Below are positions 1 to 64,000 of a stretch of DNA of 64,000 nucleotides, piece by piece. A program made the translations under genes and the position numbers. Numbering within the stretch: the first letter of the stretch is position 1; each line of letters starts with the position of its first letter. Origin of the DNA: Mesodorylaimus sp. YZB2_4 (lineage: Eukaryota > Nematoda > Enoplea > Dorylaimida > Dorylaimidae); contig JASANH010001470.1 in the NCBI GenBank assembly GCA_030248295.1, forward strand, positions 124,001 through 188,000. Reading direction: 5' to 3'. The notes under the pieces were generated by a model that was given only the letters and a program-made list of their open reading frames with translations, had not been told where the DNA came from and ran no database searches.

Positions 1-2189
1 CTCGCTTCATTGAGAGCGTTATAAAAATAAATGTCTTAAATGAGATGCTTATAGATAAGTTTCTTGACATTTATTTTATCAGGTCGCCAGGATTTTCAGC
101 TTAAAATTTGCGCACTTAAAAATTTCTTACATTTTGGGGAAAGTGAGTTATCAGTCTTTCGTTGGCGTTTTTGGGAACTAATGTTTTTTACTGATCAAGT
201 TGTTGCAAAGACAAAAAATCCTAGTTTCTTGGGCAAAGTATGAAAAAGTGGTCTTTGACTCTTATCTACTTGTGATTACAGCAAGCAGGCGTGCTGGGAC
301 AGCGTGAAAATTTTTCACACGTTTCGCTGAAACAAGTTTTTGAGCATCAGAGGAATCCATTTCCACCCAGGCTGCTATGCTATCTTTGGTATAAAACATT
401 GTTTTTCACTTCAAGCTGTTCTATTTTGAAGCTCGCTTTCGTTTTCTTTTTCGTATTCTTGTTTCCTATTTCCAGTCTAAAAATCCCCGATAAAATCGAA
501 TTTCTCTTTCCTCAATTATTCAATGAAGTGCTAACCTTTTTTGAATCCTTTTTTATTTCGAGCTGACAAGGCAATTCTTTTCGTAATTTTTTAAATGATT
601 AATTTCGTCATTGTACCACGTGTTTAAACGGCTTTGACTTAGCATTTTTGCGCAAGCAAATTTGCAACCCCTCCTTATTCAAACATGCCATAAATAGAAG
701 AGCGATGGGCGTAGCGCACAGGTCGCAAATCTGATGTATGGCTATGTGCATTCCAATGGCGTGATTGGTGTCATGTTGGAAGGAAGTGTAGCGTTTTCTT
801 TATGGACATTATAATCCTACGCTTAGAGAACTGCTATGCGTCATGGCTACGCTCTGCTGCCTCGTGCACCCCTTGCAGTACAGAAATTTCTGCCTTCTAC
901 TATCACAGTATAGTGGAGCAAAAAAATGTAGGTTCTAGAGCGTTGTGTGTGAGCTGTTTTATTAGCCTGTTTTTCTAGTTTCTAAAGTCTGATCATTGAA
1001 TATTTTATCGCAATGACATAACAGGAATTATGGGCGGGGATGTTATCAGGTTAGGAGTCACTAGAATTAGTCGCTGACCCGCCCAGCAATGTTTTTTGGT
1101 AGTTAATGGGCGGGTAGGGCCACGTGACTTTATTTGGCTTGGTTTTAGCAAGCATATACTAGAAAAGGAAATGCAGGCGTGGTGTACGTTGTCTTTGCCT
1201 GAAGCCGTATCACAAACGGTTGTAGGGCATGGAATGGCATAGATGGCCCACCCTTTGCTTGGACAGGTCTCAAGTGGCATTTAGACCTTCCTTTAGCACA
1301 TGTCCAACAAGTATGGTTAGACATAGGCTTCACGTTTTGAAAGAAAGATGCACATGCGCGTGTATCATAAAGTTTAGTGCGGGCGACTGATGACCGATAA
1401 GACCAATAATTTGAAATCTACCAAAGTTTCAATTTTTTGCCAGAAAATTTTAATTTCCTACGGTTCTTACAAGGCTGTGAAACCTAAAAAAAGGGCGTTT
1501 CGAAACCAGAATAGCTATGAGTGCATTTTGATGTTTCAAATGTTGAATCAACCGCCTTTTCTGAGGATGAACATTCTGAAGAAAGTCGAATTTGTATTAG
1601 ATCGATACGATTTTGCAGGTTCGTTCGATCAAGGAAGTTTAATTTGTTGTAGATCAGTTTAAATTCATTAATTAGTTTTGCAAAAGCGTGGAAAAAATTT
1701 TTTCTGAAAAGCAAGGTCAAATCTGGGGAAAAAGATTTCTGCACATTGTGTGAATCCTGTTTCGGTCAGATCTCCATCCTTTAACATGCCATTTTGTAAA
1801 TTTTGCGAGTTTAATCTCCTTATGAAAACATTGCTATTTATTCTGAAAGCTCGAAATCAAAAAAGGGCCCCAAGGTATCTCATAAATTATGAATTAGGTA
1901 GCTGTTTCTCGCAGACGTCAGACACAATAAAAGGCGACTCATAACACTTCAAGAAACAGCCACGCCACACTGCCTGGCAGGGTATGAATCCGAATGACAA
2001 CATGCATGGGCAGGGTCTGGATAATTGAAGAAAAAGCTGGTTATCCATTAGAAAAGTTTCTCTCTTTTCAATTTAAAGTCTCTAGTTAAATTCTGCTCGC
2101 TAAAATCTGAAAGATAGAAGTAATGCACGAACATGCCTACTGTGGACTGATGTGTGAGACCTAGATCTCTCTACAATTTATTTTGTGAG
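1..2189. other. Non-coding stretch, no gene recognised
   Basis: Short open frames occur here on both strands, but none has a recognisable domain, convincing composition or paired splice sites. The stretch is AT-rich with scattered homopolymer runs. It may hold old repeats or regulatory DNA for the Salvador-like gene downstream, but nothing specific can be supported. Confidence 0.5.
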
Positions 2190-3015
2190 ATCTGATTCCA
2201 GCATCGACTGATCCGATCAGATCGGGACCGGCGGGCTCAGATCAGCGGATCATTCAATGATCGGGCTTATCCAGACCCTGGATCAGATCGGGATTGGGAT
2301 CTAGGAGGCCCGCCTAGATCCTAATCCCGATCTGATCCCCCTGCATCGACTGATCCACCGATCCGAGGGGTGGATCGGTTCCCGATATGATCCAACTTCT
2401 AGATCGGTAATGAAAATTTTCGCGCTCTTGTCCTCTGGGAAATAGCAGTGTGGCATACCTTGATTAGGAAATCCAGTTTTGTCTCTCAAATCAGCATTTA
2501 ATCCCACTTTTAGGCGCTGGTTTATTCTCATGTGTCCTTTGGAGTGGTTTGACAGAAAGTGACAGCGAAGAAACAGGGCAGGCTGGTGAGGACTCAGTGC
2601 CAAACACACCATCCCCACCAATCTTTAATTTTTTGAAGCGGATCGGTCGGATCGGATCAAAATCGAGATCCAGGCCTAGGGTCGGATCGGATCGGTCGAT
2701 GCTGTGATCAGCATGATCCCGATACGCATAAAAAAATTGAAGATTGGTGGGGATGGTGTGTTTGGCACTGAGTCCTCACCAGCCTGCCCTGTTCCTTCGC
2801 TGTCACTTTCTGTCAAACCACTCGAAAGGACACATGAGAATAAACCAGCGCCTAAAAGTGGGATTAAATGCTGATTTGAGAGAAAAAACTGGATTTTCTC
2901 ATCAAAGTATGCTATACTATCATTTTTCAGCGCAAAAACTCTTGGTTACCGATACAGCTGATCCAGCTGTCGGATCGGCGGATCGGTTTGGTGGATCGGT
3001 CGACACTGGCCTGAG
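2190..3015. repeat. GATC-rich foldback element with about 190-bp inverted arms
   Basis: The stretch 2431-2621 read on the minus strand is nearly identical to 2744-2930 read on the plus strand, so the two form inverted arms. The arms are bordered outside and in the centre by clustered GATCGGATCGG-type words (2190-2390, 2640-2715, 2960-3005). The matching short ORFs in the two arms are a consequence of the inverted repeat, not genes. A diverged third copy of the arm lies near 22970-23130, also bordered by GATC-rich sequence. The organisation is that of a non-autonomous foldback or MITE-like DNA element; the superfamily cannot be assigned. Confidence 0.8.
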
Positions 3016-3650
3016 GTTGGGTAATAAATCAGGCAACATTTGGAAGACTGAATTCTTCCTCTTTCCCTACCCTTTCCCTGTGACCACACACGCAGCCAAT
3101 GCTGACAATTCATGATCAATTATGATTTAGTGTTGCCCCAGACTTTTCTTGGGAAATACACTCTTTGACACAGAATCTGTAGCTGTTCTTCGACATATTC
3201 ACTCTTAGCAGACCCTGAATTCGCCCAAAACTTCTATTGACTGAGAAATCTAAATTATCAGCGGGGACTATTACGTTATCAGCCAATAACCGATAATGCC
3301 ATTATCGGCTGATATTATCGGTCCCTGCCGGCTGCACAGTATATAACGTTATGCTTGTCGGCACAGTCCTCCACGGACCTAATCTCTCGGGGAGATCACG
3401 TATAGCTGCAGACTTGACTGGTACTGGCTTATGGTCCAGCCTGTACTAGCTATCACACCATCGGATCATGTTGCATGCGCGAGTGGGGGACCACATTGCG
3501 TGGTCCTTAGACACTTGTTGCAATGTTGCTGTACTTTCCTGCCGGAACCTGCCCGAATGCACCCCTGTACAGTATGTCAGTTATCAGTAAAACACGCTGG
3601 GGACATAGGCTGCTTTTGGTCAGAATTGTACAAAAGGCGTTTAAAAAACC

Positions 3651-3755
3651 TGAGCGCTGAGTGGGAGTCGAACCCCCTCTCAAAATACTAACCTAACCAG
3701 CTGGTTTCCGACCACACCTGCTGATATTTGATGTATGCAGAGTGAGTCCGAGAGC
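3651..3755 (-). repeat. tRNA-derived SINE-like sequence
   Basis: On the minus strand there is a Pol III B-box-like word GGTTCGACTCC (about 3667-3677), preceded at the expected distance by an A-box-like TGGTCGGAAACCAGCTGG. No intact cloverleaf or anticodon arm can be drawn, so this is not a functional tRNA. Similar pieces at 26.69, 28.87 and 62.9 kb suggest a dispersed SINE family. Confidence 0.5.
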
Positions 3756-3795
3756 AGTGACTGAATAGGCCACCATGGAAAGTTGTAAAAAGGAA

Positions 3796-3821
3796 TTTTT
3801 TCCTGTCTAGGCTACAGTAAT
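3796..3821 (+). promoter_or_regulatory. Splice or trans-splice acceptor just before the Salvador start
   Basis: A polypyrimidine tract ending in CTGTCTAG (AG at 3809-3810) lies 11 bases before the first ATG of the Salvador-like gene. In nematodes such a site may accept a spliced leader or join a 5' UTR exon. It supports the ATG at 3822 as the start, although no spliced leader is visible in the window. Confidence 0.45.
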
Positions 3822-6800
3822 ATGGTCGTGTTGCCGAAAGATAAATCCACGTCGGCCTCGTCGTCTCATTTGCCCAGTCTTACCGTCGATATGGACGGTG
3901 TCGGCGCATCGGCGTCGAAAAAAGACAAGAAACGATCAAAATCGAAATCTATGGAACGACGAAGCAAAATTTCGATAAATAATCAAAATGGCGAACAAAA
4001 GTCCAAGATTTCGGCTCAGTCATTCGAAGTACTTTTGTCCAAGTTACCTTTCCACACTGGTCATACGAACAATAATCATGTCCATAACCATTATGGTCAG
4101 AGCGGTGCTTCGACATCGGCCAAGAATCTAAGCAACTCCTGCGGAGCCAATTCGACAGGTGCGGCTTCGGCCAGCGATGAATTTCGAGCCGAAATATCAG
4201 AACCAAATCAGCAACGATTATTTCAACAGCAGCAGCAATTAGCGTCGGCTGGTTCGTCGTCTTGTACGAGTGGTGCAAGCAGCCCTCATCATCCCGCCTA
4301 TCAGTCGTCGGCAGGTGGGGGCCAGATGATGGGTGGGATACAACATCAGTCGTCCTTCGTCCAACATCCCCAGTCGCCGGCCAGCAGCAGCAACAGCAGC
4401 TTGTATCAGCAGGCCAATGGCCATCATGCTATGAACGAGCACTACCCCGACTTTGTCCGCCCCTATCAGCCGCCATTGCACCACATGGTCTTGCAGCAGC
4501 ACGGTTTCCCTCACAATCGCCATCACCATCACGTCGGGCAGATGGGGGTCCACCAGCAGCACTACGCCCAGTATCAGTACGGACGATTACAGTCGGGCGT
4601 GTACGGAGGAGGCGCGGGCGTGTTCCAAGGGGGCTCGCCATGCCAGTACTATCCGCAACCATACTCCCCTCTGCGAGCAGCCGCCTACGCCCGTCGTTCG
4701 CTTCCTGTCGAGACGCGATACAATGCGGCCCATCCTGGATCGGGTGCTCTGGGTGGTGGAATTCCAGGAGCGTCATCAATGGCGGCAGCTGGTGCCTCAA
4801 CGACAATAGCGAATGGTGGGGTGCAAAGTGGGATGGTCATTGCCGATGGTGCCGCTGTGGGCACGACTGCCACGACATCGACCAGCGTACAAGATACCAT
4901 CTTGGTCGGTGGTCGATTGGCACCAGCCGCCAATGTGGCTGGCAGGCATGGCGTCATCCAAGCACATTCGGCACCAACCGTTTTTCAAAGGCAGAACAGC
5001 TTGGTGCCGGCGCCATCAGCTATTAGTATTCAAGGAAGTGAGTGAGGCGGGGGAGGGCCTGTGTGAGGCGCAAAGAAAATCAACGTCTATGAAAATCTCA
5101 CAGCTTGTTTGCGGACATGGGGTTGTAACTCATGATGGGGCCGATGTGTCCTGTGGAAGAGTACAACAGTTTAGTGGGGTTAGCAGAACTGCGTTATTTC
5201 TTTTCCGGAATGCATGTGGGGGCAAGTCCCTAGTGCCGATGAGTACTTTGCCACAGTTAATTTTCCCGCCATTTTAATTTTAAATTTTCACTAAGAATTT
5301 GTAGTCATCACCGGATTTGATTTGTGTGGGCGATACATTTTCGTAGAAGATGTTCTTTATCTCCAAATCTAGAGGAGGGGGCAGGAAAACGTGCACATTG
5401 AGGGGGTTTACATGAGATCCGACCCTCGTCCCGTGCCCTGAAGTCCAAACAAATTAAACTCCGAATTTCCAAAAGATTTTTAATGGTTCCCACAAAGCGG
5501 ATGTGCCATCGAACGTATCGCCTACCCGTCGTCTAGCGTCCTTATGCCAGACCTTTGAATCAAGTTTTGTTATTAGAGGATGCAAATATATTTCAGGTTC
5601 AGTCATATCGTCCTCGATTATGTCGTCGGCATCGAGTCTGGAACAATCAGTCAGCTCGTTGTCCTTGTTACCAGGGCAACAGCTGGCCAATACTGGTGCT
5701 ACCTGTAAGTGTCTCGCCCATCCTATCCGCTTTCCGTACCTGCAATACACTACTGTTTAGCAGCGGGAGCAGACGAGCTGCCACTTCCACCAGGCTGGGG
5801 CATAGGGCGAACGTTGCACGGGCGTATCTACTACATTGACCACACGACCAGGACGACGCATTGGAATCACCCGTTGGAGAAGGAAAGTTTGCCCTACGGC
5901 TGGGAGAAACTACTTTCACCTGAGTACGGTGTCATATACTACAAGTACGTCGTGCCTCAACTGCGCGGCATCTTGGCTCGCGATGACCCTTTCCCTGATA
6001 TTACTTTTAGTAAAATCACCCAGCAGACTCAGTACGAGCACCCGGGTATCGTTCGTCAAGTCACCCAATCCCAGCACAATGTTCACCAAGAATGGTCGTC
6101 TGCTGTGCGCGGCTCGCAGCCTGTCTTAACTGACGAGAATGGCGTGGACAGGCGGCAGCAGGTGGCCAACGTGATGATGAATGAGAGGCGAGCATCGAAC
6201 GCGGACACTGCGTCTGTTTATTTGCAACGACGCGAATCGCTGAGCGGTGCTGGAACGCCTGTTCAAAACGCGGAAGTTGCCGCAGCGCACCAAATGCACA
6301 TGTGTCAATCACAGCAGCAACAAGCGGCTGCACAGGAGACGAACAACGCTGTGGGGGCGGCATATGGAATGCAAGGTGAGAGTGCATGCAGCATCTGAAA
6401 ACGGGGCAGCCCTGGTGACCTCCAGGCTTGAAAAATTGTCAATTTTGTAATGTTTTAATTGCGTATGCTCGCTAGGGGCTGGAGGGGTCCAACAAGCGCT
6501 ACAGCTAGGTAGGTCAGTGATCCTGCATATTTCCTTAGCAACGTGTTGTAAAGGCTTCTCCCCACTTGAGCTGAGACAAAAAAATGTGTTCGCAAGATTT
6601 TAATTTGAAAGGTTTTTGATGAGAAGTTTCAGTACAGTACATAAAGCCATGACGAAGATGCAAAAACAGTGATAGACCATTTCAGCGTCACCAAATATTT
6701 GAATTCCCGCGATTGCGGTAGCTTGACTGCTTACGGCAATGTGAAACCCGTTGAACAGATCTATTTGATGTATCGATTTAATTTAAGATCATCCCAGGCG

Positions 6801-7992
6801 GATGTACTTAGAAAATTCGTAGACAAGCTACGCGGGAATTTCAAATTTGAAGCTTCTGAAGTGCCCACTCTGAAGCGGTCTTTTACGAACCTCCTTCCGT
6901 TGCAACGCCATGTTCAGAAGGCGATATGATGTGATTAGTTCACTGGTCCAGTGATTTCGGGGGCACGGGTTCAATTTCCTTAAGGCTCACGTTTTCTTGT
7001 GAAAATTTGTCTTTAAAACATGTGGTATTACTGCAAATTTTAACTGGCAAGACAGTCGATCCAGCAGCTGCATTCTCACATAGCTTTGTCTTGCTGTCCT
7101 CTTCCCCTGCCGTGTCGCAGTGTCGCTTTTATACCATTTACGCCATATGTTATGTCTGGATCCAGTTTTCCCGCCATGTTTAATTTGAATTTTTGAGAAG
7201 AGCCCGCTTTTCTCGCTGATTTATTCAATAATGACACCTGGCGGTAATTAAGTCGCGTTTTTTTTAAGTCGATTTAGTCGAATTTGTCGCCTTAGGGTGA
7301 AGGTAAAACGGGTTCGTACGTGGCACTTTTATTCAACCAGACCTCACGGGGCGCCCTTCTGGCCTATGACCGTTTGTTTTGTGCTTATGAAATGCCCCCT
7401 CTTATTGCAGACATGCCGGACTGGCTTTGGATCTACTCGCGCGCTCCGCACGAAGCCGATCACCTCATGCAGGTAAGAGCCTCTTTGAAGTGTTCTCGTG
7501 CTGATGTCACTGACTCACCTGATTTAGTGGGATCAGTTCGAACTGGACGAATTGAGCCGATGCGATGATAAATTGATGAAACTGTATAAACAAGAAATCA
7601 TCGAGATTGTCATCGCGTATGAACGCTATCGACTCGCTTTGACCATGGAGTTAAATCAACGAAGGAAAAACTCATCAGCTAACAGTCTTTGCGCCTCGCG
7701 AGCCGCCTCTGTGGAGCCTGAAAATCAAATGGCTGCCATGAATTCCAAGTTTTCCACAGTTCAGCCATCGAATGCGCACGAATCATCGGGCTGTGATGGC
7801 AGCGAGCAACGGCATTGCCTGCAAGTGAATGAGCACTGCGGCCATGCGCCCTGCGATCAGGACGAATGCCGGAAGGTGGCAGATGCAGGGGGCATCAGCA
7901 ATGCCAAGGTGGGCAATAACAATAATGTCTACAATGTGCCATTGACCTCGGGGCTGGGATCGTGCGAGGAGTTTGTTGTGCAGAGGTTATGA
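3822..7992 (+). CDS. sav: Salvador (SAV1)-like Hippo pathway scaffold, WW-WW-SARAH
   Basis: Six exons with matching phases: 3822-5037, 5597-5704, 5761-5944, 6011-6375, 7411-7472 and 7528-7992, giving 799 aa. The N-terminal 440 residues are low-complexity and rich in Ser, Gln, His and Gly. WW1 (about 448-480) has LPPGW and THWNHP. WW2 (about 485-515) has LPYGW and QYEHP, with Tyr in place of the second Trp, as in known Salvador proteins. A C-terminal SARAH domain (about 640-695) starts after [12 protein letters not shown] and contains [17 protein letters not shown]. Salvador proteins bind Hippo/MST kinases through SARAH and recruit Warts/LATS. At 799 aa it is much longer than human SAV1 (383 aa), mostly from the N-terminus. 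Intron 3 (5945-6010) is 66 nt and lacks an in-frame stop, so retention would insert 22 residues into WW2. An extra small exon in the 1-kb fourth intron cannot be excluded. Confidence 0.88.
6930..7010 (+). repeat. SINE-like fragment in Salvador intron 4
   Basis: The word CGGGTTCAATTTCCTTAAGG resembles a degenerate B box followed by a tail (AAGGCTCACGTTTTCTTG). A closely similar stretch occurs at about 26845-26885. The two look like diverged copies of one short interspersed repeat. Confidence 0.35.
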
Positions 7993-8758
7993 GTTGGGAG
8001 GATTTGTGATTTGGGTAAGTTGTATACGATGAAATGACAAATCAATGGTGCCCTTAGGTGCCCTTTAAAATGTGTGACATCGAATATGTACAAATCTTGT
8101 TTTGACATCGCATGGGCCTTATTTGTTAGTTGCCTTTGGGTATTTAGGGTTGTTCCTGCAAAGCTTAGGTGCGTTTCATTGCGGATGGCCTCTGTTAGAT
8201 TATCCTTGACTTGGGTTTTCATCCACTTATTGAACACTTTCTGTTCTTGCGCGGTTATGTGTGAATTTTTTGTGCCTTGGGATTATTACATTGCTTCAAT
8301 CATTCCTTTCCCTTCTATCGAGTAGTTTCCTGCCGTGTGCAATTCAAATGTTCTAAATATTTGCCACAAATACGTTCATAACTTTTGGAGGTATTGGCCA
8401 GTAGACGATTGGTTATGTATATTTTATGGCCTTGTACCATTTTAAGTTTCGATAGTCTCGCTCGTACGGGCAAGAGGCGAACCTTTTTGGTGCTGTGATA
8501 ATCTAGGGAATACTGTTTGTCTACTTTGTCTTCTGTACTTTAGTTCGGAGGGAGTTTCTTGAATTTATTTTATGCCATTTCGTGAAAATATGATTCAGTT
8601 CGATTATGTACTTTATGTGCTGATGGCCGTTTATGTAGCTAAAACGTACGATGAAAGTGAAATCTATAAACTACCGATCAGTATTATGGTTGCTTCTGCC
8701 ATCTTATCCTCTTGTTATCTCAGTGCCAGCCCGAATTCTTATTGCCAATCAATTTTCC
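7993..8758. other. Salvador 3' flank, no further gene seen
   Basis: This stretch follows the Salvador stop codon and presumably includes its 3' UTR. A short open frame near 8572-8769 has no recognisable features and runs into the hAT element. No clear polyadenylation signal was identified. Confidence 0.4.
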
Positions 8759-9151
8759 CTCATTACTAGCGTTGATACAGTTAATTGAAACTGAAACTGA
8801 ATCTATCAGTTAGCTGAATCTTTTAAATTCAGTTAACTGTAGCTGAAACTGAAACTTTTTTTCTTCACCAAAACTGAATTTAACTGTATCTGATTCTTTT
8901 TAGAATCAGTTAAATTCAGTTTTTAAATGACCGCGCTTTCTAAACCTCGCGATCTGTTTTCGGCTGTTCGTGCAAAGCTCAAAGAGAAACGAAAGTCAGC
9001 TAGACAATTGCTGGTTTGAATCCTGTTGATCGCGAGTTAGGGCATAATCTGTTATCTTCAGAAATCTCTAAGCGGCTGTAAACGGAATGGATCCGCTTGA
9101 ATTTTGGTCCAAACAGAGATAATTGCCGTATCTTTGCAATGTTTTAGTGGT

Positions 9152-9244
9152 TTATCAGCCCCTGCTACGTTAACACTGATTGAACGAGTTTTCAAAGCGA
9201 CCTCCAGGCTGAAAAGGAGTCAGCGTAATTCAAAAAGTGCATGA
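9152..9244 (+). pseudogene. Remnant of hAT transposase C-terminal dimerisation domain
   Basis: One frame reads LSAPATLTLIERVFKATSRL followed by a basic stretch and a stop. This matches the signature of the hAT C-terminal region (PAT...S/I-ER-xF...R-L). Only about 30 residues survive and no upstream transposase frame is intact. It lies inside the TIR-bounded element described above and supports its assignment to hAT. Confidence 0.7.
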
Positions 9245-9349
9245 AAAAGAGGGTTTTATTATTTCAATCATTTTACCACAGACGCGGTGTTTCTATGAAT
9301 CAAACGACGAGTAATTTCAATACAGAGTCCCACATTGAGCTGAGCGAGC

Positions 9350-9790
9350 CTTGCCAGCTGTCAAGTTCAACTTGACATAATCGATTGTTGTAATTTTTTT
9401 CTTATGTACGACAGGAAGCTTCTTGTAAAATACTGTATTGGACCCGTCTGGTCAGCTTGTCAGCGACCAAAGTCCTGCAAGTTTTTTGACTTCTGTGAGA
9501 AGACAGAGTATAGAAAAAAACTTGCGGGGTTTGTCTAAGCTCGGTTGTCAAGTTCTACTGTAGGCTTCGGGCTGGTGTTCCAACGCTCGGATTTTGGGCG
9601 CCGACATAGCAGGATGACTTTCAGAAAATTTGCAGGATTTCTGGCGCACTACTGTTGACCAATTTGTCAGACGGGTCTAGTATTTTGCAGAGAGCTATCT
9701 TTTGCACTGATACAAATAACAATTATTAATTATGTCATGTTCGACATGGTTGACTTAGGGTCCTGTCAACTGTTGAGGCCTTACATCCAA
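9350..9790. repeat. Foldback MITE nested in the hAT element
   Basis: The left arm (about 9355-9480) contains CTGTCAAG, TTGACATAATCGAT and TTGGACCCGTCTGGTCAG. The right arm (about 9640-9790) carries the same words inverted (CAGACGGGTCTAGTATTTTG, then TTAATTATGTCATG). A homologous half-copy occurs at about 44745-44990 and another relative at about 41665-42015. It is a small non-coding DNA element of unknown superfamily. Confidence 0.7.
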
Positions 9791-10379
9791 AAGGCGGTAT
9801 CTGAATAACGGAAAGTGGAGAATTTTGCTCGCCAAGCATTAATATTTAAATACAAATTTTTTTTGCTAGGAAAACTGAATCATTCAGTCAAATACAGTTA
9901 ACTGAATCTTTTAAGTTCTTTAACTGAAACTCAATCTATTTGGAGATTCAGTTAACTTAACTGAAAGTGAATCTTTTGCCAAAACTGTATCAACGCTACT
10001 CATTACTCAGATCTACCAGATTCTGCAAAATCGTTTCACCAAGGAAAGTGGTTGTAAATCAGTTAATCGATTGATATTCATTTAATACTGCTTCTACAGA
10101 CAATGTGAAAATGTCAGGAAGAATCGATTTTTTGCCTGGAAAACCTGGGAAAATCATTTCCCACTCCTTGTATGAACCCTTGAAATGTTCAGGCAATGTC
10201 AATGTGTCTGCAACACGCAGTGGGGAACTGACTTCTGTTACTGGCTCACGGCCATGCCGGATGAGTTCCGGATTGAATCATGAAAACTACTCGTAATTTT
10301 TTTTACCAATCAACGTATCAACATTTTTCGAGTGGCCGCTGTAATAGATGCCTTCAGTGGTTACTCTGTTTGCATAGGA

Positions 10380-10770
10380 CATTTAGTGTGCACACGAGGC
10401 ACAGACTATTTGTCTCCCTCCCTGTTCAGGGCCGAGCGAGGCTGAGAGGCCGAGCTGACTGGTTTTCCTAACATGCGAGGGATTGATATGACTAGTCCTT
10501 GGACCCGAGCATCGCCTATATAAAGGCCCTGCTCCTTGCCTGGGGGATCAGTCACTCTCGATCAGTTTTCCTCGACGACCCGACGTTTGCAGCTGGCTCC
10601 CCTGATCCTGCGTGAGTCCCTCCTGGTTCGGCGTAGTGGACCCGCCTAGTAAACTATTCCGATACCTTGGCTGCGTGGCTTGATTCGAACCTCTACGTAC
10701 ACCACAGCGCAGTTGGTTCAGTGTATGCGCACGAGAACCTGACTGTTTCATTGGCGTCACGAACAGGATG
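10380..10770 (+). mobile_element. LTR-like sequence with TATA box and primer-binding-site-like word
   Basis: A strong TATATAAA (10517-10524) lies in a GC-richer stretch that ends ...TTTCA at 10750. It is followed after one base by TGGCGTCACGAACAGGAT (10752-10769). That word has the layout of a retrotransposon primer binding site, complementary to a tRNA 3' end finishing in CCA. No second LTR and no gag/pol frame are visible, so this would be a solo or fragmentary LTR. The 5' boundary is a guess. An alternative is a cellular promoter. Confidence 0.35.
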
Positions 10771-10929
10771 AACACCCAGTGTTTATTATGGCGCCATGGC
10801 ACTAGCAGCGCCCCTCGCAAGGCTATGCCACACTGCTCATCGTATATTTGCTGTACTTTTCAAGCTGATAACATAATCAAGCGCGATAACAGTATCGCAT
10901 TTGGGACAGGCTTGCACAAGTTACCGCAG

Positions 10930-11135
10930 GCAGAGCAAGAAACGCCCAGGCCTTCTGGTCGAATCTTGTTCCATCGAGGTAATGCGCCGACCCATTCCTC
11001 AGAAACTGTGAGAGCTATTCTGCAAAGATTTCAATGGCTGTCTTCTTTATCGGCCCAACACCAGACCTAGCTGCATCTGATGTTTATCGTCCCCATCACA
11101 TTGAGGGAATCGGATGGGAATCGACTTCGGACGAC
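10930..11135 (+). pseudogene. Decayed mariner/Tc1-type transposase fragment
   Basis: A frame reads ILFHRGNAPTHSSETVRAIL, resembling the second catalytic block of mariner transposases (HDNAxxH) with the Asp replaced. After a frameshift comes PTPDLAASDVY, resembling the third block (PDLAPSDYxLF). The spacing between blocks fits the family. No intact frame, TIRs or N-terminal part were found. The remnant is distinct from the better preserved mariner copy at 45 kb. Confidence 0.6.
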
Positions 11136-11359
11136 AATGTAGACTGATGCTATAGAGTGCTCTAAAATCAAGGGCCACTGCCTTTCACAGAGCTGGACTG
11201 AAGCGATGACGAAATCGCATGAAGGACCAGCTTGACCTAAATAGTTTGTTAGTTGGAAAGAAAAATCATATCTCCAGCTGTTCTTGTTTTTTAAAGACGT
11301 TTCGCACACTCTTTGAACGCCCCTCGTACTGTGCTACAAGCTGGTAGAGAAAAGAAGAT

Positions 11360-11665
11360 CCATGCTTCTCATCGATGACTGTGATCACGACTGTTTTTCC
11401 GTCACGTTTCCACTACTCGCCAATATTTCTGTCGTCCGCCTTCAAACTATGGCAAAATCTGAGTCATCCATGTTTTCTCTGGTCTCAAATAATAATGACA
11501 AGATGACTTTAACTCTTATCATGAGCAGGAAAAAGCAGCAGCTGTGCATAACAGTGGTCTTCTTTCATTCATCACATCAGAGGTTGAAGAAAAATTGCAA
11601 AATCGAATTAATTCAGATCGAATGATCCTAATTTTTAGATCCCGATCCGATCTAACCGTGATAAC
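11360..11665 (+). repeat. Dispersed repeat family, copy 1 (GATC-palindrome end)
   Basis: Words such as CGCCAATATTTCTGTCGT and TTTTCTCTGGTCTCAAATAA recur at 41.5-42.1 kb (same strand) and inverted at 48.36-48.6 kb. The copy ends in GATCCTAATTTT...GATCCGATC, as do the others. It is non-coding and presumably a mobile element. Confidence 0.6.
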
Positions 11666-11842
11666 TGGCAGGATTCGTGTGAGCAGGGGGCTAGACACAA
11701 TCTTCTGCCTGTGGCATGGCTATACAGTCGACTCCACTTAATTACGTGCCTCTTACTCTAATAATTCGGTTAATCGCATAAAATTGTCTGGTCCTGAGGC
11801 TATGCAATCAAGCGGAGTCGACTTCTCATCTACATCCATTGC

Positions 11843-11908
11843 CTTCTGCCGCCACAGAGTAAACAAAGGGAGAGGATGGAGTGTGATAGGACACCTGGTT
11901 ATCATACA
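11843..11908 (-). pseudogene. Vestigial copy of the MLT-10 repeat tail
   Basis: On the minus strand one frame reads VLSHSILSLCLLCGGRR. It closely matches the end of the proline repeat block of the MLT-10-like gene about 1 kb away (ILSPCLLCGGKRKKR, near 12.86-12.90 kb), and the underlying bases align well over about 65 nt. Nothing else of a second gene is visible. It is most simply a degraded local duplication downstream of the intact gene. Confidence 0.55.
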
Positions 11909-12637
11909 GTATAGCATGGTATATTTGTATCGTAAAGCCACACATACGAGCGTTCCCACTCGCTTACAGTATTGTACGCATGCCACAGCCCAAATTTCTT
12001 GGATGGTGATACCTACATTGTGATCGGACCTTCGTCTGTTTCAAAAAACAAATCTTATCCATAAACTTTCGATCACATCCGGCTCGCCTCACGACATTCA
12101 GGAAAAGCCAACTCTTTAGACAACTACTGAATATACCTTGTGTGCCTTCGCGCTCCTTAGCCCTCGAGTGCGCTGTATAGTGCTTGGCTATGGATGAGGG
12201 CAAGGACAAACTGCTGCTCAGGGCAGTCTGGCTTTTCCTGACTCTTCTGCAACTGGGCGGCGATAAGGCGATGTGCCGTTTAGCCTGTTGAAGTTTGAAA
12301 TACTGTAACGATGACGCTGAAACTAAGCTCGATGAGATATGGCTATTAGCGAAGGACCCCACCAGTCTGTAGATGAAGATAATCATGCGCTGGCTACAAG
12401 TGGTGTGCTTTGCGTCAGTGCAAGACCTCCAACAATTACACTAGAGATACTGTGCAGTGTCATATAAGCATTTACAGTAGGAATGACAGTCGCAACAATT
12501 GTTTTTCCATGCCATACTGAAACCAAAGGTTTAAAAATCACACCACCTGAAAAAGTGCTTGACACAAGTCAGAGTAATGAGCAGTTACAGCGTACTCGTA
12601 TCCGTGCATATATCAATATCTAATCACCATGTCACAA

Positions 12638-15600
12638 CTACCAATCAGCAAATATGTGTTTCAGCAACTTTATATTTTCCCTCAGATCTGGATATCGCTC
12701 AAAATAATTGCTTTTTTCAAAGTACTTCTCGATATCAGCAATTTTTTTATGCGACTTAATTTCACCGATCCAATATAGCTTTTTCGAAAACTCTGCATGA
12801 TCGAAACTGGGGTCTTTCCTGGTCATATTAGCCATTTGTCTGGAAACATCGCGCTTCTTCCTTTTGCCACCACAGAGTAAACAGGGGGAGAGGATGTTGG
12901 GACCATCGGAAGGTGACAGGATGGAGGGTGATAGCACGCCTGGTGATAAGACATTGACGAATAGAACGGCTGGTGATAATATGGCTGGCGATAAGACGAA
13001 CGGGCTGAGAATATTGGGACTTCCCACTGAAGGGTTGAGAATAGCTGGGCCCAGTACATAGGGGGATAAGATAAGTGGCGAGAAAACTGTTGGTGATAAG
13101 ATTTGCGGTGATAAAACAAGAGGCGATATGATAAGAGGAGAGAGCACAGTAGGAGAGAGGATGCCTGGGGTCAACACGATGGGATTGACAATGGTCGGGG
13201 ATAAGACATAGGGACTGAGGATAAATGGATTCAAGACTTCTGGTGATAATATAAACGGCCCAAAAATGTACGGTGATAACACGTATGGACTTAGGACTAA
13301 GGGGCCCAATATGACGTAGGAGAAAGTAGAAGGGCATAGGATTTGAGGGGCCAGAATGTACAACACGCCAACAGTGCCACCTGAGTAGGGAGCATTCACA
13401 CACGGCATTGCAAGCTGCCTTTTCCTCCGCGGCAGATGTCGCGACTCGACTGGTTCAGTAACAAATGCCACGTCTTCATGTTGGTCGTAGTTATTTGCGA
13501 TACCGTCGACTATATCAATCAGGAGCTCCTCCTTCTGAATCTCATCCATTTTAGAATACTCTTTGATATCGAATTGCATAAAATCAGGATCATCGAGGCT
13601 AAAACAAAAAACATTTTAGATGTATGTCAGGTTTTGCCCGCATTTTCGCACCGACTGTACTGCACCCTGAATATTTTACTTTGTGGTATTGCATCGAGTA
13701 TATACTTATTTCTAAAAATATTTTATAATAAATATATGCGCGTTGAACCCATTCTGGCATTTGTACCTGCGTATGTGTTTTTGCATATTTCGAAGTTGGG
13801 TCCCAAGCACAAAGGTGTTACAGTTTGTTGCAAAAGCCTATTTTTGAGAAAAATTGATCTGAAGTTAACTTGCTTTTGGGGGACAATTTCGCCTCGCAGC
13901 AGTCATAGTAGAGAACAAAACACCTTCATGCCAGGAAATTCCCAAGTATCTGCCTCACGTAAGATCTTTATGTTCTGGCTATCTTAGTAACGGTGAGTCT
14001 GACCTACAAATGTCTTTTTCGCTCAGAAAGACCATGCTCGAAGACCGAGGAATCTGAAATGACTCAAAAAGTAAAAAGTGCCATATTATGTGCGAAATAA
14101 AAGGTGCACCGTGATCCTTCGACTTCTCGTGCGCAATCAAAGTTGCAACAGAACTTATGCCTCACCCTGTAGATTAATGACAAGCGTTTTATGTATGTAT
14201 AATAGCTCTTCCGAAAAATTTACCTATTCAGTATACTTGTGAGGCACTGTAAGAATCTACTCCAACATGGCCAGCCTTGAAAATGACCCCCTATGTTACT
14301 ATATATCCCGAAAGTAGATGCCATGAGGACCCCAAAAACGGTAATTATTTCACGGCCAGGTCAGTATTCATGGGACAGGACCCGTCAAAAATAAGTGGAT
14401 CTGAGATTGTCACGACCCGTCCGAGCTCAAAAACAACCTGATCGGCGCACAAAATTCAAATTTCCCGCAGTATTTGCTTCTTTGTCCGCTGTGAGCGCCG
14501 GCGGCTGATCCTCGAATCATCGAATTATCTTCGCTAAACAAATACAATTAGTTCATTTGGATTAATTATGTATGCTTTTCGATATTTCCGTTTGTTTAAA
14601 ATATTAACGCTTCTACATTGTCAACATTATACTAAAATTTCCATGAAAGTTCGGATTTCGGGAGGTTATTTTTTCTTTCATGCATCGATCCTCGGCTTTT
14701 GCACAAAATTTGCTAGGTGGGTTTGAAGTTTGAGACAAAAGAATTTGTTTGCTTGATGGAGCTGCAGAGTAAAAATGGAACGGTCTTGAATTAGCAGCTA
14801 TTTTATCATTGACAAAAAGTGTTTCTCCAGCAAGGCAGAATATGTTTTCTTATCTACTCACAGCAGAAAGGGAGCAGTGTGCCAGCTCAGTGATTACAGT
14901 TTGAATATTTCGTTTTTCCATCCCACGACAACTTGCTGTAGGGTTCATAGGCCCATACACACACAACATGGCCCTCATATAAGTCAGGACACCATGCGCA
15001 ACTGGTCTAGCAAAGTATGTACATTCTGAGGTGGTTGTGCATGCCCAGGGCGCCTAGGTTAAAGTACATCAAGTTACAGCATATCGCTATTGTAAATTTC
15101 GTGTTGTGCCAATCCAGTATTCTGCTTCCGAAATGCGTGAAAGAAATAATAACCTTCCGAAATCCGCACTTTAGTGGAGATTTTTAAGTATAATGTAGAA
15201 AATGTGGGAGGCAAAAATATATTCAACAAACTAAAATATCGAAAAGCATACATAATCAATCCAAATTAAACCATTGCATTCGTTTACCGAGGATAATTCG
15301 ATAATTCGAGGAAAAGCCGCCGGCGCTCACAGCGGACGACAAAGCAAAAATGTGCGGGAAATTTTGAATTTTGCGCGTCGATTAGGTGGTTTTTGTGTTC
15401 AGACGGGTCGTGACAATCTACGATCCACTTATTTTTTGCGCGGTTTGTCACATTTTAAAGCCCATCTCTTTTTACATATTTTACAGCAAAATATAAAGTG
15501 TTTTCTGGCACAAATGCGCGAATGAGAGGAATTTTAATGAAAATTCTTTGATGTACTTTTCGATCCATTTTGTTAATTATAAAAAAGAGGCTGCGTTTTT

Positions 15601-18600
15601 CGAAATATCAAGCATTTGTAGGAAAAGGTGCTCTTTTCAATAAACCGCGTCCGAATCTTTTTGACTGCATATTAGTTGAGCTGTTAAGATTTTTTCATAA
15701 CCCACATTTTTGGACACCAGAAATTTTTGAACGCGTCCTGCTCCATGAATCTTGGCCATCTGGCCGTGCGATGGTTATCGTTTTAGTGGTCCTCATGGCA
15801 TCTACTTTCCAGATACGTAATAATATATCGGGGTCATTTTTCAAGGTCGGCCATTTTTTGGTCGAATTAATCGATTCTTACAGAGTGTGCCTCTTAAATG
15901 TATAATGTGCATATTTGTCATAATGCGTAGTGTATCTTGTATCAAGGGTCTAAAGCATGGTCATACAGTATATTTAAAAGCTGCAGCATAGTATCACAAG
16001 GGTAATCTTGAAAAGAATGGCTTTTTATGCTGGAATAAGCAGACCCTACAGAAAATAAGGTTGATACTGAAATTTGCTCAGATTCGTTTACCTTTAAGAA
16101 AAACGAAAATCGGAATTTCAGACAAAGGTTATTGCACGTAATTGGCGCGCTTTTGCCGTGATTTGCAAGCAGCAGGTCATACTGCAACCACGGTCTCCTA
16201 ATTACAATCACTTTCAATATCAGTTTTTTCGTTCTTCATCATTCCTGATTAAAATTACTAAATTGTTCAAACTGCTAAAAAGTCAATGCCCCGAAAACCT
16301 TGCTCTTCCTCTTATAGGGTTATCATTCCATTCCAATGCTCCTTTCTCTCAAAAACTCATTTTTTTGCATTTTGTCGAGAAAAGGATCCGGAGTTGAGTG
16401 AAATGCAGCAAGTCAATCTTACCATATCTTCCATGGAACCAAGTATTGTATTACCTTTTTCTAATGTTGCTTACCACGTGCTGCCGAATGATTAGGTGAA
16501 GATGACGGTCTGCTTAAAACGTGCCCCAGAAGTCCGCAGCAGGATTTTTGCACCCTAAAAATTTTGTGCGCTAGTTGAAGCAGACCATTATTTTCACCTG
16601 ATCACCCGTTACTGTATCTTTTCAGGCAAAAAAGTTCGAATAATTGGTGAGTGCAGTCTCCACATACAGAATTAAATTTGTGACATGTTTGACAAACTTG
16701 AATGAAACTTTTTCGCGCACATTACTGACCATGCCCGTGAACAGTACGTACAGTTCAATTCTGCACCTCAACTCTGTGCCTTTAAATCACTGGAGATATT
16801 CCAAAACCTTTGTAAGCTTACATGATAATGTGAAAACCTAAAGTTAACTACCTAAAATCACGAAATTAAAAGTGTCTTACTCTTTGCCGTAAACTTTTTG
16901 CATTTGTTCTTCATCCAAGTAAGAAAATCCCCTCTTGTTCACTTCGTGCCACTGATGTTCATTCAGACCGGCGAATATTTCTCCAACCGAGACGTACTTG
17001 GCATCAAATAATCTTTTATAGGGCACAGTTTGATTGCCATACCAGGACACTGATGCAACATCCAATAATTCTTGGAATTTATCCGACTCTATCATTCGCA
17101 TATAATCTGCTGTTCCTGTTACTTCTAAGAAGAATTTTAACCAGGCTAATTGTTGCTCGGAGGGAAGTAATGACAAAAGTTGCGGGATCGATGCTATGCT
17201 ATTCGGGGAATCATAAAGCGATAAGAAGTCAGGTGATAAGAAGGATGGTTTATTGGATTTCCCATCGTCAAACATTGATAAGAGAGTTGGCGATAAGAAG
17301 TTGATATTATCTTCAGCCTGCGATGCAGCCACACCACCACGTTTTGTTCGAACCAGTGGGTCGTCAGCTTTGCGAAATTTGTCTCGAATTCCTCTTCGAG
17401 CTTTATTAATTTTGGCCGTTTGTATGCTATCTTTCATGAGGAACAAGGGGGCTGTCATAATGTTGGTGAGTAGGGAGTGGAAGATGGAATCATCACCGTG
17501 ACCAGTCTCCGTTACCAGACCAACTGGCTGTAGGCCATGTTTCGACAGGCGTGGGCGAGGATCCTTGGCTTCTTTTAGCGCCTTGTCCAAATCTGGCATT
17601 CGTCCCCACGGGCCAGTCACGTTCTTCAGGGATTTGACCATTTCTGCCAGCACAGTGGCAACATTTATGCTTAGCTGGTCCATTTCATTATGTGGCCCGT
17701 ACTGTCTGGGAGAGGGCTTTGGTGGTGGCGGTTGAGTGGGCAGTGCAGCTGCAGGCAGGACCATATCGGACCATTTCCCAGACATTTCAACAATATCCAA
17801 GCCATCTGGTGTTTTTCCACGCCTAGTAGCTCGATCTTGATCACCATGTGGAAAAGGCGAGTCTCTCAGTGGTTGAGTTTGTTTTGGTTTCTTTTCATAT
17901 TGCTTCTCTTTTTCTATTTTTAATTGCCTTAGTCTCCATCGCATGACTGGCACGAGGCAATTTCCGTATTGTCTGCTATTAAATGCAGTTTTGATGCAAT
18001 TCTCGAAGGTTGCCTTGACTGTGGAATCTGCTGGCAGATACGGATAGAAGCCTTGGGCAAGTGTGGCCAAGAACATGGTGTTTCCTCGTTCTCGCATGTA
18101 CCTCCAAACCTCGGTTTCTGTTCCGTTTGGTGCTTCCTTCAAGTTGGCAAAATCGAATGCTGGTTGGTCTGGTTGTGGAGGCAAAGGGGAGTCGAAAAAT
18201 TGAGCTTGGGCTGAAAAGAGTGGCAATAAGGTTCTGACGCTTTCAATTATCGAAACAAGACTCATAAGAAGCTGGAAGGGCAGGTGGGGGAAGGGGGGGA
18301 GGGGGTGGGGTGGCTTTGAAGGGAATCCTACCATGGGATAGAGCAGTTAGGTCCTCGAAGAAAAGTGATAACAAGTGGCGAGATACTGTAAGAGAGGATC
18401 TGTGTTTGATAAAACGAGAGGCAAAATCATAGTAGAATCGAATTAACTCAGGAAGACAGGATTAGAAGCCTAAAAAGGTCATATTCCAATTGGAGAACGG
18501 AACTTTCGTGAGTCATTATTGTGCCATTACCGGAAATTACAAATTGGTGATCAAATAAAAAACAGAATATATCAATCTCTTTCACCAGGGCCCTACCGTT

Positions 18601-18657
18601 TATGGTTGTGATAAAACCCAAGCATAGGATGATCTCCATAATCACCACAAATCTCAT
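12638..18657 (-). CDS. MLT-10-like moulting protein, secreted, LSP-repeat
   Basis: Three minus-strand exons: 18657-18597, 18210-16881 and 13598-12638; 783 aa, phases agree. Exon 1 encodes a signal peptide and the join gives INAQAQ, a good cleavage site. Exon 2 is the conserved MLT-10 N-terminal region, with NFLSPTLLSMFDD and PSFLSPDFLSLYD before a helical segment. Exon 3 has about 30 pentapeptide-like units of the form LSPxV/I (about residues 542-702). These are bracketed by basic sites RRKR (521-524) and KRKKR (709-713) that could be cut by furin-type proteases. MLT-10 family proteins are made by the nematode hypodermis and needed for moulting. The 3.3-kb second intron contains a long-inverted-repeat element. 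A longer ORF with ATG at 18334 reads through intron 1; the signal-peptide model is preferred. Confidence 0.85.
14232..15904. mobile_element. Long-TIR foldback element in the MLT-10-like intron, TA-flanked
   Basis: The left arm (about 14234-14690) is the inverted counterpart of the right arm (about 15128-15902). Matches include the outer GAGGCAC/GTGCCTC ends, the GGTCCTCATGGCATCTACTT block, ACGGGTCGTGACAATCT, GCCGCCGGCGCTCACAGCGG and the TATGCTTTTCGATATTT block. The right arm has about 300 extra bases (about 15465-15765). The outermost ends are bordered by TA, as for Tc1/mariner-type insertions, but the superfamily is unproven. The short ORFs inside are shadows of the repeat. Confidence 0.8.
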
Positions 18658-20075
18658 GTATTCGCTCCACAATCTTTGACCAAGTCTAGTGCAAGTGCAG
18701 GGCGATTTAGTAATGACGTATGGGCTAAATAACCCAAATATATTGACGTAACGTCTTCCACTTTTCACTTTTCACCCATTTCTTGGAACTTCGGCCTTGG
18801 GGAGGAGTCCTTGCATTTATGCACTCCCTGCACCTTTTACGGTCACTTATAGTCAGCTCGTGTTAATTCTTATGAAAACATTGCGTCAGGACGCGTACCA
18901 CTTTCGCCTAAAGTTTTATCGACACGCGGCCTCCTTTGAGTGTGCAATCGGATCATACGCTGAAAAAGTTTTGAGTTGGGAACGTGCGGAATTACATGCT
19001 GTATGCGGCCCTATCATTTCTACGGTCAAGGATTTACTGTACGCGCGGCGGGAACCTGTAAAGTCCAGTTACGCGCTGTTTAGAAAAAGTTGATTTCTCT
19101 TGAAATCTTATTGAATCTTCTGCTGCTTGACAAAGCGGAGAGATTTCTGAACCTAGCGAGAAAAACTCATGGGTGGCGCCCGTAAACGTCCTTGTAACTT
19201 CATGACTTACGCTGTGCCGTGCGAGATTTGACAGATTCGCAGCATGTTTGAAACCAGATTTTCTATACAGTTTTCACTGTGCAAACAGAGGGCATTTCAT
19301 GCGTACTCAATGAATTTTTTGACTTAAGAAGATAAATCGTTCGGACAATGAACCAAGCAGCGTTTTGAAAATACAAAAACAACTGTCATGTGGCATTAGT
19401 GACATTAGATCAATCATGCCATATGCGCATCCTATAAATTTTGTTTGTGCTGGGAGAAAACCTAAAATTTTTTGCCCATGATCTTTGCTTCGCGAATTCA
19501 TTGAAAAGGCACTCGTTTTCCATGCGACCTCAGCATATTCTGAATAAAACATTGACATTTGAATAATTCTGTAGAAAACTGAGGCAAATAAAATTAAAGT
19601 TGTAAGCCAAACAAGCAAAACAAGTGATAAGCAGCAAAAAGCATGCACCCTTTGTTGCGAAACTGTCTTTGCGAGGGCGTGGCCTGACAAAGAAAAATAA
19701 AAGGCGAAGTGAAGAAACCAACGAAACTCCCCTGAAGGCAATCAGTAGGCTACAAGAATATTTGCAGAGTGCACTCGGCCCTCCCTAGCTTTCGCTTGGG
19801 AAAAAAAGATGCTAAGCCTCACGGTTCCTCGCCTGCTAGCTCTCTTGATTGGCAGGGCCCTCTTGTTTCAATTAATTTTCAGCATCAATGCTCGTCAGCA
19901 GTTTTTTACGACAAGGCCTAACTAACAGAATTTCAATGGCGTTTTTTTCAGCAGCTTGAGATTCTAGGAGGCAGAGCTGCTCTTCGTTTTCGCGGCAGCT
20001 TGGCTAACTTTTAGCGCCGGAAGGAGGACATCGGACTCTACTTCAAACTCTCCATCAAAACTGTACTATATCGCC
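18658..20075. other. Intergenic region between divergent MLT-10-like and GPCR genes
   Basis: The two flanking genes point away from each other, so this 1.4-kb stretch should hold both promoters. A 144-codon minus-strand ORF at 19307-19741 is hydrophobic but has no recognisable domain and no splice context. It was not accepted as a gene. No TATA or initiator could be assigned with confidence. Confidence 0.4.
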
Positions 20076-21113
20076 ATGTGGGTGAAAAATTTGCTAGTTA
20101 GTTTACAAATCTTTGTTTTCTTGTTAGGCCTTGCTAATGTACCTGTTTTATTCCATGTTAGTAAGAATAATTTGTTTAAAACTCCTACTAATATTTTAAT
20201 ATTTAATTTGTGTCTGTCTGATCTGCTCTACATTTTATTTTTGCCCCTTGTAACTGCTGTCAAGCTCTCTGGCGATTGGATGTTTGGTGTAACCACGTGC
20301 AAATTGTTCCATCTAATTGATGCTAGTGCTAAATGTGTCAGCGTCATCTTTGTCAGTGCACTGTCCATGGATTGCTTTTTATTGATTTGCAATCCTGCTT
20401 TGTCCAATCGCAGTCTGTGTAAGAAATTGTTTCTTTTCGCATCGTTCTTGGCTTGGATCGCTACGTGTTCAATTATGCTGCCGCTATACTTGTTTAGCGC
20501 AGTTATCGGGGATGCGACAAATGGTCGACTTTGTACTGTGGTGTGGCCTGTAAGTAACGAGCTCCCACCGTCTTATAGTCGGGACGCTGCCACTCTCAAC
20601 CGCTGCGTCAACGCATCAATCAATCGACATTTATTACAGCATCGGAGGGAAAATGGCACAGATTTCTCATGGCCAGGCAGCTACTGCGAGGAACCTACAA
20701 TGTCAGGCCACAGTCAAACAGCATCAGCTCATTTGTACTTTACCAACGCTCTATTCATTTTTTACTTTTGTCTTCCGACGGTGTGTATGATTGCATTATA
20801 CATCAAAGTGATCAATGGACTCCAAACCAGGAAATTTGAAGAATACCATAGCTTCATGCAAACAAAAGTGCACAAACGAGCGAGATTATTGGTAGGAATG
20901 GCACTGACGCTTCATATAATTTGTTGGCTACCCTACTGGCTACAGTTTATTGTGGTCACTTATGCTGACATCGTGTTTAACAGGACTGTTAGATCTTTTT
21001 TCAATTTTGTCCATCTTTTGCCCTATCTGAACTGCGCTCTAAATCCTTTTTTATATAAGCCGATCATGGAACTATTCAGGAGGCTGAACAGGACAGGTTT
21101 CTGTCAGCTATGA
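20076..21113 (+). CDS. Rhodopsin-family (class A) GPCR, likely peptide receptor
   Basis: A single open exon encodes 345 aa with seven hydrophobic segments. Visible landmarks are the TM1 Asn (GLAN), TM2 NLCLSDLL, a Cys at the TM3 start (TTCKLF), TM6 CWLPYW and TM7 LNCALNPFLY. The layout is closest to somatostatin/allatostatin-C/galanin-type peptide receptors, but the ligand cannot be named. At the end of TM3 the usual DRY triplet reads DCF (ALSMDCFLLICNP), so the Arg that locks the inactive state is missing. Only about seven residues precede TM1. The same frame stays open upstream to a stop near 19965, so an N-terminal exon may be missing. The protein is expected at the plasma membrane. Confidence 0.82.
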   Translation: MWVKNLLVSLQIFVFLLGLANVPVLFHVSKNNLFKTPTNILIFNLCLSDLLYILFLPLVTAVKLSGDWMFGVTTCKLFHLIDASAKCVSVIFVSALSMDCFLLICNPALSNRSLCKKLFLFASFLAWIATCSIMLPLYLFSAVIGDATNGRLCTVVWPVSNELPPSYSRDAATLNRCVNASINRHLLQHRRENGTDFSWPGSYCEEPTMSGHSQTASAHLYFTNALFIFYFCLPTVCMIALYIKVINGLQTRKFEEYHSFMQTKVHKRARLLVGMALTLHIICWLPYWLQFIVVTYADIVFNRTVRSFFNFVHLLPYLNCALNPFLYKPIMELFRRLNRTGFCQL

Positions 21114-21934
21114 CCCGAATGAACTTTTTAAATGTTTTTAGGTTCAGCCTGTTTAAGCTTGGTTTTCCAGATTTTAGATGCAGCAGTTTATTTTGCTTGA
21201 ACTGTTCCCGCCAAAATACTAAACTCACGGTCATTTGTAACCGTCCATTTCCACAGACCTTCTTCAAAGGAAAAGAAAACATCAGTTTCATGTGCATGTT
21301 TCGCCACATCACCAAACTCTTATGATTATGCATGTAGCCGATTCAGTGTCAAAATTTTTATTTTGTGATTGATCATATTAGACATAACGGAAATCCTGCA
21401 TATTGATGTTCTATGAGCGTTAAAATACGTAATGAATGATTTTTTAGTTGTTCAGTATGTTCTGTACTGTAAATCCTGTTGAAGCCCTACCTTCAAGGTC
21501 AAAACGCCAATTATAAGGGGTCTCATTGTGACACCTGGGAACATGTGAGTACTCTTGTAAAACATGAATACAATGTCGATCAAGGTCTTTGAATTTTGTA
21601 TGAGCGATAATTAACGCTTTAGCGGGACTGATCAGAATGCCTGAACGAACAAGTAATGGTACCGACAACTGTGACTCTGAAAATGGGTATGCCGTGTCGA
21701 CCGCGGAGCAGGATGGGTCATCACAGTTAGAATCCGTCTCAAACTAAAAATTTTTGGGATGAGAGGGAAGAATACTGTAGGAACGTTGAAAACTGACATA
21801 AAAAACCGAGAGTTGCACGCTTTTGTGCAGACAGCTCTGCTGCAGGGCACCAGTCGGCTTTGAGCAATGCTTGTTCCTATGTGCCTTGTCACTAATTATG
21901 TAAAATAAAAAATGCACAAATGCTGTCCTTCCTC
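21114..21934. other. Intergenic stretch without recognised gene
   Basis: Only short unremarkable frames are present between the GPCR stop and the minus-strand gag-like ORF. No repeats with clear ends were recognised here. Confidence 0.4.
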
Positions 21935-22402
21935 CTAGGCGAGACGGAATGCTAGGAGAACGATGACGATGACATTCACAGGATCGTCGTTGCGGATCCG
22001 CAGATCTGGCATTGGGGATCGCTTACCCTGGGCTGCTGCTGTTGTTTTGGCCTGCGCGTCCTGGAGGGCTTTGAGCTGTGCTTCGAGGGCAGCCGTCTTC
22101 AATCGATTATGAGCCCACTGCTGTTTTCGCTGTTCGATGTTGCGTCGGGCCTCCTCTGCCAACTTCTTGGAGGCTTCGGCTTCCTTTAATGCTCGCTCAG
22201 CTCGTTGCTTAGAAGATGCCAAATGCGCGTTGAACTGTTTGGCTTGAAGATATGACAACGGCGGTCGTTTGCTGCTTGTACTTGGCTGGTCGTCATCGGC
22301 CGATGGTTGCTGAGCAATATCAGGGTCGGTACCGTCGCCGAATATGATCTGAACCGTCGTCGCTGGTTCAGAGTCGTCATCGTTGTTTGGCGGATCAGCC
22401 AT
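21935..22402 (-). CDS. Coiled-coil ORF, possible retroelement gag N-terminus
   Basis: From an ATG at 22402 the frame begins with a very acidic MADPPNNDDDSEPATT segment. It continues with a Ser/Pro linker and a long Ala/Gln/Lys/Glu-rich helix (about residues 55-140) that looks like a coiled coil. It then runs into a short hydrophobic tail that may be intron (donor-like CCTGTGAATG). No zinc knuckle, protease or RT follows. About 60 bases upstream lies a primer-binding-site-like word, so it may be the start of an LTR-element gag. A host gene exon is an equal alternative. I do not recognise a homologue. Confidence 0.4.
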   Translation of the reverse strand: MADPPNNDDDSEPATTVQIIFGDGTDPDIAQQPSADDDQPSTSSKRPPLSYLQAKQFNAHLASSKQRAERALKEAEASKKLAEEARRNIEQRKQQWAHNRLKTAALEAQLKALQDAQAKTTAAAQGKRSPMPDLRIRNDDPVNVIVIVLLAFRLA

Positions 22403-22442
22403 TGGAAATGTCGGAAAAATAGCGAAATCGAATCGGATCGAG

Positions 22443-22800
22443 CTCTCAGAGCCCCACCAATGACGGGCGGGAGTGAATAGATTAATATGCGGCACACAGG
22501 GTTGCGAGACTGGCATAAGGAACCAATGTAAGACGTTAGTCTCACAACAAGTCGAATGTTGATATAGATTTACTACGACCGCACCGCATGGAACACCGGT
22601 GAGACTAACTAGGATACCAACAAGAGGTTATTAGTGCAATTCGAAAAACAAAGGAAGACAAGGGAACCAGTCAGCATGACCTGTACCCGATGTTGATTTA
22701 GGCCTAACAGGCAAAGATAGCATAAGTGCACCACACACAGATGACATTATCATGGCACACAAACTAGAGCTTATATCCCCCTGACACCTCTGCGTAAACT
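22443..22800 (-). mobile_element. Possible LTR 3' end with primer-binding-site-like word
   Basis: On the minus strand CCCGTCA is followed by T and then TGGTGGGGCTCTGAGAGCTC. The latter would be complementary to a tRNA 3' end of the form ...GCCCCACCA. A TATAAGC box lies about 300 bases upstream (about 22770). The same CA-T-TGG arrangement occurs at 10.75 kb. There is no second LTR copy in the window, so the call is tentative. Confidence 0.3.
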
Positions 22801-22869
22801 GCCCCGACATTCGTCCCAGCTGGGTCCTGAATTCAAGGTGTGCTTTGGCAAGTCCTTCTCCACTTGCAG

Positions 22870-23250
22870 TTTCAGATCAGCATCGACCAGTTTGACCCCA
22901 GCATCGCCTGATCTGACCCTGGGATGTATTCCGATCCCAATCTGACCCATGTGCCGATCCGCTTCAAAAAACAACGTTGGCACTGCGTTCTCACCAACCT
23001 CCTCTGTTTTTTCGCTGTCACTGCATATTGCACCACGTTTAAAGGATACAAGAGAGCTGACCAGCGCCTTAAGGGGGTTACATGCTGATTTGGGAAAAAA
23101 AACTGAATTTCCTCATCACAGTATGCCATAACTTATACCCAACATATAAAGTGCGAAAAATTTTAGTCGCCAATCCAGCCGATCCAGCGGTATCGGGTTA
23201 GGAACCAATCCACCCCTTGGATTGGCGGGTCAGTTCGGCCGGATCGGTGG
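22870..23250. repeat. Diverged single-arm copy of the GATC foldback element
   Basis: The region 22965-23130 resembles the arms of the element at 2.2-3.0 kb: GGCACTG, TCACCAACCT, CGCTGTCACT, ACCAGCGCC and TGCTGATTTG occur in order. It is flanked by GATCCGATC-type words on both sides (22885-22960 and 23170-23250). It indicates that the element is a dispersed family. Confidence 0.65.
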
Positions 23251-23875
23251 TGTGTAACTGGACGATTCTGGCTTTGACCCTCTTAAAGTTCTGTATACCA
23301 CGTATGCAGTGCATGCTTTAAGGAAGTGATAAATAATTATAGTGCCAGTTTTTTGTTCGAAATTTTGCTCCGATACAATACGAGTGTTCGTCACTGCCGT
23401 CATGAGCACAAAGGTTTTTTTAAACACGTAACCTCCGTCAGTACCGAAATGTTTGACGATCGATTTTTATCCCAAACATGCCATCCCCTTGTTTATGCTT
23501 GTGAACAAAGAGCACACACCCGTTTCGTGCAAAGTAAATAAAACTGTCGCAAAATGCCAGCTGAGCAACTGGTCCAACAAGCGAGCTCGCGAACCAGCAC
23601 TAGGCGCTGGACCGTTTCGCCTAATCGCCCCTGCTAGCTTTTGCATTTGCCCTTGTTTCTTACGTTTTATCGGTGTGCTACGCAACTGGTACGAATTCCA
23701 TCCTACTGGAAACAGCTATAGGAAATATGAAAAATACGGTCGCACTCGGCGGCTGACAGCTGATCACACCAGTCCAACCTTTTCCAAAGAAGAATCGCTT
23801 AGCTTTCGATTGCGCCCTTCAACGTTTAAGCTGAACTTGGAACGGTGTCTATTGTACTTGTCCGGGCGACCAAAT

Positions 23876-26800
23876 ATGGAATCAGCGTGGGTAAGCGTAT
23901 AAAGCAGGGTCACTGATTTTTCCCCGTGCTTCCTATTGACTCTAGAGTTGGTGGGGTTTTCGTAGGCATAGGCTCAGGGTTCGAGCTAAGTAGTGGAGGT
24001 TGGGTGTGGCGCGACCTGTACGATCGCGGTATCATCAAGTGTCTGGTGTCTTTACCGACTAGGACCCCCAGCACAGTCAGCGCTGCTCGTCTTATTCGTC
24101 TCCTGGTAGCAGCAGCCGAGGCGGTGGTGAGACGAGTGATCATTCGGATTCTGCTTATCAACCAGATCTTGGCAGTGAATCGAGTGCGCCTACTCGGCCA
24201 CAACACGATCATAGTCGGAGCGAAGAAGGAGCTGTGTATGGTGCTCATTATCACGGACCAACTGCGCCTGATCATCCAGCAAGGAGTCACGTTAACAGAC
24301 GACCCACGATTTTTCCTGTTCCATTATCGCCGACGGTGACTAAGGCAGATTTTGAACACGCCACAAATAATTTTATTTGTTCCTATTTTGATCAGGTTAG
24401 TACCAGGCTTCTGATTGTACGTTTTGTGCCGTTTCTCAAGTGCATGTATTTGGTGGTTACTGGGCAATGCCCCAAAAGCGCAGCAAACTTCCTTCAATGC
24501 TTTACCAAATTTCGCTCGATCGATTAGTGTCAAATCAATTCCAATTGATTATCAATAACCCTTGGTAACTAAAGATTCGATATGATCTGATAGGTTGAGG
24601 AAATGAAATATTAATTCTATTTTTGGTGACTAGGAAGCTTTTTGTCACTAAATATGGCAGTTTTGTGTGACTTCAGTGCTGTCCAAAATACTTGCCCAAC
24701 ATTTGCAAGAAAAGTTACAGCAGATTTGAGAGCTTGTCCTTTTTTGATGCGGGCATGTGCTCCAGGCAACTTTACCTCGTCTCTCGCATTCAAGCTCAAT
24801 TATTAGCGGTGAATCCGAAGATATGATGGTGGCTAGTGTATACAAAATTGGCTTTTGGATTCTGACTGCTGTGCTGATTTTGATTGGAGCTGTAATTATT
24901 GGATTGCTCGGAGCTGGAAGTAAGTTGTTGTTGTTGTGTCTAAATGGCTTTCATAGTGTCTGCTGTGCGCCCTAAGGCTAAATTCTTGCACGAATTCAGC
25001 ATTTATTTCAGCTGAGGTTTATGTTCGTGATGTCAGTCTAAAGTTGTCTCCTGTCTTGTGCGTATTATAAAACAGGCGTAATGGATAGATGTCGCCCTGT
25101 TGCCCTTCCATAAACGGCATTAAAAAAAAACTGCGGCTACCATTTTCAAAATTTTTTAGAACCGTGAAATGGTGCATCAGGGTGCAGAGCAGAAATTATT
25201 GATTGCTCAAAGCCATGCACCTTGCCAGGCCAAGCGACGCCAGCATGTGCCGTTTTTGACTTATTTATGGTTGGAATTTTGTAGAATTGTCATTTGGCGG
25301 TGGCGACAGACAATCTAAAACGAGCTACGACACATTGCAAAAGCAAGGAGCTCGATTTTATCTCTTGACATTTAACGATATTGCTGGCGATGATACGGTG
25401 GATACGAGAACAAATAAGCGAATTCACAGGCAATATCTTCAAAAAATGGAGTATTATCTGAATGATGTACGTAAGTGTTCAATACACTTCATTCGAACTC
25501 TCCTGGGGCAGAAACGTTTCGATCAAACGATTTCCTCCTCCCAAATATGCAAAAAACTGGAAATTTTTTACACGATTGAAAATATCCAGTTTGTCTTTTT
25601 TTCTATTTTGAATTTGGCTTTTTGCAAAGTCGTACCAAAATATTGACTTCAACACAAAATCTAATTAATCTAGTGGACAATTAATTACTCCTAAAATCGT
25701 TTGTTCAACACCCAAAATGCTATTTTCTTGACTTTGTCGTCGCACAAGCAGCACATAGCTTGCACATTTTTGTGGTCATCAGATACATTTCTACATAGTT
25801 AGTGCTTCTCTCGCTGGCCGCTTCCTGAACCCCTACGTTATTGTGCCTATACTTTGTGGTATTGTAGATTTCGAATAAACTTTCCGAAACTTTAATCAAG
25901 CAACGTCAGGGGAGTGTGGAGTAAAAGCGTAGTGCCCATCAGCCAAAATTAATACTGCCATCTGCCGCTTTTTGGTGTTTATCAACAACGGCTGGAGTTC
26001 TTGTAAAACTCGTTCAATTGTCTCGAAATATGTGATGAAAATACAGTGCACGATGATGTTAAAATGCATGGACTGTACTGGCACTTAAGTGCAGTGTTAG
26101 ATCGGCAGAGTGCAGGTCACTAAGTTACTCACCTCCCACTGTACAGTAGGCCGCCATGATACTCCCGATGAGAGCATGACTGTTGCCTGCTGGATATGCC
26201 ATCGCTCATACGGTATGTACATACTAGCCAGTATTGTAGGTCGAGAAAGCCCTGCAGTCGTCGTCATCACTTGCTGAGTTACTCCGTGTCGATATCCTGA
26301 ACATCCAACGAAAGTGAGTTTGCCAAGTTCCGGGAGCAGTGCAACATTTTCTCGGCTGCATTTTTAGTGAGTCAGCCTCTGCGAGTACAGTAACTGCATT
26401 GCTAGCATTTGATGGAGATGCAACGAATGAAACACTGTCCGAGGCTCTGATTCTTCAAGCTTTAAATGAAACGCGCAACTCTCGCAATTCCAAGTGGAGG
26501 GACGCTCAAGTGACCGGTATGATTATTAAACTCCTTACATTTTTGGACCATTCATATGCATCATCTTGTTATCGATCAGCCAGAGCTAGCTAATCTGATC
26601 ACAGGCCGGTGAAATCCAGAATTTGACGTTAAAAGGCATAAAATTATGGCTTATACTTTACTGTAACCAAAACCTTTAGCCCAGAGCAAGAGTCGAACCT
26701 GTGTTGGGGATTGTCTAATATAATTTATTAGCGCTCGACACCACAAAGATGTAAAATATATTGGTTGGCTCCACAATTCCGTTAACTTTAGAAAATCAAG

Positions 26801-29800
26801 CTTCGAAAGGGACGAAGTGATCAAACAACTATTAAATGTTAGGGAATCCTTCAGGCTCGATTCCCGCTTAAGGCTCAAGTTTTTTGTTTGGACAGTGCCT
26901 TATCTGGATTAGGGCCCCTGTTCATCAGCTGCAGCATAGGCGCCCTGTGACTCTCGTGTTGGTAGGCCATGGCGAGTAGGAGAGAGTAATCGACCTCCCT
27001 TGGCTGGAAAAGGTTGATGTTTCAGCCGCATTATTGGCCCAGCTCCAGTCGGAGTTTTCGTCCCGTACCCTGTTTTGGGAAGACAATCTGCCCCCCCCCC
27101 CCTTCTGTACCGTCAGACGAAGTCAGCGATATTATCCTGTGGCCCACATTTTCTTTACGCCTGTCAGGCTAGGTCACAGCCCCCATAGCTCTATAGTTAA
27201 CCGTAACTCGTCATATACATGGCTTTCCTTCAGAACTGCGAGATATGATCCTACCACCTGCCTCCATTCCGGACTCCAGCACCCAGCCAACCAGTGTAAC
27301 CAGCACAAGGCCACCAGCAATTCCAGTCCCAGTTCCTGGAGACAAGGGACGATGTGAGCACGATTTGGTAGATTATTGCAAGGGAGTCACTGATCCGAAG
27401 AGAATCCACTATCCAAACGGACTCGGTCACGAAAATGCCAGAGAGGTCAAAGCAGCCTTGGGCCTTTTCCAGGTGAAAAGTCTTTCTTGCATTAGATTCA
27501 GGCAGAGCGAACTTTTAATGAACGCAGATGCTGGAACACAATCAATGCCATCCGACTATCAGAAATTTTACATGCCTTCTTTTACAACCGCCTTGCTCAA
27601 CTGAAGGATCAGAAGTGAAGCCATTCTTGCCTTGTGGATCGTACTGTCATGGTATGCCCTTTCCTCATCTATACTAGCTGTTTTTTGTGGAATCGGTCTT
27701 TAGATGTCGCTCAATCTTGTCAGTCACTGCTGAATGGCACTTACCTGGAAGACGCATCGACTCGGTGCGGTTCATTACCGATGGCCAACTGCACGCAGGT
27801 CTGCTTGCCAGAGCATTTTGTCTGTGAGAAGTCAGGCTTGTGCTTGAACAATGCCAGTCGATGTAACCACCGATTCGAATGCGGCCCTGGAGATTATAGC
27901 GACGAAAAAGATTGTGGTAAGGCAATTTGTGATGTGCATACGCTTTCCCCATACACACTGATCGTGAGAGTTAAGTCAATCGTATGAAACCAAGCATGAC
28001 TTGGGTTCATTTGTGACACTGGACTGGTGAAAAATCATGTTAGTGCCCCTTCAGTATCGCCATTGGTCTGACGCTCATAAGCGCTGGTTTTTGTCAGGTT
28101 GCCAAGACGCCAACCATGGACAATGTCCCAGCGGGCAGTGCATATCCAAGAGTTTATTCTGCGACAACAAAAACGATTGTGGCGACTGGTATGTCGTTTA
28201 TGCCTTTTCCCCGCCCACAAATCTGACTCCGACTTATTTTAGGGGAGATCAAGTCAATTGCAGTAAGTCACACAATCAGCTGTTCCCTTCAGCAGCTTCA
28301 GCAGTTTGTTGGAAATCAAACCAGTGGACTGTAGGCCCGATATCCGTGCAGTCTGTGGGTGTAAGCCATGATGTCGAGCAGGCAGCGTCCAATACACAGG
28401 AAACAAATAGGGCCAAGCCAGTAATTTTGATATTGTTGATAATGGGATAAAGCAGATTTCTAGCAGAGCTAAAAAAGCATTTGGCAAAGGTTTCGCGCCC
28501 ACAACCGAGTGGTCAAGCATTAATCCGAAGTGACGGGTTATCCCGAATGTGGAAGCTCACTGCGGCATCCCTAGTTCGCTCTCTTCAGGGTTCGTCGTGA
28601 GGTTTAAGCGTCTAGACTTAATCAAATCATTTAGAGGGTCGTGAGACTTTATTTCATAGTTTTTAGTGGTATGGTGGTAATTTCGAAAGGCGTACACTGC
28701 ACCATGTGCTCCAGCATCTGCTTTGACTCCTTGTGTGTTCGCAATTTTTCACTGGCCCCTATCTTGAATCCCAGAAGTCCAGAAATTTCAATTCAGAAAT
28801 CCAGAAATTTTGGAAATAAAAATTTCATAGTAATAATGGTCGCACAAATGCACAAACACTCCAACCTTGAGTGGGATTCGAACCCAGCCTGGGTCTGGGT
28901 AACTAATATCCATTATCACACATACTCGGACATCGCCATTGTGCCAGCTGCTCGAAAATGGATTGCGATTTAAGCTTGTCCAACTGGTCATCGACGATGT
29001 GCGACCACCGGCCAATGTTTCCCCGAACGGTTCTGGTGCAATGACGAATTCGACTGCGATGATGTGAGTACTGTTCCTTGAAGAACTGTGCAAAACTGCC
29101 TTTAATAATTTCTTAACATGTTTTTAGAAATCCGATGAGAAAAATTGCAGTAAGTAACATATTCCTGTGAGCTTCTTAAGGAAGAGTTTTCAAAATTAAC
29201 CTTAAACTTAGCTTGTACCGCCTCGGATTTCAAGTGTCAAAACGGTTATTGCCTTCATCCGGAGGTCAGATGCAATGGCGTCAACGACTGTGATGATTTC
29301 AGGTACACCGAAATAATAATCGTTCCTGATAATGATCGAACATGCCGCATACTTTCTGTTTTTTTTTCAGTGACGAATTCAATTGTGGTAACGGACTCAA
29401 ATTTTTCCCTATTGATGGTTTTTCAAATATTTTCTTTTTTAAAGAGTGCACCGACTATCAGTTTCGATGTGATAAATATTTGTGCAAAAATTACATCAAC
29501 AACTGGTGCAATCACCGACCAGATTGTGATGACGGCAGCGACGAGCCCGCTAATTGCAGTAAGTAGCCCCATTGAAGTATAAGTTAGCTAAATCCAAGGT
29601 CTTCAAAAGGTTCTTTAAAACTCAGCTAGAGCGCCATGATATACAGTAATATTTCAGGCGTCTTGTGCAAACTTTTCGCGAGACCACCTTATTTTGCAAA
29701 AAACTGTATAAAACTGAATTTAAGCAGCTCTGCTCATTTAACCAAAGTTTCTGAATCAAACACAGCCACATCTCGACTGGCTTATGTCAGAGTCTTACTA

Positions 29801-32800
29801 CTGTAATAATTGCAATAGGCTCAGCCACAAATCGTGCTCGACACTGTTGGCGCAAAGCATTAAATCGATAATACAACCTGCTTGCTTGCAACTGATACAA
29901 GCACAGCTGAAACCATATTTTACACATATTTCTGAAATATCATTTCAGCCTGCAAGGAGTACCAGTTTCGGTGCGATAACGGGCAATGTATTCCTATTTT
30001 CGAAAAATGCGATGGAAGGCCGCAGTGCGACGATAACAGCGATGAACTGCATTGTGGTAAGTATAGAAAGAAACAGACACTTTCAACTTTTTTCCCTCAC
30101 ATCCATATGGCCGTCTATAATGATAAGAAGTCACAAGTAAAAAAACTCGGTTAAAGTAACTGATCAAAATGCAGTGGAAATGTGTAGTTAGATTCATGAT
30201 CTAGGACCTGTTTTTCTTGCATGCACTCGGTATGGGTACTTTTTTCCACCACATGTTGACTCTCAAAAACAAATCGCCGACATATGTTGGTAATATGGAC
30301 AGCGGTGCGAAGACTAACCAGGCGTCCAAGCCCACGATATATCGTATTTTGGGTAGGCGCGAAGTGAGGGCGTGGTAGTAGGCATCGACCACCTGATTCG
30401 GCTCGCCCCAAATCGCGTCGAACGTTTCTGATACGCAAACGGCACCTGAAACGCAAGGCTAGGATCATGAAAATAGATTTGTATCCTTTACACAGAACGA
30501 CTGTTCGAAATTTTATAGTTGGCAGCTTCTATAATGTCCCAACCAGCTCCATACAACTTCCCTTTCGAATTATGGGCGCACGATATTGTAACCAGCGCTA
30601 ACAGGCGGCAGGGTTACTAGAGGGTTACTACGGCAGGGTTAAGAGAGAGCGAAGCCTCTGGGACAAAAAAGCCCCGGCTGACGAAGGGCAAGCCTCTTGA
30701 CTATATTGTACCTGCCGCTGAAACATCAACTGGAGTGGATGATGTCTCCCAGTCAGGGGAGAGTATAATCTAACCGCCAGGAGCCCAAAACAATAGCAAA
30801 AAAGTGTGGACTGTGGAACGTGTTGGATCCCAGGTGTAATGTAGTCTAATTCTATAGTTGGCTCCTATCCTGCATGTATTACTAAAAGAAGGCATCAGGA
30901 AAGCATCTCCGTGTCGTGAAGAAATTCTTTGACCAAACAGGAAAGAATTTCTTCACAACAGAGAGATCTGCGAACAATTTAGTGGAGCAATTTTGTCTGT
31001 TACACAAGTCAAAGGCTCCTGCGCCTGAAGCGATGGTCCAGGCGTGGACACAGGGTGTATAAAAAATTCGTGTGAAATGCCTTTTGAACAATCTGTGGAC
31101 CGAAATAACTTAACTTTTGGATTAGAAAGGGACTCACATTGTTTGTAATATTCTTCTCCATATTCTTCCTTTATGTTGTCTGGCTGTCGTTGCCACAGTT
31201 CAGTTAATCCATTCACAGCCAACTTGGAATTGGTGATATTTGTGACGAATAGGCCTGGTTCCAAAATGTGCACCGAAACACCAAAACTTTTCATTTCTAG
31301 TCTAAAATATTCTTTTGTCAAATGTCATAGCAGTACAGTAAATTGAATTCCGATGTATTTGCTAAGGCTATGAGATGGGGCGATCTAGCTTATCGTTAAA
31401 TGGGTTTGATCTCACGGTCTTGAGGATCTCAGAAGAAGACGGAAGATTCGAACAGGAAGCCCAGCTGCTTTCATCTGTCCCGAAAACTTACCTCAAGACA
31501 TCGCAAAACGCTTCAGCGGCGAATTTCGACACACAGTAGGGGCCGAAGCCAGGTGGAGCGAAGCGACCAAAAATGCTGGTGACTGTGACGATCCTTCCTT
31601 TTTCTGCTTTGATCAGGGGTTTGAACGCGTGGGTCACTCGAATAACACCCAAAGTGTTGACATCCAGTACCTTTTGGTACATGTCCATCGACATCCAAAT
31701 ATCCGGACCAGTATGACCCAGAACCCCAGCATTGTTAACCAAACCCCACAACCCTGAAATAAGCACAAAATTGCTACAGTATTTCAAATATCGATGAAAG
31801 CTTGCTCACTCGTGCAAATATCCACAAAAGACCACCCTAAGTTGGAATCGAACCACTCCCTCACCTTTATTTGGTCCTAATTGAGTTTTTACGAAGGCGT
31901 AGGCTGCATTCACGCTTTCTTGCTTGGTCACGTCTAAACGGAATGTCCATAATTTTCCAGGCGCTGATGCGGTGGCTTTTCTCAATTCAGTTTCGCCTTT
32001 TTCAGTCAAACAACCAGCGAATGTGGGAATCCCATTTTGAACTAGTCGCATAGCTAATAACTGGCCGAATCCACTATCGCAGCCAGTTATCAGCACATGC
32101 CTCTTCGACAGGTCCGAAATCGACCACACATTGCTTAGCAGCCGATAAAATATCCAAAAAGCTAAACCAACCCCAAATGCTATAAATATCGTTTTAGTTA
32201 TAAAATAAGATGCGCCAATTAAAAATAATTCCAGATACATTTTCCAAAGTTTTACCGCACAGAAAAGCTGAAATTATGATCTCGAGCTGATCGTGAGTTT
32301 TATCCTGAATGACGAAGACGACGTTTTAAACTGCTTGGCTGCCAAGTACAGACAGATGACGTCCAGTAAATATCGAGTTCAGCTCAGCTGGGAATTCCCC
32401 TCGTATAACTACTTTTCCTAACCAGTACAGGACTTTTCAAAAACACGGGCACACTCTGTCGAAGTAGTCGAGAACAGAGTTGCATGCATTAAGTGCCGAG
32501 TAAGAAAGTATACGTGCTCTGGGATGCGGACTTTGGAAAATAGGACGCGCGAATCCGGTTAGACACGACGTTTTCATGTGCACTGTGGAATTCCTGTCGC
32601 TGGCCAAGGCCATTCTGACAGTGCTCTATGTGACAAGGTCTGCCTCAGAAGGCGTAACTTCAGTCTAAATATGAACAGTGAAGGGGCGTGAGCATGAAGT
32701 TTTGGATCAGGTCAGATTTACCCAATGCATCAGGTCAGTTTTTTCAGTGAGGAAGGTGTGCAATCGTATTCTGGTCTCTGCATCTGTCTGATCTGTCTAA

Positions 32801-35800
32801 TGAAAAGCCGCAAGTCACGAGCACTGGAGGATGCCTCTGATAAGAAGGCACGCAATCAGGCCAAAAGCCTAAGATCATTGAATTAGTCGTCCAATCTGAT
32901 TGTTACTCGTGGCTGAACTATCACCAACTAGAAACCAACCGCCAACCAGTATGCTAGAAACCTGTATCGTGACTCGCGATACACATGACGGGCCATACGC
33001 TTCCCGAAATCATGCACACATCATTTTCTAAATTGCGAAAGTTTTATTCTGAAAAATTTCACGTCATTAAAATTTTTTTTTAGAATGCACGAAAAATGAA
33101 TTTAAGTGCGGTGATGGCCAATGCATTTCCTTGGACATGGTTTGTGATGCAAAGTTTCAATGCGTTGATGGATCGGATGAGAGACAGAATTGTAGTAAGT
33201 GCTAACTGTGTGCTTTTCTGTGCCAGAGCAAAGGATTTGAGAATATCTCTTCTTGGACCTTGTGGGCCTGTTGGGCAGCACAAGTTTGTGTTTGTTTCAG
33301 CGTGCGACAAAGGCAAATTCCCGTGCTCTGATGGAACATGCATGCCTGTGAAATGGTGGTGCGATGGGAACAAAGAGTGCAAAGGGGGAGAAGATGAAGC
33401 TGAGAACTGCAAGCAAAGTAAGAACTTTTTTAGATGTCCGCTAGGCATAATTATTTTCACACTGGTTTGCAAAAAATCAAACTGCTTGAAGGTCAGTTGT
33501 GAAACGGCATTAAATTTAAGCTTAATTTTTTTAAAATTGCGACATGATGCGCGTGCTATAAATACTCCTTATTATACTTCTGCTCTAGCAAGACTTAAAA
33601 ATTTTTACAATGCAAAAAAATTGATTGTGGGTAGGTGTACTACTGCAGTGATGCTAGCCTGTGTGAGTGTAATTATCCCATATACACTCGTAACTTCAGA
33701 CATACCTAGAGTATCTCGTAATACACTTAGCTATTAGGAATAGTATAAAAGTGCAATGTGGACATGCATACTTTTCCCACTGTGCAATTTGTCTTCACAT
33801 CGGTGTCCAGCATCAACATTTTAAAGTGGGATATTCAAATTTACTCATGCGCATGATGCACGTCTACTTTTCACAGGAGTAGTCTGAGTATATTTTTATC
33901 TGGTTGCGTACTGTAGCTTATTACAAATGTAGATTTCTCCGAAATAAGGTTCCATAAAATGTCGGTGGAATGCACAGTATTTCAAAGAAATTATAAATCA
34001 CAGTTCTTACATGAAACCTGAAGCACACACGTGTCATCTGGCCCGTGATAAAGGCAATCACGAGAAAGCACGCGCTAAAAATTCGTATGCTGAAACCTTC
34101 AGAAAATTTTTTGTCGTACGCTATCGCATTAAGACAGCTGTTGAGACTTTGCCGCTAAAAGATGTACTGGCACGGGGGTAACCGCTGAGAAAGTGACTTC
34201 CCACTGAATCAGCGGGGCTGGGATAATCTTTTGGCGGCAGTACATCTTTAAGGGCGCCTGGAATTATTGGGGTTTTGCGGGGTCCTTGGCTCGGTAGGGA
34301 GGAGCCACGGCAAAATCAGAGCAGGTCCCTCGTTGGGATCAGGGATCTTTCTCGCTTTCTTCCGTTCGACTCGTTTCCATCGACTTGTTCTGAATTCATG
34401 GGGAGCCACCCTTCGCATTGGTCCAGCCCATTGGGCAGGCTTGTGGTCTCCAGCCTGTAGCTTCGATTAGCATACTCTCGGGGCCTCTGTCAGCGGTCGT
34501 CGTTTCCCTTTGGCTCATGCTGGAAGAGTTTAGGAGTTGACTCCAGGCCATTTACTTGGTTTGTCTGTGGGTAAGATCTGTGACTGTTGGCATCGTTGTG
34601 CGCTGCATGTGCTCGCTAATAATCCTCTGGTGCTAACTTTGGTTTTTGCTGCGCCATCGACAGTAGAACTGTTCTTAGGACCAGTTGCAGTATTTGAACA
34701 GCAGCCAGGCTAGTATATCATTGCGCAGAGCACGTTCAGGCACCCCAGGAAAGCACGGAAATGCGCCTGATTGGTTGTTGAAGGAATCAGGGTCTTAGTG
34801 ATCGATACTATGCGGGGCAAGCCTTTCTACCAGGCTCGGGCTATTAAAGACCTCAGACCGCTCAACCCGAGTCCGCCGTGACGGGCGTAGAATATGCAAC
34901 GTCACAACACAGTATCTATCAATTTGACCCATTTTGTCAGCGGCTCGCTGCAATGCAAAAATATGACAGAAATTTCAATAATTATGGCATCTTCTCCTGC
35001 TGTATACTATAACGTTATAGGCAATTAGCAAAATTTTGCTTCTATCATCCCATAATTTGATATAACAAAATAATAAATTGAAATATAATTCATAACTGAT
35101 TCATATAGGCAATTTGAGTTACACAGAAGTTAAACTGGACGTGTTCAACGAATGCCTGCACTTGACAAAAAATCTTACAGGCTGCCCTCCAGACCACCCA
35201 CTGCGCTGTGTTAGCTGGAGAAAAGGCAAGAACGTATGCGTGCACAAACTGCAACTGTGCAATGGTCATGTTCTTTGCAAGGGCGGAGAGGACGAGCACA
35301 ACTGCGGTGGTAACTGCTGTCTTTGCCTCAGGATTGTGAGACCCAGGTCAGAACCGCGTTTTTTTTCCAGATTGCGACGCCTCCCAATCATTTACTTGTC
35401 CTGCTGGAAACCACAACAGCACGATTTGTTTGCCTTGGTCCAAGTATTGCGATGGCGTGCAAGACTGTCCTCACGTGTCCGAAGAAAATAACTGCTGTAA
35501 CAATAACCAAGCAGGCAGATTCCTGATAACGCAATAAAAAAATCCTTTTCAGCGTGCATCTCAGAACACCAGTTTGCTTGTCCAGCAGAGGGAAAGAATG
35601 CTAGCAAATGCATCAGCCTGAGGCAGAAATGTAATGGCGTACCAGATTGTGCCAATGGAGAAGATGAGGCTAATTGCAGTGAGTTGTCTTATGCACCAGC
35701 AAATACAGATATGAAGCGAATTTCAATGTTTGTGCTCAAATTTTGTTTTTCCTTTTCTAGCCTGTGGTGAGGTATTGCAAAATCGCAATCCCCATCGTGT

Positions 35801-38458
35801 TTGTGATGGCGTACCAGACTGCCCAGATTTTAGTGATGAATTCCATGATCAGTGCGGTAATGACTTGACATTTTTTCAAAACTGCAAATATGCAAAGTGA
35901 CAGTTTTGTCCAGATCGATGTAATGCTACAACGCATTACCTTTGCAATAGTGGCACTGAATGCATTTTGCTGGAGGCTGTATGCGACGGCATTAAGGACT
36001 GCCCAGGTGGAGATGATGAACAATTCTGCTGTAAGTACTAAAGTTCGAAAAGATTTCAAATCACACGCCACTACACTTTTTGAAAGAGGTGTTTGTTCAT
36101 GGACAGGCATTTTAGACCAAGCAGCCACCCATAAAAAGTCACTATGATCTGACCATTTTCTTGTGACACTATGTACATAATGACGAAGTCAGGGTTTTGA
36201 CTTTTAGTGAAACTGGCAGACAACGCGAAGGAGTTAAAAGCATTTTGGGAATTTACACCCAGCGGATTGCTTTATGGTCGACAAAAAGGCAAATGGACTC
36301 CAGTGTGCGCTGAGGGGGTGAACGATAAACGAGTCATGGAAGCCGTCTGTGAAAAGCTTGGATTTCAGTAAGCAAGCATATCAGACTTTTTGGAAACTCG
36401 CTAAATTGCTATACTGAGCACTTCGCTGACTACCTGATTTCCTGATTCTCTCGGTGCATCATTCAAATATTTCAGGTTTTTTGACTCAGCGATTTTATGG
36501 TTCGCAATTTTACAAAAAATAGTTTTCGGCATGCTTCCCAGGCTTTTGCTTTAAAAAGCCAGTTATTATGAAATGGTTACAAAGCAGACGTACAAATAGT
36601 GCCCTGAGTCTCTGCTGTTTTCATTCCCACTCTTGGAAATCCTTGATCAGGTCTAACAGTTCATCTTTTTAGACCATTTTTCAATTTTTGCAGATCGTTG
36701 CGCCGATTTATTAAACTGTCTCGTGGCAACAGTACGACTGACTATATGAAAATCACAACGAATTTCGACGCCTCGCCATCATCTGGCCAGAAAATTGGGT
36801 AAATCGTGCGAAATATTGAAGAATGGAAAAAGTCTAATTCTTTGGCTGATTTCAGTTTACCAACTCCGATTCCATGCCCATCTCAAGAAGCGATTCGACT
36901 AACTTGCGACATAAACAGCATAAGTAAGCCGTGGCTAGTCAAAAGATCATTTCACAATCCCAAGGATTTGAAAAACACAATACACGACAATCACCTCAAA
37001 ATTCTTATTGCAATTGACTCGTTTTCATTTTCGCAGAGGGCAGTGGGGAGGACATATGCTTCACAGTGCTTTAGCGACTACCACTAGGGATTCAAAAGCT
37101 CAGGTTGAAAAAACTGTGAGTTGGCCTTTTTCTGTGAATTCGTCACACGGATTTTTACTTTTTTAGAGTGTGGGCAGCGGCCACTGGTGCAAGAAAGTCC
37201 AACATCGAGGATCGTTGGTGGCACTGCGTCTCGTTTCGGCGCCTGGCCATCCTACGCAGCGATTTATGAAAATGGTGACCTGCATTGTGGTGCCATAATA
37301 GTGAATAGTCATTGGGCTCTCACTGCTGCACATTGCGTTCTTGAGAGAGAGTATGAGTAATCACTATTCTGAATTCCCGCCATTTCCGCTAATGATTGAT
37401 ATCTTTTCAGGGATTCTGAAATACCGTCAGTCATAACCACTACGCCATCAAAAGAAGATTCTGAAAATGGAGCGCGTCGAAAACGCCGTCACGCAGAGAA
37501 TATTGCTGGCTTGTGGGAAGGCTATCGATTGAAATCTTTGAATAAACTAGTCCTTCGAGCAGGTCTGATTCGCAATTCATCGAGGTCACCATACGACCAA
37601 TTCCGTCGTATTAATTTCATTGCGCCTCATTCAATGTTCAATCCAAAAACTGGTCGCAATGACATCGCTTTGCTCAGGCTTCATTCACCATTGGCTTACT
37701 CAGCTTACGTCATGCCAACTTGCCTCGCAAGCAGACGGATTTCATTGGGCGACAGTGGTGGAAAACAAAAGTGTTTCGCTGTTGGATATGGCACTTTAGG
37801 AAAACGCAGTCAGCCAAAACCGGATGAACTGATGCAAGTCGAACTACCTGCTAAAGGAACAAGCGAATGCCAAGGCATACCCACAATTAATGTCGAGCGC
37901 AGAATCGATAACACGCAGATGTGCGCTGGGACGATGGACGGCGAAAAAGACACATGTCATGTAAGCTGAAATTTCTAAAATTGTTTGCTGATTATGAGGA
38001 ATGAAAAATGTGGGTTCGAGAGTGTGAAATTTTCCAGACTTCAGTGAAATGACTAGTGCAAGCCCCACATTTCCTTGAGTTTCAGGGCGACAGTGGAGGA
38101 CCATTGCAATGTCAGATTTGTAATGCACAAAGTTGTTCGTGGTGGCTGTACGGCATCACCAGCAGTGGCTATGCGTGTGGCAGTCTCATGACACCTGGCG
38201 TGTACACGAAAGTTAGTGAATTCGATGACTGGATTCATGCTGTTATCGCAAGTAAGATACGAAAAGCCAGTTCTGGTAAGTCAAACCATAAAAATAAGAT
38301 AAAACGTTTCAGACTTCAAAGAAGCGCCGCGCAATCACACTTGCTCAGAGGAAGCGAAATATTCATGTTTGCTGGGCAACTGCATTCCAGAAAGCAAAGT
38401 GTGTGATAAAACTTGGGACTGCACGTACGGCGAAGACGAAGAGAACTGCTCGAATTAG
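23876..38458 (+). CDS. Corin/enteropeptidase-like type II transmembrane serine protease
   Basis: 31 exons: 23876-23890, 24063-24395, 24766-24919, 25285-25466, 26240-26313, 26368-26516, 27234-27472, 27528-27651, 27704-27916, 28098-28188, 28243-28262, 28975-29063, 29128-29149, 29212-29302, 29371-29387, 29445-29558, 29949-30056, 33084-33194, 33301-33417, 35181-35309, 35371-35496, 35553-35678, 35761-35856, 35914-36030, 36208-36367, 36694-36798, 36856-36923, 37167-37356, 37411-37960, 38086-38251, 38313-38458. They join in frame to 1413 aa. Order: cytosolic tail; TM (about 144-167); SEA (about 185-300); Frizzled CRD (343-453); 13 LDLa (457-952; the twelfth has four Cys); SRCR-like; trypsin from RIVGG (about 1078); C-terminal LDLa (1377-1411). 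His1119 (TAAHC), Asp1211 (NDIAL) and Ser1313 (GDSGG) are present; Asp1307 predicts trypsin-like specificity. No signal peptide precedes the TM, so type II topology. Exon 1 and the exon-20 donor are least certain. Substrate unknown. Confidence 0.87.
26685..26885. repeat. SINE-like repeats in the protease intron
   Basis: On the minus strand GGTTCGACTCTTGC (about 26688-26701) follows an A-box-like GTGGTGTCGAGCGCTAAT (about 26735-26752), a tRNA-like arrangement without a valid cloverleaf. Next to it on the plus strand (26840-26885) is a fragment similar to the one at 6.95 kb. Confidence 0.45.
28790..28960 (-). repeat. tRNA-derived SINE immediately before LDLa exon 12
   Basis: The minus strand reads GGCGATGTCCGAGTATGTGT (A box, Ser/Leu-tRNA-like). 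About 50 bases later comes GGGTTCGAATCCCACTCAAG (B box plus stem), and then a non-tRNA tail. It sits in the 712-bp intron 28263-28974 and may push the acceptor of exon 12 close to repeat sequence. Confidence 0.55.
31138..32240 (-). CDS. Retinol dehydrogenase/17-beta-HSD-like SDR, nested, 3' end unresolved
   Basis: Minus-strand exons 32240-31865, 31753-31492 and 31301-31138 join in phase to about 267 codons. An N-terminal hydrophobic anchor (about residues 10-35) is followed by the NAD(P) motif ITGCDSGFG. Then come LVNNAGV, a catalytic-type Ser in VTSIFGR, YCVSK (Tyr and Lys of the active site) and [17 protein letters not shown] is typical of the SDR9C group (RDH16, HSD17B6, BDH1), membrane-bound oxidoreductases acting on retinoids, steroids or hydroxy acids. 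Family members are about 315 aa, so some 45 residues are still needed. A last exon probably lies within 30880-31112 (acceptor-like TCCACAG near 31093), but no frame there is clearly right. The gene lies wholly inside the 3-kb intron 30057-33083 of the protease, on the opposite strand. Confidence 0.8.
34120..34900. repeat. GC-rich repeat-like block in protease intron 19
   Basis: This block is clearly GC-richer than the surrounding intron. It starts with a small palindrome: AAAAGATGTACTG (about 34156) is inverted as CAGTACATCTTT (about 34240). A 67-codon frame at 34267-34470 has no recognisable homology. It is probably a mobile-element fragment. Confidence 0.35.
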
Positions 38459-38645
38459 TGCCAGTTTCTGTGATTCATATGCATTTTATATAATTCTGGG
38501 CATTGTCGTTATTAGGTCATAGTGATGTGCACTTGAAAAAATTCTTTAGATTTTGGTGCCAAGTGGGCTTCTTGGAATGCCAGAAATGTGAGAACTGATT
38601 TTCTTCCTCAGACCCAAAGCCTAAAAACCTAACCTCGACCTCAAA

Positions 38646-38716
38646 TTCTAAACCCGCCGCGTTTATCACCTACACAACAGCCTGCTGTGCAGGTGATAAA
38701 CGCGGCAGGTTTAGAA
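38646..38716. repeat. Near-perfect 71-base hairpin
   Basis: Two 26-base arms with one mismatch (left arm starts TTCTAAACCCGCCGCG) enclose a 19-base centre that itself contains ACAGC-CT-GCTGT. It lies just beyond the protease 3' end, beside a GGGTTCGACTC B-box-like word at about 38742. It may be a tiny foldback element or, less likely, a small-RNA precursor. Confidence 0.7.
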
Positions 38717-41514
38717 TCAAATGTAGTCAATACGACTTCTGGGTTCGACTCTCTTCTCGTGCAATTTTTTTGGACTTTCTTGAGTAAAGCGCAAAGATTT
38801 CATACTGTACCTATTGCATTTTATAACTTTACAATTGCATGCCTCCTGCAAGCCCAACGTTCCATTTAGCATTTAGTTTGAACTGTTGGCCTACCGCTTA
38901 TGTTAGACGAGGTGCAAGATTTTAGCAGGCATTCATAAGGCAGGCATCGCATCACGCCCGCTGCGCCTTATTGATTATGAACACGCAGAGGCAGAGAACA
39001 ATAGGGTTTAGCCGTGAAAACAATGGGCAGGTACACTAACTTATCAACCTTGGCGGCCACACAACTTGTTCAAACAGTCCGACTTACGTCCTTTAAAAAA
39101 AGATCTATGAAAAGCCCTCCTGAATTTTTTGTCTGAAATTTTTTTGTGGAATGTTGGCCACGATCAACTTTTTAAGGGCGGGGTGGGTTTTATTCGTAGC
39201 TGTTAGCATGCGCTTGACTGTAGTAGATTTGACTGGACTGGGCGTGTGCTCATGACGCCAGGCTGGGTTGCAGTTGAACACGGTGGGCGTGGAGACGCGT
39301 GGATCAACGTGGCAAATAACTGGACAAACTTCAGTGCAAAGCTTTTGTATTGGTTGCATAAGCCTGAATGAAACGGGATTGTCTGTACATTGAGCGAGTA
39401 CGAACCAAAAAGCTGTGGTGATTCTACTCTACATGCTGTGAACTGTAGAGTCTTCGTGTTACTTCTTCTTGAAGGTAAGGTACACGTTATGTTACGTAAG
39501 ACGGTTTGCGTGTTGCCAGTAGGTTCCAGTAATGTTCGACTTATTGTGACGAAAGCATTAAGACAGGCTTTCTGTAAGTTTCCGTGGGATACACAGATGG
39601 TCACGCCTCCCTTTTTGTGTGTGAGTTCGATGCGCCCATAAGTGATGATAGTGAAGCTGGTGCTTTTTTGTGCAAACTCGATTCTCACGCGATTACCGCA
39701 ATAAAACTTTTTTCGGAAGTGCTTGGGCGATATCGGCCATAACTCACTAATCCTCCAGTCTTTTTTGATCAACACATATCAGCGTGTTTGCAAATGAATG
39801 AGGAAGCGAATGCTTGCCGCGAAAAGTTATTATCTCTCACATTTCTCGAGATATCAGGCGCCAAAGTTGGAGGTCCCCTCCGGGTTGACAACTTTCAGAC
39901 CTCCTGTTCCTTTTGGCTAACGATAAGTGGAAGAGGGGATTTGACCGGCCTAAAATATGCCCCGCCATCCAACGTTCAACAAACCCTCCCACTCATTGTC
40001 TATGTTTTTGTTTTACATTGGATATCCAGAATCGCAAAAAAAGTGTTGGCGCTTTACGCGCAGCTGCATACAAAAAATACGTGAGTAATCGATCTATAGT
40101 AATCGCCCCCGCCACGGTTTCAGTTAAACACGTCAGAGCTGCGTAGGTAAACGTGGAAAATAGCTGGGAAAACTCCATCGCATAGTTTAGAAGGCGCTTA
40201 TTCTGATTTGTTTCGAGTCCTTGGCTGCAAATGGATTTTTCTGTAAAAAGGGTCATGTAAGAGTAGGCCAGAAAAAGTGAGGTCGCTCTTTTCTAATAAC
40301 CTGCCGATCTCTACTGGACGCCTTCCAGTAAATCGCACCTGCATGGGTAAGATGTTATGCCATGTGTGCTACTAGCACCGATTAGGCGGGGAGGACTGTT
40401 GGCTCAATCAGACGTGTTTTTTTCATATATTTCATTTGTTAACAAGCAAATAGCTGAAATTTCATTACGAAAAGTAATTTGAATCTAAACCAAGATTAGT
40501 TGATTTAGACTCGTCTAGTAGACTATCTTTTGACTGTACTGTGAAGTTTCCCCTAATCTTTACAGAAACTGTCCAGGAAACCGTCAGAGGGGACTCACGG
40601 AATTCGGAGTACCTCCGCCATGAAACAGCAGCCCTTGATCATATGAGAATCGTGATGGGCGTCTGAAATAATTGAGATACGCAGTAGGATTCACCCTGAA
40701 CAGCTCACTTCGAAATGCTAATCATGTTTACCGTATACGGTTTTCTGATGACGCAGGTTCTAATTTAAGTCTGCTGCTCGGCTTGAGTTTGCGCAAGCAA
40801 AATTGCGGCTTTACATTCAGCTTGGTCATATATTTACAGGGTAGCTTGGCTCAGCACCGCAGGCTGTGGGGGACGAGGGTGATTGGATCAAGAATTTATT
40901 ATAACCTTCTTGCCTAGTGTTAAACACACTGCTTGCCCATGCCCTTATCACCAGTGCACTCTGATTCGATAATCAGCAGAGCATTCCACCTTTCAAGTTT
41001 CATTTAGTGCACTGGTTTGTTGTTTAAGCGACACCGAATAGGGTTATAATCTTTGACTTTATCGCGGTGGAATCCTGATATGCAGCATTCTAGCTTGTAC
41101 ATTCTCCGCACATTCTCGATACGCCGGCGTCCTGGTCAATTTTTATTTCGTTTTTAAATTCTGCTCTTGTCTCAAGGAGCCGATAAATGTAAATATCATT
41201 GGATGATGTGCCCGACCAATTCCAAAAATCCTCGGCTCCAACCTTCCACTGAGTTGTTTGTCTTCGCTTGACCATTGGTTATTCCATTGTGGCAGTTCCA
41301 CAGTTCAATTGGAAATATTGGATTACGCCTCACGACTGGATCGGATGGGGGTTAGTCGGATCAAATCATGTGAAATATTATCATGGTGATATGGTACAAG
41401 CAGCCCCTCTCAGCCACACTGCTCATCATGGATTTACTTCACAACCTCATAAATTAAAGCTTATCCATGCTGCTTATAAATGACTTCAATTACAACTTCA
41501 ATTTTTAAAAAAAA
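38717..41514. other. Gene-poor stretch with diffuse repeats
   Basis: The longest open frame (39203-39775, minus, 190 codons) shows no recognisable domain, signal peptide or splice context and was not accepted. A motif with the spacing CAACGTGGcAAATAaCTGG (about 39306) recurs as AAACGTGGaAAATAgCTGG (about 40150), suggesting old duplicated repeats. No RNA gene was seen. Confidence 0.4.
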
Positions 41515-42300
41515 AAACGGATATTTCCACTTTGTTCCCACTCCTCACCAATATTTCCGTCGTTCATCTCCAAATATTTGCAAAATCTGGAAAGACAATC
41601 TTGCAAACCGTTACATCGAACATGATAAAATTAAAAATTGCAATTTGTTTCCAGGTGTAAAAGAGCTATCTGAAAAATATGGGGGGGGGGCATCTGGCCA
41701 CTTGGTCAGCAGTGGTCAGTGCCTAATGCAAAATTCTTCTGGATTTTCTTGGGTTTTTTTGAGAGAAAAACCGAAACCTCAAATTTAAGCTCAAATCGAA
41801 GCCCAAAATCGAAGCCCAAAACTCAAAAGCGAGTTTGGAATGAACATGCGTGTTTATCTCAACGCTAGGGGTTCCTTATTATCAAGAATTAAAAAATTTT
41901 CAGGAGTTTAGGCCATCGCTGATCAGTTGGCCAGACGTCTCTGATATTTTGCAGAAAGCTTAGGAAAGATTAGGAGTTTCTGTTTCGTAAAGTTCGACTT
42001 GACGGTTGGCGATGCTCCCTTGTGTGTGAGTCATTCACGTTTTCTCTGGTCTCAAATAATAATAATTAGATGACGACTTGTAAATCTAATTATGAGCACA
42101 AAAGGAAGCATCGATGCAGAATATTGATCTTATCTCATTCATTACACTAGAGAGTGGGTGGAGAAAGCGCGGAGAAAGAGAAGGTGCGCGGTAATTCGTT
42201 GTTCGCCTACGGTGATTTCAGAAACCATTGAATGTCGGATCGGACGGTTCAGATCGGATGATTCGATCCGAATTTTTTTGATGGTGCTTTTTCGGATTCG
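41515..42300 (+). repeat. Dispersed repeat family, copy 2, interrupted by a foldback MITE
   Basis: The pieces 41515-41660 and 42010-42145 match the copy at 11.37-11.6 kb. Between them lies a relative (about 41665-42015) of the MITE seen at 9.35 kb, with GGCCACTTGGTCAGCAGTGG and inverted TTGGCCAGACG. The downstream end has GATCGGACGG and GATTCGATCCG. The nested layout implies the MITE inserted into an older repeat. Confidence 0.55.
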
Positions 42301-43330
42301 GTCCGGCCGTGAATTACGCCACACTCCTCGCCGATTTGATCTACCAAACCACGTGTCCTCAAAGTAATCGACGACGGGCGAATGATCAGATAATTCCACG
42401 AAGGCATCGACGACGTCAGGCGGCGGAACAAACGCTAGAACTGGCAAAATTCTCAGTTGGAGCGCAAAATCTTCATCATTTGCGTATCGTGTTTGAAATC
42501 CCGATGCTTTAATTCGGCGCCATACACACTGCGAGAAATGGAACAAGCATCCGCGGCGTGCTGCATTGGGAAACTCCGAGGCAAAGCTGGATTGATGCAA
42601 GCTCGAAATCGGTCATTATCGATTGCGGATTCAAATACGGAGTTAAATTTCTTAAGTCGGCCAGCAGACGCGTTAATGTCGCTTCAGTCTTATCTGGTGA
42701 TAAGCAAATACTGATGGAATGACGTTATGATAAGGAACTCCGTAAATCGTGTACAATTGCTCAAATAAAGGAAGTGCCGTTTTGAAATTACCATCCGCGA
42801 ACCATCAGGACTTCTTGCCAGCAACTCTACTGTGAATTGCAATGTGTAGGAAAAACAAGAATTCGATTGGGACCCTGACCGATATCTCGTTGCAGGAACG
42901 GCTCACCAGTTAAAGTTTGTTGATATTCAGGGGGAATAAACAGTTCCTCGAGTGCATGAGGGTTTGGTGGAGCAGCAAGAATACCTCTGCGAACGCGTTG
43001 AACAGCTTTCTTCAAATATGGTATCGAGGGCAATTGACCTTGACCAGCGGCTGACAACCCGCAAGCAGATGCAGCAATGACTTGATGAGTCGAATTTTGA
43101 GTGACAGCAGCTCGATCTTTCATATTAGCGATCGTTCTTTTCACGATTGCTTGAGCTGGATCGGGCGCATGGTTGTGATCGCCAGGCTGCTTTGTGATCG
43201 TATCTCCGGCTGTCTGCATTCGGGCCAAACAGTGGCCTTTGCTTTCCTTGAGAAAATTACATTTCCAGTCGACTTTTTCTCTAATAGAACGCTCTTTTCG
43301 ATTCTTTATGCAAAAGCTGGTCGTGGCCAT
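42300..43330 (-). pseudogene. FLYWCH-MULE transposase pseudogene
   Basis: On the minus strand the frame from 43330 has a FLYWCH-type zinc finger: WKC...GHCLARM... DHNHAPDPAQ, with the Cys and His ligands visible. After a stop and frame changes (around 42600-42830) comes RGCLFHFSQCVWRRI, then LPVLAFVPPPDVVDAF and DYFEDTWFGR. These match the MULE transposase region usually fused to FLYWCH in animal Mutator-like elements. The DDE core is not readable in one frame, so it is dead. The 3' part is replaced by GATC-rich repeat. Confidence 0.75.
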
Positions 43331-44744
43331 TCTGACTTCGCACGAATTCTAAAGGCATGATTCGAGAGTCGCTACTGACCAGTCGGAATGCAATACGCTA
43401 TGGTCACCAGTCCATAAATGGCGCACATGAAGCCATATTTTATCCCATGCGTCTTTCTTCCTTTATTACCCTGTTTTGAATGTTTGCGCCCTTTCGGCTG
43501 GCGCCCTAATCTGATGCGCCCTTTTAGGATGCGCCCTTTTTCCTGCGCCCTTTTTGCGTGGATCCTGCGTGTAACTGTTTCCTCACCAGTCTTTTCCTGG
43601 AATATATGCATCCGTCTTATCCTCAAAATTTTATATCCTCTGAAAACACACTCTAATTGGCAAGTTAACTTGATTATTGCCTTTGAAGATTTTAGACCCA
43701 CTGGGACTGGGTTGAAATCAGCCTAAAATTACAACCCAAAATCATTTTACAGCAAGCGTTGAGTATTATTCAGGTTCTTTCCGATAAGCAAGGCACGATA
43801 GTCAAAATCGAATAACGGAATCAAGGAGTTGTTAACGGGCTGCATAACGACGAATACTTTGCTGCTGTCTAGTTTGAACTTTCCGAGTACTCGCCTTCTT
43901 CTCCTGGGCCATCCTGCTTATTATTTTCCACAACTGTCGACGGGAAGCTTGAAGTTTTTGTAACATCATTTCCCAGATCAGGCTTCATGAATTTTTTTTC
44001 TTAATTCAATCTCCTTGTTGGCCCACGAATATGCATGGCCACAACGACTTTAAATGGCGGCAGATAGATTAAATAAACTCTACGGGACAACAATAATCTT
44101 TTATTTCTTGAGCGCTTATTCAAATCTTGTATCACTTAACTATGCGACAAGAAATCGGTGCGTATAAACTGTATCCAAAAATCAGATCTCCCGCTAGCTG
44201 ATGAGCCAGGTAAGTCTTAGCGACTCGGGCTATTGTGTCATATCGGGGAATCACGAGACATGACGCGATATTTCGAGGTGATTCGAGGGGAATACTGCCG
44301 CACTCACTGGTTTTGTACTCTACTGTATAGCGTTAGATTTTAAAAGTGAGTATGTCTGAGGATAAACAGCGAGCGCTGCTCAGCATTCAGCGCCGAGGTG
44401 TTATTTTCCAATGCATTTATTGTCGATTCTTTTCGCAGAAACCGATTCAAGAAGCATGAATATCATACTCGTCGTCAATATTCTTCTGTGGGGTATAGGA
44501 GAGCAATCGTATTTTTTCTGACTTTATTGAGCGAGCTCTGTGAGGAGAAGCACAATTAGCAGACACCTCAGCCGGAATATATGCATTTCCAAGGAAGTTT
44601 AATCGAGTTCGCCAAAAATGTCACATCCAAGAGTTACCATCCTCTTAGGCGTTTCACATCTACATAATTCGAAATATAAAAGCAGGTTACCTATAATTTC
44701 AATCATTTCTTCGGAAAACACGCTAAAGTTGCATCTCCCTGATC
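43331..44744. other. Stretch without recognised gene; short GCGCCCTTT array
   Basis: Between about 43487 and 43560 the word GCGCCCT(TTT) recurs five times with short spacers, a degenerate minisatellite. The rest (43.6-44.7 kb) holds only short frames with stops and no recognisable domain. Confidence 0.4.
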
Positions 44745-45020
44745 TGAGAGAGCCTAGTCAACCGTCAAGTTGCACTTGACATAATCGACCACTGCAATTT
44801 TTTCCTAGGCATAAAAGAATGCAAAATGTTTGCAAAATATTGGACCCGTCTGGCCAGCTGGTCACCGGTGGTCAGCGACTGAAGCCCTCAAAGTTTTTGA
44901 ATTTCTGTCTGACAAGAAGATAGAGTATTTAAAAAAAGACTTGCAGGTTTTTTTTTAAACTCGGTTTTCAGGTTTAGGGCTTTAGGCTCCGTTTTGCAAC
45001 ACTCGAGTTTGGACGAGCTC
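44745..45020 (+). repeat. Half copy of the foldback MITE beside the mariner relic
   Basis: CAAGTTGCACTTGACATAATCGA, TATTGGACCCGTCTGG and the GACTTGCAGG block match 9355-9560 in order. It abuts the 5'-truncated mariner transposase, so insertion or recombination here may have removed its N-terminus. Confidence 0.65.
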
Positions 45021-45072
45021 GACCTCGAGCTCGAGTTTTTTCTCAGAAAACCCGACAAGGCACGAAAATTTC

Positions 45073-45883
45073 AAAAACTTCGAAGTGGTACAAATTGCCG
45101 CAGAGGTGGGACTCTCTGTTGGAACAGTTGAAAACATTCTTCACGATCGCCTTCATCTTTCGAAAGTCTGTGCCAGGTGGGTACCCAGAAATCTCTCAGC
45201 AGTTGATCGCCAACAATGGGTCGAATGCGCTTCCGAACTCCTAGCCCAGTACGAGTCGAATGCAGAAGAATTTTGTCGGCAGGTGGTGACAGGAAACGAA
45301 ACCCGGGTCCACTATTGGGACCCCGAAACATAGCAGGAATCGAAGCAATGGAAACACATGCAGTCTCCTCCACCCATCAAATTTCGCACCCACCCGTCAG
45401 CAGGGAAGATTATGGCCTCAGTTTTTTGGGACTCGAAAGGTATCCTCCTGGTCGGTTACTTGCCAGAAAAAGCTACGATTACTGGCCAGTACTATGCCGA
45501 TTTAATGTGGAAATTGCGCTCTGCAATCAAGGAAAAAAGGCGTGGAAAGTTGACCCATGGAGTCTTGCTCTTGCACGACAATGCGCTCGCGCACAAGAGC
45601 CGCATTGCTCAGGCCGCTATTCGTGACTTCGGCTTCGATGAAATTGAACAACCCACCTTACAGCCCGGACTTGGCTCCCAGTGAGTATTACTTGTTTCGA
45701 AATCTGAAATCGCATTTACGTGGAAACAGGCTCGAAGATGATGATGAAGTCATATCTTGCGTTGAGGCATTTTTTAATGACCTTCCTGATTCGTTCTTTC
45801 TGGAGGGAATGGTTTCGTTGAAAGCAGCAAGTTGGGAAAAGTGCACTAGTATCAAGGGATGTTATGTTGAAAAACAGAAGTAA
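45073..45883 (+). pseudogene. Mariner transposase pseudogene (Tc1/mariner superfamily)
   Basis: The sequence covers most of a mariner transposase from the second helix-turn-helix (AAEVGLSVGTVENILHDRL) to the C-terminus (GCYVEKQK). The first catalytic block reads VTGNETRVHYWDPE, with Asn where the metal-binding Asp belongs. The second is LLHDNALAHKSR, intact. The third is YSPDLAPSEYYLF, with Glu for the usual Asp. A stop TAG interrupts the frame at 45331-45333. A one-base shift around 45650 moves the frame just before the third block. The first DNA-binding helices are missing and no TIRs were found. It cannot make an active enzyme. Confidence 0.85.
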
Positions 45884-46443
45884 ACTCATTCTTGTTGTGC
45901 TACTGCTATTGGCTGATTCTCAGAACTTATTGCATGCCCCTCGTATAACCTACAGTACTGCAGTTCGAATTTGGACCACTTTCTAAATTGCAGTTTCACG
46001 GTTGAGCCCGATTCAGTGAAAAATTTACTCTTTCACATGGCAAGCGGATTTAATTTCACTGCAGGAAGTATCCAGATTCGAATGATGAATTCTTGTATTC
46101 GGCTCCCCAACACTGTCTCCAATATCAGCCTCCAGTTTACACGGCACTGCCATCCCACCCCCATTGGAGGTTTTCTCGCCATCCCACCATTTTAGATGCG
46201 GACACATGTGAAGTAACGTTAGAATGAGAAAGACACCCACACAGTTTTTTCTCCGCCTCTGTCCTGAGTCATGGAGCAAAATAAAGCAAACTGACTGGCT
46301 GACTCACTATTATACCTCATCATGATCACCCTGACTTTGAATAAATGTACTCTTCAGTTCGAAAGCAATGAACAGAAAAGAAGCCATTGTAGAAGAAAAC
46401 AGACGCATGGCATCACGATGTCAGAAACAGGAAGATGCTTCGT

Positions 46444-47607
46444 TCACTTTTTCTGCTTCTTCTTCGGCGCTGGTTTGCTTTGTTTCGCATCTCGTTTCTT
46501 CACATCCTTGTCCAGCTTTGCTACTTTTTTGTCTTTTGCACCCACCTCCTTCTTTTCCTTACCCTTTTTCTGACTTTCTTTTTTCATGCTTCGAGGAGCC
46601 GTTGTTGCATCATCTGCTTCCCGCCTCCTCTTCCTCAAGACGACAACGACCACAACCACCACGATGACCAGAGAGATGACTACAACAGCAGCGATGATTG
46701 CAGCTAGGGTCGTCGTGCCCAGACCAGAGGACGCCTTCTCTGATCCTTGCGTCCGTTCGTCTCGACCGCCTGGTCCTGTGTTTGGCAGTTTGGTTGGATT
46801 CGAAGTCGGAGAGCTGTGTTTACGTGGTGGATCAGATTTGCCACTCGTTGGACGCTCACCTTCGTCCGTGACACCAGGGGCCCCAGAGGGGGGCGGCACT
46901 GCAGGCGAATTTTTCGCGATCAGCTGAATAACATCTTCGATGCCTTTCTCGAAAAGGCGATCGTGCGAGACGGCGAGCAGCTTATTCTGATCATTGACGA
47001 TGTCCAAGGCTTCTGTTTTCAAGGCGCTGGAGTCGGATCCAGACTCAGGATCAGAATTGTACACGATGTAGATGTCGATGCCTTGATCGATGAGTTTCTT
47101 GGCTTCAGCTTTCGTGTCGGCGAGATTTCCTGTTTGTGCACTGTAACACAGCACGACGATCCTGGCCCGACTGGTGACTGTTTTGAAAATTCGCTCGCGG
47201 ACGAGTCGCAAGGCGATGTCGTGGGGAAAGTACGTGTTGGCGGTTTGCGGATTTCTCGGAACTCTGGCTTCATCAGGCCACTGTTCCACAAAGTTCATGT
47301 ACGCTTGCTGATCACCGGACAAACTGAACAGGAGTTGTTTGAACAGCGGGTCTGCGCCGTAGCCAGGAGCTAGAATATCGACGATCGCCAGTTGCACTTT
47401 CTGCGGCCCCATTTCAATTAATCGCGGCAAAGACTTCAACGATTCTTTCAGCCTCGACATTGCGGCCATGTAAGTCGACCTGGGAATGATGACAGCCACG
47501 TCGATCCTGCCACTCAGTTTCTGCGCGTTTCCGGACGAAATGGCGCAGCTGATCGTGAGCACAATCGAGACGAGCGTGACAATAGCGCAGAATTCGAACT
47601 TGGCCAT
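46444..47607 (-). CDS. Single-pass membrane protein with VWA-like ectodomain
   Basis: One open exon of 387 aa. A signal peptide (1-28, SGNA before QK) precedes a region (about 34-225) with the alternating strand/helix pattern of a von Willebrand A domain. Examples are IDVAVIIPRSTYM, VQLAIVDIL and RIVVLCYSAQTGN followed by AKKLIDQGIDIYIVYNSD. The metal-binding DxSxS signature is not present: the loop after the first strand reads PRST. Metal-dependent ligand binding is therefore doubtful. A Pro/Ser/Gly-rich stalk follows (about 230-298), then an Ile/Val-rich membrane segment (about 299-324). The cytosolic tail is extremely Lys-rich (63 residues, ending KKKQKK). Topology is type I. The function is unknown; the VWA call rests on pattern rather than identity. 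Confidence 0.75.
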   Translation of the reverse strand: MAKFEFCAIVTLVSIVLTISCAISSGNAQKLSGRIDVAVIIPRSTYMAAMSRLKESLKSLPRLIEMGPQKVQLAIVDILAPGYGADPLFKQLLFSLSGDQQAYMNFVEQWPDEARVPRNPQTANTYFPHDIALRLVRERIFKTVTSRARIVVLCYSAQTGNLADTKAEAKKLIDQGIDIYIVYNSDPESGSDSSALKTEALDIVNDQNKLLAVSHDRLFEKGIEDVIQLIAKNSPAVPPPSGAPGVTDEGERPTSGKSDPPRKHSSPTSNPTKLPNTGPGGRDERTQGSEKASSGLGTTTLAAIIAAVVVISLVIVVVVVVVVLRKRRREADDATTAPRSMKKESQKKGKEKKEVGAKDKKVAKLDKDVKKRDAKQSKPAPKKKQKK

Positions 47608-48239
47608 TTCAATTTTTCACAAACGACGCGATAAGCGAAAAAATTTTAACTGAAATTCCAGAAGCTTGAGTCGCAACCGCACGGTCAAAGCACCGTAAGA
47701 GGAATGACAAAGCTGATTCTCGTTTCAACGTGTGTCGGATCGACTTTACACTCCAATACATTTAGCTTGCGCTCAAATGAGGATGATCGGCTTGACCCAG
47801 AAGGGATACTACTGTACCCCGGGATGTCAACCGCCTCTTTCCCATTCTAGGCGCGCAGTTACGGCGACTGTTCGACTCGCGGCCCAATCAGTCGTGTCAT
47901 GCATAATGTGTCTTTCACGCCCGAGTGCGCAGCGTTTGGAGATGTGGTAATGAACATGAATTTGACGATAAAAATTTAGGTGCGAGCCAAGTTATGATAT
48001 AGTGTCTGTTGGACTGGTGGAACTCTTGCGTGCGCCAAGACCCGAGCAGCCAACGAAGTCTCCCGACCTAGTCCACCGCTGGAACCCTGACAGATGACGC
48101 TACCAGATGCTATCTTTGTGCAGTGGATCGATTACTACATCGCAACACTTCTGGGCGGCTTTTCCCCAATGCGCAGTGCTTTTCATACATGACATTTAGG
48201 TCAAATATGTACTCATTTACGTAATCGCTTTGTTAAAGT
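47608..48239. other. 5' flank of the VWA-like gene, no other gene seen
   Basis: This upstream flank contains no credible ORF. It is the likely promoter region of the minus-strand VWA-like gene; no specific element could be assigned. Confidence 0.35.
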
Positions 48240-48600
48240 TCACAGCCGCATCGGATCGGTTCGGATCGAGTATCTGATCCGATCCGAACCGATCCGATCA
48301 CCACCCGAAAATTAGGATCATCCGATCCTAATTTTCGGGTGGATTTTCCGGACTATTAAAATTTTTCTACAACCCCTCTGTAGTGTAATGAATGAGATGA
48401 GAGATGAGATGAGAAATGAGATCAATATTCTGCATCGATGCTTCCTTATTCCCACTCACAAATAGAGTTACAAGTTATCTTGTCGTTGTTATTATTCAGA
48501 CCAGAGAAGACATGGATGACTCAGATTTTGCAAATAGTTAGGAGTCGACAGAAATATTTGTGAGTGAGGATTGAAAATATCCATTTTTTAAAACAGTTTG
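48240..48600 (-). repeat. Dispersed repeat family, copy 3, with GATC palindromes
   Basis: From 48600 downward the sequence is the inverse of the copies at 11.4 and 41.5 kb (GCAAAATCTG, AATAATAACAAC, CATCGATGCAGAATATTG). At its end are two perfect or near-perfect palindromes. One spans 48252-48294 (GGATCGGTTCGGATC and its inverse). The other spans about 48301-48341, with arms CACCCGAAAATTAGGATC. Confidence 0.65.
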
Positions 48601-48959
48601 AAGTTATGGCAACAGTCATTAAGTTTTTCCCAACATTTTTTCGATGTTAGCAATCATGAATCAATGCAGACACCACAAAAAACCTGGTTGTCCTAAAATT
48701 ACTGCATCAGTCGAATACTGACCCCGGTTGCCTTCGATACCATTCTATCGACTAAGTGGTTTTAAATGAGTTTGGTTTTCATATTTTTGATCATCTATTC
48801 GAGCCCTACAGTATGATGACCCAGAAGCTCAAATTTAGCAGCTAATTCATCTTTTCTGGAATCCTTCTACAGCTGAGTTGCGCGAGTTGTTTTTCACGAG
48901 ACCTGCCTTTGTCAACAAAATCATCATAAGTTTCGTAACAGACAAATTTCTTTCCGCGC

Positions 48960-49450
48960 CTTAGAAACCTCCGAATCAGCAGAATTATCAGCCACAGACT
49001 GACATTCCTGCATTGGGATAGTCCAGGACTTCCTCTTTCTCGTTCCTCTTTAACACTAGTTTATTCACTATGTTGACCTTTGCTGGGTGCCAGAGGTGAC
49101 TGTCAATTCTCCTTTTATTAAACCTTTGCAAGTCAGCTTCTGGTCCAATCACTGAGGCCAAGTACCACAGCTTTGACAAATAGTAGCCACAGATATTCTG
49201 CCTAAATATGAAATTTATGAGGTCGGAATTTTTTCTTAATGTCCACCAATTAAATCTCTGACACAGGCCCAGTTTTCGGCTATTTACGTGCCATCCCTAC
49301 TAATCCGAAATCTCATATATTTTCACTTTATCAACTATAAAATGCTCCTTTCCTAACCTCCGCCTGTGATGATGATCCAAATCAGCAGGAATTTGGTCTT
49401 TGCTCGTTGCAGGGTTTCACCTGACGCTCATTCATTAGTAAGGATAAAAA
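48960..49450 (-). pseudogene. Truncated copy of the Tx1/L1-like LINE ORF2
   Basis: The frame at 48988-49179 reads LSKLWYLASVIGPEADLQRF and HPAKVNIVNKLVLKR. It closely matches the RT-distal part of ORF2 in the LINE at 55.9-59.5 kb (LSKLWYLASVIAPEDDLQRF, HPAKQNVINKLILKR). Further matching DNA extends to about 49450. Frame is lost outside this block. It shows the LINE is a repeated family. Confidence 0.75.
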
Positions 49451-50746
49451 ATTCGTTCTATCGATTTAAAAACATTCAGTCAGCAACTTAATCAGCATCT
49501 GCGTGATTGTTAGAGTACATGTACGGTGTACTAAAGGCGACAAAATCAAGATTTTTCTCAGATCAAGAAAATCGTTTTCTTTCGCGTCCTCAAATGCCCA
49601 TGCCCCTTATACGGCATTTTTGTCCCGCCGTACAAAAATTTTTGTGGGTGTCTCAAGCAGTCATTCATGAGCAGTGTGGATTTTCTTTACTTAATCAGGT
49701 TGTAAAGTATTCAGTGATCCATGATGAGCAGTGGCAAAGCCTTAAGAGGGGCGCTGCTTGTGCCATGGCACCGTGATAATAAATACCGTTGCTTATCATG
49801 GGTGGCTGCCTTTCGAAAATAGTTGGTGCCTTATTCATTGTTCAAAAAATTACAAGTATATCACATGATCCGATCTAAAACTCATCCGATTCGACCAGAT
49901 CGAAAACATCCTAGCCGATCCAAATTTTTCCCATCCCATCCGACAAACCACATCCGATCTGGTTTAAAGCTAAACGAATTCCTAATCGATGAATTGTTTG
50001 AGCACGTTTCAAAAACCTATCGCACCTTATTAGCCAGCATCTTCAAAAATTTAAAAAACTCAATCGTGAAACTTTTGCTCAGCCCTAAATATAACAGAAA
50101 ACTGATTCGTCTGTACATTGTCGAGCCATTATGGCACGCCTCGCGCACTGCGCAGTAGGAGACTGCCAGCCGCGAAACACAAAGTCCAAACACGAAATGA
50201 TTATCATTGCTGAAAAAGGAGTTCTTTTTCTTACAAGTTCTTCCCCAAACTGTGCAGATCGGTAGTGCTGATAATAAAATACAAACAGCACTCGCTGTGC
50301 TGCCGTACGAAAAGGTGGGATGCAAGAATTATGCGTGCATACGGTTGATTGTAAGCAAAGCGGACTCGGGAATGCGTTGAAAGGGCCAGGTGATACTTTT
50401 GCTCGGAATGAAATCAGTTTGGCTGGCGTACAGTTGGATCCAGGGTGGCCGAAATATTGGGCATGTTTCTGAAACAAATCAATCAAGAAATATCTGTTAT
50501 ATATTTTTACAGATGCATTAAAGGAAAGAAAGTCGAGTTACGGCTTCCTTAAAAACCAACAATTTTTAATGAAAATGCGATGGAGCAGGTGGGGTTAATC
50601 CTGCAGCCATTTCTCTCTGCAAATGTGATGTACTGTTTTTTGTACTACAATATACTAATTAAATTTGAAGTATAGAAGCATACACTATATACTGGACACA
50701 GTATTTGACTTCGTAACAGCGGACATTTACTTGGCGGACTAAAAGA
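49451..50746. other. Stretch without recognised gene, one GATC-rich block
   Basis: A GATCCGATCT / CATCCGA-rich block at 49865-49960 resembles the ends of the GATC foldback families. Other open frames are short and carry no domain. Confidence 0.4.
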
Positions 50747-51835
50747 TTAGTTTTGCTTGACTTTTCTGCTTTGTTTTATATTGTGATGTCGCTTATTCGT
50801 TGAGTGCACAGTCATGTGTTTGACAGGGTTGCCAGACGCTTGAAGCAAATCCCTTCGCACGTGACTCTGAAAAACCTTTACAAACCCTCCATCACTTACG
50901 CCGGACAAATGACCAGTCAATGATTTTGCTCCATCTGTGCCCGGTCCAACCATATTTTTGATGTCCAAGCCGTCTTGTTTTAGGGTCGTGATAATTGCAT
51001 CGGTAATATGCTCTGCAGTCTTTCCTTCTAGCCGCACAAGTCTGAAGACATTGTGAAGTCCAGCAACCTGAACACAATGAAAGAAGACTACGTTCCTATA
51101 AAACGTTGTGATGACTTTCTGCTGTTTCAATGACAAATAGCGAAGAGCCAGGCAGAGCATTGCCTGAGTAGAAATATCAGTCGACTCGTCAATTAACAAT
51201 GAATATTTGTTGCATTCGATATCGTCCAATACCATTTTTCGAAATCCAGGACCCAGAACACGTGCAACTAGTTTAGTGCACTTTGTTCGGCCAAGCTGGA
51301 AAATAGGAAATCTTGTCGATCTAATTCTCACAGGAGTTTATCTAGTTACTTTCAAATTTTTCACTATCGGGTCTTTTTTTGCAATTGATTTGAACAATGT
51401 GATCATACTATTCGCTCGATGAAATGCGGTATTAGAGCTAGCAATATATGCAGCTAGCTTCAGCTCGGCGATTTTCTGTTCATCTGACACGGGAGGCTTC
51501 GTAAAAGTTGTAATTAATTTTGATGGAGCAACGATTGCTGCTGCCTTCGCATTTTCATGTTTGCTCGTGGTCGCATGATCCTTCAAATCTTTGATTCGGG
51601 CCGTGAGTGTACACATGCTGTACTTGCACCTGGCTTTCGCTGAATCTGTTTCACATGCAGCTATCCAGCCTGGCAATCAAAAGCAGAGAAAGTAGAAATA
51701 GAAATAGACATCAGGAAATGCTGTAAGCTCTTTGAACTGACGATGAGTCACAAAGTGAAGTACTTTATAACTGCTAAGGCTTTATCAGATTCCCATTCTT
51801 TTCGATACCGTCGAATTACTAGGCGCTTTCTCTGC
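50747..51835 (-). pseudogene. hAT-like transposase fragment (TTF/ZMYM type) with one intron
   Basis: On the minus strand EAQRKRLVIRRYRKEWESDK (about 51830) starts the family. It is followed after a gap by a TTF-type zinc-finger region (GWIAACETDSAKARCKYSMC ... DHATTSKHENAKAAA). A 54-base intron with good signals (51332-51338 region, GAAA|GTAACT ... TTTTCCAG) joins in phase to LGRTKCTKLVARVLG. Then come LIDESTDIST, the signature of this hAT subgroup, and VGPGTDGAKSLTG. The catalytic C-terminal half and the hAT dimerisation domain are absent, so it is truncated. It is either a dead transposon or a remnant of a domesticated gene. Confidence 0.72.
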
Positions 51836-53281
51836 GCTTCATTGATTGAACATGCTTTCCGTTTACTTCTGGACTCTTTCGACTTTTGCCGTTAATCTTC
51901 TGTCTTCTGACTTCTATCTGTGGCAGATTCTGAACGCTCACGCTTTCAGAAAAACTAACATTTACATCTGAATGGCCTCTGGTTGTTGCGCTAGCCTGAT
52001 CTTCATCCTTCTCCTCCTTGTCTTCTCCCCCCCCCCCCCCCCCCCCTCCTTGAAAGAGAAATCGCGTATTCTGGAACTCAACAACGGCAGGACGGATTTT
52101 GATATAAATTGGCACGATTTTAGATTTAGCGGATTCTGCTGTGTGCAAAAAATCGAAACTTTTCGTCGAACTGCTCTCGAGTTATTAGCTGGCGAAAATC
52201 GTCCTTTAGCATTAGGCGTCTGGTTGGCTGGTCTAATCAGGCACTAGCGTGTCTGTTGATGTTATAACCGAACTGGGTAGGGACACTGACTGAAACAGGT
52301 TGGAAAACAACATTGGCAGAAACGGGCGCAATCACAGCATGGCAAGTCGATTACTGTGGGGGGGAGGGGGGGAAATGTTAGCGACACTGGGGTAAGTCTC
52401 GATGAATAACCCGATACAAATTATTGCACAAATTCAGTCCCCCAAGCGTTGGAACATGCTATTACCAATCTATCTATCTACAGTACTTGCTGCATCGATG
52501 TACTTAGGGGCCACGTAATAGACTGGCGGTAGATTTCAGGCAAGTAAAGTTGCTAGGTGCTTTGTTGAATGTGCTGGTTAGGACTAACGTTGATGGGAAC
52601 AAAATCTTATGAATAAGTTTATAGGGTTATGGTATATATCTGGGGAAAATCAGGAATCAGCTAAGGCCTACCGCCTGGCGGCCTCGACGGGGTTGATCTC
52701 CTCTGTCTGGGAGACGTCAACCTCTGGGGTTGATGTTTCAGCCGCCGGGATAGTCGGAAGCGCTGGTTAGTCGGAGTTAGTGTCCGTCCGACGTCGCACT
52801 CTCTCCTGCGCCTGTCAAGCATAAATGCAGAAATGTGTGCAGATCAGTAATTGATGGCATTGTGACTAAACTGCTCTTCGACCTTATTGTTATCATGAAA
52901 AAATGCTTCCTTACCTCCCACTGTCATAAAGAGTTCCCCGAACTAGCCGTATCTTTATCTACGTCCTTCCGGCAAGGGTACATAGTTATTATAATGTTTA
53001 AAAAAGTCAAATGCGTACTTTTGTCTCATCTTGAAAAACGAGTATGGTTGGATTTGGTTTCCGATCGGGGTATCCAGGCAATTTAGTTGGTAATTTTGAC
53101 GTAGATTGCCTTTTTCCAGGGAAGCGCTGTCTATCTTTTATGGGACCAGTGTAAGCTATAGGAAGCAAAGCGCTCCAGTGCTGCTACTTTGTTCGATTGC
53201 CTTTGAAAACCTGTTGTTTCTGATAAAATGCTTATCTTTAGCGATTATGATCACTTTCTATTAATTTTAGCATCAGGCCTA
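51836..53281. other. Low-complexity and repeat-rich stretch
   Basis: There is a run of about 17 C at 52030-52046 and a G-rich block near 52360. A segment at about 52690-52760 contains TTGATGTTTCAGCCGC, which also occurs at about 27012 and inverted near 30720, marking a further dispersed repeat. No gene was recognised. Confidence 0.4.
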
Positions 53282-55147
53282 ATGAATTATTTGTCTTTTT
53301 CCAGTAAGTTGTTTCTGTTGTTGCTTTTGTGTGCACGTAGGTCGTGTACAACTCATGCTAACATAAAGTAAGCATTTACATATGCCTATTGTGTTTTCTG
53401 TACACTTAGCTGCATGTCATGCACACCTTGCGCGCGAATGGCGCACTCGAAAAGCCTGGCACCAAAGATCCAGATAGGTCAGACAATGCAATAAATATGA
53501 CTCAGCTTTGAGCCCCGCTAGTGCACTGAAGTCATATTTACTGCTCACAAGCACCCGGCACTTTCTTCGTTAAGCAACTTCAGCAAAGAATTCATGGTCA
53601 AATCCGTCGTAATCTATTCCAGATTGCACCAGCAACGGCACATGCGTTAACAAAAACGTGTGTCCTTTGTTGCACAATGGAGTCGTCGATGGTGGACGAT
53701 GCTTTTTCACCGTGAACAAAAGTACCGGGTGGCATGAAGCATGGGCAGCGTGCAGTAAGCAAGGGGCGTCGTTGGCTCAGATTCACACGACGGGTGAATA
53801 CGACAAAATTTCAGCCGCAGTGCACGTGAGTCTTGTACAATTTATGCTAACATACGGCATGCATATTGTGCTTTCTGTTCACGTACAGTAGCTGCATGTC
53901 AGGCACAGCATATGCGAATGGCGCACTCGAAAAGTCTGTCACCAAAGATCCAGATAGGTCAGACAATGCAATGAATATGAATGGGCTGTGAGCCCCGCCA
54001 GTGTTCGACAGCCAAGATCGTTTCTGCTTCTGCCCCATCACTTGGAGCACCCTGACGGTGAGTCATCCAAGGCCTGGAGCGCAAGGTCAGCAAGAGCTTA
54101 TGGTTCGCGCCAATCTTCATCACCAAAAATTGAACCTGGACTTTTTTCGATTCTAGTCATTACCTGATTGGGTGCACTTGAAGTAACCTCCAGCAGTATC
54201 ACCACCTTTCGGAAAGTGTATAAACGACCTTGAAATGCATACTAAGTAATTTTGTATTTGCCAGAAGATCTTATTTATCGATCTACAGTACTTCTTTGTT
54301 AAGTTTCCGTGCTCAGAAAACAAATTGAATGATCAAAAAAGCATTCCTAATCTGAACGCAATCCTTACAACCATCGTAAGCACTTTATACATTATATGTA
54401 CAGCAGTACTGTGGCTTTATCTGCAATATCTGTTGCTGAAGCATGCCTGCTAAAGACACACACACACTATAATTCCAGACTACCACATGACAACGACTCA
54501 CTCACCATGACACGAATTTCGTTTCCAGAAAATATACGGTACAAAGAAAATAAGCGGCTTCTGGGTGGCCCTACAGCGTGACCATGCTGCCCGATTAGAA
54601 ACTTGCGAACTCCTTCTCACCAAGACATACTGGCACGACACGTTGGATGGTCCGAACAAAAAGATGCCAGCGTCGAATACTTGGATCAAAAACCAGATAT
54701 GCCCTGATGACTCCTACCAAAATGATGAAGAATATTATTTCGCCCTTTTTATTAACAGCAATAACTGTCCACAATGTTTGGCCGATATTAGTACCGACTC
54801 AAAATTTTGCCCCTTGTATCCTTTGTGTCAAGCACGAAGTGAGTTCCCAATTTCTTCTTCCTCATTAGCTTTATGAACTTCTTTATTACTTAGCGGAAAT
54901 GCAGTCATACACTCTCTTTCCCGGTTTTTGTCTGATCGAAAGTCCAATCGAAGTCATATCACCAACTACACTCCAAAATTGCGCCGAAGAGTGTTCAGAT
55001 AGAATATGGTGTCGGAGTTTAGATTTTCTGCCACAAAAACAAATATGCAATATGTTTTCTTGGACGACAGTAGGCGAGCGATGTCCGGATTGTCCAGCCA
55101 AGAAACCTGTGGCTGATGACTGTGTTCATTATGACTATGATCCTTAA
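53282..55147 (+). CDS. Secreted C-type lectin with C-terminal PAN/apple domain
   Basis: Four exons, 53282-53336, 53623-53825, 54529-54838 and 54894-55147, join in phase to 273 aa. Exon 1 encodes a signal peptide (MNYLSFSSKLFLLLLLCA). A short Cys-rich piece (CTSNGTCVNKNVC) follows. The C-type lectin fold begins at GGRCFFTVNKSTGWHEAW and runs through ASLAQIHTTGEYDKI, then exon 3 GFWVALQRD to FCPLYPLCQAR (about residues 35-190). The EPN/WND calcium-binding triplets are not evident, so sugar binding is uncertain. The last 84 residues have a PAN/apple pattern (CLIESPIEV, NCAEECSD, WCRSLDFLP, QICNMF). Secretion is expected; a recognition or surface role is inference. Introns 1 and 2 share about 180 bp of sequence beginning at their donors. 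Confidence 0.8.
53337..53525 (+). repeat. Intron 1 segment duplicated in intron 2 of the lectin gene
   Basis: The first 190 bases of intron 1 match the first 180 of intron 2 (53826-54003). Shared words include ATGCTAACATA, GCGAATGGCGCACTCGAAAA and CCAAAGATCCAGATAGGTCA. Similarity starts at the exon-intron boundary, where both exons end in GTGCAC. Confidence 0.8.
53826..54003 (+). repeat. Second copy of the duplicated intron segment
   Basis: Diverged partner of 53337-53525, beginning at the donor of intron 2. The rest of intron 2 (54004-54528) has no counterpart in intron 1. Confidence 0.8.
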
Positions 55148-55859
55148 AACACTGTAATTGTGAGTTCGTTGCGAAGCCTTAAGCAAAAATCCAACCTGCA
55201 CTACAAGTCAGGTAGTTTTTCGATTGCTGGTCTGACCTAGGCAGCACCACGAGTGCATTATGGCAATAACCTCGGTTTTGTGGCAACACTCAGCGCTGCA
55301 TTGTGGCGGCGTTCCCATGGGTGAGCGGCAGTGTATTAGGGATGACCCAGGTCAATGTGGCTTGAGTGAGCGGCACCATTGGTGAGCGACAACGGCTATA
55401 AGACCAATATACATATTCTGCTTGTAATATCCGTAGTCTTTATCCTCCTGAGCTCATTCAAATTTTGCCATTTTATTTGATCTGGATCTGTCCATATTAC
55501 AATAAAAATTATTTAAAACTTACGAATACGTGCAGGAATCATTGCAAAGATGCATATCTACAAAAGCGCATTGATTCGTGCTGATTGTGGCATACAGTGG
55601 GCTGATGGGCGTAGGTTCGTAGCGATTGGATTAGCTTGGCGGCGACGAAATTCTCTTTGGATTCTCATAATTCGTTGGTGAACGCTTTAACTTTGGTTGA
55701 CGCGTCTCTCTGAGGCAGCATTGTTAGCTGTGGACAGACCTCTTTTGTAGCTTGGGTCTACGATTTTTCTTTTTCCCCGTTTATTTCTTTTTTCGTTCCC
55801 CCCCCTTTTTTTTCTCTCCTTTTCCCCTATTCTCCCTCTAATTTTTTATATATTATATA
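55148..55859. other. Spacer with GTGAGCGGCA-type repeats before the LINE
   Basis: The block 55317-55392 (GGGTGAGCGGCAGTGTATTA, TGACCCAGGTCAATGTGGCT) is found inverted at 61286-61370 on the far side of the LINE. 55740-55850 is very T/C-rich. No gene recognised. Confidence 0.55.
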
Positions 55860-55905
55860 AAAAAAAAAAAAAACTTTTTTTTTTTTTTTATTTTTTATTA
55901 TGTAT

Positions 55906-58900
55906 TTATTTCTTGGCTATTTCTAATAATAAAGAAGACTTTACAAAGATCTCGTTAAAAAGATGCGGTGTCAAGGCATAGCTAGCTCTTTTGAACAAAA
56001 GTCGAAGGCGCTTTAAGAGTGAAACCCAAAGGTCAGTGTCTAAATTCTTTTCCTCATAATCCATTCTAGCAAACCAAATGCATCTCTGCGCTGATTGTAG
56101 AATCAAGTTTACAATCACCTTCAGATGTGAGGATTTTCCGCCAGTCACTCCAAAAATCCTATTCTCATCGTTCAAAATAATAGTCGGGTCAATATCCTGG
56201 ATAAGTACGCTCACCCTGTGCCAAAATACCTGAACTCTGTCACACTCAACAAAGACATGATATACGTCTTCGCATTTGTCCTCGCCAGTCACCTCTGTGC
56301 AGTACTTACAATTTGAGCTAACATCTGTAAACTTGGACACTCTGTTCCTTGCATACAATCCTTTGTACAGAAGGGAGAAATGTATGCTTCGTGTCAGACC
56401 ATCAACGTGCTTTGTTGTATTTAATCTCCAATATGCACCAAAGTCAATCGATTCTTTCTTAAGCTTCTCCCTCCAATATTCCTCCATTGCCCTCGTGGCC
56501 TTACCTACCTTTTTCTCAAGCATGTTTCTATACAAAAGCTTGGTTTTTACATGCTTTATTGGATAAGTCTTCGCGTCAAGACCTACGCTATGGTCACTCA
56601 AAAAACTAAATTTAGCACTCAAAACGGCTTTCCGAATGTCCTTGTATAAACGGGGCGCCCGTATGAAACTAAGCTGCGATAAACTTGCCTTCTCTACTTT
56701 ACCATAGAAGTAATCGAAGAAAGAGTGCCATACAGCCTTCTCCTGAGCCAAATGCCTGCGCACCAACAACATCAAACGAAAAGCGAGCACTTTAAAGCCA
56801 ATGTCAGGGTACCCCAATCCTCCCCGCTCTTTGGTCCTTTTCAATATGAGCTTATTTATCACATTCTGCTTAGCTGGATGCCTAAGATATACATCCATCT
56901 GTGTCTCAACAAACCTTTGCAGATCATCTTCTGGTGCAATTACTGATGCTAAATACCAAAGTTTGGACAAGAAATAAGTACTAGCCACGTATACCCTTCC
57001 GAAATAGGACATGTCATTGTGTGGCGTCTTGTTTCCCAGCGTGCCTACGTGGTTTCGGACACCATCCCAGTTTACAGCTATGACCATACCTTCTCTTTCT
57101 ATTAGAAAACCGTACACTTTAATCTGACTGACAACAAAATCCTGGAAGCTGGCTTCTAAGGAATCCTTCCCCATCTTACCCAGCAACAGGATTCTGGTTT
57201 TAGCATGTTTCAGAGTCGCCCCTGATGCTCGGTTGTACAAATCATAGACTTCAAAGACCCGTTTTACAGATGCTGAATCAGATAGAAGGAAATTTGTGTC
57301 ATCCGCATAGTTGCTCAATTTGAGATATTTCCCAACCAAGTCGATTCCAGTCACAGCCGTGTCCCTCCTTATGCAATTCGTTACCGTTTCAGACACCAGC
57401 ACTTAGAGCAGTGCAGACAGGGGGCAACCCTGCCTAATGCCCCTGCTAGGTTTGAAAGGTGCTGATACATAACCATTTACCTGAACTGATGAAGTTACTA
57501 AACCAGTTTTATAGATAAGGCGAACCCACTGCTTGAACAAAGGACCCAATCCAAAAAAATCCAAAACGCGGAACATATATTCCCATTCGATTATGTCAAA
57601 GGCTGACATGTGGTCAACTGACAAAATTAAGGCGTCCATTTCCTTCTCGTTTATATATTCAACTGCGTTGTAGAGCGTTATTACACCATCCCGGATGTCC
57701 CTTCCTGGCACAGAGCAGGTTTGGTCAGGATGTACAAGTTTGCCCAGCACTTTTCTGAGTCTCATCACTAAAATTTTTGCTAATATTTTGTAATCCACGT
57801 TTAGCATGGTAAGCGGCCTCCAGTTGGACCTTAGCTTTTTATCGCCTTCTCCTTTAAACAGCTGCGAAATGATCCCGAAGTAAGAGCTCGAGGGCAGCTT
57901 TCCTAGCCTAAAAGAGCATGCGTAGATCCGACACAGCACAGCACTCAGCTCTGAGAGGAACATGACATAGAACTCAATCGGCAGCCCATCGCTGCCTGGT
58001 GTCTTCTTTCTTTGAAAGGATCCTATTGCTCGTTTTATCTCCTCTTGAGTTACTTCCTCCCCCAGCATCGCCCTATCTACATCATCTGCCTTGCCATGCG
58101 GTTCTTGGGCCAGAAAAACATTAGCTGCATCAGTTTCACTTCCTCCTACGCTTGTAAACAAGCACTCATACTGTCTTCGTATCTCGCCTATCACATCCAG
58201 CTGATCTGAGTGCGTGATCCCATTCTCATCGGTAATCGCATATACAGTTCTCTGCTCCGCTGAGTTCTTTTGCATCATCTTAGCAGTCACCAGTGTGAAC
58301 TGGTCAGTTGCCATGTCTCTGAAATGTGTTTTTCCCAATCTTTTCCTTATTTCCTCACGGTCAAACGTTCTTAGGCGCTCACGGATATCTGTAAACTCTG
58401 TTTTCAGTAGGTCACTGGCAGGATGCACTGACAACCACTTTTTACACTTTTGCAACTCTTTTTCCAGGTCAAACCGCTTTTTCCTATTCTCCTTATCAAC
58501 ATATTTTTTGTGTGCTTTACACAAAAAGGCGACCTCCCCCTTGAAGTCCTCCCACAAGGACAGCACCTCTTTGTCATGTGCTGATGTCAAATCGCCCTGC
58601 AATATTCGCAGTTTGTCCTTTATCTGCTCTTGCAGTAGCTCGTCTCTTTGCAGCAAATCAAAATCTAGCTTCCAGTATGAAGGACCTCTCCGCAGCTCTG
58701 CAAACGCAAAATTGAAAGTTACCTCAAAGATTTTATGGTCGGACAATACGGTGTCAACAAAATTAAAGCTTACATACGAGTCAACTATATTCTGCGTACT
58801 ATAAATCCTGTCAAGCCTTCCCTGGGTCTTGGTGCTATGCGCAAGATGCGTAAAAAGTTTGCTACTAGGATTGTGATATCGAAAGATATCATGAAGCTTG

Positions 58901-59517
58901 AATTTCGAGGAAAACTTTCGAAATTCCTTTAATCCAGCTTCCGTATAGAACGTGATTTCACTCCTATCAAGCTCCTTCGACTCTACAAAATTGAAATCTC
59001 CTATACAGACAGCCGCATCGTGATACCTGAATCTTTGTAAGGCCTTTTCTAGCAAAGATTCGAAAAAAGATTTTCTCGGAGATTCCTGAGTTGGAGCATA
59101 CACACCGCACAAAAGGAATATCCAATTCTCATACTTGGCAGTCAGAAATAAGGCACGCCCCTCAATACTAGTCAATCGATTGATATCCGAAAATAATGAC
59201 CCATGACTTATGAGCAAACATACTCCAGCACTAAACTCGTCAGAAAAAGAATGAAAAATTTTGAATTTTGCAACGAAGACATTATCAAAATATGCAGATT
59301 CCCTCTTATTTCTGAAATGCGTTTCCTGAATGCAGACAACTGAATATGAATTTAAAAAATTAAAAAAGGATAAGGTCTTGATTTGTTTATCTCTCAATCC
59401 TGCCGCATTCAAAGTTGCGAAAGACACTCTATTATTCCCTATTTCACAAAAAAGATAAATAAAAAGGAAGAGAAAAACAAAGGGCCAAAGCGAAGCTTGG
59501 TGCCAAACAGAGATCAA
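55906..59517 (-). pseudogene. LINE ORF2: APE endonuclease + reverse transcriptase, one stop
   Basis: Read on the minus strand the frame covers 1203 codons, interrupted only by TAA at 57405-57403. The apurinic-type endonuclease has its key motifs: LNAAGLRD, QETHF, GVYAPT, IGDFNFV and LSDHKIFEV. The RT has LTMLNVDYKIL, QTCSVPGRDI, LSVDHMSAFD, GIRQGCPLSALL and YADDTNF, so the catalytic Asp residues are kept. The C-terminal part has a CKYC...HVFVEC zinc-like motif typical of L1/Tx1-type ORF2. The stop sits just after RQGCPLSALL, so RT would be truncated before YADD. No ATG opens the frame; the earliest codons overlap the ORF1 stop, suggesting reinitiation or frameshifting if translated. The single defect suggests a young copy. 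Confidence 0.9.
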
Positions 59518-60956
59518 CAGTTGGACGCAAAGTCCTTGCTCACCTTACGCCGACTCTGGTGCTGATCGTCCATGCTCAATTCGCTGCTTGTGCTGTGCGG
59601 CCTTTTGCCTCGTTCGTCCGGTTGGTTCTGATTTTGCTGTGAATCCTTGATCTCCGCTGCGTATTCCAAAGATGCCATCATTTTATCCCGTAAGTTAGTG
59701 AGAAGTTTACCAAACTCGTTCGCACCTTTCCACATCGTTGGATCGTTGATATTAGGATCGTCGCATTGCAAACCGACTCCCCATCGGATGTCATTCGGGT
59801 TGCCCTCGACCAAAACCATTGGCGCGGTTCCAAACAAATACTTTCGCAGGTTAGGATTCTGCTCGTACTTTTTCTCATTACCAATCAGTAGCTTCTTTTT
59901 AGCGAAATCCATCCAATCTCCGAGTTTTTCTTGATCCCATTCAACTCCCTCGCCGAGTTTCTTTGCGTCAGCTGCTGTTTTAGCTCTCATGATCTTTTTT
60001 TCCGCTGCTTTATCGCCATCAGCAAACGCTTTTTCTTTGAACAGGAAATGTTCAGTGGATGAGTATTCTTTTCCATCGATCTTTATCGTGCATGCGTAGT
60101 GATTCGATAACGGGCTGTCCTTCGAAAAGAAAGGCAATACCCGCTGCTTCGAAGACACTGATGGCCTTCGAATCATTGGCTGTTCGCCAGTTAACGTGAT
60201 CAAGGGCGGAAAATCGCTTTCATTTGCTGATGCCACGATGTTCGTTGTAGTCGACAATGTTGCTTTCTGGAGAAATCCGCCACCACGTGATCCACTTGCC
60301 ATTGCTGCATATGACCCAGGATTTGGAGCCGACAGGTAACAATCTTTCGCCACGTGTCCCTTGTTCTTACACTTGAAACACCAGGTTGCCATGCCATAAT
60401 ACCATATTTGAATTGGAAATAACCTTTTCTGTCTCGCTGTTTTGAAAACGAGAAAACCAGGAATTTCTTTGTTTTCATCCACTGTGACCACAACTGATCT
60501 CCCACCGTTTCTTATTTCGGTTTCCTTCCAGCATAGCCATCGAAAATCAGAGGAAACAGTCATCCCATTTTCTTTCAGCCATTTTGTCACTTCATGCTGA
60601 TCGATTTCGTATGGGATTCCAAACAGATGGATCGTTCTCTTGATCTTTGGTACGTACGCTCTTGGTATTTCCAGATCCACTCGCAAGTTAAAAATCGATA
60701 GCTTTTCCCTGACCACAAAATCACGTGCTTCTTTCGAGACGAATTTCAACTCAATTGAGTTCCGCAGTCGATTCCCAAAGAGCGGCTGCTTCTCTTTCGT
60801 ATTTTCCTTCCAAATTGCTGCCATAATTTCGTTTTCGGGTTTGTCCAACAGATGGTTCGACTCCAATGAAATATATGCATACAAGTTATCTTCACCAAAT
60901 TTCCTTGTTATGCTTCCTTGTACGTCACCAGTATCCATTGCTGCGCTCGTTTCCAT
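59514..60956 (-). CDS. LINE ORF1: RRM-like, CCHC zinc knuckle and NADAR domain
   Basis: An intact 480-aa frame. Residues about 65-185 have an RRM-like pattern (TIHLFGIPYEIDQHEVTKWL) seen in ORF1 of Tx1/L1-type elements. A CCHC knuckle follows at 193-206 (CFKCKNKGHVAKDC). Residues about 274-428 match the NADAR (YbiA/DUF1768) fold: FFSKDSPLSNHY, YSSTEHFLFKEKAF, AKKLGEGVEW, EQNPNLRKYLFGTAP, NDIRWGVGL and MWKGANEFGKLL. The conserved SxEH Glu/His and the D-x-x-WG motif are present. Characterised NADAR proteins act on ADP-ribose-type compounds or cleave N-glycosidic bonds, for example in riboflavin intermediates. What the domain does for a retrotransposon is unknown. The frame is free of stops over the whole domain, which argues for selection or recent activity. 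Confidence 0.85.
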   Translation of the reverse strand: METSAAMDTGDVQGSITRKFGEDNLYAYISLESNHLLDKPENEIMAAIWKENTKEKQPLFGNRLRNSIELKFVSKEARDFVVREKLSIFNLRVDLEIPRAYVPKIKRTIHLFGIPYEIDQHEVTKWLKENGMTVSSDFRWLCWKETEIRNGGRSVVVTVDENKEIPGFLVFKTARQKRLFPIQIWYYGMATWCFKCKNKGHVAKDCYLSAPNPGSYAAMASGSRGGGFLQKATLSTTTNIVASANESDFPPLITLTGEQPMIRRPSVSSKQRVLPFFSKDSPLSNHYACTIKIDGKEYSSTEHFLFKEKAFADGDKAAEKKIMRAKTAADAKKLGEGVEWDQEKLGDWMDFAKKKLLIGNEKKYEQNPNLRKYLFGTAPMVLVEGNPNDIRWGVGLQCDDPNINDPTMWKGANEFGKLLTNLRDKMMASLEYAAEIKDSQQNQNQPDERGKRPHSTSSELSMDDQHQSRRKVSKDFASNC

Positions 60957-61285
60957 CTCTCGCTTATGCCACTTTTCGCCTCACCAAGGCTAATTGTGAG
61001 ATAAGCTGATCGAAGGAGAGGATATCAGCACCTTTTCACTAGTTGTCCAGCATAGATCGATATTAGAGAAAGAAAAAGAAACTAGCAGAACCAGTTTTCG
61101 TATTATCCTACACACTAGCCTCAGAGGAAGAGTAGGCCCGACTTGACACGGCGCCTGCCTGAAACAACGCTAAAATGCTAAACATGCCAAGAATGCCAAG
61201 AATGCGTAACAAAATGGTAAAAAATCTTACGTGCCTGCGCATCATATTCGAATCTCTGTATCCTACTGTAAGGTTTCCTCAATGC

Positions 61286-61400
61286 ATTGCCGCTCACCAA
61301 TGGTGTCGCTCATTTAAGCCACATTGACCTGGGTCATCTCTTACACACTGTCGCTCGCCAATGTTGTCGCTCGCCCATGGTGTCGCTCACCCATGGTTGA
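61286..61400. repeat. Inverted partner of the 55.3-kb repeat, with GTCGCTC units
   Basis: GCCGCTCACCAATGGTG, AAGCCACATTGACCTGGGTC and TACACACTG are the inverse of 55317-55392. Here the GTCGCTC(A/G)CCCATGG unit is additionally repeated (61350-61395). The two copies flank the LINE at a distance of about 6 kb. Confidence 0.7.
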
Positions 61401-62640
61401 ACCATTGTGGCAACACCAAGAAAGTTAGTTGGGGCTGTAGAAACAAAGGCCCAATGAACAAATGGGAAAAAAGGGCAAGCACAGGTCAAATGGGGGTATA
61501 TCCAAGAACGGTTCTGTACGGAAAGGTCGAAAAAACAGTGCTGCACTAGAGTATATAAGGTTTCCTCAACGGAGCAATGAGCAGATGATCAATTCCTCGA
61601 TTGTGCACTGCGCTCTTGTATTATGCCTGGCAGAGTCAATGTGCCCGTCCGGCGATATCCGAACATGGCCGAGATTTCGCTCGCTTGTCAAACTGAAACT
61701 TCGCCGAGGAAAAGCGGCTGCTCTGATTTGGATCTGATGCTCATGTCAGTCTATACTGTACTTATGATCAATGATGGATCTCGTTCGTTTGCTGCAAGCG
61801 ATATTTCGAGAATCCGAAGCAGGTATATATAAATGCCTGGCATGATCGCAGCCGCGGATCCCTGTTTTACTTGGGACTTGGGAGAACATTGGTTTAATCC
61901 TTCCGACCTCGCACATCTGATGAGCAGAACATGTTCAATATTGTTTTTTAATCTCGCTCCCACATACTGTATGTACCGAACCTTGAACTCTTCACCCCCG
62001 TCCCCCCCCCCCCCCCCCCCCACGTGCGCGCATACGTAAGTTCACTTTGACTGACTCACCTGATTCACTTGAACAGACAGGCCGCGGTGCGCATTTATTG
62101 CTTGCTAGTCTATAGTAGTTAGCTGATTTTGCGTCTGTTTAAACTCTTATGCGCCAGCCTCTTCAGGCATGAAATTTACGGTGCAAGCAATTGGGCTTCA
62201 AACTGAAACTTATAGACACAAAAATATCTATATTTCCTGCGTTTTGTCGTGAAATCATGTCAAAAGACGAGGGATACGCGCGCACAAATTGCCCATATGA
62301 AAACCAATATGGAAAAGAGGGTTGTCCAAGTGAATTCAACATGGAAATTGCTCAATTCTACAACCGAGTGTACGCTATGGGTCTAGCATGCATGAAAATC
62401 CATTCTATCCGCATGGAGTATAACTTCTCTGACAAACAGTATATTCTGCAGGACTGTAATAATTAGCATCATCCGTGCAACAAACCAAGCTAGAGTGAAA
62501 ATGAAGCAAGTCAAAAAGTGAAGCTTCCATTTCGACAGATCGCTCTTGCTCCCTCTAAGAGCAACTGTTCGAGCGACATTTGTTTTATCGTGGATTATTA
62601 TTGATGCCGGTAAAGTCACGGCCGGATGGGCTCTATGCAG
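61401..62640. other. Mostly non-coding; one weak small ORF
   Basis: A C homopolymer lies at about 62004-62020. A plus-strand frame with ATG at about 62257 encodes MSKDEGYARTNCPY... ending at a stop near 62466 (about 69 residues, four Cys). It has no recognised domain and could be a stray exon or chance. Nothing else is supported. Confidence 0.3.
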
Positions 62641-63520
62641 CATGTTTTGGTTCGGTTTCTGTTATAAACCTTTTGGTTCGGCTCAATTTTTTGGTTCGAG
62701 AGCACTGGGTTTTTCCAGTGCAATTTAGCCTCAGCTTAGACCATTACTTGTGATATTTTTCCTCCACAAAACATTCTGCAAAGCAAATCGCCATCATAGA
62801 AAATTCAAGCAAGCCACATTTTACGCTGAGTAATTATATGAGTTCAGATCAATCAGTACGTTCGCGCGTAAGCACACCTTCATTGCAACTAGGCTGGGAT
62901 TTGAATCGAGCGAGCTAATTGTAAGTGTGACCAGGTCTGCAACGCAATAATACCTCAGATGCAGGTTCCGATTGCCCTAAAACTCAACTTCCCAAAAAGT
63001 GCAAAGAAGGCTTTTCGAAAAAACCGCTTCCTAGACACCGAACAATATTCTAAGCGAGCCATTATGGCGCATTTGAATGCCATATCAGTATTCAAAGGCG
63101 TGAAAAACTTCAAATGCTTCAGCAAGATCCACCCAGCTTCTCATGATGGAAAACACTCTTTGAATCAACGGTTGTCGAGAGAGCTAAGACAAATTGCCAG
63201 AATCTAAAGATGCCCTAAAAATGCCCTAGAAATCTCAGATTGCCCTATAAGTGTCCTGCCCAAAAAAGGTGCCCTGACAGGTTACAATTTTCCCAGATTT
63301 ATGCAATTGCCCTGCACATGGCGGCAACATTGCGGCCACTGTTCCGCTGCCTGTGTGCTGCTAGCGTGGGGTAAAGGCTTGTGTATCCATATCTCCAGGG
63401 TTGCGCGACACCAGCTTCTTGGTGCGCCGTGGAACCGAAACAATTTCGATTCGGTGCACCGAACCAAAATTTCGGTTTCACCTCTTCCGGTTTCGAGAAC
63501 CGAGAACCGAACCGATCCGC
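62640..63520. repeat. GGTTCGG-bounded repeat-like segment
   Basis: Repeated GGTTCGG words (62649-62695) face inverted AACCGA words (63416-63515), like the ends of a foldback element of about 870 bp. Between them are a SINE-like B box (minus, about 62888-62904) and several TGCCCTA words (63209-63316). No coding region. Confidence 0.4.
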
Positions 63521-63612
63521 CCGTGGCGATAAAGCTCAACACCGTCCTCGTGGCCTGGTGACCCGCTAGGCGGTGGATGCGTAGTTACAAGTCAGTGTTT
63601 CACTCGCAGTCC

Positions 63613-63721
63613 AGTGAACCGCTTCGTGCTCCGTCAAAGCAAATGCTTATGCGCATTTGCTGCGAAGGAATACAAAGCGGTTCACCACATCAGTAAATAC
63701 GCATATTCGCTGATGTGGTGG
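63613..63721. repeat. Cluster of nested hairpins
   Basis: GTGAACCGCTT (63614-63624) pairs with AAGCGGTTCAC (63675-63685). Inside it AGCAAATGC pairs with GCATTTGCT (63638-63661). Immediately after, CACCACATCAG (63683-63693) pairs with CTGATGTGGTG (63710-63720), overlapping the first stem end by three bases. It looks like the structured end of a mobile element. Confidence 0.65.
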
Positions 63722-64000
63722 TAAAACAAGGCATGAGCGCCCAAAAAACGACTTCACCCTAAAACGTCAAAAATTTATCTGTTGACCCGGCTCGTTTCTC
63801 AGGCGCCTGTCCTAGAAATACGTTGTTCTGATGGCAGCTTGTCTGTTTTTACAAAATCAGCGGTCTTTTTACACAAGAAGAATACTGCGCTCGCTCAGAA
63901 TTCAAAACTGGAACTCTGTGCTCCTGAGACCAGCAGACGAGGTAAAAATGACAACGAGAAATTGGTGGCTCAGGCCTCCTCCCCCAAGTTTTATGCCAAC

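What the first reader, a model, noticed from the sequence alone, without database searches (positions are those of the whole stretch)
59514..60956. Retrotransposon ORF1 carrying a NADAR (YbiA-like) domain
The intact ORF1 of a two-ORF LINE combines an RRM-like region, a CCHC knuckle and a C-terminal stretch with ordered NADAR motifs (SPLSNHY, YSSTEHFLF, NPNLRKYLF, NDIRWGVGL, MWKGANEF). NADAR proteins process ADP-ribose- or nucleotide-derived glycosidic compounds. A retroelement that encodes one might modify host NAD/ADP-ribose signalling, counter a base-modifying defence, or act on its RNA/DNA template. I do not know whether this fusion has been described.
Basis: partly seen in the sequence, partly recalled or inferred. 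Interest (0 to 1): 0.88.

Follow-up and report, generated by a model that had tools for sequence, protein, structure and literature searches.

The report
Nematode jumping gene with NADAR enzyme
A family of LINE jumping genes in a nematode carries, in its RNA-binding protein, a well-preserved enzyme domain of a kind that elsewhere strips ADP-ribose from guanine, and its two genes may be joined by splicing; related fusions were reported in oyster and brown-alga elements in 2025, so this is a new, testable variant.

The parts
59514..60956 (-). ORF1, 480 aa, intact
   Evidence: same place as G000:C154:183517-184956
60384..60893 (-). RRM-like region, residues 22-191 (first RRM well supported, second weakly)
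   Evidence: AlphaFold2 model, Foldseek and VIA-align matches to RRMs; no Pfam match
60339..60380 (-). CCHC zinc knuckle, residues 193-206
   Evidence: PF00098 19.3 bits, cut-off 20.8; 6 of 7 family members
59679..60131 (-). NADAR domain, residues 276-426
59781..60053 (-). Conserved NADAR positions E302, K309, W348, E384, D389, W392
   Evidence: mapped by me through the alignment to P. nicotianae E43, K50, W89, E125, D130, W133 (PMC11543638); kept in 19 of 27 LINE loci
59439..59548 (-). Putative 110-nt intron: C|GTAAGG donor inside the ORF1 tail, GAAATAG|GG acceptor at the endonuclease start; removal fuses ORF1 to ORF2 in frame
   Evidence: sequence; codon constraint; no RNA evidence
57403..59517 (-). 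ORF2 first part (endonuclease, first part of RT); first ATG at residue 402 of the open frame; ends in an in-frame TAA at 57403-57405
58735..59418 (-). Endonuclease domain of ORF2
   Evidence: PF03372 22.4 bits, under the cut-off of 24.5, 30.1 in another copy; human L1 EN 1vyb 4.7e-11
55906..57402 (-). ORF2 remainder in the same frame after the stop (end of RT and C-terminal part)
   Evidence: gapless against another copy's ORF2, 79.5% over 1187 aa
60957..61156 (-). 5' UTR; homology to the nearest copy (C90) begins at about 61156
   Evidence: alignment start; 5' sequences
55871..55905 (-). Start of A-rich 3' region; true 3' end not determined

Best explanation
This is one copy of a recently active, L1-type LINE family of a nematode whose ORF1 protein is an RRM and CCHC nucleic-acid-binding protein with a C-terminal YbiA-type NADAR domain kept by purifying selection. 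Most likely the NADAR is an active N-glycosyl hydrolase that removes ADP-ribose from guanine in the nucleic acid that ORF1p coats (element RNA, or single-stranded cDNA and target DNA at the insertion site), protecting it against host or toxin ADP-ribosyltransferases. Part of the protein may be delivered as an ORF1-ORF2 fusion from a spliced RNA, which would place the NADAR directly before the endonuclease; unspliced RNA would give free ORF1p and be the form copied into DNA. Shown at sequence level: domain identity, predicted fold, conserved positions, selection, many young copies, missing ORF2 start codon, donor codon constraint. Inferred: catalysis, substrate, counter-defence purpose, actual splicing.
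For: Profile and fold matches. Six positions mapped to the ADP-ribose-bound P. nicotianae enzyme (which hydrolyses guanine-ADPr, PMC11543638 passages) kept in 19 of 27 LINE loci, K or R counted alike, and in three same-architecture proteins from other samples (P0001, P0002, P0066). NADAR dN 0.25-0.35 between five subfamilies against 0.43-0.65 for residues 1-275, dS mostly saturated; within-subfamily dN/dS 0.15, 0.10, 0.19, 0.18 in four pairs, 0.49 in a fifth whose partner has four stops. Copies 99.1-99.7% alike, those checked with different 5' flanks; 9 of 41 listed ORF2 matches are full length without stops (39 of 1277 candidates scored). All NADARs tested on RNA in PMC11833690 reversed guanosine ADP-ribosylation (passages). 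The host has PARP-domain matches (10 stretches). Splicing: no ATG upstream of the endonuclease in 24 of 26 copies; CGT-AAG codes the tail Arg-Lys at 3 of 4 tail sites (the fourth, C37, has CGC-AAG) and 0 of 29 other Arg-Lys pairs in seven ORFs, while only 3 of 54 invariant non-Met/Trp columns keep one codon across five subfamilies; in-frame open GT-AG fusion in 9 of 26 copies, from four subfamilies, introns 65, 110, 113, 116 nt.
Against: No biochemistry, no RNA data. R79 and R93, phosphate-contacting in the P. nicotianae enzyme, are not kept (E336, A352 by my reading). The YbiA clade also acts on riboflavin intermediates, so sequence does not fix the substrate. Splicing: the C37 subfamily, among the youngest, offers only a GC donor for an in-frame fusion, and a strong GT donor after the ORF1 stop that gives no ATG for ORF2; C267, C627 and C132 lack the acceptor; C509 and C1066 do not fuse in frame; C49 has an ATG instead. 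The four supporting subfamilies share the site phases by descent, and their intron lengths are all equal modulo 3, so frame agreement is not independent evidence. None of 62 ORF2 relatives carries PF08719 in its precomputed domains. No intronless copy among 87 matches. ORF2 could start at a non-AUG codon.
Confidence: 0.45

Rival explanations
1. The NADAR is catalytically idle or weak and serves as an RNA- or partner-binding module, for example docking element RNA on splicing or cap-binding factors as nematode SNA-3 (three NADARs) is thought to do in trans-splicing.
For: SNA-3 links the SL1 snRNP to CBC-ARS2 and is nematode-specific (PMC9303266 passages); the host has a gene of that architecture (L041, judged by eye).
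Against: The six positions are kept in 19 of 27 LINE loci, whereas two of the three host NADAR loci tabled (L033, L036) have lost three of them. The same paper found that mutating such residues impairs SNA-3, so conservation alone does not separate the two readings fully.
Confidence: 0.2
2. The NADAR hydrolyses small molecules (riboflavin intermediates, cyclic or free ADP-ribose, NAD-derived signals) and changes host signalling rather than acting on nucleic acid.
For: E. coli YbiA activity; proposals for phage NADARs (PMC9503650 passages).
Against: It is fused to an RRM and CCHC protein rather than free-standing; for RNA viruses of animals the same authors favour macromolecular ADP-ribose.
Confidence: 0.15
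3. ORF2 is translated from the unspliced bicistronic RNA by reinitiation at a non-AUG codon; the GT-AG signals are coincidental.
For: AUG-independent ORF2 translation is known for mammalian L1 (recalled, no call). A GGCACCAAG-like motif recurs in the inter-ORF stretch of several subfamilies and could be a translation signal. The youngest groups do not all offer a GT-AG fusion.
Against: CGT-AAG constraint at the tail; acceptor ATAG|G kept in 22 of 26 copies; six of the seven ORF2 relatives shown start with Met just before the same endonuclease motif (P0006 within it), starts as predicted by the database.
Confidence: 0.45
4. The NADAR is a neutral passenger.
For: Many copies are broken.
Against: NADAR dN/dS 0.10-0.19 in four of five pairs and lower dN than the rest of ORF1.
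Confidence: 0.02

Closest known systems
NADAR-bearing ORF1 of Tx1 LINEs of Crassostrea gigas (PMC12477816, passages)
   Same: LINE ORF1 with a YbiA-family NADAR domain
   Different: Oyster sequences not in hand. Two presumed relatives (P0003, P0067; coiled-coil ORF1s, the Tx1 label is mine) lie apart from this family in the NADAR tree, show no CCHC in Pfam and carry R and F at the W348 and W392 positions.
NADAR-bearing Gypsy elements of Ectocarpus (PMC12477816)
   Same: Retroelement with NADAR
   Different: [quoted passage not shown] here a non-LTR ORF1.
P. nicotianae NADAR (PDB 8bau) and E. coli YbiA (2b3w)
   Different: Stand-alone enzymes; 26% identity; R79 and R93 of 8bau not kept.
Human L1 ORF2p
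   Same: Endonuclease plus RT; window ORF2 matches 8sxt at 9e-58
   Different: ORF2 here has no own ATG before the endonuclease in 24 of 26 copies.
SNA-3 of nematodes (PMC9303266, passages)
   Same: Nematode protein with NADAR domains in an RNA context
   Different: Host gene with three NADARs; no LINE context.

Membership tests
NADAR superfamily (PF08719), YbiA clade | Profile match above the curated cut-off | tested here: met
   97.8 against 35.1 bits; TIGR02464 102.3 against 73.7
NADAR superfamily (PF08719), YbiA clade | NADAR/YbiA fold | tested here: met
   [not shown]
NADAR superfamily (PF08719), YbiA clade | Glutamate at the last-strand catalytic position (Asp in BC4488, His in phage) | tested here: met
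   E384, invariant in the seven-protein alignment; criterion from PMC11125620
NADAR superfamily (PF08719), YbiA clade | Hydrolysis of guanosine-ADPr or of riboflavin intermediates | not testable with these tools
   needs purified protein
L1-type LINE | ORF2 with endonuclease and RT of L1 type | tested here: met
   8sxt 9e-58 against R2 8.5e-6; RVT_1 8.2e-28 in an uninterrupted copy
L1-type LINE | Target-primed insertion: A-rich 3' end, target-site duplication | tested here: inconclusive
   A-rich 3' region in the four copies shown; one 8-nt duplication seen by eye at C37; the scripted search returned none because its anchor was cut off
Tx1 LINEs with NADAR (oyster) | Membership in the Tx1 clade by RT phylogeny | not tested
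   no Tx1 reference sequences in hand
SNA-3 | Three NADAR domains in a nematode trans-splicing protein | tested here: not met
   one NADAR, LINE context

The most novel reading that the evidence does not exclude
A LINE that regulates its two proteins somewhat as a retrovirus does: an intron retained in the genomic RNA is spliced out of a subset to fuse ORF1, with its NADAR de-ADP-ribosylase, directly onto the endonuclease-reverse transcriptase, so that an ADP-ribose eraser travels with the reverse transcriptase to the target site; in the same nematode genome an unrelated Helitron family has also taken up a NADAR, pointing to ADP-ribosylation as a common pressure on transposons.
Probability: 0.3. 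Interest if true: 0.85.

Novelty: new variant of a known kind. Interest (0 to 1): 0.62.

Why it matters
NADARs are erasers of guanine ADP-ribosylation whose roles outside bacterial toxin systems remain unclear (PMC11125620 passages). A selected, active-site-bearing NADAR tied to a transposon's own RNA-binding protein in an animal gives a natural system in which to ask whether animals ADP-ribosylate transposon nucleic acids as defence. If the intron is real, it would be a splicing-based way for a LINE to express its reverse transcriptase; I saw no such report in the listings of searches (25 of 76 papers listed; 10 of 9,634; 1 of 1, checked), which is thin cover.

Tried and rejected
Rejected: chance motif match (profile and fold calls); neutral passenger. 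Frameshifting as a common route to ORF2: in C110, C51 and C37 the ORF2 frame opens only after the ORF1 stop (19, 22 and 14 open codons upstream of the endonuclease anchor, ORF1 stops 68, 107 and 159 nt upstream; my arithmetic); in the window copy the frames overlap by about 28 nt, so it is not excluded there. Stop readthrough fits only C267 and C627, whose ORFs share one frame with a single TAG. On checking I found that the intron lengths of the four supporting subfamilies are all equal modulo 3, so I dropped an argument from varying length and lowered the novel case from 0.35 to 0.3. An intronless copy was sought with a junction peptide and not found (87 matches). The SL1 RNA search found nothing, and its controls were empty too, so it says nothing. 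The 18S rRNA search failed twice. Bacterial relatives of the NADAR: none with the single-protein query. NADAR origin: the tree puts the nine LINE NADARs in one clade (100/99) but does not place it next to host or phage NADARs. No RRM by Pfam up to E=5 in seven members. RT-clade assignment beyond L1-type was not attempted. Whether relatives without NADAR exist in this genome was not settled: loci were picked by ORF1 or NADAR, and one search scored 39 of 1277 ORF2 candidates.

Full report

Host and copies. The window lies in a 145-Mb genome of 1067 contigs. It is a nematode: 133 matches of the nematode cuticle-collagen N domain (nematode-specificity of that domain is recalled) and a gene with three NADAR domains resembling SNA-3 (L041; judged by architecture). 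The ORF1 search gave 85 matching stretches, which is not a count of elements (89 of 95 candidates scored). The copies examined fall into at least seven groups by DNA identity, their ORF1s about 44-53% identical to the window's apart from C90. They were found through ORF1 or NADAR, so NADAR presence in each group is partly a matter of selection. Groups include pairs 99.1-99.7% alike; for C37, C352, C118 and C72, and for C110 and C171, the 5' flanks differ. Of 41 listed ORF2 matches 9 are full length without stops (39 of 1277 candidates scored). Copies with both frames open exist. The family is thus young and autonomous in appearance.

Selection and active site. One search aligns the domain to 8bau, whose ligand contacts are given in PMC11543638 (passages): E43, K50, W89, E125, D130 and W133 correspond, by my count with an offset of two, to E302, K309, W348, E384, D389 and W392. 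In 27 LINE loci (30 tabled, 3 host genes set aside) 19 keep all six, counting K or R alike at 309; one truncated locus keeps the four it covers; seven depart at one position. E384 puts the domain in the YbiA clade by the criterion in PMC11125620. R79 and R93 of 8bau are not kept. Between five subfamilies NADAR dN is 0.25-0.35 against 0.43-0.65 for residues 1-275, with dS mostly saturated. In unsaturated pairs NADAR dN/dS is 0.15 (window-C90), 0.10, 0.19, 0.18, and 0.49 in one pair whose partner has four stops.

How ORF2 may be expressed. In 26 copies with both ends, the ORF2 frame upstream of the endonuclease has an ATG in two (C49, at the expected place, and C173, 92 codons up in a broken copy). 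The first ATG downstream lies 35-374 codons in, except at 4 or 32 codons in the damaged copies C257, C173 and C132, and was not met before the next stop or the end of the stretch in five. Six of the seven ORF2 relatives shown start with Met just before the same motif and the seventh within it (starts as predicted by the database). At that place this family has ATAG|G (22 of 26 copies), and the ORF1 tail has CGTAAG or CGTGAG (17 of 26, in C509 at another place). Cutting at C|GTRAG and ATAG|G joins ORF1 to ORF2 in frame and open in 9 of 26 copies, from four subfamilies (window, C110, C51, C681), with introns of 65, 110, 113 and 116 nt; C90 (102 nt) also joins but has a stop soon after. Damaged copies of the same groups keep the sites but have lost the frame. 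C56 shows both sites and joins in frame by my reading. The donor is constrained at the nucleotide level: in five subfamily representatives 3 of 54 invariant non-Met/Trp columns keep a single codon, 0 of 3 Arg and 0 of 5 Lys columns, whereas the tail Arg-Lys is CGT-AAG in all five. In seven ORFs CGT-AAG codes 3 of 4 tail Arg-Lys pairs (C37 has CGC-AAG) and 0 of 29 others; CGT is 24 of 279 Arg codons. A six-of-six chance of 4e-9 was computed there for the five plus C56, but it assumes independence, which shared ancestry weakens. Host genes use GTAAG donors and at least one TAG acceptor (L040, read by eye).

Against splicing: the C37 group, among the youngest, has GCAAG at this place and a strong GTGAGC after the ORF1 stop, which gives no ATG for ORF2. 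C267, C627 and C132 lack the acceptor, and in C267 and C627 ORF1 and ORF2 share one frame broken by a TAG. C509 and C1066 do not join. The frame agreement of the four supporting groups is one shared state, since site phases are homologous and intron lengths are equal modulo 3. None of 62 ORF2 relatives is annotated with NADAR, so no ready fusion protein is in that database. No intronless copy was seen, which fits use of unspliced RNA as template but is also what no splicing predicts. No RNA was available. I put functional splicing at roughly 0.45-0.5.

Mechanism. NADARs hydrolyse guanine-linked ADP-ribose in DNA (PMC11543638; PMC11125620) and RNA (PMC11833690), all from passages read. The domain here is tied to a nucleic-acid-binding protein, so the likeliest substrate is ADP-ribosylated guanine on element RNA or on single-stranded DNA at the insertion site. 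The host has PARP-domain matches (10 stretches), but whether it or any toxin modifies nucleic acids is unknown. The purpose, counter-defence or repair, is inference. PMC9503650 (passages) argues in this direction for NADARs of animal RNA viruses, though mainly for macromolecules in general.

Relation to what is known. PMC12477816 (passages) described NADAR in Gypsy elements of Ectocarpus and noted divergent NADAR ORF1s in oyster Tx1 LINEs, so the fusion kind is known. The listings of my other searches (20 of 104 papers listed; 14, none; 15, all 6; 91, all 9; 135, all 8) showed no other report of a LINE with NADAR; the library lacks most subscription papers and preprints. In a 21-row tree the nine NADARs of this architecture are one clade (100/99), apart from two coiled-coil ORF1 NADARs (P0003, P0067) that I presume Tx1-like; sampling is thin and long branches are present, so separate capture is suggested, not shown.

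A second transposon. A Helitron (Helitron_like_N 3.4e-25, PIF1 7.9e-28; UCH 1.1e-9) at C289 is followed about 1.5 kb downstream by a NADAR ORF (9.3e-12). Of 13 contigs with a UCH match at 70% identity or more over 70 or more residues, five (C289, C929, C936, C765, C444) have a NADAR match 1.5-1.9 kb downstream on the same strand; C289 and C929 are identical over the UCH query, C444 also has a reverse NADAR piece in between, and on C280 and C507 the contig ends too soon to tell. Helitrons are known to pick up host sequences (recalled), so this may be a capture rather than a working part.

Noticed in passing
L067:3-5219 and L065:2-3742 (G000:C289:300-9240): A Helitron (Rep-helicase plus ubiquitin-hydrolase domain) followed by a NADAR ORF and an ORF with SGNH-like motifs (the last is my reading, no Pfam match); UCH then NADAR on 5 of 13 contigs with a close UCH match.
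   Followed up: partly
L066:2558-3419 (G000:C174), also C621, C930, C250, C110:8777: Another multi-copy NADAR set, at C174 followed by an SGNH-like ORF; nature of the element unknown.
   Followed up: partly
L040 (G000:C18), L036 (C22), L033 (C38), L041 (C230): Host NADAR genes: an intron-containing tandem pair at C18 (its tabled copy keeps the active-site residues it covers), two with degenerate residues, and a three-NADAR SNA-3-like gene.
   Followed up: partly
inter-ORF stretch, window about 59480-59500 and other copies: A GGCACCAAG-like motif recurs between the ORFs in several subfamilies; role unknown.
   Followed up: no
window 48726-49523 (-): Diverged remnant of a related ORF2 (35-46% identity).
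   Followed up: no
window 55316-55392 and 61287-61363: 77-bp inverted pair, 87% identical, on the two sides of the LINE; may be two pieces of a dispersed repeat.
   Followed up: no
G000:C49:229918 (L032), C47 (L061): A diverged subfamily with an ATG at the ORF2 start in C49 and a GT-AG pair wholly between the ORFs; possible ancestral or alternative expression mode.
   Followed up: partly
PMC7853720 (one passage): A Medea-type selfish element of Caenorhabditis tropicalis includes duplicated genes homologous to NADAR-domain genes, so NADARs recur in nematode selfish contexts.
   Followed up: no
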